A stretch of DNA of 64,000 nucleotides. Source: an uncultured Bacteroidota bacterium (lineage in GTDB: Bacteria; Bacteroidota; Bacteroidia; Bacteroidales; UBA12481). The notes under the pieces are model-generated. The model had not been told where the DNA came from, searched no databases, and saw only the letters and a program-made list of their open reading frames with translations. The position numbers and the translations under genes were made by a program. The DNA is taken from assembly GCA_903851365.1 (NCBI GenBank), contig CAINOB010000038.1, positions 1-64,000 of the forward strand. Reading direction: 5' to 3'. Of the stretch, positions 1 to 64,000 are shown one piece after another (within the stretch, counting starts at the first letter, position 1; every line of letters starts with the position of its first letter).

Positions 1-1
1 G

Positions 2-289
2 GAGAATAAATGGCTGACTCCGCAAATGTTTTTGATCCCTTCGATCCTTGCCGCCGCTCTTCTGGTGCTTTTTGTCATTGCCTTGAAAGATTTTCATTTC
101 GAAAAACATCCGGCAATTGTTGTGGGCCCGAAAGAGGTTGGCATCTCTTTGTTTACCACTTACCTGATAGCTGTGGAATTGTCGGCCATCCTGTTGCTGG
201 CTGGAATAGTCGGCGCTTATCATCTGGGAAAACAGAAGAAGAAAGTTATTCACCGGTTCCTCGTAAAACAACCAAGAATTAAAAAATGA
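2..289 (+). CDS. nuoJ: NADH-quinone oxidoreductase subunit J, C-terminal part (cut by window start)
   Basis: The reading frame is open to the first bases of the window, so the true start lies upstream; the internal ATG at 26 is not the gene start. About 95 residues remain, containing two hydrophobic segments and a basic C-terminal tail rich in Lys. NuoJ is a small membrane subunit of complex I beside the proton channel. The assignment rests mainly on context: nuoK follows 4 bases later, then nuoL, nuoM and nuoN in standard order. The sequence alone would not prove NuoJ, but position and membrane topology fit well. Confidence 0.85.
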   Translation, partial: ENKWLTPQMFLIPSILAAALLVLFVIALKDFHFEKHPAIVVGPKEVGISLFTTYLIAVELSAILLLAGIVGAYHLGKQKKKVIHRFLVKQPRIKK

Positions 290-293
290 AGCT

Positions 294-623
294 ATGATGA
301 CCGTACCCATGGAGACTCAGATATTGTTTGCAGGAGTCCTGTTTTTAATAGGTCTTGTAGGCTTGCTTGTACGCAGGAATATCATATTCATGCTGATGTC
401 GATCGAGCTGATGCTCAACAGTGCGGCGATGGTCTTTGTTATGGGTGGAGCACACTGGGGGCATGCCGACGGGCAGGTGATGTTTATTTTTATCCTGACG
501 GTTTCGGCGGCAGAGGTGTCGGTGGGATTGGCGCTGATTCTGCAGATGTATCACCACTACCGAACTCTGGATGCGGATTCGATGCGAAAACTGAAAGATC
601 ATAAGGCGAATGAAAATTTATAG
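294..623 (+). CDS. nuoK: NADH-quinone oxidoreductase subunit K
   Basis: A 109-residue protein with three transmembrane helices. NuoK is the MrpC-like membrane subunit of complex I involved in proton translocation. Two membrane glutamates known to matter in the family are visible, in the SIELMLN segment of helix 2 and the AAEVSVGL segment of helix 3. The annotated ATG gives a short extra N-terminus; the second in-frame ATG at 309 (METQ) gives a more usual length and may be the true start. It lies 4 bases after nuoJ and 3 bases before nuoL, as in a tightly packed operon. Confidence 0.95.
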   Translation: MMTVPMETQILFAGVLFLIGLVGLLVRRNIIFMLMSIELMLNSAAMVFVMGGAHWGHADGQVMFIFILTVSAAEVSVGLALILQMYHHYRTLDADSMRKLKDHKANENL

Positions 624-626
624 AAA

Positions 627-2504
627 ATGACAACATTCATCTGGCTTATCCCGGTTTTGCCGTTAATAAGTTTTTTAATTAACGTGCTGTTCAACAGGGT
701 GATCCCTCGCCGGGGCATTGCTCTCCTTGGGGTAGGTTCTGTAGCCTTATCGGCCTTGATCACAATCATTGCCGGAATAAAATTCCTTTCGATTCCGCCT
801 GCCGGTGGAGCTTACACGACAACCATCTATACCTGGCTCAGTACCGGCGGTTTTACTGCTGATATTGCTTTTCGGATGGATGCTTTGACATTGGTTTTTT
901 GTTTTGTCATCACTTTTGTCGGTGCACTGATCCATCTGTATTCAGTTGAATTCATGAAGGATGATGATGGCTTTGCCCGGTTTTTTGCCTATATGAACCT
1001 GTTTGTCAGCTCGATGCTGATTCTTGTCCTCTCTAATAATCTTCTGCTTCTTTATCTCGGCTGGGAAGGAGTTGGGCTTTGCAGTTATCTGCTGATCGGA
1101 TTCTGGTATAAAGACCCCGCCAATGATTATGCGGCGCGCAAGGCATTTATTGTCACGCGCATTGGCGATACCTTCATGATCGTCGGTCTGTTTCTTCTCG
1201 TGATCACCTTTGGCACCCTTAATATTGATACGCTCCTGAGACAGGCTCCCCTGGTCTGGAGTTCAGGCTCCCCAGTAGCTGTGATAGCCGCCCTGTTACT
1301 TTTGGGCGGGGCGCTTGGGAAATCGGCTCAGCTTCCTCTGCAGACCTGGCTGCCAGATGCTATGGCCGGCCCTTCGCCGGTGAGTGCACTCATTCATGCG
1401 GCCACGATGGTTACCGCCGGGGTTTACCTCATTGCCCGGCTGAATGTGTTGTTTATTTTGGCGCCTGAAGTACTGGCAGCAATAGCAATAATCGGTGCCG
1501 CAACACTGCTGATTGCAGGGTTCAGCGCACTCACGCAGCACGACCTGAAAAGGGTACTGGCCTATTCCACCATCAGCCAGATCGGATATATGTTCCTTGC
1601 CCTGGGAGTAGGGGCCTGGTCGGCGGCGATTTTCCATTTCATGATACATGCTTTTTTTAAGGCGTTGCTCTTCCTTGGTGCCGGAAGCATCATTCTCCTG
1701 CTCCATGAAGAGCACGACATGCATAAAATGGGCGGACTTAGAAAAAAAATGCCCATCGTTTTCCTTACGTTCCTCATCGGTGGCGCCTCTCTATCTGCGC
1801 TGCCCCTGATTACCGCCGGATTCTACAGCAAGGATCAGATTCTGTGGTTCTCACTGGCATCGGGCATCGGCAGCAAATGGCTATGGCTCGCTGGTATCGC
1901 CGGTGCGCTGCTTACATCGCTTTATACGTTCAGAATGATATTCCTGGTGTTTTTCGGGGAGGCAAAAACCGAACCAAAACATCAGCCCGGACCGTTGATG
2001 ACCATCCCGCTGATTATTCTGGCGGCACTTTCGCTGATCGGGGGTTTTATTGAACTTCCACATAACCTGGGTCCGGTACACCTTTTCTCCAGATTGCTTG
2101 AGCCGGTTTTCCCAGCTCTCATTCTGAGCGAAAGCCATGCCCCGGAGTGGATCATCCAGGTGATCTCGGCATTGATCGCTATCGGGGGCATCTATCTGGC
2201 TTACCTTTTATTCAATAAGAAAACCCTTTCTTCCAATGTGATCGAAAAAAGCCGGCTAAGCCACTTCTTTTATCAGGGTTGGGGATTCGACTGGCTTTAT
2301 AACAAGCTGTTTGTTTTGCCGCTTGTCTGGCTTTCACAGATCGATAAAAAGGATTTTATCGATAAGTTTTACTCTTCACTTGCTCATGCTGTAAATTACT
2401 CGGGTACCCTTCTGAGCCGGACGCAAAATGGCAAACTCCGGTGGTACGTCATGGTGATGGTTGCAGGATTGATCTTACTCTTAACCATTATGCTAAACCT
2501 ATGA
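627..2504 (+). CDS. nuoL: NADH-quinone oxidoreductase subunit L
   Basis: A 625-residue polytopic membrane protein, the distal antiporter-like proton-pumping subunit of complex I. Typical features are the GWEGVGLCSYLLIGFW motif around residue 145, the LQTWLPDAMAGPSPVSALIHAATMV block near residue 240 (proton-channel Lys/His region) and a long C-terminal region forming the lateral helix. Length matches the family (about 610-650). The stop overlaps the nuoM start in an ATGA arrangement, suggesting translational coupling. Confidence 0.97.
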   Translation: MTTFIWLIPVLPLISFLINVLFNRVIPRRGIALLGVGSVALSALITIIAGIKFLSIPPAGGAYTTTIYTWLSTGGFTADIAFRMDALTLVFCFVITFVGALIHLYSVEFMKDDDGFARFFAYMNLFVSSMLILVLSNNLLLLYLGWEGVGLCSYLLIGFWYKDPANDYAARKAFIVTRIGDTFMIVGLFLLVITFGTLNIDTLLRQAPLVWSSGSPVAVIAALLLLGGALGKSAQLPLQTWLPDAMAGPSPVSALIHAATMVTAGVYLIARLNVLFILAPEVLAAIAIIGAATLLIAGFSALTQHDLKRVLAYSTISQIGYMFLALGVGAWSAAIFHFMIHAFFKALLFLGAGSIILLLHEEHDMHKMGGLRKKMPIVFLTFLIGGASLSALPLITAGFYSKDQILWFSLASGIGSKWLWLAGIAGALLTSLYTFRMIFLVFFGEAKTEPKHQPGPLMTIPLIILAALSLIGGFIELPHNLGPVHLFSRLLEPVFPALILSESHAPEWIIQVISALIAIGGIYLAYLLFNKKTLSSNVIEKSRLSHFFYQGWGFDWLYNKLFVLPLVWLSQIDKKDFIDKFYSSLAHAVNYSGTLLSRTQNGKLRWYVMVMVAGLILLLTIMLNL

Positions 2505-3979
2505 TCCTTACCTATCTGATAATCATATTAATGGCAGGCGGAGCCGCCGCCTGGATAGCCGGGAAGTGGAGTTCCCTGCTTCCCCGGTATATCTCGCTAG
2601 CCACTCTCCTGATTGATGCCGTTATACTCCTGATCGTCCTTGCCCACGAAGGATTGAACAGTGGAAAAATTTGGGTGGTGGAGTACAATGCTGCGTGGAT
2701 ACCTCGGTTTGGCGTAAGTTTTCATCTGGCCATGGATGGATTAAGCATGCTTATGCTGTTCCTGACTTTCTTTATCGGACTGATTGCAATTCTGATTTCC
2801 TGGAAAGAGATCACGGTTAAAACCGGATTTTTCCATTTTAACCTCCTCTGGATACTTGCAGGAATAACCGGTGTTTTTCTTTCGATGGACCTCTTCCTGT
2901 TTTATTTTTTCTGGGAAGTGATGCTGATCCCGATGTACTTTTTGATCGGTATCTGGGGAAATGAAAAGCGCATTTATGCCTCTTATAAATTTTTCCTTTT
3001 TACTCAGGCCAGCGGTCTCCTGATGTTTCTTTCCATATTGGGATTATATCTTATCCATGGCAGTACCACAGGCGTGTACACTTTTGATTACCAGCAACTG
3101 CTTGGTACGCATATGTCGGCCACGATGGAGATGTTGCTGATGTGCGGGTTCCTGGCTGCTTTTCTGGTAAAATTGCCCGTGGTTCCGTTCCACAGCTGGC
3201 TTCCGGATACCTATACTGAGGCCCCGCTGGCAGGCACTTTGATACTGGCCTCCGTTATGTCGAAGACTGCTGCCTATGGATTACTGCGATTTGTGATGCC
3301 GGTGTTTCCGCATGCGGTGGCATCTTTTGCACCCTTCGGAATGATACTCGGCATTGTTGGAATTCTCTACGGAGCCAAGCTTGCCTTTGCCCAGACCGAC
3401 CTGAAGCGGCTGGTGGCTTACTCGAGTGTTAACCACATGGGTTTCATTGTTCTGGGTGTTTTTGCTGTTAATGAATTGGCCTATCAGGGTGTAATCATGC
3501 AGATTATTGCACACGGCGTTAGCACAGGTGCTCTCTTTATCATTGCCGGCCAGCTGTCGGAACGGTTGAAAACCCGTGACCTGAGCAGTATGGGCGGACT
3601 TTGGACGCAAGCTCCGGTGCTGGGGACCATGGGATTGATATTCGTTATGGCTTCCCTCGGCTTGCCCGGAATGGGAAATTTTATTGCGGAATTCCTCATT
3701 CTCCTGGGTACCTTTAAATCGAGTGTTCTTTTTGCCTCCATCGCTTCGGTAGGGCTGATTGCCGGTACAATCTATGCAGTGAGGATCATGCAAAAGGTTT
3801 TTTTCGGCAAGGAAAATTCCCCGATGAAAATAAAGGACCTTTCAATACGCGAATCCATAATACTTGGTGTAATGGTGATTGCCATATTTATTCTCGGACT
3901 TTTTCCACAGCCATTTTTAAATTCGGCTAAACCGGCTGTCACGAAGATTCTCCACGCTAACGAAAAAACAGTTTTATGA
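2501..3979 (+). CDS. nuoM: NADH-quinone oxidoreductase subunit M
   Basis: A 492-residue antiporter-like proton-pumping subunit of complex I. An upstream in-frame ATG at 2441 exists but would add residues encoded inside nuoL. The start at 2501 overlaps the nuoL stop as ATGA and gives a normal hydrophobic N-terminus (MILTYLIIIL). The FWEVMLIPMYFLIGIWG motif and the VPFHSWLPDTYTEAP motif characteristic of NuoM are present, along with about 14 hydrophobic segments. The next gene, nuoN, again begins with an ATGA overlap. Confidence 0.97.
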   Translation: MILTYLIIILMAGGAAAWIAGKWSSLLPRYISLATLLIDAVILLIVLAHEGLNSGKIWVVEYNAAWIPRFGVSFHLAMDGLSMLMLFLTFFIGLIAILISWKEITVKTGFFHFNLLWILAGITGVFLSMDLFLFYFFWEVMLIPMYFLIGIWGNEKRIYASYKFFLFTQASGLLMFLSILGLYLIHGSTTGVYTFDYQQLLGTHMSATMEMLLMCGFLAAFLVKLPVVPFHSWLPDTYTEAPLAGTLILASVMSKTAAYGLLRFVMPVFPHAVASFAPFGMILGIVGILYGAKLAFAQTDLKRLVAYSSVNHMGFIVLGVFAVNELAYQGVIMQIIAHGVSTGALFIIAGQLSERLKTRDLSSMGGLWTQAPVLGTMGLIFVMASLGLPGMGNFIAEFLILLGTFKSSVLFASIASVGLIAGTIYAVRIMQKVFFGKENSPMKIKDLSIRESIILGVMVIAIFILGLFPQPFLNSAKPAVTKILHANEKTVL

Positions 3980-5394
3980 CAAAACTTGATTTTCTGTGTC
4001 TTCTTCCTCTGCTGGTCGTGGCGAGTGCTCCGATCATCATGATGATAACCATTACGATATCCAGAAACTTTAAAGTTATATATGCTTTTTCGCTGGTGAT
4101 GTTTCTGGCCGCGCTGGCTTCACTTTTTGTCATTGCTCCCAATATCCCCTGTAAAATTGAGTCGTTGCTGGTCATGGATGGATTTAGTATGCTGCTTCTG
4201 GGTGCGATATTTTGCGTGAGCCTCGTGATCAGCGTGATTTCCTATTTGTATTTCAATAATCATACCGGGGAAAGGGAAGAATACTTCATCATACTTTTTA
4301 TAGCTACTCTCGGAGCTTCGGTTCTGGTTACTGCCAATCACTTTGTGACTTTTTTCCTGGGTCTCGAAACTCTCAGCATTGCTTTATATGTGCTGATTGC
4401 CTATCTCAAGCATCGCGACTATTCCATTGAAGCCGGGGTTAAATTCCTGGTTATTGCCTCTGTAGCAACGGCATTTTTACTGTTTGGTATGGCGCTGATC
4501 TATGCCGGGACCGGTGAAATGAGTTTCGAAGGGGTAGCTGCCGCATTTGGGAAAGGAAACATGAACCCGCTTCTTGTGGCCGGTTTTGTAATGATGCTTA
4601 CGGGCATTGGATTCAAACTCGCACTGGTGCCATTTCATATGTGGACGCCCGATATTTATCAGGGTGCGCCTGCTCCCGTATCCACCTTTATTGCAACCAT
4701 TTCCAAAGGGGCAATTCTGGCGGTCTTTATCAGGTTTTTCACCTTAGTGCATGGATCTGATAACAATATTCTTGTGGTAATAATCTCCGTAATCGCGATA
4801 CTGTCGATGTTTACCGGTAACCTGCTTGCGTTAAAACAGTCGAATTTTAAAAGGTTGCTGGCTTATTCATCCATCGCGCACATGGGTTACCTGATGATCA
4901 CCCTGCTTGCCGGAACAGTTTATGGGGTTCAGGCAGCGATATTTTATCTGATCTCCTATATGATAACCACTCTTGGCGCCTTTGGTACTATCTCCATTCT
5001 TTCGGTTTGTGAACGCGATGCGGAGGATATTGATGACTTGAAGGGACTGTTCTGGAAAAACCCGAGGATTGCGGTGGTATTGTCCCTGACTTTGCTTTCG
5101 CTGGCAGGGATTCCGCTCACTGCCGGTTTTATGGCTAAGTTCTACCTTGTTCTTGAGGGCGTGAGATCGGGATTCTGGATACTTGCCTTCAGCCTGGTGA
5201 TAAATTCTGTGATCAGCCTGTTTTATTATCTGAGGGTTATAAAAACCATGTTTACACACTCGGAAAGTGAGCGGTACTTTGGATTGCCACCGGCCGGTAA
5301 TATCGTTTTAGCCTTGGTACTCATTGGGATTCTCTTCCTGGGAATCCTTCCATCATTTTTAACCGAATTCATCAACAGCTTTCTGTCAGTTTAA
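3976..5394 (+). CDS. nuoN: NADH-quinone oxidoreductase subunit N
   Basis: A 472-residue antiporter-like subunit of complex I and the last gene of the nuo operon. It has the family motif VPFHMWTPDIYQGAPAPV near residue 218 and the LLAYSSIAHMGYL segment near residue 295. The start ATG overlaps the nuoM stop by four bases. The spacing to the following kinase gene (37 bases) is larger than inside the operon and no strong hairpin is seen there, so readthrough into the kinase is possible. Confidence 0.97.
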   Translation: MTKLDFLCLLPLLVVASAPIIMMITITISRNFKVIYAFSLVMFLAALASLFVIAPNIPCKIESLLVMDGFSMLLLGAIFCVSLVISVISYLYFNNHTGEREEYFIILFIATLGASVLVTANHFVTFFLGLETLSIALYVLIAYLKHRDYSIEAGVKFLVIASVATAFLLFGMALIYAGTGEMSFEGVAAAFGKGNMNPLLVAGFVMMLTGIGFKLALVPFHMWTPDIYQGAPAPVSTFIATISKGAILAVFIRFFTLVHGSDNNILVVIISVIAILSMFTGNLLALKQSNFKRLLAYSSIAHMGYLMITLLAGTVYGVQAAIFYLISYMITTLGAFGTISILSVCERDAEDIDDLKGLFWKNPRIAVVLSLTLLSLAGIPLTAGFMAKFYLVLEGVRSGFWILAFSLVINSVISLFYYLRVIKTMFTHSESERYFGLPPAGNIVLALVLIGILFLGILPSFLTEFINSFLSV

Positions 5395-5431
5395 TTAGTT
5401 ATCTTTCCTTTGGTAAACACGAAAGCACGAA

Positions 5432-6949
5432 ATGAAGGATAATCTGTTAGATTTTAAGGATAACCTGCAAGAATTCACCTCTGATCAGGAAGGGTTACTT
5501 CATGCTATCACAAAATCTGTAAAGGATCCGATTATAATGCTTAATGGCAAGGGTGACATTACTTTTTGGAATGAAGCCGCAACCGAAACCCTTGGTTATT
5601 CCAGCGCTGAGGTGATGGGAAAAAATTTGCACCAATTGATTGTTCCTCCAAGGTTTATTCCGGATCATGAAAAAGCGTTTCGTTTATTTCAACGTGAAGG
5701 TAATGGGGCTGCCATTGGCAAAACTCTGGAGATGTTTGCGGTGCATAAAAACGGGGAGGAGTTCCCCGTTGAGTTGTCCTTATCGGCCTTCTGGTTTCAT
5801 AATGAATGGTGTTCCATCGGAATTATTCATGACATCACTCTGCGCAAAAAAGCAGAGGCAGAGTTACTTAAGCTATCCCGGGCAGTGGATCAAAGTCCGG
5901 TAAGCATTGTCGTGACTGATCTGGATGGGAATATTGAATATGCCAATCCAAAGGCCTTTGATACCACCGGTTATACGTTTGAGGAGCTAAAAGGAAAAAA
6001 TCCAAGAGTTTTGAAATCTGGTGAAACACCTGATTTTGAGTATAAAGTGCTTTGGGAAACAATTACCTCGGGAAAACAATGGCAGGGGACCTTTCACAAT
6101 AAGAGAAAAAATGGGGACTTGTACTGGGAATCCTCCACCATCTCTCCAATTATCGATGCCAATGGTGAAATTACCAGTTATATTGCGGTAAAGGAAGATA
6201 TCACCACTCAGAAAATTGTTCAGGATAAGCTGGTCGAGAGTGAAGCCAAGCTCCGGTTAGCGAATGTAACAAAGGATAAACTGTTTTCAATAATTGGGCA
6301 TGATTTACGCGGACCCATAGGAAACTTCATGCCAATTTTGGAAATCCTGACTGATGATGATTACAACCTTGGTAATGAGGAAAAAAACCGTTTGATTCTC
6401 GAATTAAAGAAAGCATCAGTAAACACCCTTGGCTTACTGGAAAATCTGCTCAACTGGGCAAAAAGTCAATCCGAGAAGTTTTCACTAACCCCTGACCGCA
6501 TTCTGATCAACGATATCATTCATCGAAATTCTGAACTATTTACCTCTGTAGCAAAACAAAAATCCATCTCGATATCGCTCAGTTTACAAAAGGATTTTTA
6601 TGTCATGGCTGATCAGGATTCGATTGACCTGGTTGTCAGAAACCTGTTATCGAACGCAATTAAATATACAAACCTGGAAGGTACTATATCAATTTCTGCA
6701 AAGGATACCGGTCATTTTATCGAGGTTGAAATTCAAGACAATGGGGTAGGAATGCCCAAGGAGTTGGCAGACAAATTATTCACATCAAAAGCTTTTCACT
6801 CAACGCCCGGTACCAATCGTGAAAAAGGATCAGGATTGGGATTAGTTTTGTGTAAAGATTTTGTAGAAAAGAACGGCGGTAAAATTCGGGTGGAGACTAT
6901 TCCTGATGAGGGTAGCCGGTTCGTTTTTACCATTCCAAAATCGGATTAG
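5432..6949 (+). CDS. PAS-PAS sensor histidine kinase
   Basis: A 505-residue protein without clear membrane segments, so probably cytoplasmic. Two PAS domains lie at about residues 20-138 and 145-262, each followed by a PAC-like segment (IGIIHDITLRKKAE, AVKEDITTQK). A HisKA phosphoacceptor motif follows (SIIGHDLRGPIGNF, phosphorylated His290), then an ATPase domain with N box (NLLSNAIKYT), G1 box (DNGVGMP) and G2 box (GSGLGLVL). There is no receiver domain, and no response regulator gene is adjacent, so this is an orphan kinase. The ligand of the PAS domains cannot be read from sequence; the position after nuo hints at redox sensing but this is only inference. Confidence 0.93.
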   Translation: MKDNLLDFKDNLQEFTSDQEGLLHAITKSVKDPIIMLNGKGDITFWNEAATETLGYSSAEVMGKNLHQLIVPPRFIPDHEKAFRLFQREGNGAAIGKTLEMFAVHKNGEEFPVELSLSAFWFHNEWCSIGIIHDITLRKKAEAELLKLSRAVDQSPVSIVVTDLDGNIEYANPKAFDTTGYTFEELKGKNPRVLKSGETPDFEYKVLWETITSGKQWQGTFHNKRKNGDLYWESSTISPIIDANGEITSYIAVKEDITTQKIVQDKLVESEAKLRLANVTKDKLFSIIGHDLRGPIGNFMPILEILTDDDYNLGNEEKNRLILELKKASVNTLGLLENLLNWAKSQSEKFSLTPDRILINDIIHRNSELFTSVAKQKSISISLSLQKDFYVMADQDSIDLVVRNLLSNAIKYTNLEGTISISAKDTGHFIEVEIQDNGVGMPKELADKLFTSKAFHSTPGTNREKGSGLGLVLCKDFVEKNGGKIRVETIPDEGSRFVFTIPKSD

Positions 6950-6975
6950 CCAATCGAAACTAAATTATAAAGGCA

Positions 6976-7497
6976 ATGGAAATCTTCAAGAACGATTACC
7001 TCAATATTGTTTTCAGTTCAATCTCCGTATATGTGTTCATTGTGCTGGCCGTCAGGTTATTCGGTAAGAAAGAGCTTTCGCAGCTATCCATAATCGATTT
7101 AGTTTTTATCCTTCTGATTAGTAATGCCGTACAAAATGCCATGGTTGGCTCAAATACCACTTTATTTGGGGGCTTAGTTGCCGCTGGGTCCCTCTTTATA
7201 GTGAATTTCCTTCTTAAGCAAGTTTCGTATTTTTTCCCGAAATTCGGCAAAGTGCTGGAGGGCAAGGAAATACTACTGATTTATAAAGGCATGGTGAATG
7301 ATGGCAATATGAGAAAAGCCCGATTTACCATGGATGAATTGATGGAAGCCATTCGCGAACATGGTGTCGAAACAATTAAACAGGTCGATCTGGCAGTTCT
7401 GGAAGTCGATGGGAATATCAGTGTTATCTCCAATGAATTCAAGCACAGAACCACGAACAGGCGCAAAGTGCACCGTGCGATGAAAAGAACCGAGTAA
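6976..7497 (+). CDS. DUF421 / YetF-YcaP family membrane protein
   Basis: A 173-residue protein with three N-terminal transmembrane helices (to about residue 85) followed by a soluble domain with the family pattern (KARFTMDELMEAIREHGV, then VDLAVLEVDGNISVI). This matches the YetF/YcaP (DUF421) family, whose function is poorly known; some Bacillus members affect spore or envelope properties. It lies 26 bases after the kinase gene in the same direction and might be cotranscribed. The C-terminus is strongly basic. Confidence 0.85.
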   Translation: MEIFKNDYLNIVFSSISVYVFIVLAVRLFGKKELSQLSIIDLVFILLISNAVQNAMVGSNTTLFGGLVAAGSLFIVNFLLKQVSYFFPKFGKVLEGKEILLIYKGMVNDGNMRKARFTMDELMEAIREHGVETIKQVDLAVLEVDGNISVISNEFKHRTTNRRKVHRAMKRTE

Positions 7498-7518
7498 AAG
7501 ATTCTGATAGACTCGTCC

Positions 7519-8136
7519 TTAATTTCCCTTTTTCAAAGCGTACCAGTCACTGCGGCGCACACCATCCAAAAAGAAACTTCCCGATATCATATCATAGGCT
7601 TCATTAATGGTTCCTTTAAAAGCAAACTTGGAGCCCTGGCTGGTTGTTTCAATGACAATTGCCAGGCTGGTAATGTTGCTGATGGCATTTAAAGGGGTGA
7701 GCGTTGCGTTATTGCTTACCTGTGCAGTTCCGGTGAGAGCCCCGGTAACATGCTGTACAACGTTCAATGACCCTGTTGTACTGCGCATGCCGGCCGTGAA
7801 AGTACTGGTCCAGCTTCCTGTGATTGATGGCAGGATAGTTACTGCTTTTGAAGCTGATTTGCTTCCGCCTGCACCAGTTGCGGTGAGGGTGACATTGTAG
7901 TTGCCGCTTGACTTATAAACATGTCCGGGTGCTTCAAGGGTCGAGGTGGAATCGTCACCAAAATTCCAGCTGTATGATGTGGCATCGGTTGTTTGATTGC
8001 TGAACTTAACGGTGTCGCGGGCCAGCGCACTTGCGGGCTCGAAAGTAAAAGCGACAACAGGCTTGGGTCCTTTGCTGCAAGCGGCAAGGATAAGGATACT
8101 GGCTAGCAGTGGGAGGAGAATGGAATAACGTTTCAT
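7519..8136 (-). CDS. PKD-domain lipoprotein
   Basis: A 205-residue predicted lipoprotein: the signal peptide ends in a lipobox (ILAAC, Cys20). A PKD domain occupies about residues 28-105 with the typical SYSWNFGDDSTS and YNVTLTATGAGG segments. The remaining ~100 residues form a beta-rich region rich in Thr/Ser (TGSLNVVQHVTGALTGTAQVSN) of unknown function. PKD domains are extracellular Ig-like modules often involved in protein or polysaccharide contact. It is convergent with the DUF421 gene (21-base gap). Confidence 0.8.
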   Translation of the reverse strand: MKRYSILLPLLASILILAACSKGPKPVVAFTFEPASALARDTVKFSNQTTDATSYSWNFGDDSTSTLEAPGHVYKSSGNYNVTLTATGAGGSKSASKAVTILPSITGSWTSTFTAGMRSTTGSLNVVQHVTGALTGTAQVSNNATLTPLNAISNITSLAIVIETTSQGSKFAFKGTINEAYDMISGSFFLDGVRRSDWYALKKGN

Positions 8137-8225
8137 GTTAAATTGGTCGTATTTGATGATAGAAACGTATAGACTGCATTAACCCGATAAGGTTTACAGG
8201 TTGACCGATAATAACAAATATTCTA

Positions 8226-8573
8226 TCAAATTGCGGTTCCGCCTCTTTCTCCTGTCCTTATCCTGATGCATTCTTCGAGCGGGGTAATGAAAATTTTGCC
8301 ATCGCCCACGCGCCCGCCGGGGCCTCCGGTACGTGCGGATTTCAGGATGGCATCGATGGTGATATCCACAAATGCATCGTTTACGGCAATCTCGATTTTT
8401 ATTTTTGGTATCAGATCAGGTATGATGATCTGTCCCCTGTACATTTCTTCAATCCGCTGTTGGCCATGACCTGAAACACGGCTTACTGTGATTCTTTTTA
8501 TGTCAGCTTCGATCAGCGCTTCCCTGACTTTATCGAGCTGAACTTCCCTGATTATGGCGGTTATTAATTTCAC
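8226..8573 (-). CDS. glnK: P-II family nitrogen regulatory protein (GlnK/GlnB-like)
   Basis: A 115-residue P-II signal protein with the usual N-terminus (MKLITAIIRE), T-loop region (MYRGQIIIPDLIPK) and C-terminal RIRTGERGG. By P-II logic it binds ATP/ADP and 2-oxoglutarate and blocks the AmtB channel under nitrogen excess. Two features are unusual. The T-loop residue equivalent to E. coli Tyr51, the uridylylation site, is Ile50. The B-loop is longer than in E. coli, with GPGGR inserted before VGDGKIF. It starts 27 bases after amtB on the same strand, the classic amtB-glnK pair. Confidence 0.93.
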   Translation of the reverse strand: MKLITAIIREVQLDKVREALIEADIKRITVSRVSGHGQQRIEEMYRGQIIIPDLIPKIKIEIAVNDAFVDITIDAILKSARTGGPGGRVGDGKIFITPLEECIRIRTGERGGTAI

Positions 8574-8600
8574 TTGTAAATGTTTTATTCATTAATCAGA

Positions 8601-9875
8601 TTAGCTGGGGTTTAGCATTCCGTATCCTCTTTCACCATGATAGGATCTGTCGAGACCAGCCATCTCATCTTCTTCAGATGATTTAAACCGTATAAATTTA
8701 TTAAGCACGAATATAAGTACCCAGGTCATAACTGCGGCATAGACTATTGCGATCAGAACGGCCAGGGCCTGAATTCCAAGCTGGCTCCAGAGGGTCCAGG
8801 TACCTCCGGCAGCGGCTGCCGCTTCGGCCATCCAGGAGGGACGTATAAGGAACGTGAGCAGCAAAGCTCCGGTAATGCCGCCCACACCATGAATTCCAAA
8901 AGCATCAAGACTGTCGTCGTAGCCCAATCTGTTCTTAACCATGATTGCGAGATAGCATATCGACGAAGCAGCCAGTCCGATGATCATTGCGCCATAGGGT
9001 TGAACTACTCCTGCCGCAGGTGTTACAGCTACCAGCCCGGCAAGAATGCCGCTGGCAAATCCCAGAGCTGTCGCTTTTCCCTGGTGAAGGCTTTCGATGA
9101 TCATCCAGGCGAGGGCACCCGAAGCGGCGGCTACCTGAGTGGCTGTCAGCGCCTGTGCGGTGCTCAGACCGCTCGAAACGCTGCTCCCGGCATTAAACCC
9201 AAACCAGCCTACCCAGAGCAATCCTGCCCCGAGCATGGTGATAACTAGATTGTTCGGGCGGATCACCTGATAAGGATAACCGCGCCGTGCTCCGAGGTAT
9301 AATGCTGCGACCAGACCGCTCACTCCTGCTGAAATATGCACCACTGTGCCGCCAGCAAAGTCAATTGCACCCTTGGGTCCGAGGTTGAAGAGGAACCCGT
9401 CGGAGGCCCAAACCCAATGGCATAATGGATTATATACCAACAGGCTCCATAAGCCGATAAAAAAGCAATAAGCTTTAAAGGATACTCTTTCTGCAAATGC
9501 ACCGGCGATCAGTGCCGGAGCAATAATGGCAAATTTGCCCTGAAACATTGAAAATACATATTCGGGTACGCCGGCGCTCATAATGCTGGTATCGATCCCT
9601 TTCAGAAAAAAATAGTCGGAGCTCCACCCAAACCATCCGCCCAGGACATTCTTGCCAAAACACATGCTGTATCCGACGATCACCCATAATACAGCGATGA
9701 TCCCCATCGCAACAAAGCTGTGCATGATCGTTCCCAGAACATTTTTCGATCGTACCAGTCCGCCATAAAACATGGCAAGTCCGGGGATCATCAGCAGAAC
9801 CAGTGCGGTGGAGGTCAGCATCCAGGCTGTCGCGCCGGTATCGATAGGAGTAATGGTGGGAAGTGTCGCTACCAT
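8601..9875 (-). CDS. amtB: Ammonium transporter
   Basis: A 424-residue Amt/MEP/Rh family channel with about 11 transmembrane helices. Diagnostic segments include MIPGLAMFYGGLVRSKN near the N-terminus, the ammonium-site region ending GVSGLVAALYLG and the DDSLDAFGIHGVGGITGALL block with one of the twin pore histidines. No separate cleavable signal peptide is evident; the N-terminus (MVATLPTITPIDTG) leads directly to helix 1. It is cotranscribed with the downstream P-II gene. A Bacteroidota-type promoter element lies 20 bases upstream. Confidence 0.97.
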   Translation of the reverse strand: MVATLPTITPIDTGATAWMLTSTALVLLMIPGLAMFYGGLVRSKNVLGTIMHSFVAMGIIAVLWVIVGYSMCFGKNVLGGWFGWSSDYFFLKGIDTSIMSAGVPEYVFSMFQGKFAIIAPALIAGAFAERVSFKAYCFFIGLWSLLVYNPLCHWVWASDGFLFNLGPKGAIDFAGGTVVHISAGVSGLVAALYLGARRGYPYQVIRPNNLVITMLGAGLLWVGWFGFNAGSSVSSGLSTAQALTATQVAAASGALAWMIIESLHQGKATALGFASGILAGLVAVTPAAGVVQPYGAMIIGLAASSICYLAIMVKNRLGYDDSLDAFGIHGVGGITGALLLTFLIRPSWMAEAAAAAGGTWTLWSQLGIQALAVLIAIVYAAVMTWVLIFVLNKFIRFKSSEEDEMAGLDRSYHGERGYGMLNPS

Positions 9876-9894
9876 AAATTTGATATTTATGGAG

Positions 9895-9902
9895 CAAACA
9901 TA
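9895..9902 (-). promoter_or_regulatory. Promoter -7 element of amtB-glnK (TATGTTTG)
   Basis: On the minus strand the octamer TATGTTTG matches the Bacteroidota consensus TAnnTTTG exactly. It lies 20 bases before the amtB start, giving a short leader of roughly 14 bases. No clear TTTG -33 element is seen at the expected distance. Confidence 0.5.
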
Positions 9903-9923
9903 AAATATTTTCTATGTATATCG

Positions 9924-9992
9924 AAAAAATAGGGGGGGTATGGGGAAAAAAAGACAAAAAAGACAGAAGACAGAAGAAAAATAGGGGGGGTA
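9924..9992 (+). repeat. Direct repeat AAAAATAGGGGGGGTA with purine heptamer spacer
   Basis: A 16-base unit containing a G7 run (9925-9940 and 9977-9992) is repeated 52 bases apart. Between the copies lie CAGAAGA-type purine units with a 7-base spacing. The G7 runs are prone to slippage in replication and in sequencing. Confidence 0.8.
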
Positions 9993-10071
9993 GACGTGGA
10001 AATAACAAAAAATGGCAGGAGGGCAAAAAGGCAGGAAGTAAAATCTTAAGGTTTAAGAAGAAGGTTTAAAG

Positions 10072-10109
10072 CGACTAGTACATCGTCAACCGACTAGTCC
10101 ATCGTCAAC
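10072..10109 (+). repeat. Tandem duplication of a 19-bp unit
   Basis: CGACTAGTACATCGTCAAC is followed immediately by the same unit with one substitution (A to C at position 9). Both contain ACTAGT. It lies in the gap between amtB and DUF1003, and its function is unknown. Confidence 0.9.
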
Positions 10110-10166
10110 AGAGTTGCTCGGAGTACACCCTTTGGTCGTTACATTTTTGACTTATTCCTTTACTTC

Positions 10167-10198
10167 TTGCCTTTTTGCCTTTTTGCCCTCTTGCCTAA
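10167..10198 (+). repeat. Four TTGCCTTT-type octamers ending in the DUF1003 stop codon
   Basis: The units are TTGCCTTT, TTGCCTTT, TTGCCCTC and TTGCCTAA. The last unit contains the DUF1003 stop codon (minus strand). Related TTGCC arrays end at the norB and S46 peptidase stops. Confidence 0.8.
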
Positions 10199-10893
10199 TT
10201 TTTCTCCACCTTCTTCAGGATATCATTCAGCATTTCAATCTGAACTTTCTGAATTTCCAAAAGCTCCTGCTGCTGGTCCATGATCAGGTGGTCGATTTTT
10301 TCATGCAGCGTGCGGATCTCCAGCTCGGACTTGAGATTAATCATGTAATCTTTTTTCGCCCGCTCGCGGTCTTTTTCCTCCTGGCGATTCTGACTCATCA
10401 TAATTACCGGGGCCTGCATGGCTGCAATACACGATAAAATCAGGTTCAGCAGAATGAATGGGTATGGGTCGAATCCTTTATTGGTAAGAAAGATCGCATT
10501 AATGCCGATCCAGATGAGAAGGAAAGTAAAAAATGAAATTATAAACGTCCAGCTACCGCCGAAGGTGGCCACTTTATCAGCAATTCTCTGACCAGTTGTC
10601 AAGGGCAACTGGTCTTCCGCATCAATTTTGTCGGTTATGGTGGATCGATCGGTAAGGGAGGTCAAAACCGTTTTTTCGAGCGCGCTTAATTCCCCCACCT
10701 CTTTTACCAGGTATCCCGAAATGTATTTTTCGCGATAAACGTTCAGTTCACTGGAGGCCAGATAGCTGTCATGTTGAAAATCAGGATGATCCTTTTGAAT
10801 CAGGTCGAGGATGGAATGCCTGATGGTTTTTCCCCAAACTTTTTCGGAAATCGGAAATTCCTTTTTGGAAAGATCACTGGTAAAAGTTGTCAT
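10195..10893 (-). CDS. DUF1003 membrane protein
   Basis: A 232-residue protein with a soluble N-terminal half, two transmembrane helices at about residues 115-165 (including FGGSWTFIISFFTFLLIWIG and PYPFILLNLILS) and a charged C-terminal coiled coil. The PVIMMSQNRQEEKDRERAKKDY segment after helix 2 is the hallmark of DUF1003, whose role is unknown. Its start overlaps the stop of the SGNH hydrolase gene by four bases (ATGA), so the two are translationally coupled. Confidence 0.88.
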   Translation of the reverse strand: MTTFTSDLSKKEFPISEKVWGKTIRHSILDLIQKDHPDFQHDSYLASSELNVYREKYISGYLVKEVGELSALEKTVLTSLTDRSTITDKIDAEDQLPLTTGQRIADKVATFGGSWTFIISFFTFLLIWIGINAIFLTNKGFDPYPFILLNLILSCIAAMQAPVIMMSQNRQEEKDRERAKKDYMINLKSELEIRTLHEKIDHLIMDQQQELLEIQKVQIEMLNDILKKVEKN

Positions 10894-11588
10894 TTCCGTT
10901 TTTGTTTTAGCGCTTTGGCAATGGCAGCTTCAGCTAATGGTTCCATTACTTTATAGCCTGCAACAGTTGGATGAACACCATCATTGGTAAGTTCGGCCTT
11001 CAGTCCCTTTCTTCCATCCACGGTAACAGTGTAATAATCAAGATAGATCAGATGGTTTTTATCGGCATAATCTTTAATCATTTTGTTCAGTTTAACGATT
11101 TTCTCAGCTGGAAACTGTCCGGGGTTCCAGGGGAAGTCGTAAGCAGGAAGCACCGAACTCAGGACAACGCTGATCTGATTGGCAACGGCAAGTTCCGACA
11201 TCGACATGAGGTTGTCCATGATCATTTCCAGCGACGATGGGCCCGTATTGCCCGCGATGTCATTGATGCCGGCCAGGATAACCACCACTTTCGGCCTGAG
11301 AGCAATAACATCAGCCCTGAATCTGAGCAGCATCTGAGGAGTTGTTTGCCCGCTGATACCCCGGTTGATGTATGGCCTGCCAGTGAAAAATTCCGGACAA
11401 AGCTCTTCCCAACCAATGGTTATAGAGTTTCCCATGAAGACCACGCGGTTTTCACCCAGTGCCGGCTTTCCAAGCTTTTCATTGGCACTTCTGAAATAAT
11501 TCAATGACGGCCAATCCTTTGTTTGTGAAAAGGCGTCTGAAAATGAAGAAAAAATTACCATACAGAGAACCAGTCTGAGAATTTTCAT
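10890..11588 (-). CDS. SGNH/GDSL-family hydrolase, secreted
   Basis: A 232-residue esterase/lipase-like protein with a signal peptide (to about residue 21). SGNH blocks are visible: block I VVFMGNSITIGW (catalytic Ser), block II Gly in the INRGISGQT segment, block III GINDI (Asn), and block V DGVHPTVAGY (Asp and His). Proteins of this type deacetylate or de-esterify carbohydrates or lipids, typically in the periplasm of Bacteroidota; the substrate is unknown. It is cotranscribed with the DUF1003 gene. Confidence 0.9.
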   Translation of the reverse strand: MKILRLVLCMVIFSSFSDAFSQTKDWPSLNYFRSANEKLGKPALGENRVVFMGNSITIGWEELCPEFFTGRPYINRGISGQTTPQMLLRFRADVIALRPKVVVILAGINDIAGNTGPSSLEMIMDNLMSMSELAVANQISVVLSSVLPAYDFPWNPGQFPAEKIVKLNKMIKDYADKNHLIYLDYYTVTVDGRKGLKAELTNDGVHPTVAGYKVMEPLAEAAIAKALKQKRK

Positions 11589-11626
11589 AAAAAGGGATTT
11601 AAAGTATTTTGATATTCTGTTTATCC

Positions 11627-12040
11627 TTACCAGGCGCCGATTATGAGACCGGCCAATGAAAAATACACGACATAAAAACCGGCATCAATCAGGAGTAATC
11701 TGAAGGTGCGGCCGGCAAAAAGGTAAGTAACACCGATAGCGGTGAAAACCCATGCCAGGCTAACCAGAAACCCAATATACAGGCCAGTGAGCAGGGTGGA
11801 ATCATGGCCGATCAATACTGCCAGCCCAACAACTGCAACAAAATGAAAAAGCGCTGAAAACCCGAATATTTTCATATTCCTTCCTTTATCCGCTTTGTCG
11901 ACTTTCGGATTTCCATCTTCCTTCCATGCTTTCCCGAAAAGCATTGGGGAATGCCATAATGCTCCTAAAACAAATGATAAAATAGTTGCGAGGGCCACTG
12001 CCAGCCAATTAATCCCATCGAAAGAAATAGTTGTATGCAT
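11627..12040 (-). CDS. DUF1761 membrane protein
   Basis: A 137-residue protein with four transmembrane helices. The N-terminal ALWHSPMLFGKAW motif and the later WVFTAIGVTYLFAGR region are typical of DUF1761, a small family of unknown function. It lies 38 bases upstream of the SGNH gene and 13 bases downstream of the solute-binding lipoprotein gene, all on the minus strand. Confidence 0.82.
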   Translation of the reverse strand: MHTTISFDGINWLAVALATILSFVLGALWHSPMLFGKAWKEDGNPKVDKADKGRNMKIFGFSALFHFVAVVGLAVLIGHDSTLLTGLYIGFLVSLAWVFTAIGVTYLFAGRTFRLLLIDAGFYVVYFSLAGLIIGAW

Positions 12041-12053
12041 TAGTTTGAAAATT

Positions 12054-12854
12054 TCAAAGGTGATACCGGCTCAGAATCTTGTCATAAACTGAGGATCCAT
12101 CTGCCTGCTTTGAGGATTTGAGGAGGGTTAGCTGTTCGGTAAATCTGGTTATCAAGGCGTCGGCAGTTGCCTTATTAAAAGCATAATACAGATCCTCATA
12201 ATGAACAGTGAAAGGCTGCGCGAAAATGGATTCCTGATAACCTAGCGACTGTATCATTCGCTGATGCTCTGCCTTGGTAATATAAATAAACTGGACCTCC
12301 CGGTTATCGGTTAAGGCTTTGTAAAGATCAGTCATGTTGTCATATATGAGGATGTTAGCCCTGAGAATCCCATGATTCAACAGTTTCTGCACATTATCGT
12401 AAACATCAACAACACCTGTAAAATAGTTGTTCAGGTCAGTCACCTCGGTAACCACCAAACTGGATTTTAAAAGCGAAACCGCAATTTCTGTATCAGTGGC
12501 GATAGGTCCAACCCACTTGAAAAGACTATCGTTGGCTGTAGTTTTAGGAAACGAAAACATCATGGTTTCCTGGGTATTCAGCACTTTGTCATAAGAGGTC
12601 CCCCAATCGGATACTGCAACGACTGTGTGGTCGATCTTTAAACTTAGCCTGGCAAACAGGCTATCCAGAATTTCAACGGAAGCTCCTGTCAGGTGGCCAT
12701 TTTCCGAGTAGCTGAATGTCGGATATTCCTCGGTCATGTAGGTAAACTTCAACGGATCACCGTTAACCGGTAATTTGTCCTTGGCACATTGGGTGAAAAT
12801 TACCGGCAATGCAGCCAGGATCAGGATTTTCAGGATGGAAGGATATCTGCCCAT
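12054..12854 (-). CDS. Family 3 solute-binding lipoprotein (PBPb fold)
   Basis: About 266 residues from the ATG at 12854; an upstream ATG at 12875 adds seven residues that do not suit a signal peptide. The lipobox is IFTQC. The PTFSYSENGHLTGASVEILDSLF segment and the later RANILIYDNMTDLYKAL segment resemble extracellular solute-binding proteins of the amino-acid/polar-compound type, as also found in sensor systems. No permease or ATPase is adjacent, so it may work with a distant transporter or as a receptor. Confidence 0.72.
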   Translation of the reverse strand: MGRYPSILKILILAALPVIFTQCAKDKLPVNGDPLKFTYMTEEYPTFSYSENGHLTGASVEILDSLFARLSLKIDHTVVAVSDWGTSYDKVLNTQETMMFSFPKTTANDSLFKWVGPIATDTEIAVSLLKSSLVVTEVTDLNNYFTGVVDVYDNVQKLLNHGILRANILIYDNMTDLYKALTDNREVQFIYITKAEHQRMIQSLGYQESIFAQPFTVHYEDLYYAFNKATADALITRFTEQLTLLKSSKQADGSSVYDKILSRYHL

Positions 12855-12939
12855 GACACTGGAATTTAATATCAATAAAAATACGTATTTTTTATTGAAG
12901 CAGTAATTCGTTCCTTTGCGGACAATTTATCAGAAGACC

Positions 12940-14520
12940 TTGAATCAAGAAGAAATAAGCAGACGGAGAACATTCGGGATCATCAGCCACCCTGATGCCG
13001 GAAAAACGACCCTTACCGAGAAAATCCTTTTATTCGGTGGTGCCATTAAGACTGCCGGAGCGGTAAAGATGAACAAGATTACCAAAACCGCTACCTCCGA
13101 TTTTATGGAAATCGAGAAGCAGCGTGGTATATCTGTGGCGACCTCGGTTATGGGATTCGAGTACGACGGGTTCAAGATTAATATTCTGGATACTCCCGGG
13201 CACAAAGATTTTGCCGAGGATACTTACCGCACCCTAACGGCCGTTGACAGTGTTATTCTGGTAGTTGACTGCGTAAAAGGTGTGGAGGAGCAAACCCGCA
13301 AGCTGATGGAAGTGTGCAGGATGCGCCACACTCCCGTAATCATTTTTATCAATAAGCTCGACCGTGAAGGGATCGATCCGTATGACCTACTCCATATTAT
13401 TGAGCAGGAATTAAGCATTCATACCCGTCCGCTCACCTGGCCCATTGGCATGGGGGCTGGGTTTAAAGGTGTTTATAATCTGTATACCAAGCACCTGCTT
13501 CTGTTTACCCCAAATATGACCAGGATTTCCGAAGATCAGTTCGCCATTGAAGACCTGGCAAGTCCCGAGCTTGATAGTCGGGTTGGCGCTGTGGCAGCTG
13601 ATCATCTGCGTAAGGATATCGAATTGATTGACAGTGCTTACGAACCTTTCGATAAGGACCTGTACAGCGAGGGGTACCTGGCGCCTGTGTTTTTTGGCAG
13701 CGCCATCAATAACTTTGGTGTTAAAGAGTTGCTCGATACTTTTATTACAATCGCGCCGGAACCGCAGTCGAGATTTACCGATGTCAGGGAGGTTAAGCCC
13801 GAGGAAAACGATTTCAGCGGATTCGTCTTTAAGATCCATGCGAATATCGATCCCAAACATCGCGACAGGATTGCTTTCTGCCGTATTGTTTCCGGAAAAT
13901 TTGAACGTAATAAGTTCTTCTATCATACCCGATTAGATAAGAAGCTGAGGTTTTCGAGTCCGACAAGTTTTATGGCAAACGAAAAGGCTATCGTTGAAGA
14001 AGCTTTTCCAGGGGATGTAGTTGGGCTATATGATACCGGCAATTTCAAGATTGGCGATACTTTAACGGAAGGTGAAAAGCTCACGTTTAAGGGGATTCCA
14101 AGTTTCTCGCCTGAGATTTTCAAGGAGCTGATCAATAAGGATCCTTTCAAGACCAAACAGCTGGAAAAGGGTGTCAGGCAGCTCTCTGATGAAGGTGTTG
14201 CCCAGTTGTTTATCAAACAGCCGGGTAATGTTAAAATCATCGGTACGGTGGGTGAACTGCAGTTTGAAGTGATCCAGTTCAGGTTGCTCCATGAATACAG
14301 CGCCTCCTGTACTTTTCAACCACTCCGGTTGTACAAGGCTTTCTGGTTTACCTCAAAAGACAGGGTGCAACTGAACAAGTTTCTGTCGCTTCAGGCGCAG
14401 CATATCACTTTCGATAAAGACGATCATCCTGTTTTTATGGCTGAAAGTGAATGGCACTTTAAAGTTACCCGCGAGGTTTATCCGGCGCTTGCCTTCCATA
14501 TTACCTCGGAGAATAAGTAA
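12940..14520 (+). CDS. prfC: Peptide chain release factor 3
   Basis: About 526 residues of the translational GTPase that recycles RF1/RF2 from the ribosome. G motifs are clear: SHPDAGKTT (P-loop), DTPGH, and NKLDREG. The [15 protein letters not shown] switch region and the C-terminal RF3 domain also match. No ATG lies between the in-frame stop at 12904 and the P-loop, so the start is non-ATG. TTG at 12940 gives [13 protein letters not shown], the length expected by comparison with relatives. TTG at 12916 is possible but overlaps a promoter-like TTCCTTTG. The gene is divergent from the solute-binding lipoprotein. Confidence 0.93.
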
Positions 14521-14576
14521 GAAGACGGGGGACGATAGACGATAGACGGGGGACGGAAGACGATAGACGATAGACA
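14521..14576 (+). repeat. Eight-unit heptamer array filling the prfC/protease gap
   Basis: Eight perfect 7-base units follow directly after the prfC stop: GAAGACG, GGGGACG, ATAGACG, ATAGACG, GGGGACG, GAAGACG, ATAGACG, ATAGACA. The array ends one base before the stop codon of the convergent protease gene and makes up the whole spacer. Confidence 0.95.
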
Positions 14577-14577
14577 G

Positions 14578-17256
14578 CTACTGCAGAATAAAAAGTTTCT
14601 GGTATTGTTTTGTACCGGAATAAATCGATACCTGGTAATACCCTTTTTTCCAAGTAGATACATCAATAGTCTCTTTATAGGGCGTAGTCTGGGTCCTGCT
14701 TCCCGAGTATACCACCTGTCCCAGCAAATCAGTGATAACCATTTTATCCAAGGCAATTCCATTGCCTTCAAAAGTCAGGTTAATCTTATCGGTTGCCGGC
14801 ACTGGGAATATTGAAAAACTGAAGTTTTCGGGATCGGTTTGTATGTCATTTGTTCCGGGGTTTGCAGCTTGCTCAATCGTTGCAGTCTTCGGAGTTCCGT
14901 TAGCTCCCGGGGCGGTGATGGTGATCACTCCGGTCCGAATGGTCCTGTCAGGATTGGCATCCACTGAAAGGCTGATGCTGCCGTCATTGCTGCCAATATC
15001 TCCGGAGGTGACATGCAACCATGCAGAACCGATGGTAACTGCTGAACTCCAGGTTAGCGATCCGCGGCCTGTATTATAAACATCAATAGAGGCTTCGCCG
15101 GCAGCATAACCAACCGATTGGGAAGCCGGGTTAATATTCAGTACCGGAGGATTTCCAGCCTGAACAATGCTGACGGTTTGTGGACTGCCAGTGGTTCCGG
15201 CAGAAGTTATCGTGATAATCCCGGTCCTGGGGAAGCTATCGCTGTTTGTATCCACCGAAACACCGATGGTTCCGGAATTGTTTCCTGTGGCACCCGACGT
15301 TATGTGAACCCATGCAGGACCCGAGGTTACAGCTGCGGTCCAATCCATGGATCCGCCACCGGTATTGATTACCTCAAAAGTTATGACAGCGGTCTGAAAA
15401 TCCACCGATTGCGAAGAGGGGAGGACGGTAAGAACCGGAGGAATTCCTGACTGAACAACATTTACAGTTTTCGGGCTATCGGTGGCCCCGGCTGAAGTGA
15501 TCGTAATGACGCCTGTCCGAACTGTTGGATCAGGATTTGAATCAACTGATACACTTATGGTTCCGGCATTGCTTCCGCTGGCTCCCGAGGTGATATGCAC
15601 CCAGGAAGAACCAGTAGTGACAGCAGCGGTCCAATCCATGGTTCCGCCACCGGTATTGGTTACCTCAAAAGTGGTGGAGCCTCCTGCACGAGCAAGGCTT
15701 CTTGAACCGGGCGACACATTTAAAACCGAAGCTGGCACCGCCATGCTAAAATCAAAAGAAATAGTAGCTCCGGCTGAACCCACGTTGGTAATTTCGATTC
15801 CACCGGGCGCTCCATTGCTGAGGGTGCAGGAAGGATTGCTGGTGGCGTTGAATGTGGTTTTGCCTGATTCGGAGGAATAGTACGCTGAATTTATATCTCC
15901 ATTGACAGTAGCTGTTCCGTTTGACCGGTAAACGTAAACTTCATCCGGCGGACCTTGGCTGTTACCGTTTAAAGATGGGGTTACCCGGTAAATTATCAAT
16001 CCTGATCCCGGTAACCCGGATTCAAACATCCCTTCAGCTTTCCGGTATTCAACAACGAAATATTCACTGGTACTGTTGGGTGATTTGATCTTGTAAGCGG
16101 CGTAACCATCTGTCGAAACTGGAGCCAGGGTATAACGACCGGGAGTTGAGATTTCGGTAATACCGGTGAACCATCGGCCATATTTCTCCTTGGTATAAAC
16201 AGTATGCGACTGCGGCGGCGTATTGTTGCTACCCATAACATCCCACTTGCCTACCGGGGAAACAGTGGAATTAACATATCTGTATAAATCAGGAAAACCG
16301 ATGGAATGCGACATCTCATGGCATAAAACACTGACTCCGAAAGACTGTGATAACTGGAAATTAAAATTCCAGACCCTTGCACCGGAAATCCTTACATCAT
16401 AGGTATATAACGCCCACATATGCGGCCATAACAGATCGTTCCATCCTTGCACCGCGCCCTGAATGATAAAGCAGATATTGTCAATTTTCCCATCATTGTC
16501 ATTGTCAAAATCCAGTCCGCTGGCTTCAATCTGACTTTTGATGGCTTCGGTGGCATTTTTCAGAAGGGTCATTTCACGCGACTGCTTGTCGGCATCCGTG
16601 TTATACCCGTTCGGATTGGTGGTGAGGTCGTATTTGCAATAGTAACTTCTTGGATTTGAATCCTGATAAGATACTACAGTGTTACCGCCCGTATTGGGGT
16701 AGAGCGATGTATTTATGGTGAGCTGCGATTTTGATTCAACAAGAAAGTACTGAAGCATGGAAACGCTTCCCGCAGCATTAAAAGCCGTTGAATAGTTTGC
16801 TATGCCGGTTGAATATTCAGGCTGATCGCTGAATCGTATGAAGATCACGATATTGTTTATGGTACCCGTGGTTGTTACCTCATTTGAACCCTTGAAAGCA
16901 GGAATTTTGAAACGTTCATTGCTCAGACGGATTATTTCATCGGGATCGAGGTTCAGACCGGCCTTCAGTCCAGCCGACGCAGGATCAGCAATTCCGGCAA
17001 CGAAGTTGGTGGGGACCAACTTGCTGCCAACCTTATTTGCATACACATAATAGCCTGTCAGAGAATCCTGTATGATCGTGTAATTGTTTGAATCATGAAG
17101 CCAGTTATGGAATTCATCACCCGTGGCCAAACAATTGAGAATTTTTCCGTTGGGTTGCACCAGCCTCTGAGGGACATTTTTCAGATAGGCAGCATTTGCA
17201 CTAAAAATGGTGGTAGCCAGGAGGATAACCGCGAGAAGGACTTTATGGATTTTCAT
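14578..17256 (-). CDS. Secreted M6-family metalloprotease with three BACON-like repeats and T9SS sorting domain
   Basis: An 892-residue exported protein. In order: signal peptide (to about residue 22); an M6 catalytic domain with the zinc motif HEMSHSIGFPDLY near residue 311; a beta-rich domain; three repeats of about 92 residues (starting near 509, 605 and 700), each with FEVxNTGGGxMDWTAAVT and ITITSAG, resembling BACON modules; and a C-terminal type A T9SS sorting domain (FSIFPVPATDKINL to the end). It probably degrades extracellular protein and is surface-attached or released via T9SS. The start overlaps the methyltransferase stop by four bases. Confidence 0.92.
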   Translation of the reverse strand: MKIHKVLLAVILLATTIFSANAAYLKNVPQRLVQPNGKILNCLATGDEFHNWLHDSNNYTIIQDSLTGYYVYANKVGSKLVPTNFVAGIADPASAGLKAGLNLDPDEIIRLSNERFKIPAFKGSNEVTTTGTINNIVIFIRFSDQPEYSTGIANYSTAFNAAGSVSMLQYFLVESKSQLTINTSLYPNTGGNTVVSYQDSNPRSYYCKYDLTTNPNGYNTDADKQSREMTLLKNATEAIKSQIEASGLDFDNDNDGKIDNICFIIQGAVQGWNDLLWPHMWALYTYDVRISGARVWNFNFQLSQSFGVSVLCHEMSHSIGFPDLYRYVNSTVSPVGKWDVMGSNNTPPQSHTVYTKEKYGRWFTGITEISTPGRYTLAPVSTDGYAAYKIKSPNSTSEYFVVEYRKAEGMFESGLPGSGLIIYRVTPSLNGNSQGPPDEVYVYRSNGTATVNGDINSAYYSSESGKTTFNATSNPSCTLSNGAPGGIEITNVGSAGATISFDFSMAVPASVLNVSPGSRSLARAGGSTTFEVTNTGGGTMDWTAAVTTGSSWVHITSGASGSNAGTISVSVDSNPDPTVRTGVITITSAGATDSPKTVNVVQSGIPPVLTVLPSSQSVDFQTAVITFEVINTGGGSMDWTAAVTSGPAWVHITSGATGNNSGTIGVSVDTNSDSFPRTGIITITSAGTTGSPQTVSIVQAGNPPVLNINPASQSVGYAAGEASIDVYNTGRGSLTWSSAVTIGSAWLHVTSGDIGSNDGSISLSVDANPDRTIRTGVITITAPGANGTPKTATIEQAANPGTNDIQTDPENFSFSIFPVPATDKINLTFEGNGIALDKMVITDLLGQVVYSGSRTQTTPYKETIDVSTWKKGYYQVSIYSGTKQYQKLFILQ
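14890..15725 (-). repeat. Three tandem ~280-bp repeats inside the M6 protease gene
   Basis: The three BACON-like domains are alike at DNA level too: TCCGGTCCG/GTCCTG, ATGCACCCAT and GCGGTCCAATCCATG segments recur at a spacing of roughly 275-285 bases. Repeats 1 and 2 are closest to one another; repeat 3 has diverged (LTWSSAVT instead of MDWTAAVT). Unequal recombination could change the number of modules. Confidence 0.75.
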
Positions 17257-18422
17257 GCTAACAAAAATTCCAGATAATGCTGATTGATACCGTAAACTGA
17301 TTTTATCGCAGCTATATCCCTGAATATTTTTTCTTTTTCCGGATTTTCCTTTGAAGTTTTCCGGCCAACGATCATCACATTTTTAGGTGTATGCTCGGTT
17401 GAAATAAACTCAAAAACTTTTGTACGGTAACCATAAGCTTCGAGTATCATGGCCCTGATGGTATCGGTGATAATCTCCGCCTGCCGCTCCTTAAGGATTC
17501 CGTATTTTACAATGTTTTGCAGCGCACTGGTAACATTGAGCTCTTTCCTGATTTGTTTGTGACAGCAAGGTGCGCAAACTATCAGGGAGGCATCAGAGGT
17601 AATACCGCGATATATAGCTTCATCGGTGGCGGTATCGCAGGCGTGGAGGGCAATGAGAATATCGATATGGCTTAATTCAACCTTTTCTATGGTGCCGGAA
17701 TTGAATTTCAGCTGGTCGAATTTTGATTTAACAGCAATGGAATTACATGTTTTCACCAGGTCGTCCCTGAATTCGACCCCGGTCATTACCGGAATTTTTC
17801 CAAGCCGGTTTGCGAGATAATCATACAGTGCAAAGGTGAGATATCCTTTACCTGAACCCATGTCAACAACCTGATAATCATCAGGTAAAGTAAGATCCTT
17901 TATTTCAGGCTCAATCAGTTCGATATATCTGTTGATCTGACGGAACTTATCGCTCATTTCCCGCCTGACTTCCCAGTTAGCATTGATGATCCCCAGCTCC
18001 CTGAGGTAAATATTGCCAGTGGTATTGATCAAACGCGACTTGATATGGTCGTGATGGAACTCAGTAACCGGCTGCAAGGTAGGTTTCTGTATGCTGAGTT
18101 TAATTTTTCCGCCGGGCGAGCTCACCAGCCTGATATCTTCCTTGTTTGAGAACAGATCGGCATTAAAGAAATCCTCTGTCAGGGCTTTTCTGATAATGCC
18201 GATCCCCTCATCAAATTCATAATTCTTAGTGATATCCCTGGTGGTATGCCTGTAAACAAAATTCAACCGGAAACCCCTTTTCAGGTTCGTCAGTGTGACA
18301 ATAATGCTTTGTAAATCTGACGATTTGCTTCGTTGGTTGCTGATCGTTAATTTGATCAGGACTTTTTCATCAATACAGCTTGCCAGCTTATCGAAGAAAG
18401 CCTCAATGGGGTTTTTTTCCAT
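17253..18422 (-). CDS. Class I SAM-dependent methyltransferase (Methyltransf_32 type)
   Basis: A 389-residue protein with a SAM-binding motif (YQVVDMGSGKGYLTFALY, near residue 190), an acidic helix (GVEFRDDLV) and the characteristic LHACDTATDEAI and CAPCCHKQIR segments seen in the Methyltransf_32/RRNAD1-like group. The N-terminal ~170 residues are specific to the protein. Substrate unknown; RNA or protein are both possible. A TATCTTTG promoter element sits only four bases before the ATG, which suggests a leaderless or nearly leaderless mRNA. Its stop overlaps the protease start, so both may be cotranscribed. Confidence 0.85.
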   Translation of the reverse strand: MEKNPIEAFFDKLASCIDEKVLIKLTISNQRSKSSDLQSIIVTLTNLKRGFRLNFVYRHTTRDITKNYEFDEGIGIIRKALTEDFFNADLFSNKEDIRLVSSPGGKIKLSIQKPTLQPVTEFHHDHIKSRLINTTGNIYLRELGIINANWEVRREMSDKFRQINRYIELIEPEIKDLTLPDDYQVVDMGSGKGYLTFALYDYLANRLGKIPVMTGVEFRDDLVKTCNSIAVKSKFDQLKFNSGTIEKVELSHIDILIALHACDTATDEAIYRGITSDASLIVCAPCCHKQIRKELNVTSALQNIVKYGILKERQAEIITDTIRAMILEAYGYRTKVFEFISTEHTPKNVMIVGRKTSKENPEKEKIFRDIAAIKSVYGINQHYLEFLLA

Positions 18423-18426
18423 TCGG

Positions 18427-18434
18427 CAAAGATA
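18427..18434 (-). promoter_or_regulatory. TATCTTTG promoter element immediately before the methyltransferase ATG
   Basis: Read on the minus strand this gives TATCTTTGCCGAATG. The -7 element matches TAnnTTTG exactly and leaves only four bases to the start codon, so transcription should begin at or within a base or two of the ATG. Confidence 0.55.
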
Positions 18435-18441
18435 GCTTTTT

Positions 18442-18590
18442 CAGTCGGCAGAAAGCAGTCGGCAGTTGGCACATTTCGGGGTATGCGATGGGGTTCCAGG
18501 TTACCAGGAATTACAACTCTTCCGATCTTTCTTTCGTCCCCCGATCTTCTTCTTCGTCCTCCGTGTTACGCGTTTCGCGTCACGACCTTA
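18442..18590 (+). repeat. Degenerate heptamer arrays between methyltransferase and tpx
   Basis: Two blocks. Block 1 (18442-18476) is CAGTCGG, CAGAAAG, CAGTCGG, CAGTTGG, CACATTT. Block 2 (about 18516-18590) begins ACTCTTCCGATCTTTC and continues with CGnnnnn units (CGTCCTC, CGTGTTA, CGCGTTT, CGCGTCA, CGACCTT) into the tpx stop. Block 2 shares about 60 bases, with mismatches, with the array at 39842. Confidence 0.75.
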
Positions 18591-19085
18591 CAGTACGGCC
18601 AGCGCTGCGTCGTAATTCGGTTCGTCAACGATTTCAGGAACCTGCTGCGAATACAAAACAGTTCCGTTAGAGTCAGTAACAATTACCGCACGTGAAAGAA
18701 GGTGAGCCAGCGGTCCGGTGGTAATTTCAACCTGGTAGTCTTTGCCGAATTTGCCGGTAGCAAAATCTGACAGGGTAATTGCATTTTCGATGCCCTCGGT
18801 GCCGCAAAAACGAGCTTGAGCAAAAGGCAGATCCCTCGAAATGCACAAAACTTTGGTGTCTTTTAAACCAGCAGCTGCCTTATTAAAAGCTCTGACTGAA
18901 GCAGCGCAAGTTCCGGTATCAAGGCTCGGAAAGATATTTAATATCAATCTTTTCCCTTCAAAATCTTTCAGCGAAACGTGAGCCAGACCATTGGTGATTA
19001 AATCAAAGTCTGCAATTTTCTGACCAATAGAAGGAAGAGTACCAAGAGTACTTACTGGATTGCCTTTCAATGTAATAGAAGCCAT
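18588..19085 (-). CDS. tpx: Thiol peroxidase
   Basis: A 165-residue atypical 2-Cys peroxiredoxin that reduces hydrogen and organic peroxides with thioredoxin. The peroxidatic Cys60 lies in FPSLDTGTCAASVR and the resolving Cys94 in ARFCGTEGIEN, equivalent to E. coli Tpx Cys61 and Cys95. Length and the C-terminal EPNYDAALAVL match the family. No signal peptide, so it acts in the cytoplasm. It stands alone, with a repeat array at its 3' end. Confidence 0.96.
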   Translation of the reverse strand: MASITLKGNPVSTLGTLPSIGQKIADFDLITNGLAHVSLKDFEGKRLILNIFPSLDTGTCAASVRAFNKAAAGLKDTKVLCISRDLPFAQARFCGTEGIENAITLSDFATGKFGKDYQVEITTGPLAHLLSRAVIVTDSNGTVLYSQQVPEIVDEPNYDAALAVL

Positions 19086-19193
19086 AATGTGTTTTGTATT
19101 TGTTTGGTAATGTTTAGTTATTGCTTAAACAGACAACAGTCAGGAATGTTTAAATTATGGTTTAATTTATGCTGATATTGATCCCGCCGGACC

Positions 19194-19201
19194 TAATTTT
19201 G
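19194..19201 (+). promoter_or_regulatory. TAATTTTG -7 element upstream of the GH63-like gene
   Basis: An exact TAnnTTTG match 21 bases before the ATG at 19223. It also lies inside the frame that would result from starting at the upstream ATG at 19169, which argues for the later start. Confidence 0.5.
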
Positions 19202-19222
19202 AATGACCAAGCAAATTTAAGA

Positions 19223-20500
19223 ATGAAAATTCGAAATATTTTAATAATCAGTGTATTGCCTTTATTTTTTATGCAATGCGATCGGAAGGGAAGTAATGAA
19301 AGTGCTTCGCTGAAAATTTTATATGATAGTTTATCAGTCCGGTACAGCCGGCTTGAGCCCCAGGTGATTCAACCGGCAGAGGGTTACCTGAAGTATCCGT
19401 ATCTCATTCCTGCAGGATTTTACAAGCAAATGTGGGATTGGGATGGTTTTTTCATCGGCAATCATTTGGCAGCCCAGGGAAAACCGGAATATCTGAAGTA
19501 TTGGGCACTTAACCTGATGGAAGGTATCGACAGTACCGGGTATGTATCGGGCTGTGCAACCACCAAAGGGCCAAGACCGATTTTCGGAAAGTTTGCCATG
19601 AAGCCATTTCTTGCACAGGGGGCTTGGATTGCATCGGTTAAACTGCATGATTTCAGTTGGATAGAGCCTTACTATTCAGCGATGATGAGAGTGCTGGAGT
19701 ACAGGGACAGAACGCAGTTGGATACGAAATATGGCCTCTATTTTTGGGATATTGCCATGCAGAGCGGGGCCGACAATAATCCCGCATTAAACTATTATAC
19801 CGATGATAAGCGTTCATTCCTCGCTTGTGATGCCAGTACCTGGCAGCTCAGGGAATTAATTGCCCAGGCGAATATCGCTGAAAAACTGGGCAAATCAGGT
19901 GATGCAGTGATGCTCCGCGCAAAAGCATCAGCACTGAAGGATGCCATCAACAAAGTGCTTTGGTGTGAAAAAGATCAGATGTATTATAATGTCGATCGCG
20001 AAACAGGTGATTTTTATAAGCGGATAAGTTTTTCATCCTTCTTACCGCTGGTCGAAAATATTGCTCCCAAAGCCAAAGGGGCCGAAATGATCAGAAAATA
20101 TCTTATCAATCCTGATTATATGAAAGCTGAATATGGGTTGCGTTCACTTTCGAAAATGGACCCTGATTATAACAATAAGAATGTCATTTTACCTTTTTCC
20201 AACTGGCAGGGACCGATATGGCCGATTGCCAATTATATCTATTCTATAGCCCTCAAAAACTATGGCTTCGATGAGGAAGTGCGGTGGCTGGGTACGACGC
20301 TGGGAACTCTTTTATTGAATGATATCCGCAAGTGGGGATCGATGCATGAGAATTACCATGCTGAAACCGGCGCACCATTGGCTCCGGCTGCCACTTATGT
20401 CGATGCTAATGGCAAATTTGTAGGATTCGTCGGATGGAACCTTTGCATTCAGCAGGTGCTGGAAGGGGTGCTTTTTGACAAATGGATGCTTTTAGATTAA
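19223..20500 (+). CDS. GH63/GH37-like (alpha/alpha)6 glycosidase, lipoprotein
   Basis: About 425 residues from the ATG at 19223, which gives a good lipoprotein signal peptide (MKIRNILIISVLPLFFMQC). The catalytic region resembles the MGH/GH63 and trehalase-like families: QMWDWDGFF near residue 68 (usual acid Asp region), SGCDNNPALNYYTD-like substrate loop (here QSGADNNPALN) and the C-terminal FSNWQGPIWPIANYI and MHENYHAETGAPL motifs with the second carboxylate. It probably hydrolyses a glucoside or glycerate-type solute in the periplasm; exact substrate is unknown. A strong terminator hairpin follows the stop directly. Confidence 0.8.
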   Translation: MKIRNILIISVLPLFFMQCDRKGSNESASLKILYDSLSVRYSRLEPQVIQPAEGYLKYPYLIPAGFYKQMWDWDGFFIGNHLAAQGKPEYLKYWALNLMEGIDSTGYVSGCATTKGPRPIFGKFAMKPFLAQGAWIASVKLHDFSWIEPYYSAMMRVLEYRDRTQLDTKYGLYFWDIAMQSGADNNPALNYYTDDKRSFLACDASTWQLRELIAQANIAEKLGKSGDAVMLRAKASALKDAINKVLWCEKDQMYYNVDRETGDFYKRISFSSFLPLVENIAPKAKGAEMIRKYLINPDYMKAEYGLRSLSKMDPDYNNKNVILPFSNWQGPIWPIANYIYSIALKNYGFDEEVRWLGTTLGTLLLNDIRKWGSMHENYHAETGAPLAPAATYVDANGKFVGFVGWNLCIQQVLEGVLFDKWMLLD

Positions 20501-20533
20501 AGCTGCCAACTTGGAAGAAAAGTTGGCAGTTTT
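20501..20533 (+). terminator. Bidirectional terminator hairpin with GGAAGAA loop
   Basis: A perfect 10-bp stem (CTGCCAACTT at 20503-20512, AAGTTGGCAG at 20520-20529) with loop GGAAGAA, followed by TTTTATTT. It begins at the base after the GH63 stop and lies between this gene and the convergent norB. Confidence 0.85.
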
Positions 20534-20563
20534 ATTTGGCCTTTTTTCATTTCAACTTCCCTT

Positions 20564-20590
20564 TTTGCCTTTTTGCCCTTTGCCCTATTT
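20564..20590 (+). repeat. TTGCC-type array running into the norB stop codon
   Basis: Short units of the form TTGCCTTT, TTGCCCTT, TGCCCTA lie at the end of norB, matching the arrays at 10167 and 52576 in sequence and placement. Confidence 0.65.
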
Positions 20591-22822
20591 TTTAACGCTC
20601 CAGCCCAGCTTTAGTCCGAAAACGAACCATGCCAGGCAGAGGGCTCCAGCCGAGAAAATAATATCTCCGAACATTCTCATCCACCGGAAAGTGGTGATTA
20701 GCGGAGTATGCAAAAACTCAGCCGAACGGGCATACCACAGGCCATGCTTGACCGAGGCGATGGTCTGAGCCAGGCCAACAGGAAGTACACTTATTAGTAC
20801 CATTGCCAGAAGTCCGATATTTATCATCCAGAAGGCCCATTTGAGCGGGCTTTCCTTCCAGGTGACTTTTAGGTCCATTTCCCGCAAAACAAATAGCATC
20901 AGTCCGATGCCCAACATTCCGTAAACGCCGAAAAGTGCGGTGTGACCATGAACTGGGGTGGTATTCAATCCCTGCATGTAATAGAGTGCAATCGGCGGAT
21001 TGATCAGGAAACCGAAGATCCCGGCTCCGACAAGATTCCAGAAAGCTACCGCAATAAAGAAATAGATCGGCCATTTATAGGTTTTCACCCATTCCTGCGA
21101 ACGGCTGAGCCTGAGGTTATGCCAGGCTTCGAATCCTATCAGAACCAGTGGCACCACTTCCAGAGCGCTGAATGTTGCCCCCAAAGCGAGGACCCCGGTT
21201 GGCGTTCCTGTAAAATACAGGTGATGAAAAGTGCCAAGAATTCCACCGGAAAGGAAGATGATGGTCGAGAAAAGCACTGTGGTTGTTGCAGTCTTTGGTC
21301 GCAGCAGCTGCATCCTGACAAACAGGAATGCAATAATGACAGTTGCAAATACTTCAAAGAATCCTTCGACCCAAAGGTGGACAACCCACCAGCGCCAGTA
21401 TTCAGCCATTGCCAGGTTGGTTTGACGGCCCCACATGAGTCCGGCACCGTAAAAAGCAGCGATGGCAAGTGAAGCTATAATGAACATGATCAGCAAACTC
21501 CGGCTTTCGGACTTTCTTTTCAATGCCGGAATTATAGCCCTGGTAATAAGGAACAACCAGATAAACAAACCTGCAAAGAGGAAAATCTGCCAGAAACGTC
21601 CTAAATCGACATATTCATACCCCTGGTGTCCGAACCAGAAGTTCTGGACCAGACCCAGTCGCTGCATGATTCCGAGGAATTGGCCGGTGAGAGATCCGAC
21701 CACAATGACCAAAAGTGCACCAAAAAGGAGATTTACCCCCAGTCGCTGATATTTAGGTTCATGGCCTGAGATGACCGGGGCATAAAATAATCCTGTGGCA
21801 AGCCAGGAGGTGGCGATCCAAAAGATTGCCAATTGGATATGCCAGGTGCGCGAAAGAGAGTAGGGAAGGAAATTCGACAAGGGCAGACCGTAAAATGCCT
21901 GTCCTTCAACGCTGTAATGCGCTGTGATTACTCCCATTAATATTTGAACCAGGATAAGTGCTGTAACGATCCAGAAATATTTCAGTGTCGCTTTCATCGA
22001 TGGGGTCATGAAAGTACCAAGGGTTGGATTCTTATCAGGAATAAAATCCAGACTTTCTTCTTTTCTGGTTGCCTGATACCAAGCAAGCAACCCTATACCG
22101 GCAAGCAGAATGATAACGCTGAACCCGGTCCAGAAAATCATGGAGGCCGAAGGAACATTATCAATCAGCTTTTCGGGCGGCCAGTTGTTTGAATAGGTAA
22201 TATCCTGATCGGGACGATTGGTTGATGTTGCCCAGGTTGCCCAAAAGAAAAAACAATTCATGAGAGCCATCCTGTCGGGATCACTGACCGTGTTATCCTT
22301 CATTGCATATTGATCCCTTAGTTTGGCCATAGATGGATCGTGCATAAAGAGTTTTGCATAATATTCACTGTTAGCACGATAAGCTTTTGCTCGCATTTCG
22401 GAAACAACAAGGTTCCCTGTTTTAGGATCATAGGTATTGGCCCGGATCTCTTGTTTCAGACGGGCTTGAAGAGCGGCCTGTTGTTCGAGACCCAGCGCCT
22501 CGAAGTTTTTTACACCGGTTTCAACGGCCCATGTATCCAATATAAATATGGCTTCCCGGTGTAAATAATCAGCGGTCCAGTCAGGTGCCTGATAGGAACC
22601 GTGGCCCCAGATGGTTCCCAATTCCTGACCTCCGGTGGATTGCCATACGTTCTGGCCATCACGGATCATAGCTTCAGTAAACAGGAGCTCACCCGAAGTT
22701 GTTACTACCTGTTTTGGTATTGGCGGTTTCTGACGATAAATTTCGCGCCCGAAAAAAAGTAGAACGGCAAAGGATAGAGTTACCACCGCCGTAAAAGCAA
22801 TCCACAAAGTACGTGTCTTCAT
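20585..22822 (-). CDS. norB: Quinol-dependent nitric oxide reductase (qNOR)
   Basis: A 745-residue single-chain NO reductase, converting 2 NO to N2O with electrons from quinol. An N-terminal extension (to about residue 220, with GQNVWQSTGGQELGTIWGHG) replaces the NorC cytochrome and lacks a CxxCH heme motif, typical of qNOR. The heme-copper core has about 12 helices with the metal ligands in RTWHIQLAIFW, VHLWVEGFFEVF, GTFHHLYFTG and HGHTALFGVYG. Length fits the family (about 760). It is divergent from an Rrf2 regulator and has a complete Bacteroidota promoter with an inverted repeat over its -33 element. Confidence 0.96.
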   Translation of the reverse strand: MKTRTLWIAFTAVVTLSFAVLLFFGREIYRQKPPIPKQVVTTSGELLFTEAMIRDGQNVWQSTGGQELGTIWGHGSYQAPDWTADYLHREAIFILDTWAVETGVKNFEALGLEQQAALQARLKQEIRANTYDPKTGNLVVSEMRAKAYRANSEYYAKLFMHDPSMAKLRDQYAMKDNTVSDPDRMALMNCFFFWATWATSTNRPDQDITYSNNWPPEKLIDNVPSASMIFWTGFSVIILLAGIGLLAWYQATRKEESLDFIPDKNPTLGTFMTPSMKATLKYFWIVTALILVQILMGVITAHYSVEGQAFYGLPLSNFLPYSLSRTWHIQLAIFWIATSWLATGLFYAPVISGHEPKYQRLGVNLLFGALLVIVVGSLTGQFLGIMQRLGLVQNFWFGHQGYEYVDLGRFWQIFLFAGLFIWLFLITRAIIPALKRKSESRSLLIMFIIASLAIAAFYGAGLMWGRQTNLAMAEYWRWWVVHLWVEGFFEVFATVIIAFLFVRMQLLRPKTATTTVLFSTIIFLSGGILGTFHHLYFTGTPTGVLALGATFSALEVVPLVLIGFEAWHNLRLSRSQEWVKTYKWPIYFFIAVAFWNLVGAGIFGFLINPPIALYYMQGLNTTPVHGHTALFGVYGMLGIGLMLFVLREMDLKVTWKESPLKWAFWMINIGLLAMVLISVLPVGLAQTIASVKHGLWYARSAEFLHTPLITTFRWMRMFGDIIFSAGALCLAWFVFGLKLGWSVKK

Positions 22823-22847
22823 ATTTGGGGTTTAATAGTTTATTCCC

Positions 22848-22880
22848 CAAAGATAAATACATTTTTAATAAAATACCAAA
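22848..22880 (-). promoter_or_regulatory. norB promoter: TTTG-N21-TATCTTTG
   Basis: On the minus strand TTTG (complement of 22877-22880) and TATCTTTG (complement of 22848-22855) are separated by exactly 21 bases, matching the full Bacteroidota promoter. Transcription should start near 22842, leaving a leader of about 20 bases before the norB ATG. Confidence 0.7.
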
Positions 22881-22896
22881 AGATCTTTATATCTTT
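22879..22896. promoter_or_regulatory. Inverted repeat AAAGAT-N6-ATCTTT over the norB -33 element
   Basis: A perfect 6-6-6 inverted repeat that overlaps the -33 TTTG of the norB promoter. The half sites resemble the outer ends of NsrR operators (AAGAT...ATCTT), though the spacing is shorter than in the enterobacterial consensus. It is the best candidate operator for the divergent Rrf2 protein, acting as a repressor. Confidence 0.5.
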
Positions 22897-22915
22897 GTTA
22901 ACTGACAACTTTGTT

Positions 22916-22946
22916 AGCTGACAGCTTTTCTTCCAAGCTGTCAGCT
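22916..22946. promoter_or_regulatory. Perfect 12-bp inverted repeat with TTCTTCC loop
   Basis: AGCTGACAGCTT (22916-22927) and its complement (22935-22946) flank the loop TTCTTCC. On the minus strand the loop reads GGAAGAA, the same as in the terminator at 20501, and the stems are similar. It lies between the divergent norB and rrf2 promoters and could block readthrough in either direction or act as a protein site. Confidence 0.75.
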
Positions 22947-22987
22947 TTAAAAGTTAATACTTACATTTACCAAAAATCATTAAGGAT

Positions 22988-23422
22988 ATGTGGTCGAAAA
23001 CCACCGAATATGCTATCAGGGCGTTAGTTCAGGTTGCTGTGAGCAACCACGAAGGACGCCGTCCTGGTTTTAAGGAAATAGCTGAATCCATTGATGCTCC
23101 GGTACAGTTTACAGCAAAGATTTTGCAAACCTTATCGCGGGCATTGTTACTAAAGTCTGTCAGGGGCAGGGGAGGTGGTTTCTATTTTGATCCCGAAAGC
23201 GAAGAGCTTAAATTAGCTCAGGTAATTCGTGTACTCGAAGGAGAAAAGTATTTTTCGGGATGTGTGGTCGGTCTGCCGAGATGCGATGAGAACCATCCCT
23301 GTCCGTTGCACAATGAATTCTATCTCATCCGTAATCAGCTGGTCGAATTATCGCAAAAGGAAACTATCCAGGGACTGGCCCGGAAGATTGGAGACGGCGA
23401 TGCAATGCTGAAGAGAAGTTGA
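22988..23422 (+). CDS. Rrf2-family transcriptional regulator, NsrR-like
   Basis: A 144-residue Rrf2 winged-helix protein. The N-terminal DNA-binding part (MWSKTTEYAIRALVQVA, LSRALLLKSVRGRGGGF with the Rrf2 wing) is followed by three cysteines (C92, C99, C105) in the spacing that binds an Fe-S cluster in NsrR and IscR proteins. Being divergent from the NO reductase gene, it is most likely a NO-sensing repressor of norB (inference). A weaker promoter-like TACATTTA lies 18 bases upstream of its ATG. Confidence 0.88.
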   Translation: MWSKTTEYAIRALVQVAVSNHEGRRPGFKEIAESIDAPVQFTAKILQTLSRALLLKSVRGRGGGFYFDPESEELKLAQVIRVLEGEKYFSGCVVGLPRCDENHPCPLHNEFYLIRNQLVELSQKETIQGLARKIGDGDAMLKRS

Positions 23423-23499
23423 AAAGTTGAGATTCGAATTAAGAATTCCGAATACCGAGGGGCGAGATCCAAGTGTGCCTGAAGTAGCCTCTTTCTTTA

Positions 23500-23547
23500 A
23501 TTGCCAAATTGCCAAATTGTCGAATTGTCAAATTAGCACATTGCCTT
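23500..23547 (+). repeat. Six-unit octamer array overlapping the 3' end of nfo
   Basis: Units: ATTGCCAA, ATTGCCAA, ATTGTCGA, ATTGTCAA, ATTAGCAC, ATTGCCTT. The last two units contain the nfo stop codon and its final codons (KAMC). Confidence 0.9.
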
Positions 23548-24372
23548 AAGTTTCGCAATCTCTTCGGCCCAGATATCTTCATTCGGAGTTTCCAGAATCA
23601 GAGGAATGTTATCGAAGCGAGGATCCTTCATCAGACGGGTAAAAAGATCCCATTCAATGGTGCCCTGTCCCAGATTTTCGTGGCGGTCGACCCTTGAGCG
23701 GAATTCCTTTTTTGAATCATTAATGTGCATGCCGCTGAGATACTTAAATCCGATTTTTTCATCGAACTCCTTAAAAACGATCTCAAATCCCTCGGCAGTT
23801 TTTATTTCATATCCGGCTGAGTAGGCATGGGCCGTATCAATACATACACCTATCCGGGATTTATCTTCTACCCTGTCGATAATAAAACGCAGATGCTCAA
23901 ATGAATATCCTACATTACTTCCCTGGCCGGCAGTGATTTCCAGCACCGCGGTAACGCCTTTGGTTTTATCGAGCGTAATATTCAAAGATTCGGCAATGGT
24001 TTTAAGGCACTCCTCTTCCGTAACTTTCTGTAAATGGCTGCCCGGATGAAAATTCAGCCGATCGAGCCCCAGCTGTTCAGCCCGCTGCATCTCATCTAAA
24101 AAAGCTGCTCTGGATTTTTCCAGCATCTCCGGATCGGGACTGCCGACATTAATCAGGTAGCCATCGTGCGGCAAAATCTGTTTTGGTGTATAACCGAATT
24201 TTTCACAATTGGTTTTAAAAGCAGATATGCTGGCTTCACTTAGCGGTTTTGCCACCCACTGACGCTGATTCTTAAGGAATAAAGCAAACGCGGTTGCTCC
24301 GATCTTATTCGCATTTATGGGAGCGTTCTCAACGCCTCCCTCAGTACTGACATGGGCCCCGATAAACTTCAT
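23533..24372 (-). CDS. nfo: Endonuclease IV (AP endonuclease)
   Basis: A 279-residue TIM-barrel DNA repair nuclease that cuts 5' of abasic sites. The start [17 protein letters not shown] is canonical. Zinc-ligand motifs are seen in order: LPHDGYL (His69 type), [15 protein letters not shown] (Glu), [12 protein letters not shown] (Asp and His), [22 protein letters not shown] (His, Asp, His) and ILETPN (Glu). The last residues (KAMC) come from an octamer repeat array, so the natural C-terminus may vary among strains. Confidence 0.96.
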
Positions 24373-24491
24373 TTTCGACTTTCTAAGGTAAACACTAATT
24401 TAATTGAAATGTTGAAGTCAATACTTCATGCACACTTGAATCTGTAATTTCGGCATTCGGAATCCTTCATTGGAATCTATGACTTCTTACT

Positions 24492-26660
24492 TTATTTCTC
24501 CCTCCCTACTATAAGCCCCCGTCCATAACTCCCCAGAACCACATCACTGGTAGGCATTTGTATCTTGATATCATCAATCGCTACGGGGATCAGTCCCGGT
24601 GCCCTCATCCAGGTTTTTCCGGCATCCTTGCTGATTAATAGCCCATTGTGTATCCCGCAATAGAGCCAGTTAGTATTTATAGGATGTTCGGCAAAACCGC
24701 GTATCACAGCCTCGGTAGGCATATTTGAAGTAAGTGATTCCCAGGTCTGCCCAAAATCGGTACTCCGGAACAGATAGGGTTTCAGATCGTTGGCTTCATA
24801 ATACCTTGCACATGCTACATATACAGTTCCGACACCGGTAACTGAACATACCAGCCTCGTAAAAAACCGGTCGGAGGGCATGGGCAGTTTTTCTGAGAGA
24901 TTGATCCAGGTAAGGCCTCCATCCAGAGTCATCTGCAAATTTCCGTCATCAGTTCCCGCATAAATAACTCCCGGTTTTAAAGGTGATTCGGCTATTGCTG
25001 TTATTGAGGCATAGGGTTTCAGTACCGGCTTCATTCCCATGATGGTCTTGTCCTTCAGGGGTTCATTACGTGACAGGTCGGGACTGATTTCGCTCCAATT
25101 TTCACCCTTATTTTCCGATTTAAAAAGTTTATTACCTCCAATATATATTGCGTGTGGCGGATGTGTGGATAGGAGGTATGGGGTATTCCAGTTGAATCGC
25201 CATGGATTTTTTTTATCCGGATTTTGTGGCTGAACATAAAAACTTTTGTTGGTGCGAAATTCGTAGCGGCTGATTCCCCCGTATTGCGATTCACCGTATG
25301 CAATCGTTGAATCCACCGGATCGAGTCCCGCATAAAAGCCATCACCCCCGGATATATTGGATATCAAACTGTCAGGGGTTAAGCTTCCATCAGCAGTTCC
25401 GACAGGCCCGCCCCACACCCCGTTATCCTGCTTGCCTCCGAATATCCGGTAGGGCTTTCCCTGATCAACTGTGATGGCATAGTACTGGCCGATGAATAGA
25501 TTATTGTAGAACGACCATTTCTGCCCGCCATCCTGGGTTTGATAAAGACCCCCATCGTTTCCAAGCAACCTGTTTTGCTGGTCCTTGGGATCGATCCATA
25601 ATATGTGGTGGTCAACATGCACATTCCTTGCACTCATTGAATTAAATGTTTTACCACCATCTTTGGTTTCCTGAACCATCATTCCCATCACAAAAGCATT
25701 TTTCTCATCTGCCGGGTTCACATATATGCGTCCATACCAATAGGAGGTTGAGGGCTTTTGATTGATCAGTTCCCACGATTTCCCCTTATCGATCGATCGG
25801 TAAAATCCTCCTTTTTTCGATTCAATACAGGCATAAATCATATCGGGCGATGAAGGTGCAACAGCCAGTGCAATACGGCCCAGGGTATCATTGGAGAATC
25901 CCTGAGTGATTTTTTCCCAGTTTTCGCCTCCATCTTCCGACCGGTAAAGGCCACTCGACGGGCCTCTCTGGAGATGCGCCCAGGCATTGCGGTATTGCTG
26001 CCAGGCCGAAGCAAGCAATGTTTTTCCATCCGGATGAATGACGAGATCCGACATCCCGGTATAATCGTTGATATACAATATCTTTTTCCAGGTGAGCCCA
26101 CCATCCGTTGTCCGAAAAATTCCGCGCTCCTCATTGTTTCCCCATCGGGCACCAGTTGCTGCAACGTATACAATATCAGGATTCAATGGATTTATTTGAA
26201 TTTTAGCAATATGCCTCGATTCTTTAAGTCCCATGCATTTCCAGCTTTTCCCGCCATCGGTTGACTTATAAACCCCATCACCGATGGATGCTGAGGATTG
26301 TTCGCCCGAAGCTTCACCTGTACCTGCCCAGATAACGTTGGGATTGGATTCACAAATCGCCATATCGCCAATGGCCAATGACATGCCTGCCTGATCGAAA
26401 ACCGGTGTCCAGTTCTTTCCCCAGTCGGCCGATTTGAAAATTCCTCCCGTGGAGGCAGCCACAAAAATATTTCTGGGGTTATTTGAATCCACTTTGATAT
26501 CCGAAATCCGTCCACTGTTGACGCCAGGACCGATAAAGCGATAGGTTTGGGGGACTTGGGCAGTCAGAGGAAAAGACAGGAGACAAAGAGACAGAAGACA
26601 GAAGACAGAAGATGGAGAGATAAAAGACGAAAGACGAAGAGATCGGTGAGGAATTGACAT
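24492..26660 (-). CDS. Secreted BNR/VPS10-type beta-propeller protein
   Basis: About 722 residues from the ATG at 26660. A further upstream ATG at 26708 adds an improbable charged leader. A signal peptide ending near FPLTAQ is followed by many BNR/sortilin-like repeats of the form GGIFKSADWGKNWTPV, GVYKSTDGGKSWKCMG, GLYRSEDGGENWEKI and so on, forming a large beta-propeller. Such proteins are secreted glycan-binding or glycosidase-like propellers; no catalytic residues can be assigned. Part of the signal peptide (about residues 7-30) is encoded by a purine-rich heptamer array. The protein lies next to a Crp/Fnr gene but is not clearly linked to it. Confidence 0.82.
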   Translation of the reverse strand: MSIPHRSLRLSSFISPSSVFCLLSLCLLSFPLTAQVPQTYRFIGPGVNSGRISDIKVDSNNPRNIFVAASTGGIFKSADWGKNWTPVFDQAGMSLAIGDMAICESNPNVIWAGTGEASGEQSSASIGDGVYKSTDGGKSWKCMGLKESRHIAKIQINPLNPDIVYVAATGARWGNNEERGIFRTTDGGLTWKKILYINDYTGMSDLVIHPDGKTLLASAWQQYRNAWAHLQRGPSSGLYRSEDGGENWEKITQGFSNDTLGRIALAVAPSSPDMIYACIESKKGGFYRSIDKGKSWELINQKPSTSYWYGRIYVNPADEKNAFVMGMMVQETKDGGKTFNSMSARNVHVDHHILWIDPKDQQNRLLGNDGGLYQTQDGGQKWSFYNNLFIGQYYAITVDQGKPYRIFGGKQDNGVWGGPVGTADGSLTPDSLISNISGGDGFYAGLDPVDSTIAYGESQYGGISRYEFRTNKSFYVQPQNPDKKNPWRFNWNTPYLLSTHPPHAIYIGGNKLFKSENKGENWSEISPDLSRNEPLKDKTIMGMKPVLKPYASITAIAESPLKPGVIYAGTDDGNLQMTLDGGLTWINLSEKLPMPSDRFFTRLVCSVTGVGTVYVACARYYEANDLKPYLFRSTDFGQTWESLTSNMPTEAVIRGFAEHPINTNWLYCGIHNGLLISKDAGKTWMRAPGLIPVAIDDIKIQMPTSDVVLGSYGRGLIVGREK
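26575..26641 (-). repeat. Heptamer array coding for part of the BNR protein signal peptide
   Basis: Plus-strand units with a 7-base period include GAGACAA, AGAGACA, GAAGACA, GAAGACA, GAAGATG, GAGAGAT, AAAAGAC, GAAAGAC, GAAGAGA. In the gene's frame they encode the hydrophobic run SVFCLLSLCLLSF. Confidence 0.85.
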
Positions 26661-26726
26661 AGCGTTGATTTTATTGAGCCGAATGTAATTATTTCCCCTG
26701 ACAAACACCAGCCTGAAGTCAAGTGA

Positions 26727-27422
26727 TCACCCTCGTTTGCTGATCTCAGCTAACGACTTGTGTTGGATTACTTCTATATCCTTTTCACGTAGCGAGATCA
26801 ACCCCTCCTTTTCAAATGTTTTGAGAAGCTTAACCCCGCTTTCAGTTGAAATCCCAGCAAAATCAGCCAGATCCTTGCGCGAAAGGAGCTGGAAGATATC
26901 AGGAGCTTCGGATTTCAGGCTATCGATATAAAGTAAGGTTTCTGCCATGCGACCATTCATTTGCTTATACATGATGGTTCTCAGAGAATCAAACAAGTTT
27001 GTATTTTGCTCGCAATAGCGCTTTATAATGCTGAAGCCAAACAGTCCGTTTTGTTTTATAACACTGGCAATAGCATCTTTTTCAATCAGATATACCTGGC
27101 AATCCGTTAGAGCAACCGAGGAGTAATTAAAGGTGTTTTTCGTAAAAACAGCTGAAAGTCCAACAAATTCTCCAGGTCTGATAATCCGAAGATTGTAATT
27201 CTTTACTCCATCTCCCTCCAGATACTGGGTTGCCAGGCCTTTGATCAGGAACAATACATAGGAAGCAAAAGCTCCCTGTTTGGTCAATAGATCGTTCTTT
27301 CGAAAAAGCACCTGCGTTTTACTGGCTCTCACCAATTCCGCCTCTTCACCAGACAACATCTGAAAGCAGGGCGCATCGATATCGCAAATAAATTCATGAT
27401 CAGTTTCGAGAATGGTTTTCAT
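26727..27422 (-). CDS. Crp/Fnr-family regulator (copy 1)
   Basis: A 231-residue cNMP-binding-fold regulator with C-terminal helix-turn-helix (LSRKDLADFAGISTESGVKLLKTFEKEGLI). The cAMP-contact residues of CRP are not conserved, as in other Fnr-type proteins. Cysteines at 13, 19 and 108 could form part of a redox or Fe-S site, but the spacing is less Fnr-like than in the other two Crp proteins of this window. It is divergent from the DUF2892 gene. Confidence 0.88.
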   Translation of the reverse strand: MKTILETDHEFICDIDAPCFQMLSGEEAELVRASKTQVLFRKNDLLTKQGAFASYVLFLIKGLATQYLEGDGVKNYNLRIIRPGEFVGLSAVFTKNTFNYSSVALTDCQVYLIEKDAIASVIKQNGLFGFSIIKRYCEQNTNLFDSLRTIMYKQMNGRMAETLLYIDSLKSEAPDIFQLLSRKDLADFAGISTESGVKLLKTFEKEGLISLREKDIEVIQHKSLAEISKRG

Positions 27423-27541
27423 CCCTCAATGACAGATTAAAAAATTAAAGTTAACCGAAATCAATAAATAAGTTGTCCGGAATCAAGACTTATACTGTCA
27501 TGCTGGAAGCCCAATTCCTTTACCGATCCGATATCCCGGGG

Positions 27542-27549
27542 TAATTTTG
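27542..27549 (+). promoter_or_regulatory. TAATTTTG -7 element of the DUF2892 gene
   Basis: An exact TAnnTTTG match 17 bases before the ATG at 27567; no TTTG element at the expected distance. Confidence 0.5.
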
Positions 27550-27566
27550 CTTGGTTTTAAAAAAAA

Positions 27567-27770
27567 ATGAAAAAAAACATGGGAACGATTGACAAAGTAA
27601 TCAGGATACTGGTTGCTGTCGTAATGGTAGTACTATTTTTCACTCACGTGATTACCGGTACCCTTGCTGTAATTCTTTTAATCCTTTCAGGAGTATTTGT
27701 GTTGACAAGCTTAATAAGTTTCTGTCCGCTCTATCTGCCTTTTGGGTTGAATACCAAAAAGAAAGTTTAA
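27567..27770 (+). CDS. DUF2892 small membrane protein
   Basis: A 67-residue protein with two transmembrane helices and the family ending SLISFCPLYLPFGLNT. DUF2892 occurs free or fused to rhodanese (as in E. coli YgaP) and is usually tied to sulfur or redox genes. The start could also be the second Met (MGTIDKVIR), which is closer to the usual family start. It lies convergently to the NifX operon, separated by a strong terminator. Confidence 0.85.
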   Translation: MKKNMGTIDKVIRILVAVVMVVLFFTHVITGTLAVILLILSGVFVLTSLISFCPLYLPFGLNTKKKV

Positions 27771-27773
27771 GTA

Positions 27774-27804
27774 AAAGAGGCTGCCTTCATCAGGCAGCCT
27801 CTTT
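27774..27804. terminator. Bidirectional terminator between DUF2892 and the NifX operon
   Basis: A perfect 13-bp stem (AAAGAGGCTGCCT at 27774-27786 and its complement at 27792-27804) with a 5-base loop TCATC. The A-run on one side and T-run on the other let it terminate transcription from both sides. Confidence 0.92.
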
Positions 27805-27817
27805 AATTCTCTAAACA

Positions 27818-28198
27818 CTAGTTGTTACAAACGTGCCCCTCTTCACCATGACCTCCATGATGGTGGCAGGTTTCTCCGCTGTCGGTCAGTTTGCCGGAAA
27901 CGAAATCATTCACGGCATCAACCGCACTGCCGGAACAACCTCTGACCACATCAATTCCCCAGCTGTTCAGTACGTTAATAGCCCCGCCACCGATGCCGCC
28001 AGCCAGCATTAACGAAACTCCCTGTTCTGCCAATACCCCGGCGATATTTGATTTGCAACCGCAACCTTGTTCTGATTTTATAGTCTGTACCTCAACAATT
28101 TCGTTTGATTCAGAAATTGTATACACCCCATAGAATTCGCAATGGCCAAAATGATCATCAATCCGGTTTTCAGCCGTAATTGGAATTGCTATTTTCAT
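27818..28198 (-). CDS. NifX/NafY-type dinitrogenase iron-molybdenum cofactor domain protein
   Basis: A 126-residue protein of the NifX/NifB-C-terminal (Nitro_FeMo-Co) fold, a domain that binds metal-sulfur clusters. The DDHFGHCEFYGVY, GCGCKSNI and LAGGIGGGAINVL segments are typical. The C-terminal tail is loaded with ligands (C111, HHHGGHGEEGH, C124), suggesting metal binding. It is the last gene of an operon with a class V aminotransferase and a second NifX-like gene. No nitrogenase genes are present, so the cargo is probably another metal cluster. Confidence 0.9.
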   Translation of the reverse strand: MKIAIPITAENRIDDHFGHCEFYGVYTISESNEIVEVQTIKSEQGCGCKSNIAGVLAEQGVSLMLAGGIGGGAINVLNSWGIDVVRGCSGSAVDAVNDFVSGKLTDSGETCHHHGGHGEEGHVCNN

Positions 28199-28232
28199 CT
28201 TAGTTTAAATTATTGATTGTTAATTGTATAAT

Positions 28233-29741
28233 TCATCTGTTTAATTGAAACCAATTGGAAATGAATTCATTCCTGACTGGGAATGTACAGTGGTTAAATT
28301 CATTGGTCTGACTATCGTAGCAGTAATCTTTTTGCCAAACCTCAATTTTGTCGGCAATCTGCCAGATCGCTCCTGTTATGAACATCAATTCGTCATTGGT
28401 CATTGTCGGATGCAGCGAAAGCCTGACCCACCCAGGTTTCATGGATAGATCCCCTGAGTCTATTTTATCAGTAATCTCCTTGGATAGTTTGAAGTCGACC
28501 TTTAGCAGGTAATGACCGTAGGTGCCGGCACAGGAGCAACCTCCCCTGACCTGGATCCCGAACCGGTCATTCAGGAGCCTCGTGATCAGGTTATGATGGA
28601 TGTGATCAATGTAAAATGAGAAAACGCCAAGCCTTTCCTTTATCTGATCAGCCAGAATATGCAGATTATTAATTTTTGACAGTTCCCGAAAGGCTATATC
28701 CACAAGTTCATTTTCCCTTTGATGGATTTTTAGTGGATCCATATCCTCCTTCAATCTGATACAAAGTGCCGTTTTTATTCCTTGGAGGAATCCCGGTGTT
28801 CCGCCATCTTCCTTTACTTCAATATCGCTGAAATAGCTGTAACCTCCCCAGCGATTGGTCCACTTAACAGTGCCCCCTCCTGGTGAGTCCGGGGTATTGT
28901 TGTGATAAAGTTTTTTATTAAAGATAAGCACCCCGGCACTGCCCGGACCACCGAGAAATTTATGAGGTGAAAAAAATATGGCATCTAAATCCTGATTCTC
29001 ACCACCCGGATGCATATCTATATTGACATAGGGGGCCGAAGCAGCAAAATCAACAAAACAGTACCCACCATGCTCATGCATGATTTTGGCAAGTTCATAA
29101 TAGGGTGGGTAATACCCGGTAACGTTGGAGCATGCAGAAAATGAGCCAATCAGGAGAGGCCGGTGACTGTATTTCCTGATCTCCCTCCTTAAAGCATCGG
29201 GATTGACTGTCAGATCAGGATTCGGTTCCAGTACCACTACATCCGCGATGGTTTCGAACCATGAAGTGTGATTGGAGTGGTGTTCGGTATGGGTTAAAAA
29301 AACAACCGGACGGATCTCATTATGTTCACTTTTGCACTTGTAAAGTTCCCCCTTTGCATAGGAACAATAATTCTTTGCCTGCTCAGGGATCTTTAGACCC
29401 AGGATTCGTTGAAGCTTTGCAAGCGCAGAAGTCATGCCGGTTCCTGTAAAAATCAACACATCATTTTCGCCGGCATTTACATGTTGCTTTACAATTTTCT
29501 GGGCGTAATGATAGGCCTCAGTCATTGCTCTTCCGGTTGCGGAAGATTCAGAATGAGTATTGCCGACCATGGGCCCGATATCTTCCGATATTCGGTATTC
29601 GATCGGCTTATATAATCTTCCACTGGCTATCCAGTCGGCATAGATCAGTTTTTTCTTTCCGTAAGGGGTAAGGATTTCCGCATCAACACCTACAATATTC
29701 CTGCGATATGAATCGAAATGCTTTTCAAGAGTGGTCATCAA
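28233..29741 (-). CDS. Class V aminotransferase (cysteine desulfurase/selenocysteine lyase-like)
   Basis: A 502-residue PLP enzyme. The PLP lysine is K261 in FFSPHKFLGGPG, preceded by D231 (CFVDFAASAPY). A C402/C404 pair (VRGGCSCAGTYGH) sits where cysteine desulfurases carry the catalytic Cys loop. It could therefore mobilise sulfur or selenium for the NifX-like partners (inference). Family members of about 500 residues are annotated only as aminotransferase class V; true desulfurases are near 400. The gene lies between two NifX-like genes, 8 bases after one and 34 bases before the other. Confidence 0.85.
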   Translation of the reverse strand: MMTTLEKHFDSYRRNIVGVDAEILTPYGKKKLIYADWIASGRLYKPIEYRISEDIGPMVGNTHSESSATGRAMTEAYHYAQKIVKQHVNAGENDVLIFTGTGMTSALAKLQRILGLKIPEQAKNYCSYAKGELYKCKSEHNEIRPVVFLTHTEHHSNHTSWFETIADVVVLEPNPDLTVNPDALRREIRKYSHRPLLIGSFSACSNVTGYYPPYYELAKIMHEHGGYCFVDFAASAPYVNIDMHPGGENQDLDAIFFSPHKFLGGPGSAGVLIFNKKLYHNNTPDSPGGGTVKWTNRWGGYSYFSDIEVKEDGGTPGFLQGIKTALCIRLKEDMDPLKIHQRENELVDIAFRELSKINNLHILADQIKERLGVFSFYIDHIHHNLITRLLNDRFGIQVRGGCSCAGTYGHYLLKVDFKLSKEITDKIDSGDLSMKPGWVRLSLHPTMTNDELMFITGAIWQIADKIEVWQKDYCYDSQTNEFNHCTFPVRNEFISNWFQLNR

Positions 29742-29749
29742 TAGTTAAA

Positions 29750-30094
29750 TTATGGGCAGCAACAATAATTGCTTTCCATAGTTGCCAGGTTCTTCAGATA
29801 AAACATTACAGCATTGATGATATTAGTCTCCCGGGTGTGTACCACTTCATATTCCAACCTCAATAAATCTCTTTCAGTTTCTGGAAGAATTTCTCTGGTT
29901 ATCAAGGTTTGATGGTATAGTGGATCACGGTCGTTGTTTCCCAGCGCTAGCAGGCTGTTGTGATTGCTCCCAACAGGCTCTACTGTATCTTCCAATACCA
30001 CCCCGTTGACCACTTTCAAAAATCGGTAAGATGAAGTGCTCTCAAAATCAGGAGAAATGGACAGGCCATCGTTCGTTGGAATTATTATTTTCAT
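29750..30094 (-). CDS. Diverged NifX-like protein with a Cys-Cys-Cys-Pro tail
   Basis: A 114-residue protein that begins like the NifX family (MKIIIPTNDGLSISPDF) but has lost the HFG-type motif and ends in SNYCCCP (C111, C112, C113). The middle (LITREILPETERDLLRLEYEVVHT) resembles the domain only loosely. It is the first gene of the operon ahead of the aminotransferase and the second NifX-like protein. Function unknown; the cysteine tail could bind a metal or accept sulfur from the aminotransferase. Confidence 0.7.
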   Translation of the reverse strand: MKIIIPTNDGLSISPDFESTSSYRFLKVVNGVVLEDTVEPVGSNHNSLLALGNNDRDPLYHQTLITREILPETERDLLRLEYEVVHTRETNIINAVMFYLKNLATMESNYCCCP

Positions 30095-30123
30095 ATAATT
30101 ATCAGATAATCAGATATATTAGA

Positions 30124-30131
30124 CAAAGGTA
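30124..30131 (-). promoter_or_regulatory. TACCTTTG -7 element of the NifX-aminotransferase operon
   Basis: An exact TAnnTTTG match on the minus strand, 29 bases before the operon's first ATG; start near 30118. No clear TTTG follows, so the promoter may need an activator. The palindrome at 30185-30202 is centred about 75 bases upstream of that start. Confidence 0.55.
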
Positions 30132-30183
30132 GCTATCGTAATCTATTCTCTTCTCTTAACAGATGTGATATTTGACCTAATTA

Positions 30184-30216
30184 TTTGTGATAAATATCAC
30201 AAAATATATAATTTTG
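30184..30216 (+). promoter_or_regulatory. Promoter of the second Crp/Fnr gene: TTTG-N21-TAATTTTG
   Basis: TTTG at 30184-30187 and TAATTTTG at 30209-30216 have the exact Bacteroidota spacing. The -33 TTTG is part of the palindrome at 30185-30202, so binding there should block the promoter. Confidence 0.7.
30185..30202. promoter_or_regulatory. Perfect HcpR/CRP-type palindrome TTGTGATA-AA-TATCACAA
   Basis: Eight-base arms around a two-base centre contain TGTGA-N6-TCACA, the classic CRP core, and match the TTGTGA-N6-TCACAA signal known for HcpR, a Crp/Fnr regulator of the nitrosative-stress gene hcp. It lies between the divergent NifX operon and a Crp/Fnr gene, the natural place for autoregulation and shared control. 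Confidence 0.75.
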
Positions 30217-30234
30217 AAATTAAATAGTGGATAA

Positions 30235-30936
30235 ATGCATTCATTAGAGGATGTTAGCAATATCAACTGTCAGGACTGTTCGGATAAGTCCTGTGCTACC
30301 GCTGTCCTGGATAAAAGCGAGATGGACACTATATTCAAGAACCGTTTCATCAATAAAATCAAAAAAGGAACAAATATCCTTAATGAAGGTTCGCCAACAT
30401 CTCATATCATTTACCTCCGATCAGGACTAATCAAAGAATACATGCGAAGGCCGGACCAACAGGAGCAGATCATTCAGATCATCCTGCCTCACTCTTATCT
30501 CGGGCTGACTTCTATATTTGGTGACAAAGTGAATCACTATTCCTATAGTGCCCTTACCGATCTCCGGGTATGTTATATCGAGATTGATGTATTTACCGGG
30601 CTTATTAAAAACAACGGTAATTTCGCGTATGAGATTCTGACGTCGGTGGGAAGAGACAGCCTTCGTAGTTTCCATCGGTTTGTCAATCAAAGTAATAAGA
30701 AAGTTTATGGGCGGGTTGCTGATATCCTGATCTACTTTTCGAAGGTGATTTTTGCCAACGATCGTTTTCAGATTCCATTAACCAGATGCGAGATAGCGGA
30801 TATGGTTGGTACTTCAAGGGAAAGTACGGGCAGGGTACTGGCGAAATTTAAGGGAGAGGGAATCATCGAAATACATGGGAAGAATATCCAGGTAAAAGAT
30901 ATGCTTAAGTTAGAGCAGATCAGTAAGTACGGTTGA
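30235..30936 (+). CDS. Crp/Fnr-family regulator (copy 2), HcpR-like
   Basis: A 233-residue regulator with N-terminal cysteines C12, C15, C20 and a fourth at C113, close to the four Fe-S ligands of E. coli Fnr (20, 23, 29, 122). The DNA-binding helix-turn-helix is near the C-terminus (LTRCEIADMVGTSRESTGRVLAKFKGEGII). A palindrome of the HcpR type sits in its own promoter, so it is probably an autoregulated oxygen or NO sensor controlling the divergent NifX operon (inference). Confidence 0.88.
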   Translation: MHSLEDVSNINCQDCSDKSCATAVLDKSEMDTIFKNRFINKIKKGTNILNEGSPTSHIIYLRSGLIKEYMRRPDQQEQIIQIILPHSYLGLTSIFGDKVNHYSYSALTDLRVCYIEIDVFTGLIKNNGNFAYEILTSVGRDSLRSFHRFVNQSNKKVYGRVADILIYFSKVIFANDRFQIPLTRCEIADMVGTSRESTGRVLAKFKGEGIIEIHGKNIQVKDMLKLEQISKYG

Positions 30937-31020
30937 TTATTATTGCCTTGCCAAAGTCTGCTGAAGGAAGTTTCAATAGCGATAAATTCCAAAACTTCTT
31001 TTTTGATGAAGGAACCTTAA

Positions 31021-31051
31021 TTTGGTTGTATCTGAGTTTTGAATAACTTTC
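31021..31051 (+). promoter_or_regulatory. Promoter of the fucosidase gene: TTTG-N19-TAACTTTC
   Basis: TTTG at 31021-31024 and TAACTTTC at 31044-31051 (7 of 8 positions) match the Bacteroidota promoter with N19 spacing. The gene starts at 31073. Confidence 0.5.
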
Positions 31052-31072
31052 CGGCACCTAAACATACCGGCA

Positions 31073-32545
31073 ATGGTGCGACATATATTTCTCTTTTCCC
31101 GGGCGGCTGCAATCGGCCTGCTGTTTATGATTTTTTCACAGGCATTGCAGAGCCAAACACGCTTTGAGCCCAACTGGCAATCCATCGATAGCCGACCAAC
31201 TCCCCAGTGGTTCTCGGATGCAAAATTCGGCATTTTCGTATGCTGGGGACTCTATTCCGTTCCTGCCTGGAGTCCGAAAGGCCAGTATTCTGAATGGTAT
31301 ATGTACTGGATGAAACAGAAGGCTTTCGAGGGAAAGGTGTACGATTTTCATCTGAATAAATATGGACCCGGGTTCGAGTTTAAAGACTTTGCTCCCCTTT
31401 TTAAGGCTGAGCTGTGGAATCCCGACGATTGGGCGGATCTTTTTCAGCGTGCCGGCGCTAAATATATCGTCTTTACCACCAAACATCACTCTGGATATAC
31501 GTTGTGGCCGAGTGCAGAGGCTGAGCAAACCTGGGGCGAAAATTACAACCCGGTCAAGGTGGGCCCGAAACGCGACCTGGTTGGAGATTTGACTACTGCA
31601 GTCAAGAAAAAAGGACTGAAAATGGGGCTTTACTATTCTCTTTTTGAGTGGTATCACCCATGGTATTTGAATGATTTCCATGATTTTGTGTCTAAGCATT
31701 TTCATCCGCAGTTCAAAGATCTGGTAACAAGATATGAGCCCGATATTTTATGGGCCGATGGTGAATGGGAGCAAACTTCCGAAGCCTGGCGAACTCCGGA
31801 ATTGCTGGCCTGGCTGTTTAATGAAAGCAAGAATAAGGAGGTGGTGATTAACGATCGCTGGGGCAATGATTCAAGGCATAAGCATGGCGGATTTTATACC
31901 ACTGAATATGGTTCAGGCATGGATGACGACAAACACCCATGGGAAGAAAACCGCGGCATGGGTTATTCGTATGGATACAACAGGGCCGAAAACCTCGAAG
32001 ATTACCGGAGTTCACAGGAACTTATTTTGATGCTAGCGGATATCGTATCACGCGGTGGTAATTTATGCCTCGATATTGGTCCGGCAGCCGACGGGCAGAT
32101 CCCGGTGATCATGCAGGAAAGGCTGGTCCAGATTGGAAACTGGCTCAAGGTTAACGGGGATGCAATCTATGGAACCCGGATGTGTTCGACCCCTGTGCAA
32201 TGGTCGGCAGGACAAAAGCCGGAGATCAAGCGAGGTGAATTTATGGTGCCTTATAATATTCTCAAGGAAACTGTCCGGCCCGATTCCGGTCAGGCGGTCA
32301 AGGAAATATTCTTCACTAAAAAAGGAAATTCTATTTATGCCATAGTTCCCAAATGGCCCGGCAAGAATCTTATAATCAACGATCTCGCCGTCACCCGTCA
32401 CCCGTCACTCGTCACTTTCTTGCAAACTGGCCAAAAGCTCAAATTTCACTATCAAGGTGGGGAATTAAGCATAGAAATGCCTTCCTTCGATCCCAACGGG
32501 AACTGGGCCACAGAAGCGTTTGCATTTAAAATTGAAAATAACTAG
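31073..32545 (+). CDS. GH29 alpha-L-fucosidase
   Basis: A 490-residue secreted fucosidase: signal peptide to about residue 27, then the GH29 barrel with WFSDAKFGIFVCWGLYSVPAW, TTKHHSGY (residues 136-142) and the nucleophile Asp229 in PDILWADGEWE, followed by a beta-sandwich domain. It hydrolyses terminal alpha-L-fucose in the periplasm or at the surface. A heptamer array is embedded in the coding region near the C-terminal domain (residues about 440-450). Eight bases later comes an MFS carrier gene, presumably for the released sugar or a related compound. Confidence 0.93.
   Translation: MVRHIFLFSRAAAIGLLFMIFSQALQSQTRFEPNWQSIDSRPTPQWFSDAKFGIFVCWGLYSVPAWSPKGQYSEWYMYWMKQKAFEGKVYDFHLNKYGPGFEFKDFAPLFKAELWNPDDWADLFQRAGAKYIVFTTKHHSGYTLWPSAEAEQTWGENYNPVKVGPKRDLVGDLTTAVKKKGLKMGLYYSLFEWYHPWYLNDFHDFVSKHFHPQFKDLVTRYEPDILWADGEWEQTSEAWRTPELLAWLFNESKNKEVVINDRWGNDSRHKHGGFYTTEYGSGMDDDKHPWEENRGMGYSYGYNRAENLEDYRSSQELILMLADIVSRGGNLCLDIGPAADGQIPVIMQERLVQIGNWLKVNGDAIYGTRMCSTPVQWSAGQKPEIKRGEFMVPYNILKETVRPDSGQAVKEIFFTKKGNSIYAIVPKWPGKNLIINDLAVTRHPSLVTFLQTGQKLKFHYQGGELSIEMPSFDPNGNWATEAFAFKIENN
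32390..32417 (+). repeat. GTCACCC heptamer array inside the fucosidase gene
   Basis: GTCACCC, GTCACCC, GTCACTC and GTCACTT encode part of VTRHPSLVT. The same units are found at 39905-39953 and 45510-45537. Confidence 0.9.
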
Positions 32546-32553
32546 TCGAAGTT

Positions 32554-33819
32554 ATGGAACAAAAAAAGACTTATCCGGTATTCGCATATAGGTGGGTGAT
32601 TTTGGCGGTATACATGTTTTTATCCATTGTGATACAGATACAATGGCTGGCACACGCTTCGGTTGCCAGGCCGGCTGCAGTTTTTTATGCCGGTCAGTTT
32701 AGTCCTGATGGCTTGTTCAATATTGATTTCCTTGCGTTGTTATACATGCTCGTTTACATTATTGTGAGTATACCTGCATCGTATATCATCGATACCCATG
32801 GCATTAAAATCGGTTTGGGAATTGGTGCAGCCATAACCGTGGTATGCGGTCTGCTAAAAGGCTTTATGGCTGAAAATTATATAGGAATTCTGGTGGCACA
32901 GGTTGGGTTGGCTATTGCTCAGCCATTCATATTGAACGCGGTAACCGCAATAACGGTCAGGTGGTTTCCGCTGAGAGAGCGTGGAATGGCGGCCGGTATG
33001 GCTGCACTTGCTCAGTATCTGGGAATCATAATTGCCATGCTCGTAACACCATTAATGATTGGGATCAATCCGGATAAACCTGATTATGGCAGTGGATTTG
33101 GTCATATGCTGATGATCTATGGCGTAATAACCGCGGTGGCTGGCGTATTATCGCTGATCCTTATCAAGGAAACTCCACCGGAACCTCCTGGAGATGAGCT
33201 GGTGGAGCGTATGAGTTTCGGCAAAGGGCTTAAGCATATTCTCGGTTTACGGGATATGCGTATTATCCTGATAATTTTCTTGATCGGCCTGGGTATTTTT
33301 AATGCGGTGAGCAGCATGACGGATGCTATCGCTGCGCACATGGGGGTTAAAGATTCCGAAGGCCTCATCGGCGGAATCATGCTGATTGGAGGAATTATTG
33401 GGGCAGTAATCATACCCTGGCTTTCAGATGTTTATAAAAAGAGAAAATTTTTCCTGGTAGTATGCATGGTCGGCATGGTCCCGGGAATCGTTGGATTATC
33501 GCTGGCTGATCACCTGGCTTCGACCCCTGGTGCCATTTACGGAATAACCCTTGCCGGCTCATTTATCCTTGGATTTTTCGTGATGAGTGCCGGTCCAATT
33601 GGGTTCCAGTATGCTGCTGAAGTAAGCTATCCGGCTCCGGAATCTACCTCGCAGGGCCTTTTACTCCTGATCGGGCAAGTTACCGGGATGATATTTGTTG
33701 CCGGGATGAGCATACATCAGAATCATTTTCTGGGCGTTTTTATGACCCTCTTTGTGGTGCTTACGGTTGTGACGATGATATTGGGCACCACATTGCGTGA
33801 ATCGCCGCACTTTCGCTAA
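32554..33819 (+). CDS. MFS transporter, FLVCR-like
   Basis: A 421-residue major facilitator with 12 predicted helices. The conserved loops include WFPLRERGMAAGMAALAQYLG between helices 4 and 5 and SDVYKKRKFF after helix 7. Overall it resembles the FLVCR/SLC49-type subgroup more than sugar porters, but the substrate is unknown. It follows the fucosidase by eight bases, so cotranscription is likely. Confidence 0.85.
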   Translation: MEQKKTYPVFAYRWVILAVYMFLSIVIQIQWLAHASVARPAAVFYAGQFSPDGLFNIDFLALLYMLVYIIVSIPASYIIDTHGIKIGLGIGAAITVVCGLLKGFMAENYIGILVAQVGLAIAQPFILNAVTAITVRWFPLRERGMAAGMAALAQYLGIIIAMLVTPLMIGINPDKPDYGSGFGHMLMIYGVITAVAGVLSLILIKETPPEPPGDELVERMSFGKGLKHILGLRDMRIILIIFLIGLGIFNAVSSMTDAIAAHMGVKDSEGLIGGIMLIGGIIGAVIIPWLSDVYKKRKFFLVVCMVGMVPGIVGLSLADHLASTPGAIYGITLAGSFILGFFVMSAGPIGFQYAAEVSYPAPESTSQGLLLLIGQVTGMIFVAGMSIHQNHFLGVFMTLFVVLTVVTMILGTTLRESPHFR

Positions 33820-34001
33820 GCGAAGAAGAAGATCGGAAGAGTCGGCAGTTTGCAGTTGGCCCTCGGAGAGTTGTCATCCCCGCGGACGTGGGGAACCCGT
33901 CGCATACCACGAATTTCTGCAACAGACCGTTCTGCTGAAAAGCAAAATCTTCAATAATAAATATTGTTACTTTTCGGACAGATCAATTTAAGTAACCCGT
34001 T
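33820..34001 (+). other. Spacer with heptamer array and GTCATCCC hairpin element
   Basis: 33821-33869 consists of seven heptamers (CGAAGAA, GAAGATC, GGAAGAG, TCGGCAG, TTTGCAG, TTGGCCC, TCGGAGA). Then 33861-33916 contains a REP-like element with hairpin CCCCGC-GGAC-GTGGGG. The last part holds a promoter-like TACTTTTC (33968-33975) for the tricorn gene. Confidence 0.75.
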
Positions 34002-37000
34002 ATGAAATCTCTCCTAGCCGCATTCTTGTTTCTATCTTTCCTTGTGCCTTGTGCATGGTGCCTTGCGCCTTCAAATGAGTCTTCAAGTGAGCCTTATTTT
34101 TTAAGTTCCCCATCCCTCTCTCCTGATGGAAAAACTGTGGTTTTCAGCTTCGAGGGTGACCTGTGGAAAGCTGATGTGGCAACCGGAACGTCTTACCGGC
34201 TCACAGCAATGCAAGGTTATGAAACTAATGCCCGAATTTCCCCGGATGGCAAGTGGATTGCTTTTACCGGCCGACAGTTCGGTAATGCTGATGTTTTCGT
34301 CATTCCGATGGAAGGCGGTGAAATCCGCCAGCTTACCTGGCATGCAGCAAACGATGATGTGGAAAACTGGAGCTGGGATTCCAAATCAATTTATTTCACT
34401 TCCAACCGCATGAACAGCGGAACCGTTTATAAAGTTCCTTTGGAAGGTGGCAACCCGGTTCGGCTTTTTAATCACTATTTCAATACCATTCATAACCTGG
34501 TTGAGAACCCGAAAACCGGTGAACTGTTTTTTAATGACACCTGGGAAAGCCAGAGCATGGCCAGCCGCAAACGGTATAAAGGTGAATATAATCCTGATAT
34601 CCAATCGTATAATCCCAAAACGGGGGAGTATAAGCAGTATACCACGTGGATTGGAAAAGATATGTGGGCCACCATCGACCTGAGTGGTACCGTTTATTTT
34701 GTGTCGGATGAGCAGAATGGCGAATACAATCTTTGTAAACTGGACCATGGCAAGACAAAAAATCTGACAGATTTCAAAACATCCATCAAGCGGCCAATGG
34801 TTTCTGCAGATGGTTCAAGGGTGGTGTTCGAAAAGGATTATCAGCTTTTTATGTACGAGACTGCATCTGGAAAATCAAGTAAAATGCCTATCCGGATTGT
34901 TCGAAACAGTATTTTACCCAAAGAGCAGAATTTTTCTGTGGCAGGCAGGATAAGCGATTTCGATGTATCGCCCGATAACAAGAAGATTGCCTTTGTTTCG
35001 AGGGGCGAACTTTTTGTGAGCGATATCGAAGGCAAGTACATTAAGGTACAAGGCACAAGGCAACTGGCAGAAATTGGTAAAAAGGAGGAGGGAACAGGAG
35101 GCAAGGGGGGAGCATTTGAGCGCGTGATGAGTGTCAAATGGCTAAGCGATAATAAGACGCTGCTTTACAATCAGACCTGGAATGGGTATTTAAACTGGTT
35201 TACCCTCTCGGCTGACGGAACCGGTGAGCCAAAGCAACTGACCACTGATAAGGCCAATGACCGGGATATTGTATTCAACAAGGACCTTACAAAAGCAGCT
35301 TATATCAGCGGAAGGGAAGAGCTTCGGCTAATGGATCTAAAAACCATGGAAAGCAAACTGCTGCTGAAGGATGAATTCTGGGGATTCCAAAATGGTGAAC
35401 CGGGATTTTCGCCTGATGGTGAATATGTTATCTACACTGCAAAAAGAAATTTCGAGGACGATATTTTTGTTTATAATCTCAAGAGCGGAAAAATTACCAA
35501 TCTTACCAATACCGGTGTGGCTGAATCAAACCCGGTTTGGAGCGGCGATGGTAAATACATCTATTTTTCGACTAACCGCACTGCTCCATCCTTCCCAACC
35601 GGCGGAGGCAGTTCTCATATTTATCGGTTTGCCCTCGACAGGACCGATGCTCCTTTCAGGACTGATGAATTTGATAAACTTTGGAAAAAAGATACTACTG
35701 CCGCCAAGAAGGATACTGCAGCCGGTAAGAAAGATACCACAACAGCCAAAAAAGAGGCTATAGTACCGATCGTAATCAATACCGATCGGATATGGGAACG
35801 TTTTGAGATGATCAGCCCGGGTTTCGGTTCGCAGGGATCACCCTATGTTATCCAGAAGGGCGATAAAACAACCGTCCTTTATTATTCCGATCATGCGATG
35901 GGTGCCGGCGCTCTATGGAAAACTGTTCTTTCACCCTGGGATCCGGCCAAGACAGAGAAAATTGAAGGTGCAGGACCAGGGAGTATCGTAAAAGCCGGCG
36001 ACAAATTCTATATGCTTTCGGGCGGTGTCATTTACAAACTTAACGTTGATGGTAATAAGGCGGATAAAATCGATATAAACACCTCTTTTACCCGCAATCT
36101 GGCCGCAGAGTTTAATCAGATGTTTGAGGAAACATGGGCCAACATGGAAGAAGATTATTACAGCGAGAATTTGCATGGTGCCGATTGGCCCAACTATAAG
36201 GCATACTATAAGCAGTTCCTGCCTTTCCTCAATAACCGGAATGATTTAAGGGTGCTGATGGCCGACATGCTTGGCGAACTGAATTCCTCGCATCAGGGAT
36301 TCAATAGCTATGGGGAAGAAGAATCAGGCCGGATAAATTATACGACGCTGGAAACAGGTCTTTTGTTTGATGAATCAGCTCCGTTTAAGGTAAAAAGGTT
36401 AGTTGCCAGAAGTGCAGTGGATAATTCACGTATCGATATAAAACCGGGTGACGTTTTGTTGAAAGTGAATGGCGAAACAGTTAATACTGCTCTGCCCCGT
36501 GATTATTATTTCTATAAGCCGGCAATGGAGCCTGAGCTGCTGCTGACTTTCAGAAGAGATTCGAAAGATTTTGATGTCAAGATACATCCCATGGCCTATA
36601 ACTCCCTGGGGCGGGATTTGTATGAAGAGTGGGTCGATGGAAACCGGCAGAAAGTTAATGAACTGAGCAAGGACAGGATCGCCTATGCCCAGATGAAAGA
36701 TATGGGGGGTGGGGAATTGGAGAATTTCCTGATGTCGATGACGCGCGATCTGGATAATAAAGATGGACTTATACTCGACCTGCGATATAATACTGGCGGT
36801 AATGTTCACGACGAAGTGCTGAGATTTTTGAGTCAGCGCACCTATCTTCAGTGGAAATCCAGAGGAGGTAAACTGGCAAATCAGTCAAATTTTGCACCTT
36901 CGGATAAGCCTATTGTTCTTCTTATTAACCAGCAATCCCTAAGCGATGCAGAAATGACATCGGCCGGGTTTAAAGCACTTAAGCTGGGAACGATTGTCGG

Positions 37001-37229
37001 AACCGAATCCTACCGCTGGATCATTTTTACCTCGGCAAAAGGGTTGGTCGACGGATCATCGTACCGGTTGCCTAGTTGGGGCTGCTATACACTTGATGGG
37101 CAGGACCTTGAAAAAACCGGGGTCAAACCGGATGTTTATGTAAAAACCACCTTCCTTGACAGGATGAACGGACGCGATCCGCAGTTGGAAAAGGCAGTAG
37201 AGGTAATAAGGCTTGCTAACGCTCACTAA
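34002..37229 (+). CDS. Tricorn-like S41 protease with WD40/PD40 propeller and PDZ domain
   Basis: A 1075-residue secreted protein. A signal peptide (MKSLLAAFLFLSFLVPCAWC) comes first, then a beta-propeller of PD40/TolB repeats to about residue 560 (SPDGKTVVFSFEGDLW, SPDGKWIAFTG and others), a Lys/Asp-rich linker near 565-590 (KKDTAAGKKDTTTAKK), a second propeller part, a PDZ segment (IDIKPGDVLLKVNGETV) and a C-terminal S41 peptidase domain whose Ser lies in NQQSLSDAEMTSAG. It is probably a periplasmic peptidase. Heptamer arrays encode part of the signal peptide and a small insertion near residue 350. Confidence 0.9.
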   Translation: MKSLLAAFLFLSFLVPCAWCLAPSNESSSEPYFLSSPSLSPDGKTVVFSFEGDLWKADVATGTSYRLTAMQGYETNARISPDGKWIAFTGRQFGNADVFVIPMEGGEIRQLTWHAANDDVENWSWDSKSIYFTSNRMNSGTVYKVPLEGGNPVRLFNHYFNTIHNLVENPKTGELFFNDTWESQSMASRKRYKGEYNPDIQSYNPKTGEYKQYTTWIGKDMWATIDLSGTVYFVSDEQNGEYNLCKLDHGKTKNLTDFKTSIKRPMVSADGSRVVFEKDYQLFMYETASGKSSKMPIRIVRNSILPKEQNFSVAGRISDFDVSPDNKKIAFVSRGELFVSDIEGKYIKVQGTRQLAEIGKKEEGTGGKGGAFERVMSVKWLSDNKTLLYNQTWNGYLNWFTLSADGTGEPKQLTTDKANDRDIVFNKDLTKAAYISGREELRLMDLKTMESKLLLKDEFWGFQNGEPGFSPDGEYVIYTAKRNFEDDIFVYNLKSGKITNLTNTGVAESNPVWSGDGKYIYFSTNRTAPSFPTGGGSSHIYRFALDRTDAPFRTDEFDKLWKKDTTAAKKDTAAGKKDTTTAKKEAIVPIVINTDRIWERFEMISPGFGSQGSPYVIQKGDKTTVLYYSDHAMGAGALWKTVLSPWDPAKTEKIEGAGPGSIVKAGDKFYMLSGGVIYKLNVDGNKADKIDINTSFTRNLAAEFNQMFEETWANMEEDYYSENLHGADWPNYKAYYKQFLPFLNNRNDLRVLMADMLGELNSSHQGFNSYGEEESGRINYTTLETGLLFDESAPFKVKRLVARSAVDNSRIDIKPGDVLLKVNGETVNTALPRDYYFYKPAMEPELLLTFRRDSKDFDVKIHPMAYNSLGRDLYEEWVDGNRQKVNELSKDRIAYAQMKDMGGGELENFLMSMTRDLDNKDGLILDLRYNTGGNVHDEVLRFLSQRTYLQWKSRGGKLANQSNFAPSDKPIVLLINQQSLSDAEMTSAGFKALKLGTIVGTESYRWIIFTSAKGLVDGSSYRLPSWGCYTLDGQDLEKTGVKPDVYVKTTFLDRMNGRDPQLEKAVEVIRLANAH
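34041..34075 (+). repeat. CTTGTGC heptamer array in the tricorn-like signal peptide
   Basis: Five units CTTGTGC, CTTGTGC, ATGGTGC, CTTGCGC, CTTCAAA encode the end of the signal peptide and the first mature residues. Its reverse-complement type (AAGGCAC) recurs inside the same gene at 35043-35063. Confidence 0.85.
35043..35063 (+). repeat. Three AAGGCAC heptamers inside the tricorn-like gene
   Basis: AAGGTAC, AAGGCAC, AAGGCAA form a 21-base, frame-preserving insertion encoding part of KVQGTRQ between two propeller blades. They are the reverse complement of the CTTGTGC family. Confidence 0.7.
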
Positions 37230-38511
37230 TTAAAGAGGGGCTTTGGCGGATTATTAGACGGAGCGACTGGTCGTAGGTGAGGTAGTTCCAGGCCCAATTG
37301 ATAAAAATGAAGAACCTGTTCTTGGTGCCGACGATAGCCATCAGGTGAACGAGTATCCAAATCAGCCAGGCAACGAAACCGCTGATATGTATGCGGCCGA
37401 TATCCACAACAGCCTTATTGCGGCCAATGGTGGCCATCGATCCTTTATCATTGTAGGTAAACGGAACCGGGGTAAGGTTCTTAGACTTTCTAAAGAGGTT
37501 CTCGGCCAGTAATCGGGCTTGCTGAATGGCAGGTTGGGCGACTTGCGGATGCCCATTTGGGAATGCTTCCTCCGTCATGATCGATTGGTCTCCAACAACA
37601 TAAATATCTTCATAATTGGCAAGGCTGCTGAACCGGTCAACAACCATCCGGCCTGCACGCCCCCGTGTGGCTTTTTCGAGTCCGGGAATGTCCGGAACCT
37701 TCACTCCTGCAGCCCAGAGCAAGGTGCGGCACGCAATCTTTTCACCATTACTCAAGGTGACAGTCGAGCCATCGTAACCCTGAACCGCCGTTCCGGTTTT
37801 TACCGTTACACCCATTTCCTGAAGATATTTTGTCGCCTTTTGAGAAGCCTTTACCGACATCGGGGAGAGCAGTCTGTCAGCCGATTCCAGAATGTAAATT
37901 TTCATCTTGGAAAAATCCAGCTCGGGGTAGTCCGATGGAAAAACAAATTGTTTCATATCAGCAATTGAACCAGCCAGCTCAACCCCAGTTGGGCCGCCAC
38001 CGACAACCGCGATATTCATGATGGGTTCCTGTTGTGAAACGGAAGAAAGATTCAAGGCTTCTTCATAGTTCTCAAGCAGGATGTTACGCAGTCGGATAGC
38101 CTCTGATACCGATTTCATTGGCAGACTGTTGGCTTCAAGTTCCGCATTACCAAAAAAGTTATTTGTTGCTCCAAGCGCCAGCACCAGAATATCATATCCA
38201 AGAGATCCGATCGAAGTGACAATTACCTTTTTTTCAGTGTCAACTTTTTTTAATTCAGCCATCCTGAAATGAAAATCCGGAATTCCCTGGAAGAGCTTTC
38301 TCAGGGGAAAGGCAATTGAGCTTGGCTCTAATCCAGATGTGGCAACCTGATAATAAAGCGGTTGAAATTGATGATAATTGTTCCGGTCGATCAAAACAAC
38401 CTGAAAGTTGCGTTTAATCAGGCTCCTGACGAGTCGTAATCCGGCAAATCCGGCACCAACAACAACAATTCGCGGTTTCTCGGATTCAGGAATATTTGGT
38501 AAAGAATACAT
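37216..38511 (-). CDS. ndh: Type II NADH:quinone oxidoreductase
   Basis: About 431 residues from the ATG at 38511; the ORF extends upstream to 38565 but those residues are not family-like. The FAD-binding GxGxxG motif is IVVVGAGFAGLRLVR, and the second nucleotide fold is IAVVGGGPTGVELAG for NADH. The C-terminal hydrophobic region (FVAWLIWILVHLMAIVG) anchors it to the membrane. It transfers electrons from NADH to quinone without pumping protons, complementing the nuo complex. The 3' end overlaps the convergent tricorn stop by 14 bases. Confidence 0.94.
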   Translation of the reverse strand: MYSLPNIPESEKPRIVVVGAGFAGLRLVRSLIKRNFQVVLIDRNNYHQFQPLYYQVATSGLEPSSIAFPLRKLFQGIPDFHFRMAELKKVDTEKKVIVTSIGSLGYDILVLALGATNNFFGNAELEANSLPMKSVSEAIRLRNILLENYEEALNLSSVSQQEPIMNIAVVGGGPTGVELAGSIADMKQFVFPSDYPELDFSKMKIYILESADRLLSPMSVKASQKATKYLQEMGVTVKTGTAVQGYDGSTVTLSNGEKIACRTLLWAAGVKVPDIPGLEKATRGRAGRMVVDRFSSLANYEDIYVVGDQSIMTEEAFPNGHPQVAQPAIQQARLLAENLFRKSKNLTPVPFTYNDKGSMATIGRNKAVVDIGRIHISGFVAWLIWILVHLMAIVGTKNRFFIFINWAWNYLTYDQSLRLIIRQSPSLISER

Positions 38512-38666
38512 GACAATTTTGGTTTGTGTGATCAAGTTAACAGGTAAATATGACACCTGTAACAAAATTTGGAGGCTGAATGTTGAACTTTAATGATCGA
38601 ATTTACACAATTTCTATGCAATCGTCCTTCAAACAAGCACTTGCAATTGCTGGTACGAACCTGTTA

Positions 38667-38696
38667 TTTGAAACTTAATAAGTTTCTGTACCTTTG
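38667..38696 (+). promoter_or_regulatory. Promoter of the M23 gene: TTTG-N18-TACCTTTG
   Basis: TTTG at 38667-38670 and TACCTTTG at 38689-38696 match the Bacteroidota promoter with a slightly short N18 spacer. The ATG is at 38720. Confidence 0.55.
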
Positions 38697-38719
38697 GAAT
38701 AAGCATATATTGCGGGATC

Positions 38720-39841
38720 ATGAAAACAAAACATCTCATTATTTTCGTTGTGGTCATGGGCTTTTTGGCCGGCTGCAACAAGGACAATCTGCCAGCAGGT
38801 TTAGAATGGACCGTGCCGGAAAATCCTTCCACCTTTCCTCTGATGAACGACAAAGTAGCTCTGGTATATGAGGTTATGGTGAAAAACTCTTCGATTGATA
38901 CCTATACTGTTGAATCTACCAATGTTAAAGACGGATCCACTGTTTATCTGGATCTTACAGGCAGCGGATTGAGTGATAATATCTCAGTCTGGCACTCTTC
39001 GTTGAAAACAATCGGAGCCGGTGAAACCGGATTTATCTACCTGTGGATTGAGGTTTCACCTGATTTGTCGCTACCTGAAACGATGTCTCAGATCATTCAG
39101 TTCAGCCGCACTTCGGATGGAAAGCTTTACGAAAAGACACTCAAGGTTACCATTGATAAAAAGACGCCGGTGGTTCTTTCCTATCCTCTTAACGCCCGCC
39201 GCTATGCTGTAGTGGGAGCACCGTCGAATACTTCCTATCATCGTCGTACCGTGAATTATCTGGATGAGAAATTCTGGACTTCCGACCGTTATGCAATGGA
39301 TTTTATCGGACTTGATAATGGGAACCGCTATCGTCAGGGCCGACAGGATTTAAATCTTGATTATTATGGCTATCAGGATATTGTTTATTCCGCTACGGCT
39401 GGAACCGTGGTCAGCGTAATTGATACCATAGCAGAAAATGTACCCCCGAAAGTTCCGGAAATTGATGCTTCAGCTCTTTATCGTTCCGGTGGCAATCAAT
39501 TGGTGGTAAAGGTATCAGAGGGAGTTTATGTCTTTTATGGGCATCTTACCAGGGCAAGTTCGACCCTTAAGGCCGGAGATAAGGTGGAGGTTGGGCAGCC
39601 GGTTGGAAGATTGGGCAACTCAGGCAACAGCGATGCCCCGCAGCTCCATCTGCAAGTCATGGACGGACCGGATCCGCTCAGGAGCCACGGCATTCCATGG
39701 GTATTCAACAAGTTTACATTGCACGGAAATATAACAGGTTATGACCATACCGATGGGTTGATCAATGTAAATTACCTGAACATTCAAAGGCAAATTTCAG
39801 GTAAGAATATTGTCGGTGATGCCGTGGTTGGCTTCGACTAG
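38720..39841 (+). CDS. M23-family peptidase-like lipoprotein
   Basis: A 373-residue lipoprotein (lipobox LAGC, Cys19) with an N-terminal beta-rich domain and a C-terminal LytM/M23 domain. Zn-ligand motifs are partly atypical: the usual HxxxD is replaced by RYAMD (R190/D194), but His174 in SYHR may supply the ligand as in RYAxD-type family members; YGHL (His275) and QLHLQ (His310) are normal. The enzyme is likely a periplasmic peptidoglycan endopeptidase or an inactive relative. A long heptamer array follows its stop. Confidence 0.8.
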   Translation: MKTKHLIIFVVVMGFLAGCNKDNLPAGLEWTVPENPSTFPLMNDKVALVYEVMVKNSSIDTYTVESTNVKDGSTVYLDLTGSGLSDNISVWHSSLKTIGAGETGFIYLWIEVSPDLSLPETMSQIIQFSRTSDGKLYEKTLKVTIDKKTPVVLSYPLNARRYAVVGAPSNTSYHRRTVNYLDEKFWTSDRYAMDFIGLDNGNRYRQGRQDLNLDYYGYQDIVYSATAGTVVSVIDTIAENVPPKVPEIDASALYRSGGNQLVVKVSEGVYVFYGHLTRASSTLKAGDKVEVGQPVGRLGNSGNSDAPQLHLQVMDGPDPLRSHGIPWVFNKFTLHGNITGYDHTDGLINVNYLNIQRQISGKNIVGDAVVGFD

Positions 39842-39953
39842 CTGCCCGCTGCCAACTCTTCCGATCTTTCTTTCGTTCTCCGTTCTTCTTCTTCGTCTTC
39901 CGTGTCACCCGTCATTAGTCACCTGTCACTAGTAACCTGTCACTTGTCACCAA
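39842..39953 (+). repeat. Sixteen-unit heptamer array between M23 and clpB stops
   Basis: In perfect 7-base phase from the first base after the M23 stop: CTGCCCG, CTGCCAA, CTCTTCC, GATCTTT, CTTTCGT, TCTCCGT, TCTTCTT, CTTCGTC, TTCCGTG, TCACCCG, TCATTAG, TCACCTG, TCACTAG, TAACCTG, TCACTTG, TCACCAA. It fills the convergent gap and supplies the clpB stop and last codons (GDK). Confidence 0.95.
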
Positions 39954-42528
39954 ACTTAAGTCCCTGCTCGTCTGCATCAACGACCACGGGCACGTTGGCC
40001 TGGATGGTTCCGGCGAGAATCTCTTTTGAAAGTTTGTTAAGCAATTCTTTCTGAATAAGACGTTTAACTGGTCGGGCTCCAAATTGTGGATCGTATCCTT
40101 TTTCAGCAATCCAGTCGTATGCTTTATCAGTAAGTGTCAGAGTGAGCTGCGAAGCCAGTTGTTTCTGGATTCCAGCGATCTGGATACTCACGATTTTCCT
40201 GATCTCGGTTCGGCTCAAAGGTGTAAACATGATGATTTCATCTATCCGGTTCAGAAATTCCGGACGGATAGTCTGTCTCATCAGCTCGAAAACTTTTTCA
40301 CGAGTATCATCATAAACAGCAATCCTGTTTGTCTCTGTTACATGCGACATTTTTTCCTGAATGATATCCGATCCGATATTGGAGGTCATTATAACAATGG
40401 TGTTTTTGAAGCTAACCAAACGACCCTTATTATCAGTTAATCGCCCATCTTCGAGCACCTGCAGTAAGATGTTGAATACGTCAGGATGGGCTTTTTCAAT
40501 CTCATCAAGCAATATCACGGAATACGGTTTACGGCGAACGGCCTCAGTGAGCTGGCCCCCTTCGTCATACCCCACATATCCGGGAGGGGCTCCAACCAGC
40601 CTTGAAACGCTGTGCCGCTCCTGATATTCGCTCATATCGATTCGGGTCATCAGGTTTTCATCATCAAAAAGGTATTCAGCCAAGGCACGGGCAAGCTCAG
40701 TTTTTCCAACACCGGTTGTACCCAGGAAGATAAATGATCCTACCGGACGTTTCGGGTCCTGAAGGCCGGCGCGGCTCCTCCGTACAGCATTAGCAACCGC
40801 TTCAATGGCTTCGTCCTGACCAACAACGCGGAGATGCAGCTCTTCTTCGAGGTGCAAAAGCTTGTCTTTTTCACTTTGCAGCATGCGGGTTATCGGTATT
40901 CCTGTCCATTTGGATACAACTTCAGCTATATCTTCTGAATCAACCTCCTCTTTTATCAGGGCGCCATTGATATGCAAACCCCGAAGCTCCTCATTCAGCT
41001 CTGTGATTTTCCGCTCAGCCTCTTTTATCCGACCGTATCTTATTTCAGCCACCCGTTCATAATCCAGTGAGCGCTCAGCCTGATCAGCCTCCAGCTTGAA
41101 CTGTTCAATGGCTGACTTGTTTTTCTGGATCTCATCAACTGTAGTTTTTTCACGCTGCCATTCAGCCCGGAGCTTGGTCCGCTGATCAGAAAGGTTTGCT
41201 ATCTCCTCACTGATTTTGGTGGTTTTATCCTTGTCACCTTCCCGTTTAATTGCTTCGCGCTCGATTTCCAGCTGACGGATCCGCCGCTCAAGTTCATCCA
41301 GCTCCTCAGGCATTGAATTCATTTCAAGCCTGAGTTTAGCAGCTGCCTCATCCATCAGGTCGATAGCCTTATCAGGTAAAAACCGGTCGGTGATGTACCG
41401 GTGCGAAAGTTCCACTGCCGCAATTATCGCATCATCTTTAATTCTAACCTTGTGATGCATTTCATACCGTTCTTTTAACCCCCTCAGAATAGATATTGCA
41501 CTTAAAACATCTGGCTCATCAATCATCACCTTCTGAAAACGGCGTTCCAGAGCTTTGTCTTTTTCAAAATATTTCTGGTATTCATCGAGCGTGGTAGCAC
41601 CGATCGCCCTGAGTTCCCCTCTGGCCAGTGCAGGTTTGAGGATATTGGCGGCATCCATGGCCCCTTCCGATTTGCCGGCCCCAACAAGGGTATGGATCTC
41701 ATCGATAAACAATATAACCTCTCCCTCGGCTGCAATAACTTCTTTGACAACAGCTTTCAATCGTTCCTCAAATTCCCCTTTATATTTTGCTCCTGCGATA
41801 AGAGCTCCCATATCGAGGGCAAATATCTGCTTCGATTTAAGATTTTCCGGAATGTCACCACTTAAAATCCGTCGGGCCAGGCCTTCCACGATAGCAGTTT
41901 TACCCGTTCCTGGTTCACCTATCAGAACAGGATTATTTTTTGTCCGCCTGGATAAGATCTGCAATACACGCCTGATTTCCTCATCACGGCCGATCACCGG
42001 ATCAAGTTTGCCTAACCGTGCCTGTTCGTTCAGGTTTATCGCGTACCGGTTAAGGGCATCAAAAGTGGTTTCAGCCGTTTGGCTGTTAACCGTCTGTCCT
42101 TTACGTAATTCAGAGATGGCAGTCTTTAACTGCTTTTCACCCATCCCACTGTCTTTTAACATTTGGGCCACATCGTCGCCGGCATCCAATAATCCGAGTA
42201 AAATATATTCAACTGAGACAAATTGGTCACCTGCCTCTTTCGATAGATTTTGTGCCTTGGTCAGGGTACGGTTACCTGATTTTGAAAGGTAAGCTTCGCC
42301 ACCCACAATTTTCGGATAACGATGAATGATACGGTCTACCGCCGATTCTACGGTCGCCGGATTTACTGATATTTTTTCAAGCAGATGACGCGTAACATCT
42401 TCAGCTTCGGTAAATAGTGCTCTCAACAGGTGTCCACTTTCGACAGCCTGATGCTGGTTCCCTTCGGCTATCGTAAACGCTTGTTGGATAGCTTCCTGGG
42501 CTTTAATAGTAAAATTATTAAGATTCAT
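39940..42528 (-). CDS. clpB: ATP-dependent chaperone ClpB
   Basis: An 862-residue Hsp100 disaggregase working with DnaK to rescue aggregated protein. In order: N-domain; first AAA+ module with Walker A GEPGTGKTAIVE and Walker B VILFIDEIHTLVGAG; the long coiled-coil M domain (about residues 400-530); second AAA+ module with Walker A GTTGVGKTELARAL and Walker B VILLDEIEKAH; C-terminal domain. Length is normal (about 860). The last codons (GDK, stop) come from the heptamer array. No heat-shock promoter element was identified. Confidence 0.98.
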   Translation of the reverse strand: MNLNNFTIKAQEAIQQAFTIAEGNQHQAVESGHLLRALFTEAEDVTRHLLEKISVNPATVESAVDRIIHRYPKIVGGEAYLSKSGNRTLTKAQNLSKEAGDQFVSVEYILLGLLDAGDDVAQMLKDSGMGEKQLKTAISELRKGQTVNSQTAETTFDALNRYAINLNEQARLGKLDPVIGRDEEIRRVLQILSRRTKNNPVLIGEPGTGKTAIVEGLARRILSGDIPENLKSKQIFALDMGALIAGAKYKGEFEERLKAVVKEVIAAEGEVILFIDEIHTLVGAGKSEGAMDAANILKPALARGELRAIGATTLDEYQKYFEKDKALERRFQKVMIDEPDVLSAISILRGLKERYEMHHKVRIKDDAIIAAVELSHRYITDRFLPDKAIDLMDEAAAKLRLEMNSMPEELDELERRIRQLEIEREAIKREGDKDKTTKISEEIANLSDQRTKLRAEWQREKTTVDEIQKNKSAIEQFKLEADQAERSLDYERVAEIRYGRIKEAERKITELNEELRGLHINGALIKEEVDSEDIAEVVSKWTGIPITRMLQSEKDKLLHLEEELHLRVVGQDEAIEAVANAVRRSRAGLQDPKRPVGSFIFLGTTGVGKTELARALAEYLFDDENLMTRIDMSEYQERHSVSRLVGAPPGYVGYDEGGQLTEAVRRKPYSVILLDEIEKAHPDVFNILLQVLEDGRLTDNKGRLVSFKNTIVIMTSNIGSDIIQEKMSHVTETNRIAVYDDTREKVFELMRQTIRPEFLNRIDEIIMFTPLSRTEIRKIVSIQIAGIQKQLASQLTLTLTDKAYDWIAEKGYDPQFGARPVKRLIQKELLNKLSKEILAGTIQANVPVVVDADEQGLKFGDK

Positions 42529-42645
42529 ATCCCTACAAATTAATACACTTAATTAGGCATCAATTTGTTTGCCAGAAAGGATTTATGGCCAGATTGGCAG
42601 ATAAAACCAGCGATGAGATTGGAAGGGGTCCTCAGTCGGAATCAA

Positions 42646-45018
42646 TCATTCGTACCTGAGCGTTTCAACTGGATTGCGCCGGGCGGCCCTGAACGATTCC
42701 CAGGAAACGGTGGCAATGGCAACAAATATTACCAGGGCCCCTGAAGCAAGGAATATCCACCATGAAACCGATGTTTTATAAGCAAAGGCCTGTAGCCATC
42801 GGTTCATAATGTAATAAGCAACAGGTATGGCAACAATAAATCCTGCCAGGACCCAACGAACCATCCTGTAATTTAACAGGACCATGATTTGCGCACTGGT
42901 GGCCCCGTTAACTTTTCGGATACCGATCTCTTTGCGCCGGCTCACCGTAATGAAAGCTGATAGTCCAAATAACCCAATGGCTGAAATCATCATGGCGAGC
43001 AATGAGAATAGGGTGATCATCTTCTGATTTTGTCCCAGCGATTGATAATTGGTCGCCAGATAATCATCGAGAAACCGGAATTCAAAAAGTTGTTCGGGCA
43101 TCGTTCTTTCCCAGACTCCCCTTATCTTATTCATTAATCCTGCAACATCCGTGGTATTGTATTTGACATTGACATAGTAATAACTCCAGCTGTCGCTTTT
43201 TGGATTGACAGATATGATTAATGGGGTAACGGGTTCATACAGAGAAGAGAAATGGAAATTCTCGACTACGCCAATGACCTCAAAAGGCTGATTCCTCTTT
43301 ATCTTTTTTCCGATGGGATCAGTCCAGCCGGCAAAATCCACCAGTGCCTGATTAACCAGGAACCCGCTTGCATCGGATGCATTTGTTCCTCTGAAATTAC
43401 GGCCACTTTTTAACTTGATACCATAACAATCCAGGAAATTCTCATCCGTATAAATGGTTCCAATAAGCTCGATATTTTCTTTTCCTTCCAGTGCATATCC
43501 GTTGCTGGTTAATCCGGCTCCAGGCATTTCGCTGGATACACAAACTGTCGTAATGCCAGGCAATTTCCGGAGCTCGTCAGTGATCCTTCCTACATCCTTT
43601 AATTCAAAACCTTTGCTGACATTCATGCTGCCAACAGAATGGTGATCAAATCCCAGATCCATGCTTCCGATAAAGCTATTCTGTTTTTGCATCAGAATCA
43701 GGGTTCCGATCAGGACAACGGCTGCAAAAAACTGGAAAGCCACCAGTCCATTACGAAAATATTGCTGCTTGCCCATGACTGATTTTTGAATGCCGGACAT
43801 TGCTTTTTGACGACCGAGGAGCCAGGCAGGACCTGACCCTGCAATAAAACCGGTAAACAGGGAGGCAAAAAGGCTTATGGCAAACACGAGGATCGGGGCA
43901 TCCTTCAACGAAAATTCTGATCTCGTAAATTGGTTCAACATTGGATAAAAGCTCATCAGGAGGATTATCGAGATAACCCCTGAAATGAGTGAAAGAACAA
44001 CGGATTCTGCCAGTAATTGGGCCCTGATCTGGGAGCCTGCAGCGCCCATGATTTTACGCATTCCCGTTTCTTTTATCCTGGTAAGGGCGATAGCAGTAGA
44101 AAGATTGATGTAATTGATGATCGCCAGAATCAGAATTAAAAATGCTATTGTGCTTATAATCAAGAGGTTCATTTTGCTTCGGTTGGTCGGACAGTCATTA
44201 TCAAGATGGCTGTTGAGGTGGACCTCCCTGATGGGCTGCAGGGCCAGGGACATTTCCCATCCGGCCGACCGGTATTTCTTATTGATCTTTTCTTCGAGAA
44301 AGGCGGGAAATTTGGAAACAAGTTGATCCTTGTCGATGCTCTGGTTTAACCGCAAGTAGGTCAAAAATGTCCAGCCGCCATCCCATGAAAGGTAAATCCC
44401 GGGGTGGTTCTCCAGAGACAGATAGGAGGCTACTGCATCAAAGACAAGGTGACTGTTGGCCGGTGGATTTTCAGCAACACCGGTGACTACAAACTCCATA
44501 CCCTCGGGCGTTTTTACCACCTGGCCCATTGGATTTTTGGATGCAAACAAGCGGGTTGCCTCTGACTTAGAAATAACCAAGCTGCCCGGGTGATTAAGTA
44601 CTTGATCGGGAGAGCCTTGTATTAATTTGAAGCCAAAAAATGTAAAGAAATCGGAGTCTACATAACGGAATCGGTTTGTGGTCATGTTATCTGATCCGAT
44701 CAGAATCTTTTGCTGACTTTCGGCTGATACCCTGCAGAAAGATTTAATGCCGGGAATCTCCGCAGCTGCAGCGGGTCCGACAGGTGCATTGCAGAACCCG
44801 CTCGACATACGCCGGTCGCCATTGACCAAAGTGGAAGTTACCCGGTAGATGCTTTTACTGTCGGGATAGAAATTATCAAAATTGGTTTCGTGGGTAACGA
44901 GGATAAGAACATAGATGAATGCTGCGAGGCCCAGCGATAGTCCGATCAGGTTGATAAACGTAAACGATCTATGCCTGTAAAGATGTCGCAGCGCAAGCTT
45001 CAGCTGAAGTTTGAACAT
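42646..45018 (-). CDS. FtsX/MacB-type ABC transporter permease
   Basis: A 790-residue permease typical of Bacteroidota with two MacB-like periplasmic domains and two FtsX domains. It begins MFKLQLKLALRHLYRHRSFTFINLIGLSLG and ends with AARRNPVETLRYE, the classic ends of this family; eight transmembrane helices can be counted. No ATPase gene is adjacent. Such permeases export or handle antimicrobial peptides or lipoproteins, but the substrate is not known here. Confidence 0.92.
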   Translation of the reverse strand: MFKLQLKLALRHLYRHRSFTFINLIGLSLGLAAFIYVLILVTHETNFDNFYPDSKSIYRVTSTLVNGDRRMSSGFCNAPVGPAAAAEIPGIKSFCRVSAESQQKILIGSDNMTTNRFRYVDSDFFTFFGFKLIQGSPDQVLNHPGSLVISKSEATRLFASKNPMGQVVKTPEGMEFVVTGVAENPPANSHLVFDAVASYLSLENHPGIYLSWDGGWTFLTYLRLNQSIDKDQLVSKFPAFLEEKINKKYRSAGWEMSLALQPIREVHLNSHLDNDCPTNRSKMNLLIISTIAFLILILAIINYINLSTAIALTRIKETGMRKIMGAAGSQIRAQLLAESVVLSLISGVISIILLMSFYPMLNQFTRSEFSLKDAPILVFAISLFASLFTGFIAGSGPAWLLGRQKAMSGIQKSVMGKQQYFRNGLVAFQFFAAVVLIGTLILMQKQNSFIGSMDLGFDHHSVGSMNVSKGFELKDVGRITDELRKLPGITTVCVSSEMPGAGLTSNGYALEGKENIELIGTIYTDENFLDCYGIKLKSGRNFRGTNASDASGFLVNQALVDFAGWTDPIGKKIKRNQPFEVIGVVENFHFSSLYEPVTPLIISVNPKSDSWSYYYVNVKYNTTDVAGLMNKIRGVWERTMPEQLFEFRFLDDYLATNYQSLGQNQKMITLFSLLAMMISAIGLFGLSAFITVSRRKEIGIRKVNGATSAQIMVLLNYRMVRWVLAGFIVAIPVAYYIMNRWLQAFAYKTSVSWWIFLASGALVIFVAIATVSWESFRAARRNPVETLRYE

Positions 45019-45072
45019 CGGTTTAGTTTAAATATATGACGTGTGAATTTACCATTAGTTACAAATCTCAGA

Positions 45073-45080
45073 TACATTTG
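45073..45080 (+). promoter_or_regulatory. TACATTTG -7 element of the SUI1 gene
   Basis: An exact TAnnTTTG match 15 bases before the ATG at 45096. Confidence 0.55.
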
Positions 45081-45095
45081 TAAAAAACAAAACCG

Positions 45096-45440
45096 ATGGC
45101 TAAAGACTGGAAAGATCGGCTTGGAGTCGTTTACTCAACGAATTCCGATTTTAAATATGATAAAGATGAACAGGCTGAACCTGATACACTTCCGGCCAAT
45201 CAGCAGAAGCTTATTGTTCAGCTCGATAAGAAAAATCGCAAAGGAAAAGCGGTGACCCTGATCACCGGATTCACCGGTAGCACTGAGGATTTAGAATCAC
45301 TCGGTAAGCTGCTTAAAACAAAATGCGGCGTGGGCGGTACGGCCAAAGACGGGGAAATCCTTATTCAAGGGGACTTCCGCGAAAAGATTATGCTGATACT
45401 GGCTACTGAAGGCTATAAAGCGAAGAAGTCAGGGGGGTGA
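45096..45440 (+). CDS. yciH: SUI1/eIF1-like translation factor (YciH family)
   Basis: A 114-residue protein whose C-terminal half is the SUI1 fold (KLIVQLDKKNRKGKAVTLITGF, LLKTKCGVGGTAKDGEILIQGDF). Bacterial members are thought to affect translation initiation fidelity. An upstream ATG at 45043 lies in another frame and is spurious. The stop is followed by a heptamer-rich convergent gap with GH3. Confidence 0.93.
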   Translation: MAKDWKDRLGVVYSTNSDFKYDKDEQAEPDTLPANQQKLIVQLDKKNRKGKAVTLITGFTGSTEDLESLGKLLKTKCGVGGTAKDGEILIQGDFREKIMLILATEGYKAKKSGG

Positions 45441-45509
45441 AGAATCTCTGACTTCTTTCGATCCTGCGTTCGTCCACCGATCTTCTTCTACGATTGTTTT
45501 GCGGCGCTT

Positions 45510-45537
45510 GTCACCTGTCACCCGTCACTTGTCACTC
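45510..45537 (+). repeat. GTCACCC heptamer array at the GH3 stop
   Basis: GTCACCT, GTCACCC, GTCACTT, GTCACTC. The GH3 stop codon (45525-45527) and its last codons (SDK) are encoded by the array, just as the clpB end (GDK) is. Confidence 0.9.
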
Positions 45538-48242
45538 CCTACCGTCAGCGTCGCGGCAACTTTAATCTCCCGTGATGAACTGCCCGCCATTAATCGAAAT
45601 TCACCCGGCTCGATGACTGTTTTGAGGTTTTTATCAAGCATCGAAAGCATTTCTGGAGTAATATCAAAGGCGACATCAGCGGATTCCCCCTTTTTAAGGT
45701 GAATACGTTGAAATCCTTTAAGTTCGATAACCGGGCGGGCAACTGAAGCGATCTGGTCACGCAGGTAAAGCTGAACAACTTCATCGCCGTCGAATTTGCC
45801 GGTATTAGTGATTTTGAAATGAACCCTTGTTGACTCGCCAGCTTTAATCTCAGGTTTATCCAGTTTAATATCAGCATACTCAAATGTTGTATAGCTTAAG
45901 CCGTATCCAAAAGGGAATAATGGCTGACCGGTAAGGTTGTTATAATCATCGCCACGACCCGTAGGTTTGTGGTTATAAACCAGGGGCAGCTGAGCTTCCG
46001 ATAATGGAAAAGTGACGGGCAATCTGCCTGCCGGGTTATAATCTCCGAAGATTACATCGGCAATGGCCTCACCGCCAACTTCACCCGGATACCAGACATC
46101 TAAAACTGCAGGTACTTTATCGAGCCAGTTGCTCATAGTTACCGCACTTCCACCCACAATTACCACCACCAGAGGCTTACCGGTGGCAGCAACTTTCTTG
46201 ATTAGTTCCTCCTGGTGACCCGGAAGGGCAAGAGAAGCGCGATCGCGGAATTCGCCCTCTTCGATGCCGACCGCCAGAATTACGGCATCGGATTTTGAAG
46301 CCACTGTAACTGCCTCATCGATTTCCTTTTGCCAATCATTTTTAACGAAAACATTCCAAATAAGTGCGAACCATGCGTTTCCTGTCGGTTCGTAATACTC
46401 AATCTTAAGGTCGTATATTTTACCAGCGACAAAATCATAATCAACGGTCAGCGTCTGGCGGCCCTTTTTTATCCAGTTATCAATAAACAGTTTATTGTTG
46501 ATATACAATCGATACCCATCATTTCCATCGATACCGATTTTATATTTACCGGTTCTTGGCGACATCAACTTACCTGTCCATCGAACAGAAAAAAAGTCGT
46601 TTCGTAATTTCGCCGGATCCGGGCTAAACAGGGTCCATTGAAACCGTATTTGCTTGTCGGATCTTGTCATAACAGGCTTTCCCGATAACGTTATATTATC
46701 AAAATATTCCCCTTTCAGACCGCCGGTCTCCGAAGCTATGGTGTTTACCGTTGCTTCCTCAGTGGTATTGGACAAAAACTCTGCAGGCACAGGCAAATAC
46801 TCCACCGCTTCACGACCGCACCCCTTAGCATAAATGACTTGTGTCTTTATGCTTGTGACTTTTTCCTGATTTTTGCCCTCTGCCTTCTGCCTTATGCCTT
46901 CAAATATGGATACCTTGTTGCATCCCGGCCCGCTGTATCCACCGAGCCTGGCTTCCATGGCATCCTGTCCGATTATTGCGATCGTTTTCAGGTTCTTTGA
47001 GAGCGGTAAAGTGCTTCCGTCGTTTTTCAATAATACAATTGATTTTTTTGAGGCTTCCAATGCTAAAGCACGGTGCTCCTGACTTCCATTGGTGGTTTCA
47101 GCCAGCTTGGGATCCACATAGGGGTTATCGAATAATCCAAGTTCGAACTTCTGACGCAACACCCGGGCTACCGCCCTATCTATGATATCAACCGGAATGG
47201 TCCCGTCGAGAAAAGGCTTTATAAACAGTGAGCTATGATCATATGAGGTCTGGAAAATCACATCCAGGCCATTTTTTATAGCTTCGGCGCCTGATTCCCA
47301 GTATTCCTTTGCAGTCATATGAAGGACATTAGCGCCACCAACAGCATTGGCATCCGAAATCACAAATCCCCGGAACTTCTCTTCTCCTTTTAACCAAGTG
47401 TTCAGCAGCCAGTTATTCGCCGAGCAAGGTTGTCCATCGAGCGAATTATACGAGGTCATCACGCTTAACATGCCGGCTCTTTTAATGGCAGCATCGAAAG
47501 GTGGGAGGTGTATTTCTCGTAAATATCTTTCATTCAGATGGATGGGGTAGCTATCCCGACCGCCATCACCGACATTGGCAATCAGATGTTTAGGGGTAGT
47601 GATAACACCAATTTTTTCAAATTCCGAGACGTAGGCAACAGCCATTTCAGCGGTCAGGAAGGGATCTTCGCCATAGGATTCTTCCACACGGCCCCAGCGA
47701 ACATCCGTAGCCATATTGATGACTGGCGATAATATTTGCCTGAGTCCACGGGTTTTACATTCAGCTGCAATAGCTGCAGATACCTTATGCATCAGGGGAA
47801 TATCAAAAGAAGCAGCAAGGCCTATGGATTGAGGGAAAGATGTTGCTCCCTGCCTGACAAGTCCGTGCAACGATTCATCGAAGGGAATGATTGGAATTCC
47901 CAAGCGGGATTCATTGATAAAAAATCGTTGAATCTCATTTATCTTGATGGCTGTTTCGGCTGCTGAAGCGCCAGCTGCATAGGTTAACAGCTGGCCCGTA
48001 GCATCGGTGGTCTTTCCCTCGGCTGAAATCTGAAATCCAAAGATTCCTTGTTTCAATTTATCCTTCCCGATGGATAAATCACCCGGGATCATAAACAGCT
48101 GCCAGAACTTTTCCTCCGGCGTCATTTTTCCGATAAGGTCCGCCACCCGCGATTCAATTGGGGTTGTCTTATCCTTGTACAATTGTGCTGGAAGTAACCT
48201 TGGCAAAAGGCAGAGTGAAATGACGATGATGAGCTTCTTCAT
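45525..48242 (-). CDS. GH3 beta-glucosidase-like enzyme with PA14 insertion
   Basis: About 905 residues from the ATG at 48242, which gives a clean signal peptide (MKKLIIVISLCLLPRLLPAQ); the longer ORF adds residues from a repeat cluster. The GH3 N-terminal barrel carries the nucleophile Asp in GFVISDANAVGG. A PA14 domain (GLKGEYFDNITLSGKP to FALIWN) is inserted in the C-terminal domain, and an Fn3-like domain ends the protein. The substrate is probably a beta-glucoside or xyloside; the PA14 suggests glycan binding. A heptamer array lies inside the coding region (about residues 448-456). Confidence 0.92.
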   Translation of the reverse strand: MKKLIIVISLCLLPRLLPAQLYKDKTTPIESRVADLIGKMTPEEKFWQLFMIPGDLSIGKDKLKQGIFGFQISAEGKTTDATGQLLTYAAGASAAETAIKINEIQRFFINESRLGIPIIPFDESLHGLVRQGATSFPQSIGLAASFDIPLMHKVSAAIAAECKTRGLRQILSPVINMATDVRWGRVEESYGEDPFLTAEMAVAYVSEFEKIGVITTPKHLIANVGDGGRDSYPIHLNERYLREIHLPPFDAAIKRAGMLSVMTSYNSLDGQPCSANNWLLNTWLKGEEKFRGFVISDANAVGGANVLHMTAKEYWESGAEAIKNGLDVIFQTSYDHSSLFIKPFLDGTIPVDIIDRAVARVLRQKFELGLFDNPYVDPKLAETTNGSQEHRALALEASKKSIVLLKNDGSTLPLSKNLKTIAIIGQDAMEARLGGYSGPGCNKVSIFEGIRQKAEGKNQEKVTSIKTQVIYAKGCGREAVEYLPVPAEFLSNTTEEATVNTIASETGGLKGEYFDNITLSGKPVMTRSDKQIRFQWTLFSPDPAKLRNDFFSVRWTGKLMSPRTGKYKIGIDGNDGYRLYINNKLFIDNWIKKGRQTLTVDYDFVAGKIYDLKIEYYEPTGNAWFALIWNVFVKNDWQKEIDEAVTVASKSDAVILAVGIEEGEFRDRASLALPGHQEELIKKVAATGKPLVVVIVGGSAVTMSNWLDKVPAVLDVWYPGEVGGEAIADVIFGDYNPAGRLPVTFPLSEAQLPLVYNHKPTGRGDDYNNLTGQPLFPFGYGLSYTTFEYADIKLDKPEIKAGESTRVHFKITNTGKFDGDEVVQLYLRDQIASVARPVIELKGFQRIHLKKGESADVAFDITPEMLSMLDKNLKTVIEPGEFRLMAGSSSREIKVAATLTVGSDK
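46874..46901 (+). repeat. TGCCTTC heptamer array inside the GH3 gene
   Basis: TGCCCTC, TGCCTTC, TGCCTTA, TGCCTTC in 7-base phase; on the gene strand they encode EGIRQKAEG, a hydrophilic insertion between GH3 domains. Confidence 0.85.
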
Positions 48243-48457
48243 AAATATGTAATTGGTTCGCCTGCGGCTCACAAATAAGTTCGCTTCGCTCACTAAAAGG
48301 TTCGCCTTCGGCTCACTAATAGGCGCTTCGCGCTAAGAGGTCGCTGCGCTCACTAATTATGCTCGGCTGGCGCCTCGCTAATTTAAAAATAATTAGCGAG
48401 TGAAACGGCATATTTAGCGACCGAAGGGAGCCAATTAGTGAGCCGAAGGCGAACCAA
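48243..48457. repeat. Cluster of about ten inverted mini-hairpin units between GH3 and metK
   Basis: Six forward units of the form GTTCGCCTTCGGCTCACTAAT (48256-48384 region), each with small stems such as GCC-TTC-GGC and GCGC-TTC-GCGC, are followed by an A/T centre (about 48382-48392) and four units in the opposite orientation (AATTAGTGAGCCGAAGGCGAA type, to 48480). The whole is a large imperfect palindrome. The last unit supplies the metK stop and its final codons (RSLRS). Confidence 0.9.
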
Positions 48458-49663
48458 TTAGGAGCGAAGCGACCTTATCTCCTCCCAAGGAAAGTACTTG
48501 ATCCCATTGGTGACAAAGCTATTCCTGCCCATATGCCCATAGGAAGCGGTCTGCTGATAAATCGGATTTTTCAGTGCGAGTTCACGGATAATATGGTAAG
48601 GACGCAGTGGGAAGTTTTCCCTCACTAACTGTTCCAGATCCTTTGCTTTCAGGTTTGTCTGCTCTTTTCCAAAAGTGTTAACCGAAACAGATACGGGATC
48701 GGCCTGACCAATGGCATAAGCCAGCTGAACCTCAATTTCAGAGGATATTCCGGCTGCCACCAGGTTTTTGGCTATATATCTGGCTGCATAAGCACCTGAG
48801 CGGTCAACTTTCGATGGATCCTTGCCGGAGAAAGCACCTCCGCCGTGACGGGCCCAGCCGCCGTAAGTATCGACAATGATCTTGCGGCCTGTTAACCCGG
48901 TATCCCCGTCGGGACCGCCGGTAACAAATAGTCCTGAAGGATTAACCAGCAGTTTTGTTAAAGACGAATACAAGGAACGATTGGCTTCAGATAAGGAATC
49001 CAGCAGGCGCGGGATCAGAACGCGTGCAATATCTTTTTTTATAAACTGATCAACATTTTCAAGACCGTTCATGGGGTCATGCTGGGTCGAAACCAGGATT
49101 GTATCGATTGCCACGGGATTATTCTGATCGTCGTAAACAATAGTCACCTGTGATTTGGCATCCGGACGGAGATAGGTCATTTCATGTCCTTCGCGACGAA
49201 TTTCAGCCAGAATCTTCATTAGCCTGTGCGACAGGTCGATGGGCAGCGGCATCAATGTTTCTGTTCCGGAGCAGGCATAGCCAAACATCAGACCCTGATC
49301 ACCGGCACCCTGGTTTTCAGGATCCTCCCTCAAAACTGCATTGGCAATATCGCCCGACTGCTCATGAATGAGGTTGGTGATTTCGCAGGTATGTCCATCA
49401 AATCCGAGTCCGGGATGGTCATATCCGATGGCATTAATTACTTTGCGGGCAATGGAATCATGATCCACGCGGGTTTTTGATCCAACCTCACCTGCGAGAA
49501 CCACACGATTGGTGGTGACCATAGTCTCAATGGCTACACGGGAATTTGGATCTTGCGTAAGATAGGCGTCCAGAAGGGCGTCTGAAATCTGATCCGCAAC
49601 TTTATCCGGGTGACCTTCACTCACGGATTCGCTCGTAAACAAGAAGTTTTTTACTTTACTCAT
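48458..49663 (-). CDS. metK: S-adenosylmethionine synthetase
   Basis: About 401 residues from the ATG at 49663; an upstream ATG at 49792 would read through the leader RNA and is rejected. It makes SAM from ATP and methionine. Family motifs are clear: TSESVSEGHPDKVADQISDALLDA, GDQGLMFGYA, and GGGAFSGKDPSKVDRSGAYAAR. The C-terminus runs into repeat sequence (RSLRS). The leader upstream is highly structured and likely regulates this gene. Confidence 0.98.
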   Translation of the reverse strand: MSKVKNFLFTSESVSEGHPDKVADQISDALLDAYLTQDPNSRVAIETMVTTNRVVLAGEVGSKTRVDHDSIARKVINAIGYDHPGLGFDGHTCEITNLIHEQSGDIANAVLREDPENQGAGDQGLMFGYACSGTETLMPLPIDLSHRLMKILAEIRREGHEMTYLRPDAKSQVTIVYDDQNNPVAIDTILVSTQHDPMNGLENVDQFIKKDIARVLIPRLLDSLSEANRSLYSSLTKLLVNPSGLFVTGGPDGDTGLTGRKIIVDTYGGWARHGGGAFSGKDPSKVDRSGAYAARYIAKNLVAAGISSEIEVQLAYAIGQADPVSVSVNTFGKEQTNLKAKDLEQLVRENFPLRPYHIIRELALKNPIYQQTASYGHMGRNSFVTNGIKYFPWEEIRSLRS

Positions 49664-49815
49664 GGTGCAAAAAGTTTTAATTAATACGCTTTTTGCATCG
49701 GGTTTATTCGGGATTGTCTGAAAACATTTATTTTGACCAGACGGCCCGCATTCTATACCACCGCGGCTTTTGTGCTCGGTTGGTGCCCCCATCTCCAGGG
49801 CTCCTGATGCGGGGG
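49664..49815 (-). ncRNA. Structured metK leader, candidate riboswitch of unknown class
   Basis: Minus-strand RNA. P1: 49807-49813 (ATGCGGG on plus) pairs with 49745-49751, closing a three-way junction. P2: ACCAACCG (49777-49784) pairs with CGGTGGT (49757-49763) with one bulged A, around a 13-base loop. P3: 49785-49801 forms GCCC-N9-GGGC. After a linker comes a perfect 9-bp hairpin, TGCAAAAAG (minus strand, 49689-49697) with CTTTTTGCA (49666-49674), loop 14 bases, two bases before the ATG. I see no SAM-I, SAM-II or SMK consensus. Function inferred: translational control by SAM or methionine. Confidence 0.6.
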
Positions 49816-49823
49816 CAAAGATA
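49816..49823 (-). promoter_or_regulatory. metK promoter -7 element TATCTTTG
   Basis: On the minus strand TATCTTTG matches the consensus exactly and ends directly before the first C-rich strand of P1. RNA would begin near 49810-49813, that is at P1, as expected for a structured leader. Confidence 0.7.
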
Positions 49824-49831
49824 ACTTTTTT

Positions 49832-51073
49832 TCAGAATCTGTAATATGCGGCGACCAGAACCCTGAAGTTGGTTACTGGTTTGGCATTGATTACGGTTCC
49901 ATCCAACTGTATTGTACCATAAGCAGCGGTGGTGGTTTCAAACTCACCGGCAATAGTTGTTTTCCCGCTGATAAACTGGACCCTCGGAGATATCCGCATC
50001 AGGTAATCGATATTGGTTCCCCGGCCAAATTCCGGCCCTGTAATAGTTGTCCCGGCTCCGAGATTTTTACTGTACCCACCGAATAAACCGGCCTGGAATT
50101 TTGTGCCGTTCGTGGTAATATCGAACCAACTGGAAAAAGTGTTCAGGTTGGTGTAAGTTTTTATTGCCTTCAATGGATCAGTTACTTCAGCAACCGCATA
50201 ACCGCCAATCATAAGCATATCGGTCGCATTCTGCATATAGGCTGCCATGGCCGTGAAAGTCACCGGTTTGGTTTTAAAGTTTATTGTGGCAAATCCACAA
50301 AGACTTTCCAGATCTTCATCGGTATGGTAGTTAGCCGTTGTTTTTAGTTCGGGACGAATGGTCTTGAAATCGACTCCGGCAAAAAGGAGTCCGGATTTAG
50401 CGAGCTGAAACCGAAACTGAAGGTTCATAGGTGGCAACCCACTATTCTTCATGTATTTATTACTCGTACCGTCTTCCCCTGTGCCCATGAAATCCCGCTC
50501 CGAATAGGTGGTGAGAATGGCGCTTACTTTTCCAAATCGCTGGGTAAGTTTAACCTGGGGATTTCGGGCAAATGGCGTAAAAGGTGCACCGGTGTTGAAA
50601 CTTATTGTCCCAGGAAAACATTCCGTCGGGAAAATCGGATGCCAGGCTTGCCCGATCAGGAGGGAAGTGTTTTTCCAATCCAGACGGGTATAGGCATGCC
50701 GTAAGCGGAATCCGTTCATGTCAGCCTCGCTGGTGCCGAAAAATTCTGCTTCCAGAACGCCCGAAGTTTTGGCTCCAAAAGCATCCGGACCAGTAACATC
50801 GGCATGCAGGCGGCTTTGAATGCTGAGAATATGAAATGAAGGACTTGCGTTCAGGTCAAGAGAATCTGCACTTAAGGATACATTATCCGGATACAGATAA
50901 AAATGTCCCTCGCGTAAACCGTTGGATGCACTGGATTGGCGGGTATCATACATCACATCAGTCTTTATATATCCGGATAATTTGATCCCAAAAGCCGGAG
51001 CTTTGGGCGCCTCCTGACTTTTGCCATCGAGGATGATAAAGAGGAGGAGGAGAATGGTACAGAGGCTTTTCAT
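49832..51073 (-). CDS. Outer-membrane porin-like protein
   Basis: A 413-residue predicted beta-barrel: signal peptide to about residue 19, then alternating strands (GIKLSGYIKTDVMYDTRQ, GVLEAEFFGTSEADM, LLIGQAWHPIFPTE) and a terminal aromatic YYRF typical of outer-membrane proteins. It resembles DcaP-like or general carbohydrate porins of Bacteroidota. No SusC/SusD pair is nearby. It precedes metK on the same strand but metK has its own promoter. Confidence 0.8.
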   Translation of the reverse strand: MKSLCTILLLLFIILDGKSQEAPKAPAFGIKLSGYIKTDVMYDTRQSSASNGLREGHFYLYPDNVSLSADSLDLNASPSFHILSIQSRLHADVTGPDAFGAKTSGVLEAEFFGTSEADMNGFRLRHAYTRLDWKNTSLLIGQAWHPIFPTECFPGTISFNTGAPFTPFARNPQVKLTQRFGKVSAILTTYSERDFMGTGEDGTSNKYMKNSGLPPMNLQFRFQLAKSGLLFAGVDFKTIRPELKTTANYHTDEDLESLCGFATINFKTKPVTFTAMAAYMQNATDMLMIGGYAVAEVTDPLKAIKTYTNLNTFSSWFDITTNGTKFQAGLFGGYSKNLGAGTTITGPEFGRGTNIDYLMRISPRVQFISGKTTIAGEFETTTAAYGTIQLDGTVINAKPVTNFRVLVAAYYRF

Positions 51074-51142
51074 GGGGTATTGTTAGAGAATTCACGGCAA
51101 AAATACAATTCAGGTTGACCATAAAACCTTAAAAAAATCAGG

Positions 51143-51150
51143 TAAATTTG
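51143..51150 (+). promoter_or_regulatory. TAAATTTG -7 element of the third Crp/Fnr gene
   Basis: An exact TAnnTTTG match that ends at 51150. Its last three bases are the TTG that could be read as an upstream start, so that start is ruled out and the ATG at 51166 is used; the leader is about 10 bases. Confidence 0.6.
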
Positions 51151-51165
51151 AGAAAATACCTGCCT

Positions 51166-51855
51166 ATGAAAGTCACGAGTAAGGTTTCCTGTCAGGATTG
51201 TCCGCTCAAATGCGATCTGTCTGTTGCCATCAGGCATTCGGGACAATCATTTTCCGAGGCAAGGGCTATTCATGCCAACTTCAAGAGGCATGAAAAAATC
51301 TGCAAGCAGGGTAGCCCGGTCACTCATGCCATCTATTTAGTGGAAGGTACAGCCAAACTTTATATTGAGGGGATCAATGAACGGAATATCATTTTGTATC
51401 TCATGAAACCCCCGTCCTATATCGGGCTATTGTCATTTTTCGAAAGTGTGCACTATTCCTATTCTGTTACGGCTATTGAAGATGCGCGGGTTTGCATGGT
51501 TGATCTTGATTATGTTAAGGAGCTTTATCTGGAGGATCATGATCTTTTATTGAAATTAAACCAGGCATTTGGCCGATCGGTTTCGATGATCATGAAAAAG
51601 ATTATTACCCTCAATCAAAAAAATATCAGGGGCAGGGTAGCCGAGAGCCTGATCTATCTATCGGAGTTTTACGGCGGGCCAAAATTCACTTTACCTATTA
51701 CTCGAAAGGATCTGGGGAGTCTGAGCGGAATATCTGAAGAAAATACGGTTAGATTATTGACCGAACTGAGGAACGAGAATATTATCAGCCTTGATGGTAA
51801 GATGCTGGAAATCCTTGATATGCGCCTGTTATCGAAATTGTCGGACCTGGGTTGA
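51166..51855 (+). CDS. Crp/Fnr-family regulator (copy 3)
   Basis: About 229 residues from the ATG at 51166. An N-terminal CxxCxxxC (C9, C12, C16) and a fourth Cys near C110 (DARVCMVDLD) resemble Fnr's Fe-S ligands. The C-terminal helix-turn-helix (ITRKDLGSLSGISEENTVRLLTELRNENII) follows. It is close in design to the regulator at 30235. The targets are unknown; the flanking porin and MarC genes are candidates only by position. Confidence 0.88.
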   Translation: MKVTSKVSCQDCPLKCDLSVAIRHSGQSFSEARAIHANFKRHEKICKQGSPVTHAIYLVEGTAKLYIEGINERNIILYLMKPPSYIGLLSFFESVHYSYSVTAIEDARVCMVDLDYVKELYLEDHDLLLKLNQAFGRSVSMIMKKIITLNQKNIRGRVAESLIYLSEFYGGPKFTLPITRKDLGSLSGISEENTVRLLTELRNENIISLDGKMLEILDMRLLSKLSDLG

Positions 51856-51863
51856 TCTTATGC

Positions 51864-52448
51864 TTAATGAACGGCGCCGATTTTGATCCCGGTGTTTGAA
51901 ACAAAGAGCCTGATGGCGATTGCCAACAGGATAATTCCGAAAAACTTTTTCAATATCATCAGCCCGGTTGGTCCGAGAAACCGCTCGAATCGGTAGGTGG
52001 CCTTCAGCACTACGTAAACCACAACCATATTCATTACCAGAGCGATAATGATATTAATATGATCATATTGCGATCGAAGGGAGATCAGGGTGGTAATGGA
52101 TCCTGCACCGGCGATCAGAGGAAAAGCGATAGGCACGATCGACGCACCCTCGGGAGTATCATGCTTAAAAAAATCATGACCGAGGATCATTTCAAATGCT
52201 ATAATGAAAATGATGAAGGAACCGGCGATAGCAAATGATGATACATCGACACCGAACAGTCCCAGCATTTTTTCCCCGACGATCAGGAAAAGCAATAATA
52301 CGGCAAATGCAACAAGTGTAGCCTGACCGGCCTTGATTTTTCCGCCTTTATGTTTAATACTCAAAATGATAGGAATGCTTCCGAATATATCAATCACGGC
52401 AAAGAGAACCATGAATATGGAGAGGATATCGACGATACTGATTTTCAT
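51864..52448 (-). CDS. MarC-family membrane protein
   Basis: About 194 residues from the ATG at 52448, with six transmembrane helices and the family segments AVIDIFGSIPIIL and AFPLIAGAGSITTLISL. The MarC/YhgN family has no proven substrate. The longer ORF start at 52475 is doubtful because a TATCTTTG promoter lies only four bases before the ATG at 52448, giving an almost leaderless mRNA. Convergent with the third Crp/Fnr gene (8-base gap). Confidence 0.9.
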   Translation of the reverse strand: MKISIVDILSIFMVLFAVIDIFGSIPIILSIKHKGGKIKAGQATLVAFAVLLLFLIVGEKMLGLFGVDVSSFAIAGSFIIFIIAFEMILGHDFFKHDTPEGASIVPIAFPLIAGAGSITTLISLRSQYDHINIIIALVMNMVVVYVVLKATYRFERFLGPTGLMILKKFFGIILLAIAIRLFVSNTGIKIGAVH

Positions 52449-52452
52449 TTTA

Positions 52453-52460
52453 CAAAGATA
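52453..52460 (-). promoter_or_regulatory. TATCTTTG promoter element immediately before marC
   Basis: Minus strand reads TATCTTTGTAAAATG. As with the methyltransferase gene at 18422, the start codon is four bases after an exact -7 element. Confidence 0.55.
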
Positions 52461-52575
52461 GAACTTAAGGCACAAGGGGCGCTATTAATAGCCATGGGTT
52501 TTAACCCGTGGTTAAGAAGAAAGGCCGAAGAGTTTCCCCTTCAGCCTTCTTTCTTTATACTTTGGGCTTTACTTT

Positions 52576-52606
52576 CTGCCCTTTTGCCTACTTGCCCTTT
52601 GCCTTA
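52576..52606 (+). repeat. TTGCC-type array running into the S46 peptidase stop
   Basis: CTGCCCTT, TTGCCTAC, TTGCCCTT, TGCCTTA: degenerate 7-8 base units ending exactly with the stop codon of the S46 peptidase gene (52604-52606). Confidence 0.75.
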
Positions 52607-54754
52607 GTAGGTAAGCGTCATCTCATCTACCAGATGTTTTGCTCCGGCATACTTATCCATGATGAAAAGTACATAACGGACATCAACACTGATGGTGCGC
52701 TGCAGATCGGGTTCGAAAGAAACGTCGCCGCTCATGGCTTCCCAGTTGCCGTCGAATGCCAGTCCAACCAGTTCGCCTTTAGCGTTCAGCACTGGTGATC
52801 CTGAGTTTCCTCCGGTAATATCGTTATTGGAGATAAATCCAATCTTCATTACACCGTTTTCGCCATAAATACCATAATCTTTTGCCTTGTACAGCTCCTT
52901 AAGTTTTGCAGGAACATCGAATTCCCAGTCACCCGGAACTTCTTTCTGCATTACGCCATCGAGAGTGGTAAAGAATTTATAATGAACAGCATCGATTGGA
53001 TCATAGGATTTAACATTGCCATAGGACAACCGCATGGTTGAGTTTGCATCCGGATAAAAAACACGGTCTTTCTGCATAGCCATGAGGCCATCGATCCAAA
53101 GGCGCTGGCCTTTAGCTAGATCAGACATGAATTTTGTAAGTTCATTACGAATTTCCATGCTCTTTTTATTGATCGATTTTGAAGCCATGTAGGCAAGGTC
53201 TTTGTCCAGAACTTTTTGGCTTGGCTTATCGAGGAAAGCTTCAATTTTGGCCTGGTCGCAGAAAATCGATGTTTCGAACATCTTAGCTGAGAAATCAACA
53301 CCGCAGCCTTTGAATTTTTTGTTGATCAGATCATAAATATCTGGTTTGTATTGATCCTGAATGTCTTTGCAGAAAAGTTCGAACATGGCAGCCGTTACTT
53401 TTTTATCGGTAGGCATGTTATAATCTTTAAATAGACCGGACAGGTTGTTTTTCAAAGTTTTAGCGGATTCTGCTTGTTTGGCGGGGTCTTTTTCAGCACA
53501 GATGCTGGACAGTGCACCACCGAGTTGACCAGCGAAACCGATAATTTCGGATCCCTGCTGGAAACATTCTGAAAAATACTGGCTGACATTATTATATGGA
53601 GCGCGACCCTCGATTGAATTTTTAATGAGATTCAGTGCTTCACCATATTTTTTCTGCAGGGCCGGATCCTGTGCGATCCATTTGGTAAACTGAGTTTCCA
53701 GTTCTTTTTTCTGTTCGGCAACTTTCAGGCGTTTCAAAGCGGCTTCCTGACCAACAGAGTTTTTATAATAGTTGGTTGAGCCGGAGTATTTTGATGAATA
53801 CTGGATCTTAACTTTCTGATCGGCCAGCATATCGGCCAGCATGATTTTCTGCTTTACGTCGCGGATCTTGATACGGTTCGGATGCAGATATTTCAGTACA
53901 TCTTCCACTTCAAATGAGGTCATATAGCGGGTGGTCCTTCCCGGATAACCCATGATCATGGTATAATCACCCTCTTTTAATCCTTTTACCGATACCGGCA
54001 GAAAGTATTTTGGTTTGAGAGGGACGTTATCTTTTGAATAATCAGCCGGTTTTCCGTCCGGTGACATATAGATACGGAATACTGAAAAGTCACCAGTCTG
54101 ACGAGGCCACATCCAGTTGTCGGTATCAGCGCCAAATTTCCCGATTGAACTTGGTGGAGCTCCAACTAACCGGATATCACGATACTGGGTATAAACCAAA
54201 AGGTAGAATTGGTTACCACCAAAATAAGCGGAAACCCTTGCAGAATGGAATTTGTCAGTTTTAACTTCCGACTGAATCTTCTGTGATTCGTCGCGTATGG
54301 CTGTGGCACGGTCGGCTTCGCTCATACCGTCGTTAAGTTTGGCATTGATCCTGGCGGTTACATCCTGGAGGTAATCCAGAAATGTAACTGAGAGGTTTGG
54401 ATTGACGAGCTCTTCACCCTTGCTCATGGCCCAGAATCCGTTAGTAAGGTAATCGTGTTCAACCGTTGAGTGAGCCTGGATCGAACCATAGCCGCAATGA
54501 TGATTGGTGAGAACGAGTCCCTGTGGTGATACCACTTCAGCTGTACAGCCGCCGCCAAAAATCAGGATAGCGTCTTTTAAACTTGAATGGTTCACGCTGT
54601 AAATATCTTCAGCGGTGAGCTGAAGGCCCAGTTGGGTCATCTTGCCAATATTCATTTTCTGAATAAGCGGAAGAAGCCACATCCCCTCATCGGCCCTTGC
54701 CGACAAGCTGAATAACAAGGCAATACCTAAAAATAGTGATGTAAGTCTTTTCAT
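52604..54754 (-). CDS. S46 dipeptidyl-peptidase, DPP7 type
   Basis: A 716-residue periplasmic enzyme: signal peptide to about residue 21, then a chymotrypsin-like double barrel with an inserted helical domain. The catalytic triad is visible: His86 in LTNHHCGYGS, Asp in DTDNWMWPRQTGDF (about residue 224) and Ser651 in GGNSGSPV. Eighteen residues after the Ser lies Gly669 (LAFDGN), as in DPP7, whereas DPP11 has Arg there; so a hydrophobic rather than acidic P1 preference is expected. It removes dipeptides from oligopeptides in amino acid-fermenting Bacteroidota. Confidence 0.94.
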   Translation of the reverse strand: MKRLTSLFLGIALLFSLSARADEGMWLLPLIQKMNIGKMTQLGLQLTAEDIYSVNHSSLKDAILIFGGGCTAEVVSPQGLVLTNHHCGYGSIQAHSTVEHDYLTNGFWAMSKGEELVNPNLSVTFLDYLQDVTARINAKLNDGMSEADRATAIRDESQKIQSEVKTDKFHSARVSAYFGGNQFYLLVYTQYRDIRLVGAPPSSIGKFGADTDNWMWPRQTGDFSVFRIYMSPDGKPADYSKDNVPLKPKYFLPVSVKGLKEGDYTMIMGYPGRTTRYMTSFEVEDVLKYLHPNRIKIRDVKQKIMLADMLADQKVKIQYSSKYSGSTNYYKNSVGQEAALKRLKVAEQKKELETQFTKWIAQDPALQKKYGEALNLIKNSIEGRAPYNNVSQYFSECFQQGSEIIGFAGQLGGALSSICAEKDPAKQAESAKTLKNNLSGLFKDYNMPTDKKVTAAMFELFCKDIQDQYKPDIYDLINKKFKGCGVDFSAKMFETSIFCDQAKIEAFLDKPSQKVLDKDLAYMASKSINKKSMEIRNELTKFMSDLAKGQRLWIDGLMAMQKDRVFYPDANSTMRLSYGNVKSYDPIDAVHYKFFTTLDGVMQKEVPGDWEFDVPAKLKELYKAKDYGIYGENGVMKIGFISNNDITGGNSGSPVLNAKGELVGLAFDGNWEAMSGDVSFEPDLQRTISVDVRYVLFIMDKYAGAKHLVDEMTLTY

Positions 54755-54858
54755 ATTGTTTAAAGGATTTGTTTTATGATCGAAAGATATGAAAAATGCT
54801 AAATGGTAAAGAGATTTTAGATGTTAAAGTGAGTTAAACCAACCATGTTGGAAACCTT

Positions 54859-54890
54859 TTTGCATGTAATCGGTATTTGTAATACCTTTG
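54859..54890 (+). promoter_or_regulatory. Promoter TTTG-N20-TACCTTTG for the glycyl radical enzyme operon
   Basis: TTTG (54859-54862) and TACCTTTG (54883-54890) have the exact spacing. Transcription from about 54896 would give a 200-base leader before the ATG at 55098. Confidence 0.65.
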
Positions 54891-54989
54891 CAATGAAATG
54901 ACAACGTACTACCATAGCACCCTTCTCAAGGCATACCGTTGCCTTTACAACTGCCTGATGGTCTGATCAACAGACTTCGGTCGATAGCC

Positions 54990-55020
54990 TTGTCATCCCG
55001 ACGAAAGCGGAGTTTCACCA
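54990..55020 (+). repeat. GTCATCCC hairpin element (degenerate copy)
   Basis: TTGTCATCCCGACGAAAGCGG begins the same way as the elements at 33861 and 57605, with an imperfect stem around a GAAA loop. Confidence 0.65.
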
Positions 55021-55047
55021 AGTCAACCTAACTACAAATCCCTTTTC

Positions 55048-55084
55048 TGTCATCCCGTTGAAAAACGGGACCCTGTTCCAAACT
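55048..55084 (+). repeat. GTCATCCC hairpin element with perfect CCCGTT-GAAA-AACGGG stem
   Basis: A perfect 6-bp stem with a GAAA tetraloop (55054-55069), followed by ACCCTGTTCCA. It lies only 14 bases upstream of the glycyl radical enzyme ATG. Confidence 0.75.
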
Positions 55085-55097
55085 AAGAATTTATCCG

Positions 55098-57560
55098 ATG
55101 AAACAACAACATGATATCGAAACTACCCTGCATCCAGAGCGCCAACCCAATGCTGAGGGCAATTTTTACATTCCGAAATCCAATGTGATAGGCCCCGGTA
55201 TGAATGAACGGGTTCAACGGCTCCGTAAAATCAGTTTCGAAACGGAACCTTCAATCACCATCGAGCGTGCATTGCATCAAACGGAATTTTACAAAGCCAA
55301 CAACGGAAAATATTCGGTTCCGGTAATGCGGGCCCTTCAATTTCTGGATCATTGCGAAAAGAAAACCATCTATCTGGGCGACGATGAACTGATTGTCGGG
55401 GAACGTGGCCCAAAACCAAAGGCGGTGCCAACCTTTCCGGAGTTAACCTGTCATTCAGTCGAAGATTTTCATGTGCTTAATACACGTGATCAGCAACGTT
55501 ACCATGTGGCTCCTGAGGATATCGAGGTATATGAAAAAGAGGTCATTCCTTATTGGCAGGGACGTACCATGCGTGAACGGATATTTAATCATGTGCCCGA
55601 TGAGTGGCGCCAAGCTTATGAAGCTGGACTGTTTACTGAATTTATGGAACAGCGGGCCCCGGGGCATACTGTTTTAGACGGAAAGATTTATCGCAAAGGG
55701 ATGCTGGATTTTAAAAGAGATATCAAGGCACATCTTGATTCACTTGATTATCTGAATGATCCCGAAGCTACCGATAAAGCTGAGGAGCTTAAGGCGATGG
55801 ATATCTCCTGCGATGCTGTAATCGTGTTTGCTAACCGGCATGCTGAGGTAGCAGAAATAAAAGCACAAAGCGAGAAGAATCCTGCCAGGAAGCAGGAACT
55901 TTTGAGGATCGCTGAGGTTTGCAGGTGGGTGCCGGCACATGCGCCAAGAAATTTCTGGGAAGCCATTCAAATGTACTGGTTTGTTCATCTGGGCACCATT
56001 ACCGAACTGAATGGATGGGATGCCATGAATCCGGGACATTTTGATCAGCATCTGGCACCATTTTATGAGAAAGAAGTAGCTGAAGGAAAACTCACCCGCG
56101 ATGAAGCAAAGGAATTGATATCCTGCTTCTGGGTGAAGGTGAATAATCATCCCGCTCCGCCGAAAGTAGGCATAACAGCCAGAGAGAGTGGTACTTATAA
56201 TGATTTTACAAATATCAATATCGGCGGGGTAAAATCCGATGGTTCCGATGGGGTAAGTGAAGTTTCTTATATTTTGCTGGAGGTTGTGGAGGAACTCCAC
56301 ATCCTGCAACCTGGGAATTCGGTGCATATAAGCACCAAAACTCCGGACCGTTTTCTGAATGCTGCTTGCCATGTAATTCGCCAAGGTCATGGATATCCAT
56401 CGGTGTTCAATCCGGATATCTATATCATGGAAATGGTGGGCATGGGAAAAACCATTACCGATGCCCGCGAAGGCGGATGCAGCGGTTGTATCGAAGTTGG
56501 CGCTTTTGGAAAAGAAGCTTTCCTGCTCACGGGTTATCTCAATGTTCCAAAGGTCTTTGAGGTCACATTAAATCGCGGAATCGATCCTGTAACCGGTAAA
56601 GTAGCTGGTATTGATTGTGGCGATCCCCGTGATTTCACGAATTTCGAGCAACTCTATGAGGCTTTCATGAAGCAGCTCAACTTCATTGTCGATCAAAAAG
56701 TCAAGGTCAGCAATTATATCGATCGCATGTTTGCCAAATATGCCCCGGCACCTTTCCTGTCGGTAGTAATCGATGATTGCATCAAAAAAGGCAGGGACTA
56801 TTATAATGGGGGTCCTCGTTACAATACCAACTACATTCAATGCACTGGGTTGGGTACTGTGACCGACAGTATGACTACTTTGAAAAAGCATGTTTTTGAA
56901 GATAAGACACATACGATGGACGAAATTCTGGCAGCTGTAGCTAAGAATTTTAAAGGTGAAGAAAAGCTGCGCCAGTTTATTCTGAACCGTACCCCGTTCT
57001 TCGGAAATGATGATGAATATGCCGATTCAATCGCTTTGAGAGTGTATAATGATCTTTATAAAACTATCGACGGAAAACCCAATACTAAAGGGGAGACTTT
57101 CCATTTGAACATGCTTTCCACTACCTGTCATATCTATTTTGGCAAGGTGATGGGTGCAACCCCGAATGGTCGTTTTGCAGGGAAATCAATATCAGATGGC
57201 ACTTCGCCTTCACATGGATGTGATACTCACGGTCCGACAGCGGTGATACGCTCCTTATCTAAACTCGATCAGACAAAATCGGGAGGCACACTGCTCAACT
57301 TGCGATTTTTACCCAGCTTGCTGAAGCGGGAGCAGGATATTACCCGGCTTGGACAGCTGATCAGGAGTTATTTCACGCTCGGCGGTCACCATGTCCAGTT
57401 TAATATTGTTGACACGGCAACCTTATTAATGGCGCAGAAGCACCCGGAGGAATACAAGGATCTTCTGGTTCGTATGGCTGGATATAGTGATTACTTCAAT
57501 GATATGAACGAAGATCTGCAGCAGGAGGTAATCGACCGGACGCAAAATGCGGCATTTTAA
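55098..57560 (+). CDS. Glycyl radical enzyme of unassigned type
   Basis: An 820-residue PFL-like enzyme. The active-site loop GGCSGCIEVGAFGKEA contains Cys464 (thiyl) and Glu466 (general base), with a second Cys461 two residues before the Gly. The radical Gly795 lies in RMAGYSDYFNDM near the C-terminus. The overall size and the CxE pattern place it in the dehydratase/decarboxylase/lyase group (choline lyase, glycerol dehydratase, arylacetate decarboxylase), not pyruvate formate-lyase. The substrate cannot be told from sequence; no small subunit is adjacent. The matching activase follows. Oxygen-sensitive and used under anaerobic conditions. Confidence 0.92.
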   Translation: MKQQHDIETTLHPERQPNAEGNFYIPKSNVIGPGMNERVQRLRKISFETEPSITIERALHQTEFYKANNGKYSVPVMRALQFLDHCEKKTIYLGDDELIVGERGPKPKAVPTFPELTCHSVEDFHVLNTRDQQRYHVAPEDIEVYEKEVIPYWQGRTMRERIFNHVPDEWRQAYEAGLFTEFMEQRAPGHTVLDGKIYRKGMLDFKRDIKAHLDSLDYLNDPEATDKAEELKAMDISCDAVIVFANRHAEVAEIKAQSEKNPARKQELLRIAEVCRWVPAHAPRNFWEAIQMYWFVHLGTITELNGWDAMNPGHFDQHLAPFYEKEVAEGKLTRDEAKELISCFWVKVNNHPAPPKVGITARESGTYNDFTNINIGGVKSDGSDGVSEVSYILLEVVEELHILQPGNSVHISTKTPDRFLNAACHVIRQGHGYPSVFNPDIYIMEMVGMGKTITDAREGGCSGCIEVGAFGKEAFLLTGYLNVPKVFEVTLNRGIDPVTGKVAGIDCGDPRDFTNFEQLYEAFMKQLNFIVDQKVKVSNYIDRMFAKYAPAPFLSVVIDDCIKKGRDYYNGGPRYNTNYIQCTGLGTVTDSMTTLKKHVFEDKTHTMDEILAAVAKNFKGEEKLRQFILNRTPFFGNDDEYADSIALRVYNDLYKTIDGKPNTKGETFHLNMLSTTCHIYFGKVMGATPNGRFAGKSISDGTSPSHGCDTHGPTAVIRSLSKLDQTKSGGTLLNLRFLPSLLKREQDITRLGQLIRSYFTLGGHHVQFNIVDTATLLMAQKHPEEYKDLLVRMAGYSDYFNDMNEDLQQEVIDRTQNAAF

Positions 57561-57599
57561 TTTGCAAATTTGATAATGTGACAATGTGCAAATGATCGA
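57560..57599 (+). repeat. Five-unit octamer array after the glycyl radical enzyme stop
   Basis: Units ATTTGCAA, ATTTGATA, ATGTGACA, ATGTGCAA, ATGATCGA in 8-base phase starting at the last base of the stop codon. Confidence 0.85.
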
Positions 57600-57604
57600 A
57601 TCTC

Positions 57605-57660
57605 CCTCGGAGAGTTGTCATCCCTGCGAAAGCGGGGACCCCGTCCCATACCTCGAAATT
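57605..57660 (+). repeat. GTCATCCC hairpin element between the radical enzyme and activase genes
   Basis: It contains the 16 bases GGAGAGTTGTCATCCC identical to the 33861 copy, then the stem CCCTGC-GAAA-GCGGGG and CCCGTCCCATACC. It may reduce or modulate expression of the downstream activase gene. Confidence 0.8.
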
Positions 57661-57689
57661 AATTTTTTGGAATCTCAACCTTTAAGAAC

Positions 57690-58598
57690 TTGGCAAACGC
57701 TCTAATCTTCGACATCAAGCCATATTCCATCAATGATGGTCCGGGTATCCGAATAACGATCTTTTTGAAAGGTTGCCCGCTGAGCTGTGTTTGGTGCCAT
57801 AATCCGGAAGGGATATCGCCCCATCTGCAGAAATTATATTCGAAGTCAAAGTGCATCGGCTGCGAAACCTGCGTGGAAAACTGCCCGGTGAAGGCGTTAA
57901 CTCTTACCTCCGACGGTATTATTACAAATACTGATTTGTGTGATTTATGCGGTATCTGTGCAGAAGTCTGCCCCACAAAGGCGATGGAGATGTCGGGGTC
58001 GAAGGTTACGGTAGAGGATATCATGAAGAGAATCAGACGTGAAACTGTGATGATGGATCAGTCGGCTGGAGGGGTTACTATATCCGGAGGCGAACCGATG
58101 ATGCAATCGGATTTTCTGATTGAATTGCTTGATGCATTAGGCAGCGAAGGGATTCACTGCGCGGTAGATACGACTGGTTTAAGTAAAACAGAAACCTTGC
58201 TTGAGGTGGCAAAACGGACTGATCTTTTCCTGTATGATCTCAAAATGATGGATCCGCAGAGGCACAAAAAATTCACCGGTGTTACCAATGAAAAGATATT
58301 GGAGAACCTGAAAATCCTTGCTAGTTCAGGCGCAAATATCAATATCAGGATACCTCTGATTAAAGGGGTTAATGCTGATGAGTCAAATATCAGGCAATCA
58401 GCCGAATTTATTGCAGCACTCCCGGGAGCAAGAAAATTGGTCAGCTTGCTGCCATATCATAATATCGCCATACATAAATATGGAAAACTTGGCCAGGATT
58501 ATGATGGTGATGGCATGGAAGAACCATCGGCTGAGGAGATCGAACAAACCATCCGTATTTTTCAGGAGTTCGGAATCGAGGCGGTGGTAGGAGGTTAG
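57690..58598 (+). CDS. Glycyl radical enzyme activase
   Basis: A 302-residue radical SAM protein with the cluster motif CPLSCVWC (C29, C33, C36) and an inserted ferredoxin-like domain with two [4Fe-4S] motifs (C55, C58, C61, C65; C84, C87, C90, C94). This is the activase type of dehydratase/lyase glycyl radical enzymes rather than PflA, which lacks the extra clusters. The start is TTG (no ATG fits the usual N-terminus ...IFDIKPYSINDGPG). It abstracts the Gly hydrogen of the upstream enzyme. The gap of 129 bases holds two repeat elements. Confidence 0.93.
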   Translation: MANALIFDIKPYSINDGPGIRITIFLKGCPLSCVWCHNPEGISPHLQKLYSKSKCIGCETCVENCPVKALTLTSDGIITNTDLCDLCGICAEVCPTKAMEMSGSKVTVEDIMKRIRRETVMMDQSAGGVTISGGEPMMQSDFLIELLDALGSEGIHCAVDTTGLSKTETLLEVAKRTDLFLYDLKMMDPQRHKKFTGVTNEKILENLKILASSGANINIRIPLIKGVNADESNIRQSAEFIAALPGARKLVSLLPYHNIAIHKYGKLGQDYDGDGMEEPSAEEIEQTIRIFQEFGIEAVVGG

Positions 58599-60091
58599 TA
58601 TAGTTTTTTGTGGCACTCGATACAAGCCATCTCTTTCCAGGATTCGTCACCCTGCGGATGGTTGAACTTCAGCGATCCATTAAAAGGTGCAACTTCCTGT
58701 TTGCCCGGAGTTCCCTGTAACATTATGTTATGGCAGAGATTGCAGTCCTGTGATATCGTTTTTCCTGTGGAACTGGTGTGTTTGCCGTTGTGGCACCTGA
58801 AACATCCATTGGCTTCCATATGACCGATATGGTCAGGATAAGCTTCCCAGGTGGCTTTCATCTCGGGAAAAATATTCTTTGAATAGCCGGTAAGCATACC
58901 TGCAATTGCTTTGTCGATATCAGCTTTCTTGTTGGTGAAAATAGCCGGGTAGGTGGTTTTGTAATAGTTTTCGACATATTTCCTGATGGTATCCTGAGCA
59001 ATTTTACGGTCGGCCCAGGCAGGAGTGAGGATATCCATTGCAATTTTTTTGATCATTGGCAAAGTCACAGGAATATCGCCTGCAGCTATGGCATTATCAA
59101 CAAAAACACTTGGTGAACGGTATTTGTGTGATGGGCGCGTATGGCAGTCCATGCAGTCCATGGTGCGCGGCTTAACGGCACGGAGAGCTGAATCAGAAAT
59201 CGGGTTTTCGGTATCCTGATAAACAATGGTTTCACCGGTGAGCTTGTTGGTGCTTTTTACCCAGGGAAGAGCCTGCCGGTTATCTTTCGGATCGATATAT
59301 TCAATTTTGATATTGGGATTGATGTGCCAGTGAATACCCTCGGTATTACCTTGGGCACTGTGTGATGCAGCAATTTTCAGTCTCAGGTCGATATCCCATT
59401 CCGTGTTTGCTGAATCAGCAAGAAAATGCTTTTCTGCAACCAGCTTGTGAGAATAGAATTTTTCAGGCCAGTGGCATTTTTCGCAGGTTTCGCGGGCCGG
59501 GCGTAAATTCTTGATCGGAGTCTCAATTGGATGCTTGTAACTGTTGGTGAGCACTGCCCAAACCTGACGGAGGCCCGACATTTTTGATCTTACATACCAA
59601 CCGGCACCTTCGCCGACGTGACATTCCACACACCTCACGTTGGCATGCTCGGAACCTTGATAGGCAGTATGTTCTGGTTCCATCACCTTATGGCAGGTGG
59701 TTCCGCAGAACTTTACCGATTCAGTGTAATTGAATGCTTCGTAACTTCCAATACCGGTGAGGAATACCAAAACAACGGTTCCAACAGCAAATATGAATGT
59801 GGCGTTGCGATGACGCTTGTCAGTGAAATCAATCAACCAGGGTTTCCCAACTACTGGTTCGAGGCCGAGCTTCATTTTCCGCATCTTGCTGACCATTCCT
59901 ATCGGGATCATGATCAGACCAAGTATCAGGAAAGCCGGAAGAATAATGTAAGTAAACAAACCCAGATAGGAGCTCCCCTCCTGAAAGAAAATGCCTAATG
60001 TGAATAGGAACAGAATGAACATCAGGCTGATGAAAGCAATAATGGCACCGGTTATGGATAACCGGTTATTTACGGACTTGGGTAATTTCAT
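58595..60091 (-). CDS. Seven-heme NapC/NirT-type cytochrome c
   Basis: A 498-residue membrane-anchored multiheme cytochrome. Two N-terminal transmembrane helices and a short basic loop precede a third (FIFAVGTVVLVFLTG), then seven heme sites: CGTTCH (an unusual CX3CH), CVECH, CEKCH, CMDCH, CFRCH, CNLCH and CIECH. NapC/NirT proteins oxidise quinol and pass electrons to periplasmic reductases; no reductase gene is adjacent. It is convergent with the activase gene and their ends overlap by four bases. Confidence 0.9.
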   Translation of the reverse strand: MKLPKSVNNRLSITGAIIAFISLMFILFLFTLGIFFQEGSSYLGLFTYIILPAFLILGLIMIPIGMVSKMRKMKLGLEPVVGKPWLIDFTDKRHRNATFIFAVGTVVLVFLTGIGSYEAFNYTESVKFCGTTCHKVMEPEHTAYQGSEHANVRCVECHVGEGAGWYVRSKMSGLRQVWAVLTNSYKHPIETPIKNLRPARETCEKCHWPEKFYSHKLVAEKHFLADSANTEWDIDLRLKIAASHSAQGNTEGIHWHINPNIKIEYIDPKDNRQALPWVKSTNKLTGETIVYQDTENPISDSALRAVKPRTMDCMDCHTRPSHKYRSPSVFVDNAIAAGDIPVTLPMIKKIAMDILTPAWADRKIAQDTIRKYVENYYKTTYPAIFTNKKADIDKAIAGMLTGYSKNIFPEMKATWEAYPDHIGHMEANGCFRCHNGKHTSSTGKTISQDCNLCHNIMLQGTPGKQEVAPFNGSLKFNHPQGDESWKEMACIECHKKLY

Positions 60092-60191
60092 AGTTCAGGT
60101 ATTTGCACCAAAATTACAACATATATCGATAGTTGATTTTGTTCCCAGATGATATTTGAGGGAATTCCAATGTAAAAAATCATGTGCGATT

Positions 60192-61223
60192 CTACTCAAT
60201 CCCCGCCTGTACGATGGATTTCAGCTTGTCGATCTGGTCAGCAGTACCCAGGACAAATAGCTTGTCATCACAGGTAATTCTTTCTTCAGGAGATGGATTA
60301 TAAAGATATTCCCCTTTTGCCGTTTTTATTCCGATAATGCTCGCTCCGGAGCCGGCGCTTGCCTGAAGATTTCCAATGCTCCATTCAAGAAAGCAGGCAT
60401 TTATTTCGCTGCCGTGTATCTCTTCAAGGCGCACTTTTGTTCCTCCGAAAAGTAAAATGTTATCGATAAACTCAACCACATCTGGTTGAACAACAAGCTT
60501 CGCCATGTGAATACCGCCAAGCTTATCCGGCATAATCACATTATTTGCACCTGCCCTTTTTAACTTTATATCGCTGTAATTACCTGAGGCCCTGGATATA
60601 ATTGTCAGATCAGGATTCAGGTCCCTGGCAGTCAGAACAACAAAGGTATTATCCGCATCGCTGGGTAATGTTGTAATTAAGGCTCTTGCGGTTCTGACGC
60701 CGGCGTTTTCTAAAACGCTGTCGAGAGTTGCATCACCATGCAGAAATAATTTTATTCCATCCTCTTTGATTCTCGAAATCACCGATTCCTTTAACTCAAT
60801 GACCAGAACGGTTTGATCGTGTTGTGAAAGTTCACGGCAAGCCTGGCTTCCGTTCCTGCCGTATCCGCATACGATTACATGGTTGTCTGTATGTTTGATC
60901 ATTCTGTGCAATTTTTTCAGTTGGTAAAAATCCTTGAATCTGCCATCCATAATAAACCGGGTAATGGTAGAAACTGCATAACCGAAAATCCCGAAGGAGG
61001 ATACTATCAGGATAATCGTAAAATATTTTCCGGGATCGGAGAGGGGATGAACCTCATTAAATCCGATAGTTGCCAGGGTGATCACGACCATGTACAAGCT
61101 GTCGAGAAAACTGTACCCCTCAATCAGGCGATACCCGACAATACCGGCAATCATCACTGTGAAAAGTAATGCACCAGCTAGGTACAGGTCGTCGAGCGCT
61201 GATTTTTCGCGTTTTTGTTTCAC
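60192..61223 (-). CDS. Potassium channel with TrkA-N/RCK regulatory domain
   Basis: A 343-residue two-helix K+ channel subunit. The selectivity-filter region is TLATIGFNEV, a variant of the TVGYG signature. A NAD-binding RCK domain (VIVCGYGRNGSQACREL, near residue 115) and an RCK-C domain near the C-terminus follow. It is separated by only four bases from the upstream UroD-family gene, so they are probably cotranscribed, though a functional link is not obvious. Confidence 0.92.
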   Translation of the reverse strand: MKQKREKSALDDLYLAGALLFTVMIAGIVGYRLIEGYSFLDSLYMVVITLATIGFNEVHPLSDPGKYFTIILIVSSFGIFGYAVSTITRFIMDGRFKDFYQLKKLHRMIKHTDNHVIVCGYGRNGSQACRELSQHDQTVLVIELKESVISRIKEDGIKLFLHGDATLDSVLENAGVRTARALITTLPSDADNTFVVLTARDLNPDLTIISRASGNYSDIKLKRAGANNVIMPDKLGGIHMAKLVVQPDVVEFIDNILLFGGTKVRLEEIHGSEINACFLEWSIGNLQASAGSGASIIGIKTAKGEYLYNPSPEERITCDDKLFVLGTADQIDKLKSIVQAGIE

Positions 61224-61227
61224 TTTT

Positions 61228-62358
61228 CTAATTTACAACAATTCTCACCATAGCCCGATAATTTTCCAGTGCCTGATTTCCCAGTATCCTGCCGTAAGGT
61301 GAAGCCGACGGCATGAGTACAAATCCCCGCCCGGAACCGGCTGTTCCTTCACGCATTGCCCGGATAACCTTTTTTTCAAAATCTGGAGTCGGAAGGTTTT
61401 CAATATCAGCACATTCGATATTGCCAAATAGAACCAGCTGATGACCGTATTTTTCCCTGACATACTTAAGATCGACATCACCCTGAGGGGGCGGTTCGAT
61501 CGGGTCAATGGCATCGGCACCCATAGCGGCGATATCATCAAGAATATCCCTGATATTCCCATGGCAATGAACCCTGGCGTATCCCCCCGACTGATGAATA
61601 ATATCGATCATGGGCTTTACATAGCGGTACACATATTCGTGGAAAAGCGAGGGGGGCAAATAAGGTGGAGAGGCAAATTCAGGGCCATAAATTCGCCAAA
61701 GCCTTCCCGGGAGCAGCTTCGCGACTTCATTGGTTTTTGCAATCAGCACCTCTGCGAACCGCTCCAGTAACTGATGAAAACGCTCCTGCTCAGTGAGGGC
61801 GATCATAGTGTAATTACTCATATCAAATAGCAGAGCTGCCAGGCAAAGCGGATCAGGAGTATCAATCATCACCAACCCGGTATCTCCGATATCAGCCTCT
61901 GCTTTCAGAAATGCCGCTGCATCGACTGTTTCCCCCGCCCCGAAAACGGGTAATTCGAGAAACGTATCCAGGTCATGAACATCTTTCAATAATGGTTCGG
62001 TTGTCCAGATAGTATTGACATCCGGATCCTGCCGAGTTTCCATGGTTAGATTTTTGCTTCCCGCTTTAACTATTCTCCTGATATACCTGCTGCCATTACG
62101 AAAGGTGGTTTTATCCGTTGCAATATGCCCGATCGGATCCGGGGCGATTTCTTTAAATGCCACCCCGCGCATGACAATACGGTCGGTTTGTTCACGGGCC
62201 AGGTCGATCAGTGGATGCCAGGAGGGATGTGAAAAGATATTAAATGAATCCAGATCTTTGGGATTCTCATCGTAACCATTTATCTCATAAAAACATACCG
62301 CAGGCCGGTCGACGTTTTGACCTCGGAGAGTATTTAGCAGGCGTTCGCGGCGTGTCAT
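61228..62358 (-). CDS. Uroporphyrinogen decarboxylase-family protein
   Basis: A 376-residue TIM-barrel protein of the URO-D superfamily, which includes corrinoid methyltransferases (MtaA/MtbA type). The start TRRERLLNTLRGQNVDRPAV is typical. The RVHCHGNIRDIL segment and a later NIECADIENL could provide zinc ligands as in methyltransferases, but the URO-D catalytic residues are not clear. It is therefore likelier a methyltransferase-type or unknown enzyme than HemE. The gene is 16 bases after the metallophosphoesterase gene. Confidence 0.85.
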   Translation of the reverse strand: MTRRERLLNTLRGQNVDRPAVCFYEINGYDENPKDLDSFNIFSHPSWHPLIDLAREQTDRIVMRGVAFKEIAPDPIGHIATDKTTFRNGSRYIRRIVKAGSKNLTMETRQDPDVNTIWTTEPLLKDVHDLDTFLELPVFGAGETVDAAAFLKAEADIGDTGLVMIDTPDPLCLAALLFDMSNYTMIALTEQERFHQLLERFAEVLIAKTNEVAKLLPGRLWRIYGPEFASPPYLPPSLFHEYVYRYVKPMIDIIHQSGGYARVHCHGNIRDILDDIAAMGADAIDPIEPPPQGDVDLKYVREKYGHQLVLFGNIECADIENLPTPDFEKKVIRAMREGTAGSGRGFVLMPSASPYGRILGNQALENYRAMVRIVVN

Positions 62359-62374
62359 CTAATTTTAAAGGGTT

Positions 62375-64000
62375 TTATCTGAATAATAATGTAGTGTCGG
62401 TGATAGCAGAGGAAAACGGAATGCCGCCTCCCTTACCAGGATGTTTCAACTCAATCGGAGAAGGGCCAACGTAATCTGTTTTACGCCCCCTGATGATGAT
62501 TTTACCATCTGATGACAGGGTAATCAGCGCCCACAAAGGATCCTTGTAAGGTGCCGTGAATTTAATCGCCGGATATTTCTCAAGCACCGAATCAGGATAA
62601 CTCTTATGTGCAAATTGTTCACCGAGCCAGTCATAGGACATTGAGTTTATCTGCAAGAACCAAATTCCTTCGATCTGCTTAAACTGGTTGGCATGGTCAT
62701 GTCCGTTAAAACAGGCAATTACATGGCCAGCCGGATTTTTCTTGCCGGATTCCGATATAATTTGCAGGATAATTTTCGAGTTTTCGATACCGCTGTTCAA
62801 TGGCTGATGTGAGAAAATTATGGTTGGAAATTTCGAGATTTCAATCTCCTTCTGCAACCACATCTGCTGATCGTGTCCCACAAAATGGGCATAACCAGCC
62901 TGTCGGTCGGGTGCTGGGTTTGTTTCATTGCAATCGAGTATCACGAAGTGAAATCCCTCTTTATCGAAGGAGTAATATCGTCCTTTTGCATGAAGAAATG
63001 CCACTGTGGAATCATGACTGAATCCTCCATCCATATCATGATTACCCAACACATAATATCTTTCACCCGGGAAGGAATTCCAGATATTCAGAAACTCTTT
63101 GTTTTTGGCGATTGGCTGGCAAAAATCACCCAACTCGATAATAAATTCAGGATTTACTTCAATCATCGCATTGATAAACACCTTGGTCCGCTGATCAGCA
63201 TCATGCATAATATCTTTGTGTACATCGGTCATTACCCCAAAGCGTAGCGTTGTTACAGGTTTGACTAAGGAAGATTCATAATCGTCGACAACTTTTTTGA
63301 AATCCCATCGGACAGACTGGGGTTTACGAGTTTCAACAATCAACCCTGGTACGGAATTAATCAAGGGCCGGTTATCGGGCAGGTGAAGGATGATTCTAGC
63401 CGGCTTTTGCCTGTCGGGCCCAACGAGTTTAACTTCAACGCCATTTGCTGTACCGGTGATTTCAAGTGAGATGTTGCCGAACCAGGTTGGAAGCCGATCA
63501 ATTCGGATATGCTGACCATCGGCCAGCCACCAGTCGGGGATCGCTTTTAAAAGATGCAGATCGTTTCCATCTTCATGAACCAGCATGTGGCGCAGCATGA
63601 TCGCATAATTCCCGGCTCCGGTAACGTGCGGTATTGTATTACCCCACGCCGTCCTGCTTTTGTAAAAGATGCCTTCAGGAAATGCGTGCGCTGCGGTGGA
63701 GTGGAGGAGGGTCCAGTAGAAATCATGCACTACCCGTTCATCATGTCCGAGATTCAGCTCAGTCATGGTAGTATACGCTCCCATATAAGGATGGATAACT
63801 CCGGGCAGGCCCATCCACCGGATCGTGCCTTCCACAAAGCCGCCCGCAAAATCGTATCGTAAAAAGTCGGCCAAACTCGTAACCCGTGGATCGTTTTTTG
63901 GAAATATAGGTGTTGGCCAAAGGGTTTCTGTATTTCCCCAATGGGTACCCACAAGTTCCCAGCTGGGAGGAAAGTGGTTTAATCCATTCTTTTTCATCGC
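62375..64000 (-). CDS. Metallophosphoesterase fused to a glycosidase-like N-terminal part (5' end cut)
   Basis: At least 540 residues; the frame remains open at the window end, and the apparent start at 63997 has no signal peptide, so the true start probably lies beyond. The N-terminal ~240 residues (PPSWELVGTHWGNTE, MRHMLVHEDGNDL, beta-sandwich region) look like the end of a glycoside-hydrolase-type (alpha/alpha)6 protein. The C-terminal ~290 residues are a calcineurin-like phosphoesterase with FGVMTDVHKD, ELGDFCQP, LGNHDMD, FSHQPLN and NGHDH metal-binding motifs. The combination suggests degradation of a phosphorylated or sulfated glycan (inference). Confidence 0.82.
   Translation of the reverse strand, partial: AMKKNGLNHFPPSWELVGTHWGNTETLWPTPIFPKNDPRVTSLADFLRYDFAGGFVEGTIRWMGLPGVIHPYMGAYTTMTELNLGHDERVVHDFYWTLLHSTAAHAFPEGIFYKSRTAWGNTIPHVTGAGNYAIMLRHMLVHEDGNDLHLLKAIPDWWLADGQHIRIDRLPTWFGNISLEITGTANGVEVKLVGPDRQKPARIILHLPDNRPLINSVPGLIVETRKPQSVRWDFKKVVDDYESSLVKPVTTLRFGVMTDVHKDIMHDADQRTKVFINAMIEVNPEFIIELGDFCQPIAKNKEFLNIWNSFPGERYYVLGNHDMDGGFSHDSTVAFLHAKGRYYSFDKEGFHFVILDCNETNPAPDRQAGYAHFVGHDQQMWLQKEIEISKFPTIIFSHQPLNSGIENSKIILQIISESGKKNPAGHVIACFNGHDHANQFKQIEGIWFLQINSMSYDWLGEQFAHKSYPDSVLEKYPAIKFTAPYKDPLWALITLSSDGKIIIRGRKTDYVGPSPIELKHPGKGGGIPFSSAITDTTLLFR

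Follow-up and report, generated by a model that had tools for sequence, protein, structure and literature searches.

Background

In SufS a lysine binds PLP and a cysteine carries the persulfide, and in cysteine desulfurases the glutamine of the DGAQ motif contacts PLP. Among transcriptional regulators, FNR holds its Fe-S ligands in a C-x2-C-x4-C pattern with a fourth cysteine, and CRP is characterised by TGTGA half-sites and an R-E-x3-R helix. Here we analysed a stretch of 64,000 nucleotides from an uncultured Bacteroidota bacterium (the window), in which a sequence-only reading had noticed an operon of a CCCP-tailed protein (NifXccp), a class V enzyme (AT500) and a NifX-type protein (NifXb), with a convergent DUF2892 gene and Crp/Fnr genes (CRPa and CRPb) on both sides. 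The operator that recurs at this cassette is also found before sulfur genes, and the cassette therefore looks like a new sulfur-handling module and not like a remnant of nitrogen fixation. Among the titles and abstract openings that were searched, we found no description of it.

Genes of the locus

All the genes noticed in that reading are present in the window, at the positions where it had placed them (Table 1). The operator lies 33 bp before the ATG of CRPb and 91 bp before that of NifXccp, and AT500 is 502 residues long from a TTG start or 501 from the ATG one codon in. By eye, the N-terminus of CRPa lacks the C-x2-C-x4-C set of CRPb. Three of the genes have copies in contig C7 of the same genome, the DNA being 91% identical for CRPa (G000:C7:10148-10843), 86% for NifXb and 78% for the DUF2892 gene. 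Another copy of the locus in this genome lies next to DsrE, TusA, FlpD and Hdr-like genes, and the window cassette is a reduced second version of it.

Table 1. Positions of the genes and of the operator in the window
Feature	Position	Strand	Basis
CRPa, Crp/Fnr-family regulator, 231 aa	26727..27422	-	Pfam cNMP_binding + HTH_Crp_2
YgaP-like TM protein (DUF2892)	27567..27770	+	PF11127 E 1.9e-20; convergent to operon
NifXb, NifX/ORP-type, 126 aa, Cys/His-rich tail	27818..28198	-	PF02579 E 9.1e-20
AT500, SufS-like class V PLP enzyme	28233..29741	-	PF00266 1.7e-39
NifXccp, NifX-fold, 114 aa, C-terminal ESNYCCCP tail, operon gene 1	29750..30094	-	predicted fold; tail across 20 distinct loci
Operator palindrome TGTGATAAATATCACA	30186..30201	.	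20/20 loci with <=2 mismatches
CRPb, FNR-like Crp/Fnr regulator	30235..30936	+	Pfam Crp domains; Cys12/Cys15/Cys20/Cys113; CRP-like recognition helix SRES..R

A constant core of regulator, operator and tailed protein

Scanning the genome contigs with the single NifXccp of the window returned no relative, and a four-sequence profile returned 13, one of which (L083) has no tail and was left out of the counts; L078 and L081, which are contigs G373:C47 and G404:C37, were each counted once. The CCCP protein recurs in 20 distinct loci, all with the operator and 19 with CRPb as divergent neighbour, and because of this recurrence the gene unit cannot be attributed to chance. Every one of these loci encodes, 3' of NifXccp, a PLP enzyme with relatives among the sulfur-mobilising enzymes: AT500 in 16, AT390 in three and a Cys/Met lyase-like protein in one. 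AT390 is of the TIGR01977-like desulfurase family: the protein of L049 (the same locus as L089) scored over the TIGR01977 cut-off, and those of L087 and L088 were assigned by similarity to the AT390 of L078, which is also over it. NifXb is an accessory gene, found in the fetched stretch of only five of the 20 loci. The trio of NifXccp, AT500 and NifXb, which had been put forward as a conserved unit, is thus rejected, both its third gene and its enzyme being inconstant and the flanks of AT500 mostly lacking a NifX gene; the constant core is instead CRPb, the operator TGTGAT-N4-ATCACA and NifXccp.

NifXccp matches no Pfam family, PF02579 included. Its likeness to NifX, claimed in the sequence-only reading, does not appear in the libraries and becomes visible in the predicted fold (pLDDT 84.5), whose top matches among solved structures are TM1816 and MJ0327, with NifX and NafY among the next (E values of 1.8e-5 for 1o13, 6.7e-4 for NifX 9ian_F and 3.5e-3 for NafY 1p90). 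As modelled, the protein is of the NifX/NifB-domain fold. Homologues in the 20 loci are 21-57% identical to the window protein over its whole length and the codons of the tail cysteines vary synonymously between loci; the tail, which itself partly served to select these loci, is exactly CCCP in 18 and SCSP or LCCP in the other two. Tail and CRPb go together: both are present in 19 of the 61 NifX-like rows that were scored and missing in 41, the remaining row having only the tail, counting the double entries L039/L078 (within the 19) and L041/L051 (within the 41) and setting aside four further rows that had no usable ORF. At L079 the NifXccp gene stops at TGA and the enzyme gene is in frame with it. 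Over the 20 loci TAA, TAG and TGA all occur as stops, and selenocysteine read-through at the end of the CCCP tail is therefore rejected.

For NifXb, membership in PF02579 is clear from the score (71.2 bits, cut-off 26.3); its best relatives in the PDB by sequence are 1t3v and 1o13, and the ORP structure 2wfb follows with E 0.0023.

The class V enzyme

The best NCBIfam match of AT500 is sufS (TIGR01979), at 121.2 bits and hence under the cut-off of 475.1. In an alignment of 50 rows (relatives above 300 bits, 45 of them not contained in one another, SufS positions being taken from chain 8d8s) Lys261 and Cys404 occupy the positions of the PLP lysine and the persulfide cysteine of SufS in all rows. 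Cys402 is likewise invariant, so that the Cys402/Cys404 loop had been correctly read from the window sequence. The SufS-type His154/155, Arg399 and Arg440 are kept, with the substrate-binding arginines invariant, and position 234, aligned to the glutamine of DGAQ, is Ala in 40 rows, Cys in nine and Met in one. The top solved folds for the AT500 model are SufS; the model is only moderate (pLDDT 69.4) and we therefore used these matches for family and not for geometry. Judged from its residues, AT500 is probably a cysteine desulfurase or C-S lyase. The sulfur-mobilising class V enzyme proposed earlier is supported as regards the desulfurase-like residues (Lys261, the histidines, both arginines and Cys404).

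AT500 is far commoner than the cassette, occurring in 172 of 364 genomes of the order against nine of 393 for NifXccp. The enzyme is usually alone, and no NifXccp lies within 1.5 kb of it in the best 29 such loci outside the genome of the window; at L132 NifXb adjoins AT500 and no NifXccp was seen. The cassette enzymes belong to two distinct clades of the tree, with support of 97/98 and 100/100, and at least two changes are forced, also readable as one gain and one loss. A plasmid origin of AT500 found no support: the plasmid relatives are all less than 60% identical and, in the three opened of 207, the neighbours are unrelated.

A probable sulfur-related regulon

Cys12, Cys15, Cys20 and Cys113 are present in all 19 CRPb proteins, whereas five CRPc-type rows lack Cys20. 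Because these four cysteines are conserved and placed as the Fe-S ligands of FNR, redox control of the cassette is plausible, and to that extent the control suggested earlier stands; the score of CRPb against the FNR subfamily is 74.5 bits, under the cut-off of 228. The dyad TGTGA-N6-TCACA, its half-sites mismatched at no more than one position, occurs in 19 of the 20 upstream regions, compared with a maximum of six of 20 at this spacing and eight at any spacing in shuffled sets. The 5.2 Mb genome of the window holds only four exact operators, that of the window being one. Across the nine cassette genomes there are 14 (five for the reversed pattern used as control), seven of them at the cassette, four before DsrE-TusA-FlpD genes and three elsewhere, such that 11 of 14 mark the cassette or the DsrE-TusA-FlpD-Hdr genes. 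Four genomes share the operator between the two; two of the nine have no exact copy, and their cassettes carry it with one and two mismatches.

Relatives of DsrE, TusA or FlpD (E 1e-20) lie in the fetched stretches of nine of the 20 loci, and sulfur-gene neighbours reach 15 when relatives of HdrA, HmcE/F and SQR are added; the five loci with none in the fetched stretch include the window and two contigs shorter than 6 kb. The conserved sulfur-related system suspected in the earlier reading is supported by these neighbours. That reading had also reported no nitrogenase genes, and in agreement with it nifH over the curated cut-off is found in none of the nine cassette genomes, that of the window included (weak matches under the cut-off occur in all nine). 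Nitrogen fixation is accordingly rejected, as is the Dsr pathway, dsrA being found in none of the nine. That the cassette belongs to a sulfur-related regulon is well supported, and we hold it with high confidence; the transfer of sulfur itself is what the genes suggest.

Proposed sulfur transfer and its alternatives

The best explanation overall, although we place it somewhat short of an even chance, is a regulated sulfur-trafficking cassette of Bacteroidales in which a desulfurase would hand sulfur to a NifX-fold carrier and from there to TusA, DsrE and Hdr. CRPb, which we infer from the sites and their distribution to be the binding protein, would act at TGTGAT-N4-ATCACA in the divergent promoter upon the NifXccp-AT500(-NifXb) operon and upon the DsrE-TusA-FlpD-Hdr operon elsewhere in the genome. 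Judging from its conserved residues, AT500 may remove the sulfur of cysteine, or of a similar thiol amino acid, and carry it as a persulfide on Cys404, next to Cys402. The Cys-Cys-Cys-Pro tail of NifXccp would then accept the sulfur and donate it to DsrE/TusA and to Hdr-like electron-transfer enzymes; this putative mechanism through the Cys3 tail we regard as tentative. The fullest version, in which NifXccp is a carrier protein of a kind not yet described, loaded with sulfane sulfur (or selenium) by three or more non-orthologous PLP enzymes and feeding TusA-DsrE-Hdr within one regulon under an FNR-like protein, we consider rather doubtful.

The partnership of NifXccp with CRPb is more constant (19 of 20) than that with any one enzyme (16 of 20) and both genes share one operator-bearing promoter region, as expected if NifXccp were no metabolic carrier but a sensor or co-regulator that reports sulfur status to CRPb through a Cys3 tail that is charged by the enzyme available at each locus. 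We find this unlikely, although the least so among the alternatives: regulators and their targets are commonly transcribed divergently without any physical contact between the proteins, an Fe-S sensor site is already plausible in CRPb itself, and L076 has NifXccp, AT500 and the operator yet no detectable CRPb. Lower still we rank the possibility that AT500 acts on another substrate and that NifXccp adjoins it opportunistically. The Gln-to-Ala change next to PLP, the additional length of about 90 residues relative to SufS and the wide occurrence of the enzyme beside unrelated genes would fit it; yet two lineages of the AT500 family have contributed cassette enzymes, an enzyme related to a recognised desulfurase family stands in place of AT500 at three loci, and Cys404 and the substrate-binding arginines are invariant.

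Selenium supply, with selenocysteine lyases as the PLP enzymes and NifXccp carrying selenium to SelD for selenoproteins, appears less probable again. SelD is over the cut-off in all nine cassette genomes compared with 163 of 393 in the order (about 3e-4, calculated by hand from the counts, uncorrected for kinship and with the nine genomes representing 7 families), and the SQR near L079 matches a selenoprotein-subtype model. AT390 falls in TIGR01977, the family of EF_2568, which is called probably a selenocysteine lyase (PMC2276186). However, selD lies on contigs other than that of the cassette in the nine genomes while the operator marks DsrE-TusA-FlpD, four sampled genomes of the window's genus have SelD without NifXccp, SelD could be no more than a marker of selenoprotein-containing anaerobes, and the mixed stops speak against read-through. 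The least likely is the model of the sequence-only reading, in which an ORP- or NifX-like metal-sulfur cluster is assembled or carried by the pair of NifX-type proteins, the enzyme supplying the sulfur. Sequence or model assigns the NifX/ORP fold to both, their tails are rich in Cys, and NifXb adjoins AT500 not only in the window but also at L132, where NifXccp is not seen; but a cluster on the NifX-like pair is left without support because NifXb is near the cassette in so few of the loci, and nifH is not over its cut-off in any of the nine genomes.

Should the sulfur-trafficking explanation be true, Bacteroidales of anoxic habitats would have a regulated sulfur-relay module whose products family-based annotation labels 'aminotransferase class V' and 'dinitrogenase iron-molybdenum cofactor', NifX-type proteins would be offered a function in organisms that lack nitrogenase, and a DNA site would be named for locating further members of the regulon. 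It would also define a concrete assay, from desulfurase to Cys3 tail to TusA/DsrE, and, if the carrier reading is true, the NifX fold would have a part in shuttling sulfur that is separate from cofactor assembly.

Comparison with known systems

AT500 resembles SufS/CsdA and their partners SufE/SufU/CsdE in the positions of the PLP lysine, the histidine, the arginines and the persulfide cysteine and in the small partner encoded alongside, and differs in its score under the SufS cut-off, the loss of the glutamine next to PLP, its CxC loop and its greater length; the neighbouring partner has a NifX fold, unlike the SufE/SufU acceptors. The predicted fold of NifXccp and the sequence of NifXb recall NifX, NafY, the NifB domain and ORP (PF02579), whereas NifXccp lacks a PF02579 match, bears the CCCP tail and occurs in genomes without nifH over the cut-off. 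Many cassettes lie beside genes of the TusA-DsrE-Hdr (sHdr) and QmoABC types, with an operator common to both in four genomes, yet dsrA is absent from the nine cassette genomes and neither NifXccp nor AT500 is known to us as a component of these systems. Three cassettes replace AT500 with a relative of the EF2568-type TIGR01977 proteins and all nine genomes encode SelD, albeit on other contigs. CRPb, finally, is like FNR in its C-x2-C-x4-C pattern and fourth cysteine and unlike it in score, and its system is like that of CRP in the TGTGA half-sites and the R-E-x3-R helix.

Window locus and its larger copy

The gene content and arrangement described in the sequence-only reading, an operon of a class V enzyme between two NifX-like proteins, were borne out at the window locus. 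NifXccp (NifX-fold, with a CCCP tail), the SufS-like PLP enzyme AT500 and the NifX/ORP-type NifXb lie in succession on the minus strand, 8 and 34 bases apart, which makes a single transcript likely, and DUF2892 is convergent to this operon, with the Crp/Fnr-family regulators CRPa and CRPb on either side. No family was recognised for NifXccp in the libraries searched; the structural matches of its predicted model (pLDDT 84.5) were NifX/NifB-domain proteins, NifX itself and NafY. Downstream of CRPb (31073-33819) lie an alpha-L-fucosidase and an MFS transporter, resembling an unrelated sugar-use pair.

Features of the window locus and of contig C7
Feature	Location	Strand	Remark
NifXccp	29750-30094	-	absent from family libraries; predicted model
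AT500	28233-29741	-	middle gene of minus-strand run
NifXb	27818-28198	-	last gene of minus-strand run
Transposase-like frame	G000:C7 13101-14453		by eye, IS1380-like

A larger version of the locus lies on contig C7 of the same genome, G000 (G000:C7:10148-38913; L034, L035). Its order is CRPa, thioredoxin-like genes and the transposase (the latter two assigned by eye), DUF2892, OsmC, a methyltransferase, AT500, NifXccp, CRPb and a second Crp/Fnr gene, followed in the domain scan by a DsrE-like protein, FlpD, two presumed HdrA-type flavo-iron-sulfur proteins, a presumed HdrC/QmoC-type iron-sulfur membrane protein, NifXb, DUF1847 and Cys/Met lyase, with TusA, DsrE, FlpD and Hdr-type genes once more further along. 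The cassette (CRPb, operator, NifXccp and enzyme) is here linked with two Hdr-like clusters and with the thioredoxin-like, OsmC, DUF1847 and Cys/Met lyase genes. Between the two Hdr-like clusters lies another PF02579 protein, the third of this genome (G000:C7:30331-30597; L003). The AT500 proteins of the two copies are 89% identical and their NifXccp 57%. In blastn comparison gene order and orientation agree, NifXb alone being out of order, and because this agreement comes with 76-91% DNA identity, the window locus would be a slimmed-down duplicate of the C7 locus, of no recent date.

NifXccp, its tail and the regulator CRPb

Of 393 genomes in the window's order, 9 gave a full-length match to a profile built from four NifXccp sequences, and 65 gave some match at E 0.01, mostly from other NifX-like proteins. 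This profile led to 13 named loci, one without the tail (L083), all in MAGs whose titles give Bacteroidales, Bacteroidia or Bacteroidetes; by their names, several come from Lake Pavin or a fen. A 20-sequence profile run on 395 genomes of the phylum (E 1e-6) gave no tail-bearing match outside G000, all other matches ending short of the last two positions. Counting each locus once there are 20, with the tail being CCCP in 18, SCSP in L082 and LCCP in L047. This set was built by profile search and then by requiring a tail-like ending, and tail conservation by itself is therefore partly a selection effect; the link with CRPb, the FNR-like regulator divergent from NifXccp, is a test independent of that selection. 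Tail and CRPb neighbour were both present in 19 scored rows, both missing in 41, and the tail alone was present in 1, in a tally where L039/L078 and L041/L051 are each one locus entered twice and four rows (L040, L042, L081, L105) had no usable ORF. L040 and L081 are one contig (G404), on which CRPb is present. At L076:6001-8400 the cassette has operator, NifXccp and AT500, no CRPb being detectable by tblastn. Another NifX-like subfamily of the order, with a CC-x-H ending and a His-rich insert (L052, L053, L054, L057, L058, L083), has no CRPb neighbour.

A shared operator

The CRPb-to-NifXccp interval was searched (for L046 and L076, in which no CRPb start had been placed, 260 bases were taken). 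The dyad TGTGA-N6-TCACA, with a half-site mismatch of at most 1, was found in 19 of the 20 loci, against a maximum of 6 and an average of 4.85 of 20 in shuffled sets (20 per setting) at this spacing; TGTGAT-N4-ATCACA with at most 2 mismatches was found in all 20. With a weight matrix built from these 20 sites, the window's own included, the score was 30.1 for the window site (30183-30204) and 12.1 for the runner-up in the 64 kb, with five shuffles reaching at most 16.8.

Exact TGTGAY-N4-RTCACA occurs 4 times in G000 (reversed-pattern control 0) and 10 times in the eight other cassette genomes (control 5), G494 and G518 having no copy. The 14 sites fall into 7 at the cassette, 4 immediately preceding DsrE-TusA-FlpD genes (G000, G502, G648, G607) and 3 elsewhere, each of the last within a mechanically called frame. 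The case for cassette and sulfur genes forming one regulon rests most strongly on this distribution. The fourth copy in G000 (L115:1501-1516; G000:C59:30720) lies close to the 5' end of a large frame, one of a divergent pair. Since CRPc, another Crp/Fnr-family protein, adjoins the DsrE genes in L034/L035, L071, L072 and L089, it could be CRPc rather than CRPb that uses the operator there. An alignment of 24 Crp/Fnr proteins shows Cys12, Cys15, Cys20 and Cys113 in each of the 19 CRPb, and Lys or Ala at the Cys20 position in the five CRPc-type proteins.

The changing enzyme and its neighbours

Downstream of NifXccp lies AT500 in 16 of 20 loci, and the desulfurase-family AT390 in 3 (immediately in L089, behind HmcE/HmcF-type genes in L087 and L088; these Hmc names rest on sub-cut-off matches). 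In one locus, L086, a NifXb-like gene and a Cys/Met lyase-like gene take this place. The TIGR01977 cut-off was passed by the three AT390 scored, from L078, L079 and L049, the last being the L089 locus; the enzymes of L087 and L088 are assigned by similarity to that of L078. L084 carries NifXccp, AT500, HmcE, HmcF, AT390, DsrE, TusA, FlpD, HdrA and HdrA in one run. At a uniform E 1e-20 on 20 stretches of unequal length (5 to 20 kb), DsrE, TusA or FlpD relatives occur in 9 (C7, L071, L072, L074, L077, L078, L084, L085, L089); HdrA, HmcE/F or SQR relatives add L073, L075, L076, L079, L087 and L088, and no such relative was found in the stretches of the window, L080, L081, L082 and L086. The SQR of L079, with relatives in L073, L075, L076 and L085, passes the type III selenoprotein-subtype model, and the PhsA-like molybdoenzyme of L072 scores below the PhsA cut-off.

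Lys261, His154, His155, Asp231, Arg399, Arg440, Cys404 and the second Cys402 are invariant among AT500 rows (50 above 300 bits, 45 not contained in one another; three weaker class V matches excluded). AT500 was found in 172 of 364 genomes of the order (cut-off 1e-100) and in 102 of 296 of the phylum (1e-30, some relatives of ~30% identity being included in this second count). Within 1.5 kb flanks no NifXccp stood beside AT500 in the loci inspected, 29 from other orders, of which the GC-rich L011 and L022 were masked by spurious frames, and 29 from the order itself; notable neighbours were NifXb and a DsrE-like gene (L132), DUF2892 (L119) and cysteine synthase (L145). A trpE-like frame (by eye) adjoins AT500 in 8 of the 29 outside-order loci (L007, L010, L014, L016, L018, L021, L025, L032). 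A cysteine synthase-like gene recurs beside AT500 in L025, L073 (just below the cysK cut-offs), L075, L076, L079, L145 and L036:4884-7555, the last a stand-alone third AT500 copy of G000; the calls of L025 and L036 are by eye. In the tree the AT500s of cassettes form two supported clades, kept apart, which may reflect two recruitments, one replacement, or loss of the link in between.

Interpretation and comparison with known systems

The constant part is regulator, operator and CCCP protein, and the variable part a PLP enzyme related to kinds that release sulfur from amino acids. A constant CCCP protein with a changing enzyme is the pattern that a shared sulfur acceptor would give: the enzyme would free sulfur, the NifXccp tail would accept it, and the next step would be TusA/DsrE/Hdr, as the regulon points. 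A main alternative is that selenium is handled instead. SelD is present in 9/9 cassette genomes against 163/393, and EF_2568, a TIGR01977 member, is called probably a selenocysteine lyase in PMC2276186; however, four genus relatives without the cassette have SelD too, and SelD lies on contigs other than that of the cassette. The other serious rival to the acceptor role is that NifXccp is a sensor.

A literature search that reached few subscription papers turned up neither the combination of parts nor the Cys3-tailed NifX subfamily nor the operator. The parts are of known kinds. The nearest relative of AT500 by sequence and predicted fold is SufS, although AT500 scores below the SufS cut-off and has no Gln adjacent to PLP. 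The cysteine spacing of CRPb resembles that of the Fe-S ligands of FNR; its score is far below the FNR cut-off, and it is therefore FNR-like but no FNR member by that test. Its recognition helix resembles that of CRP, which reads TGTGA.
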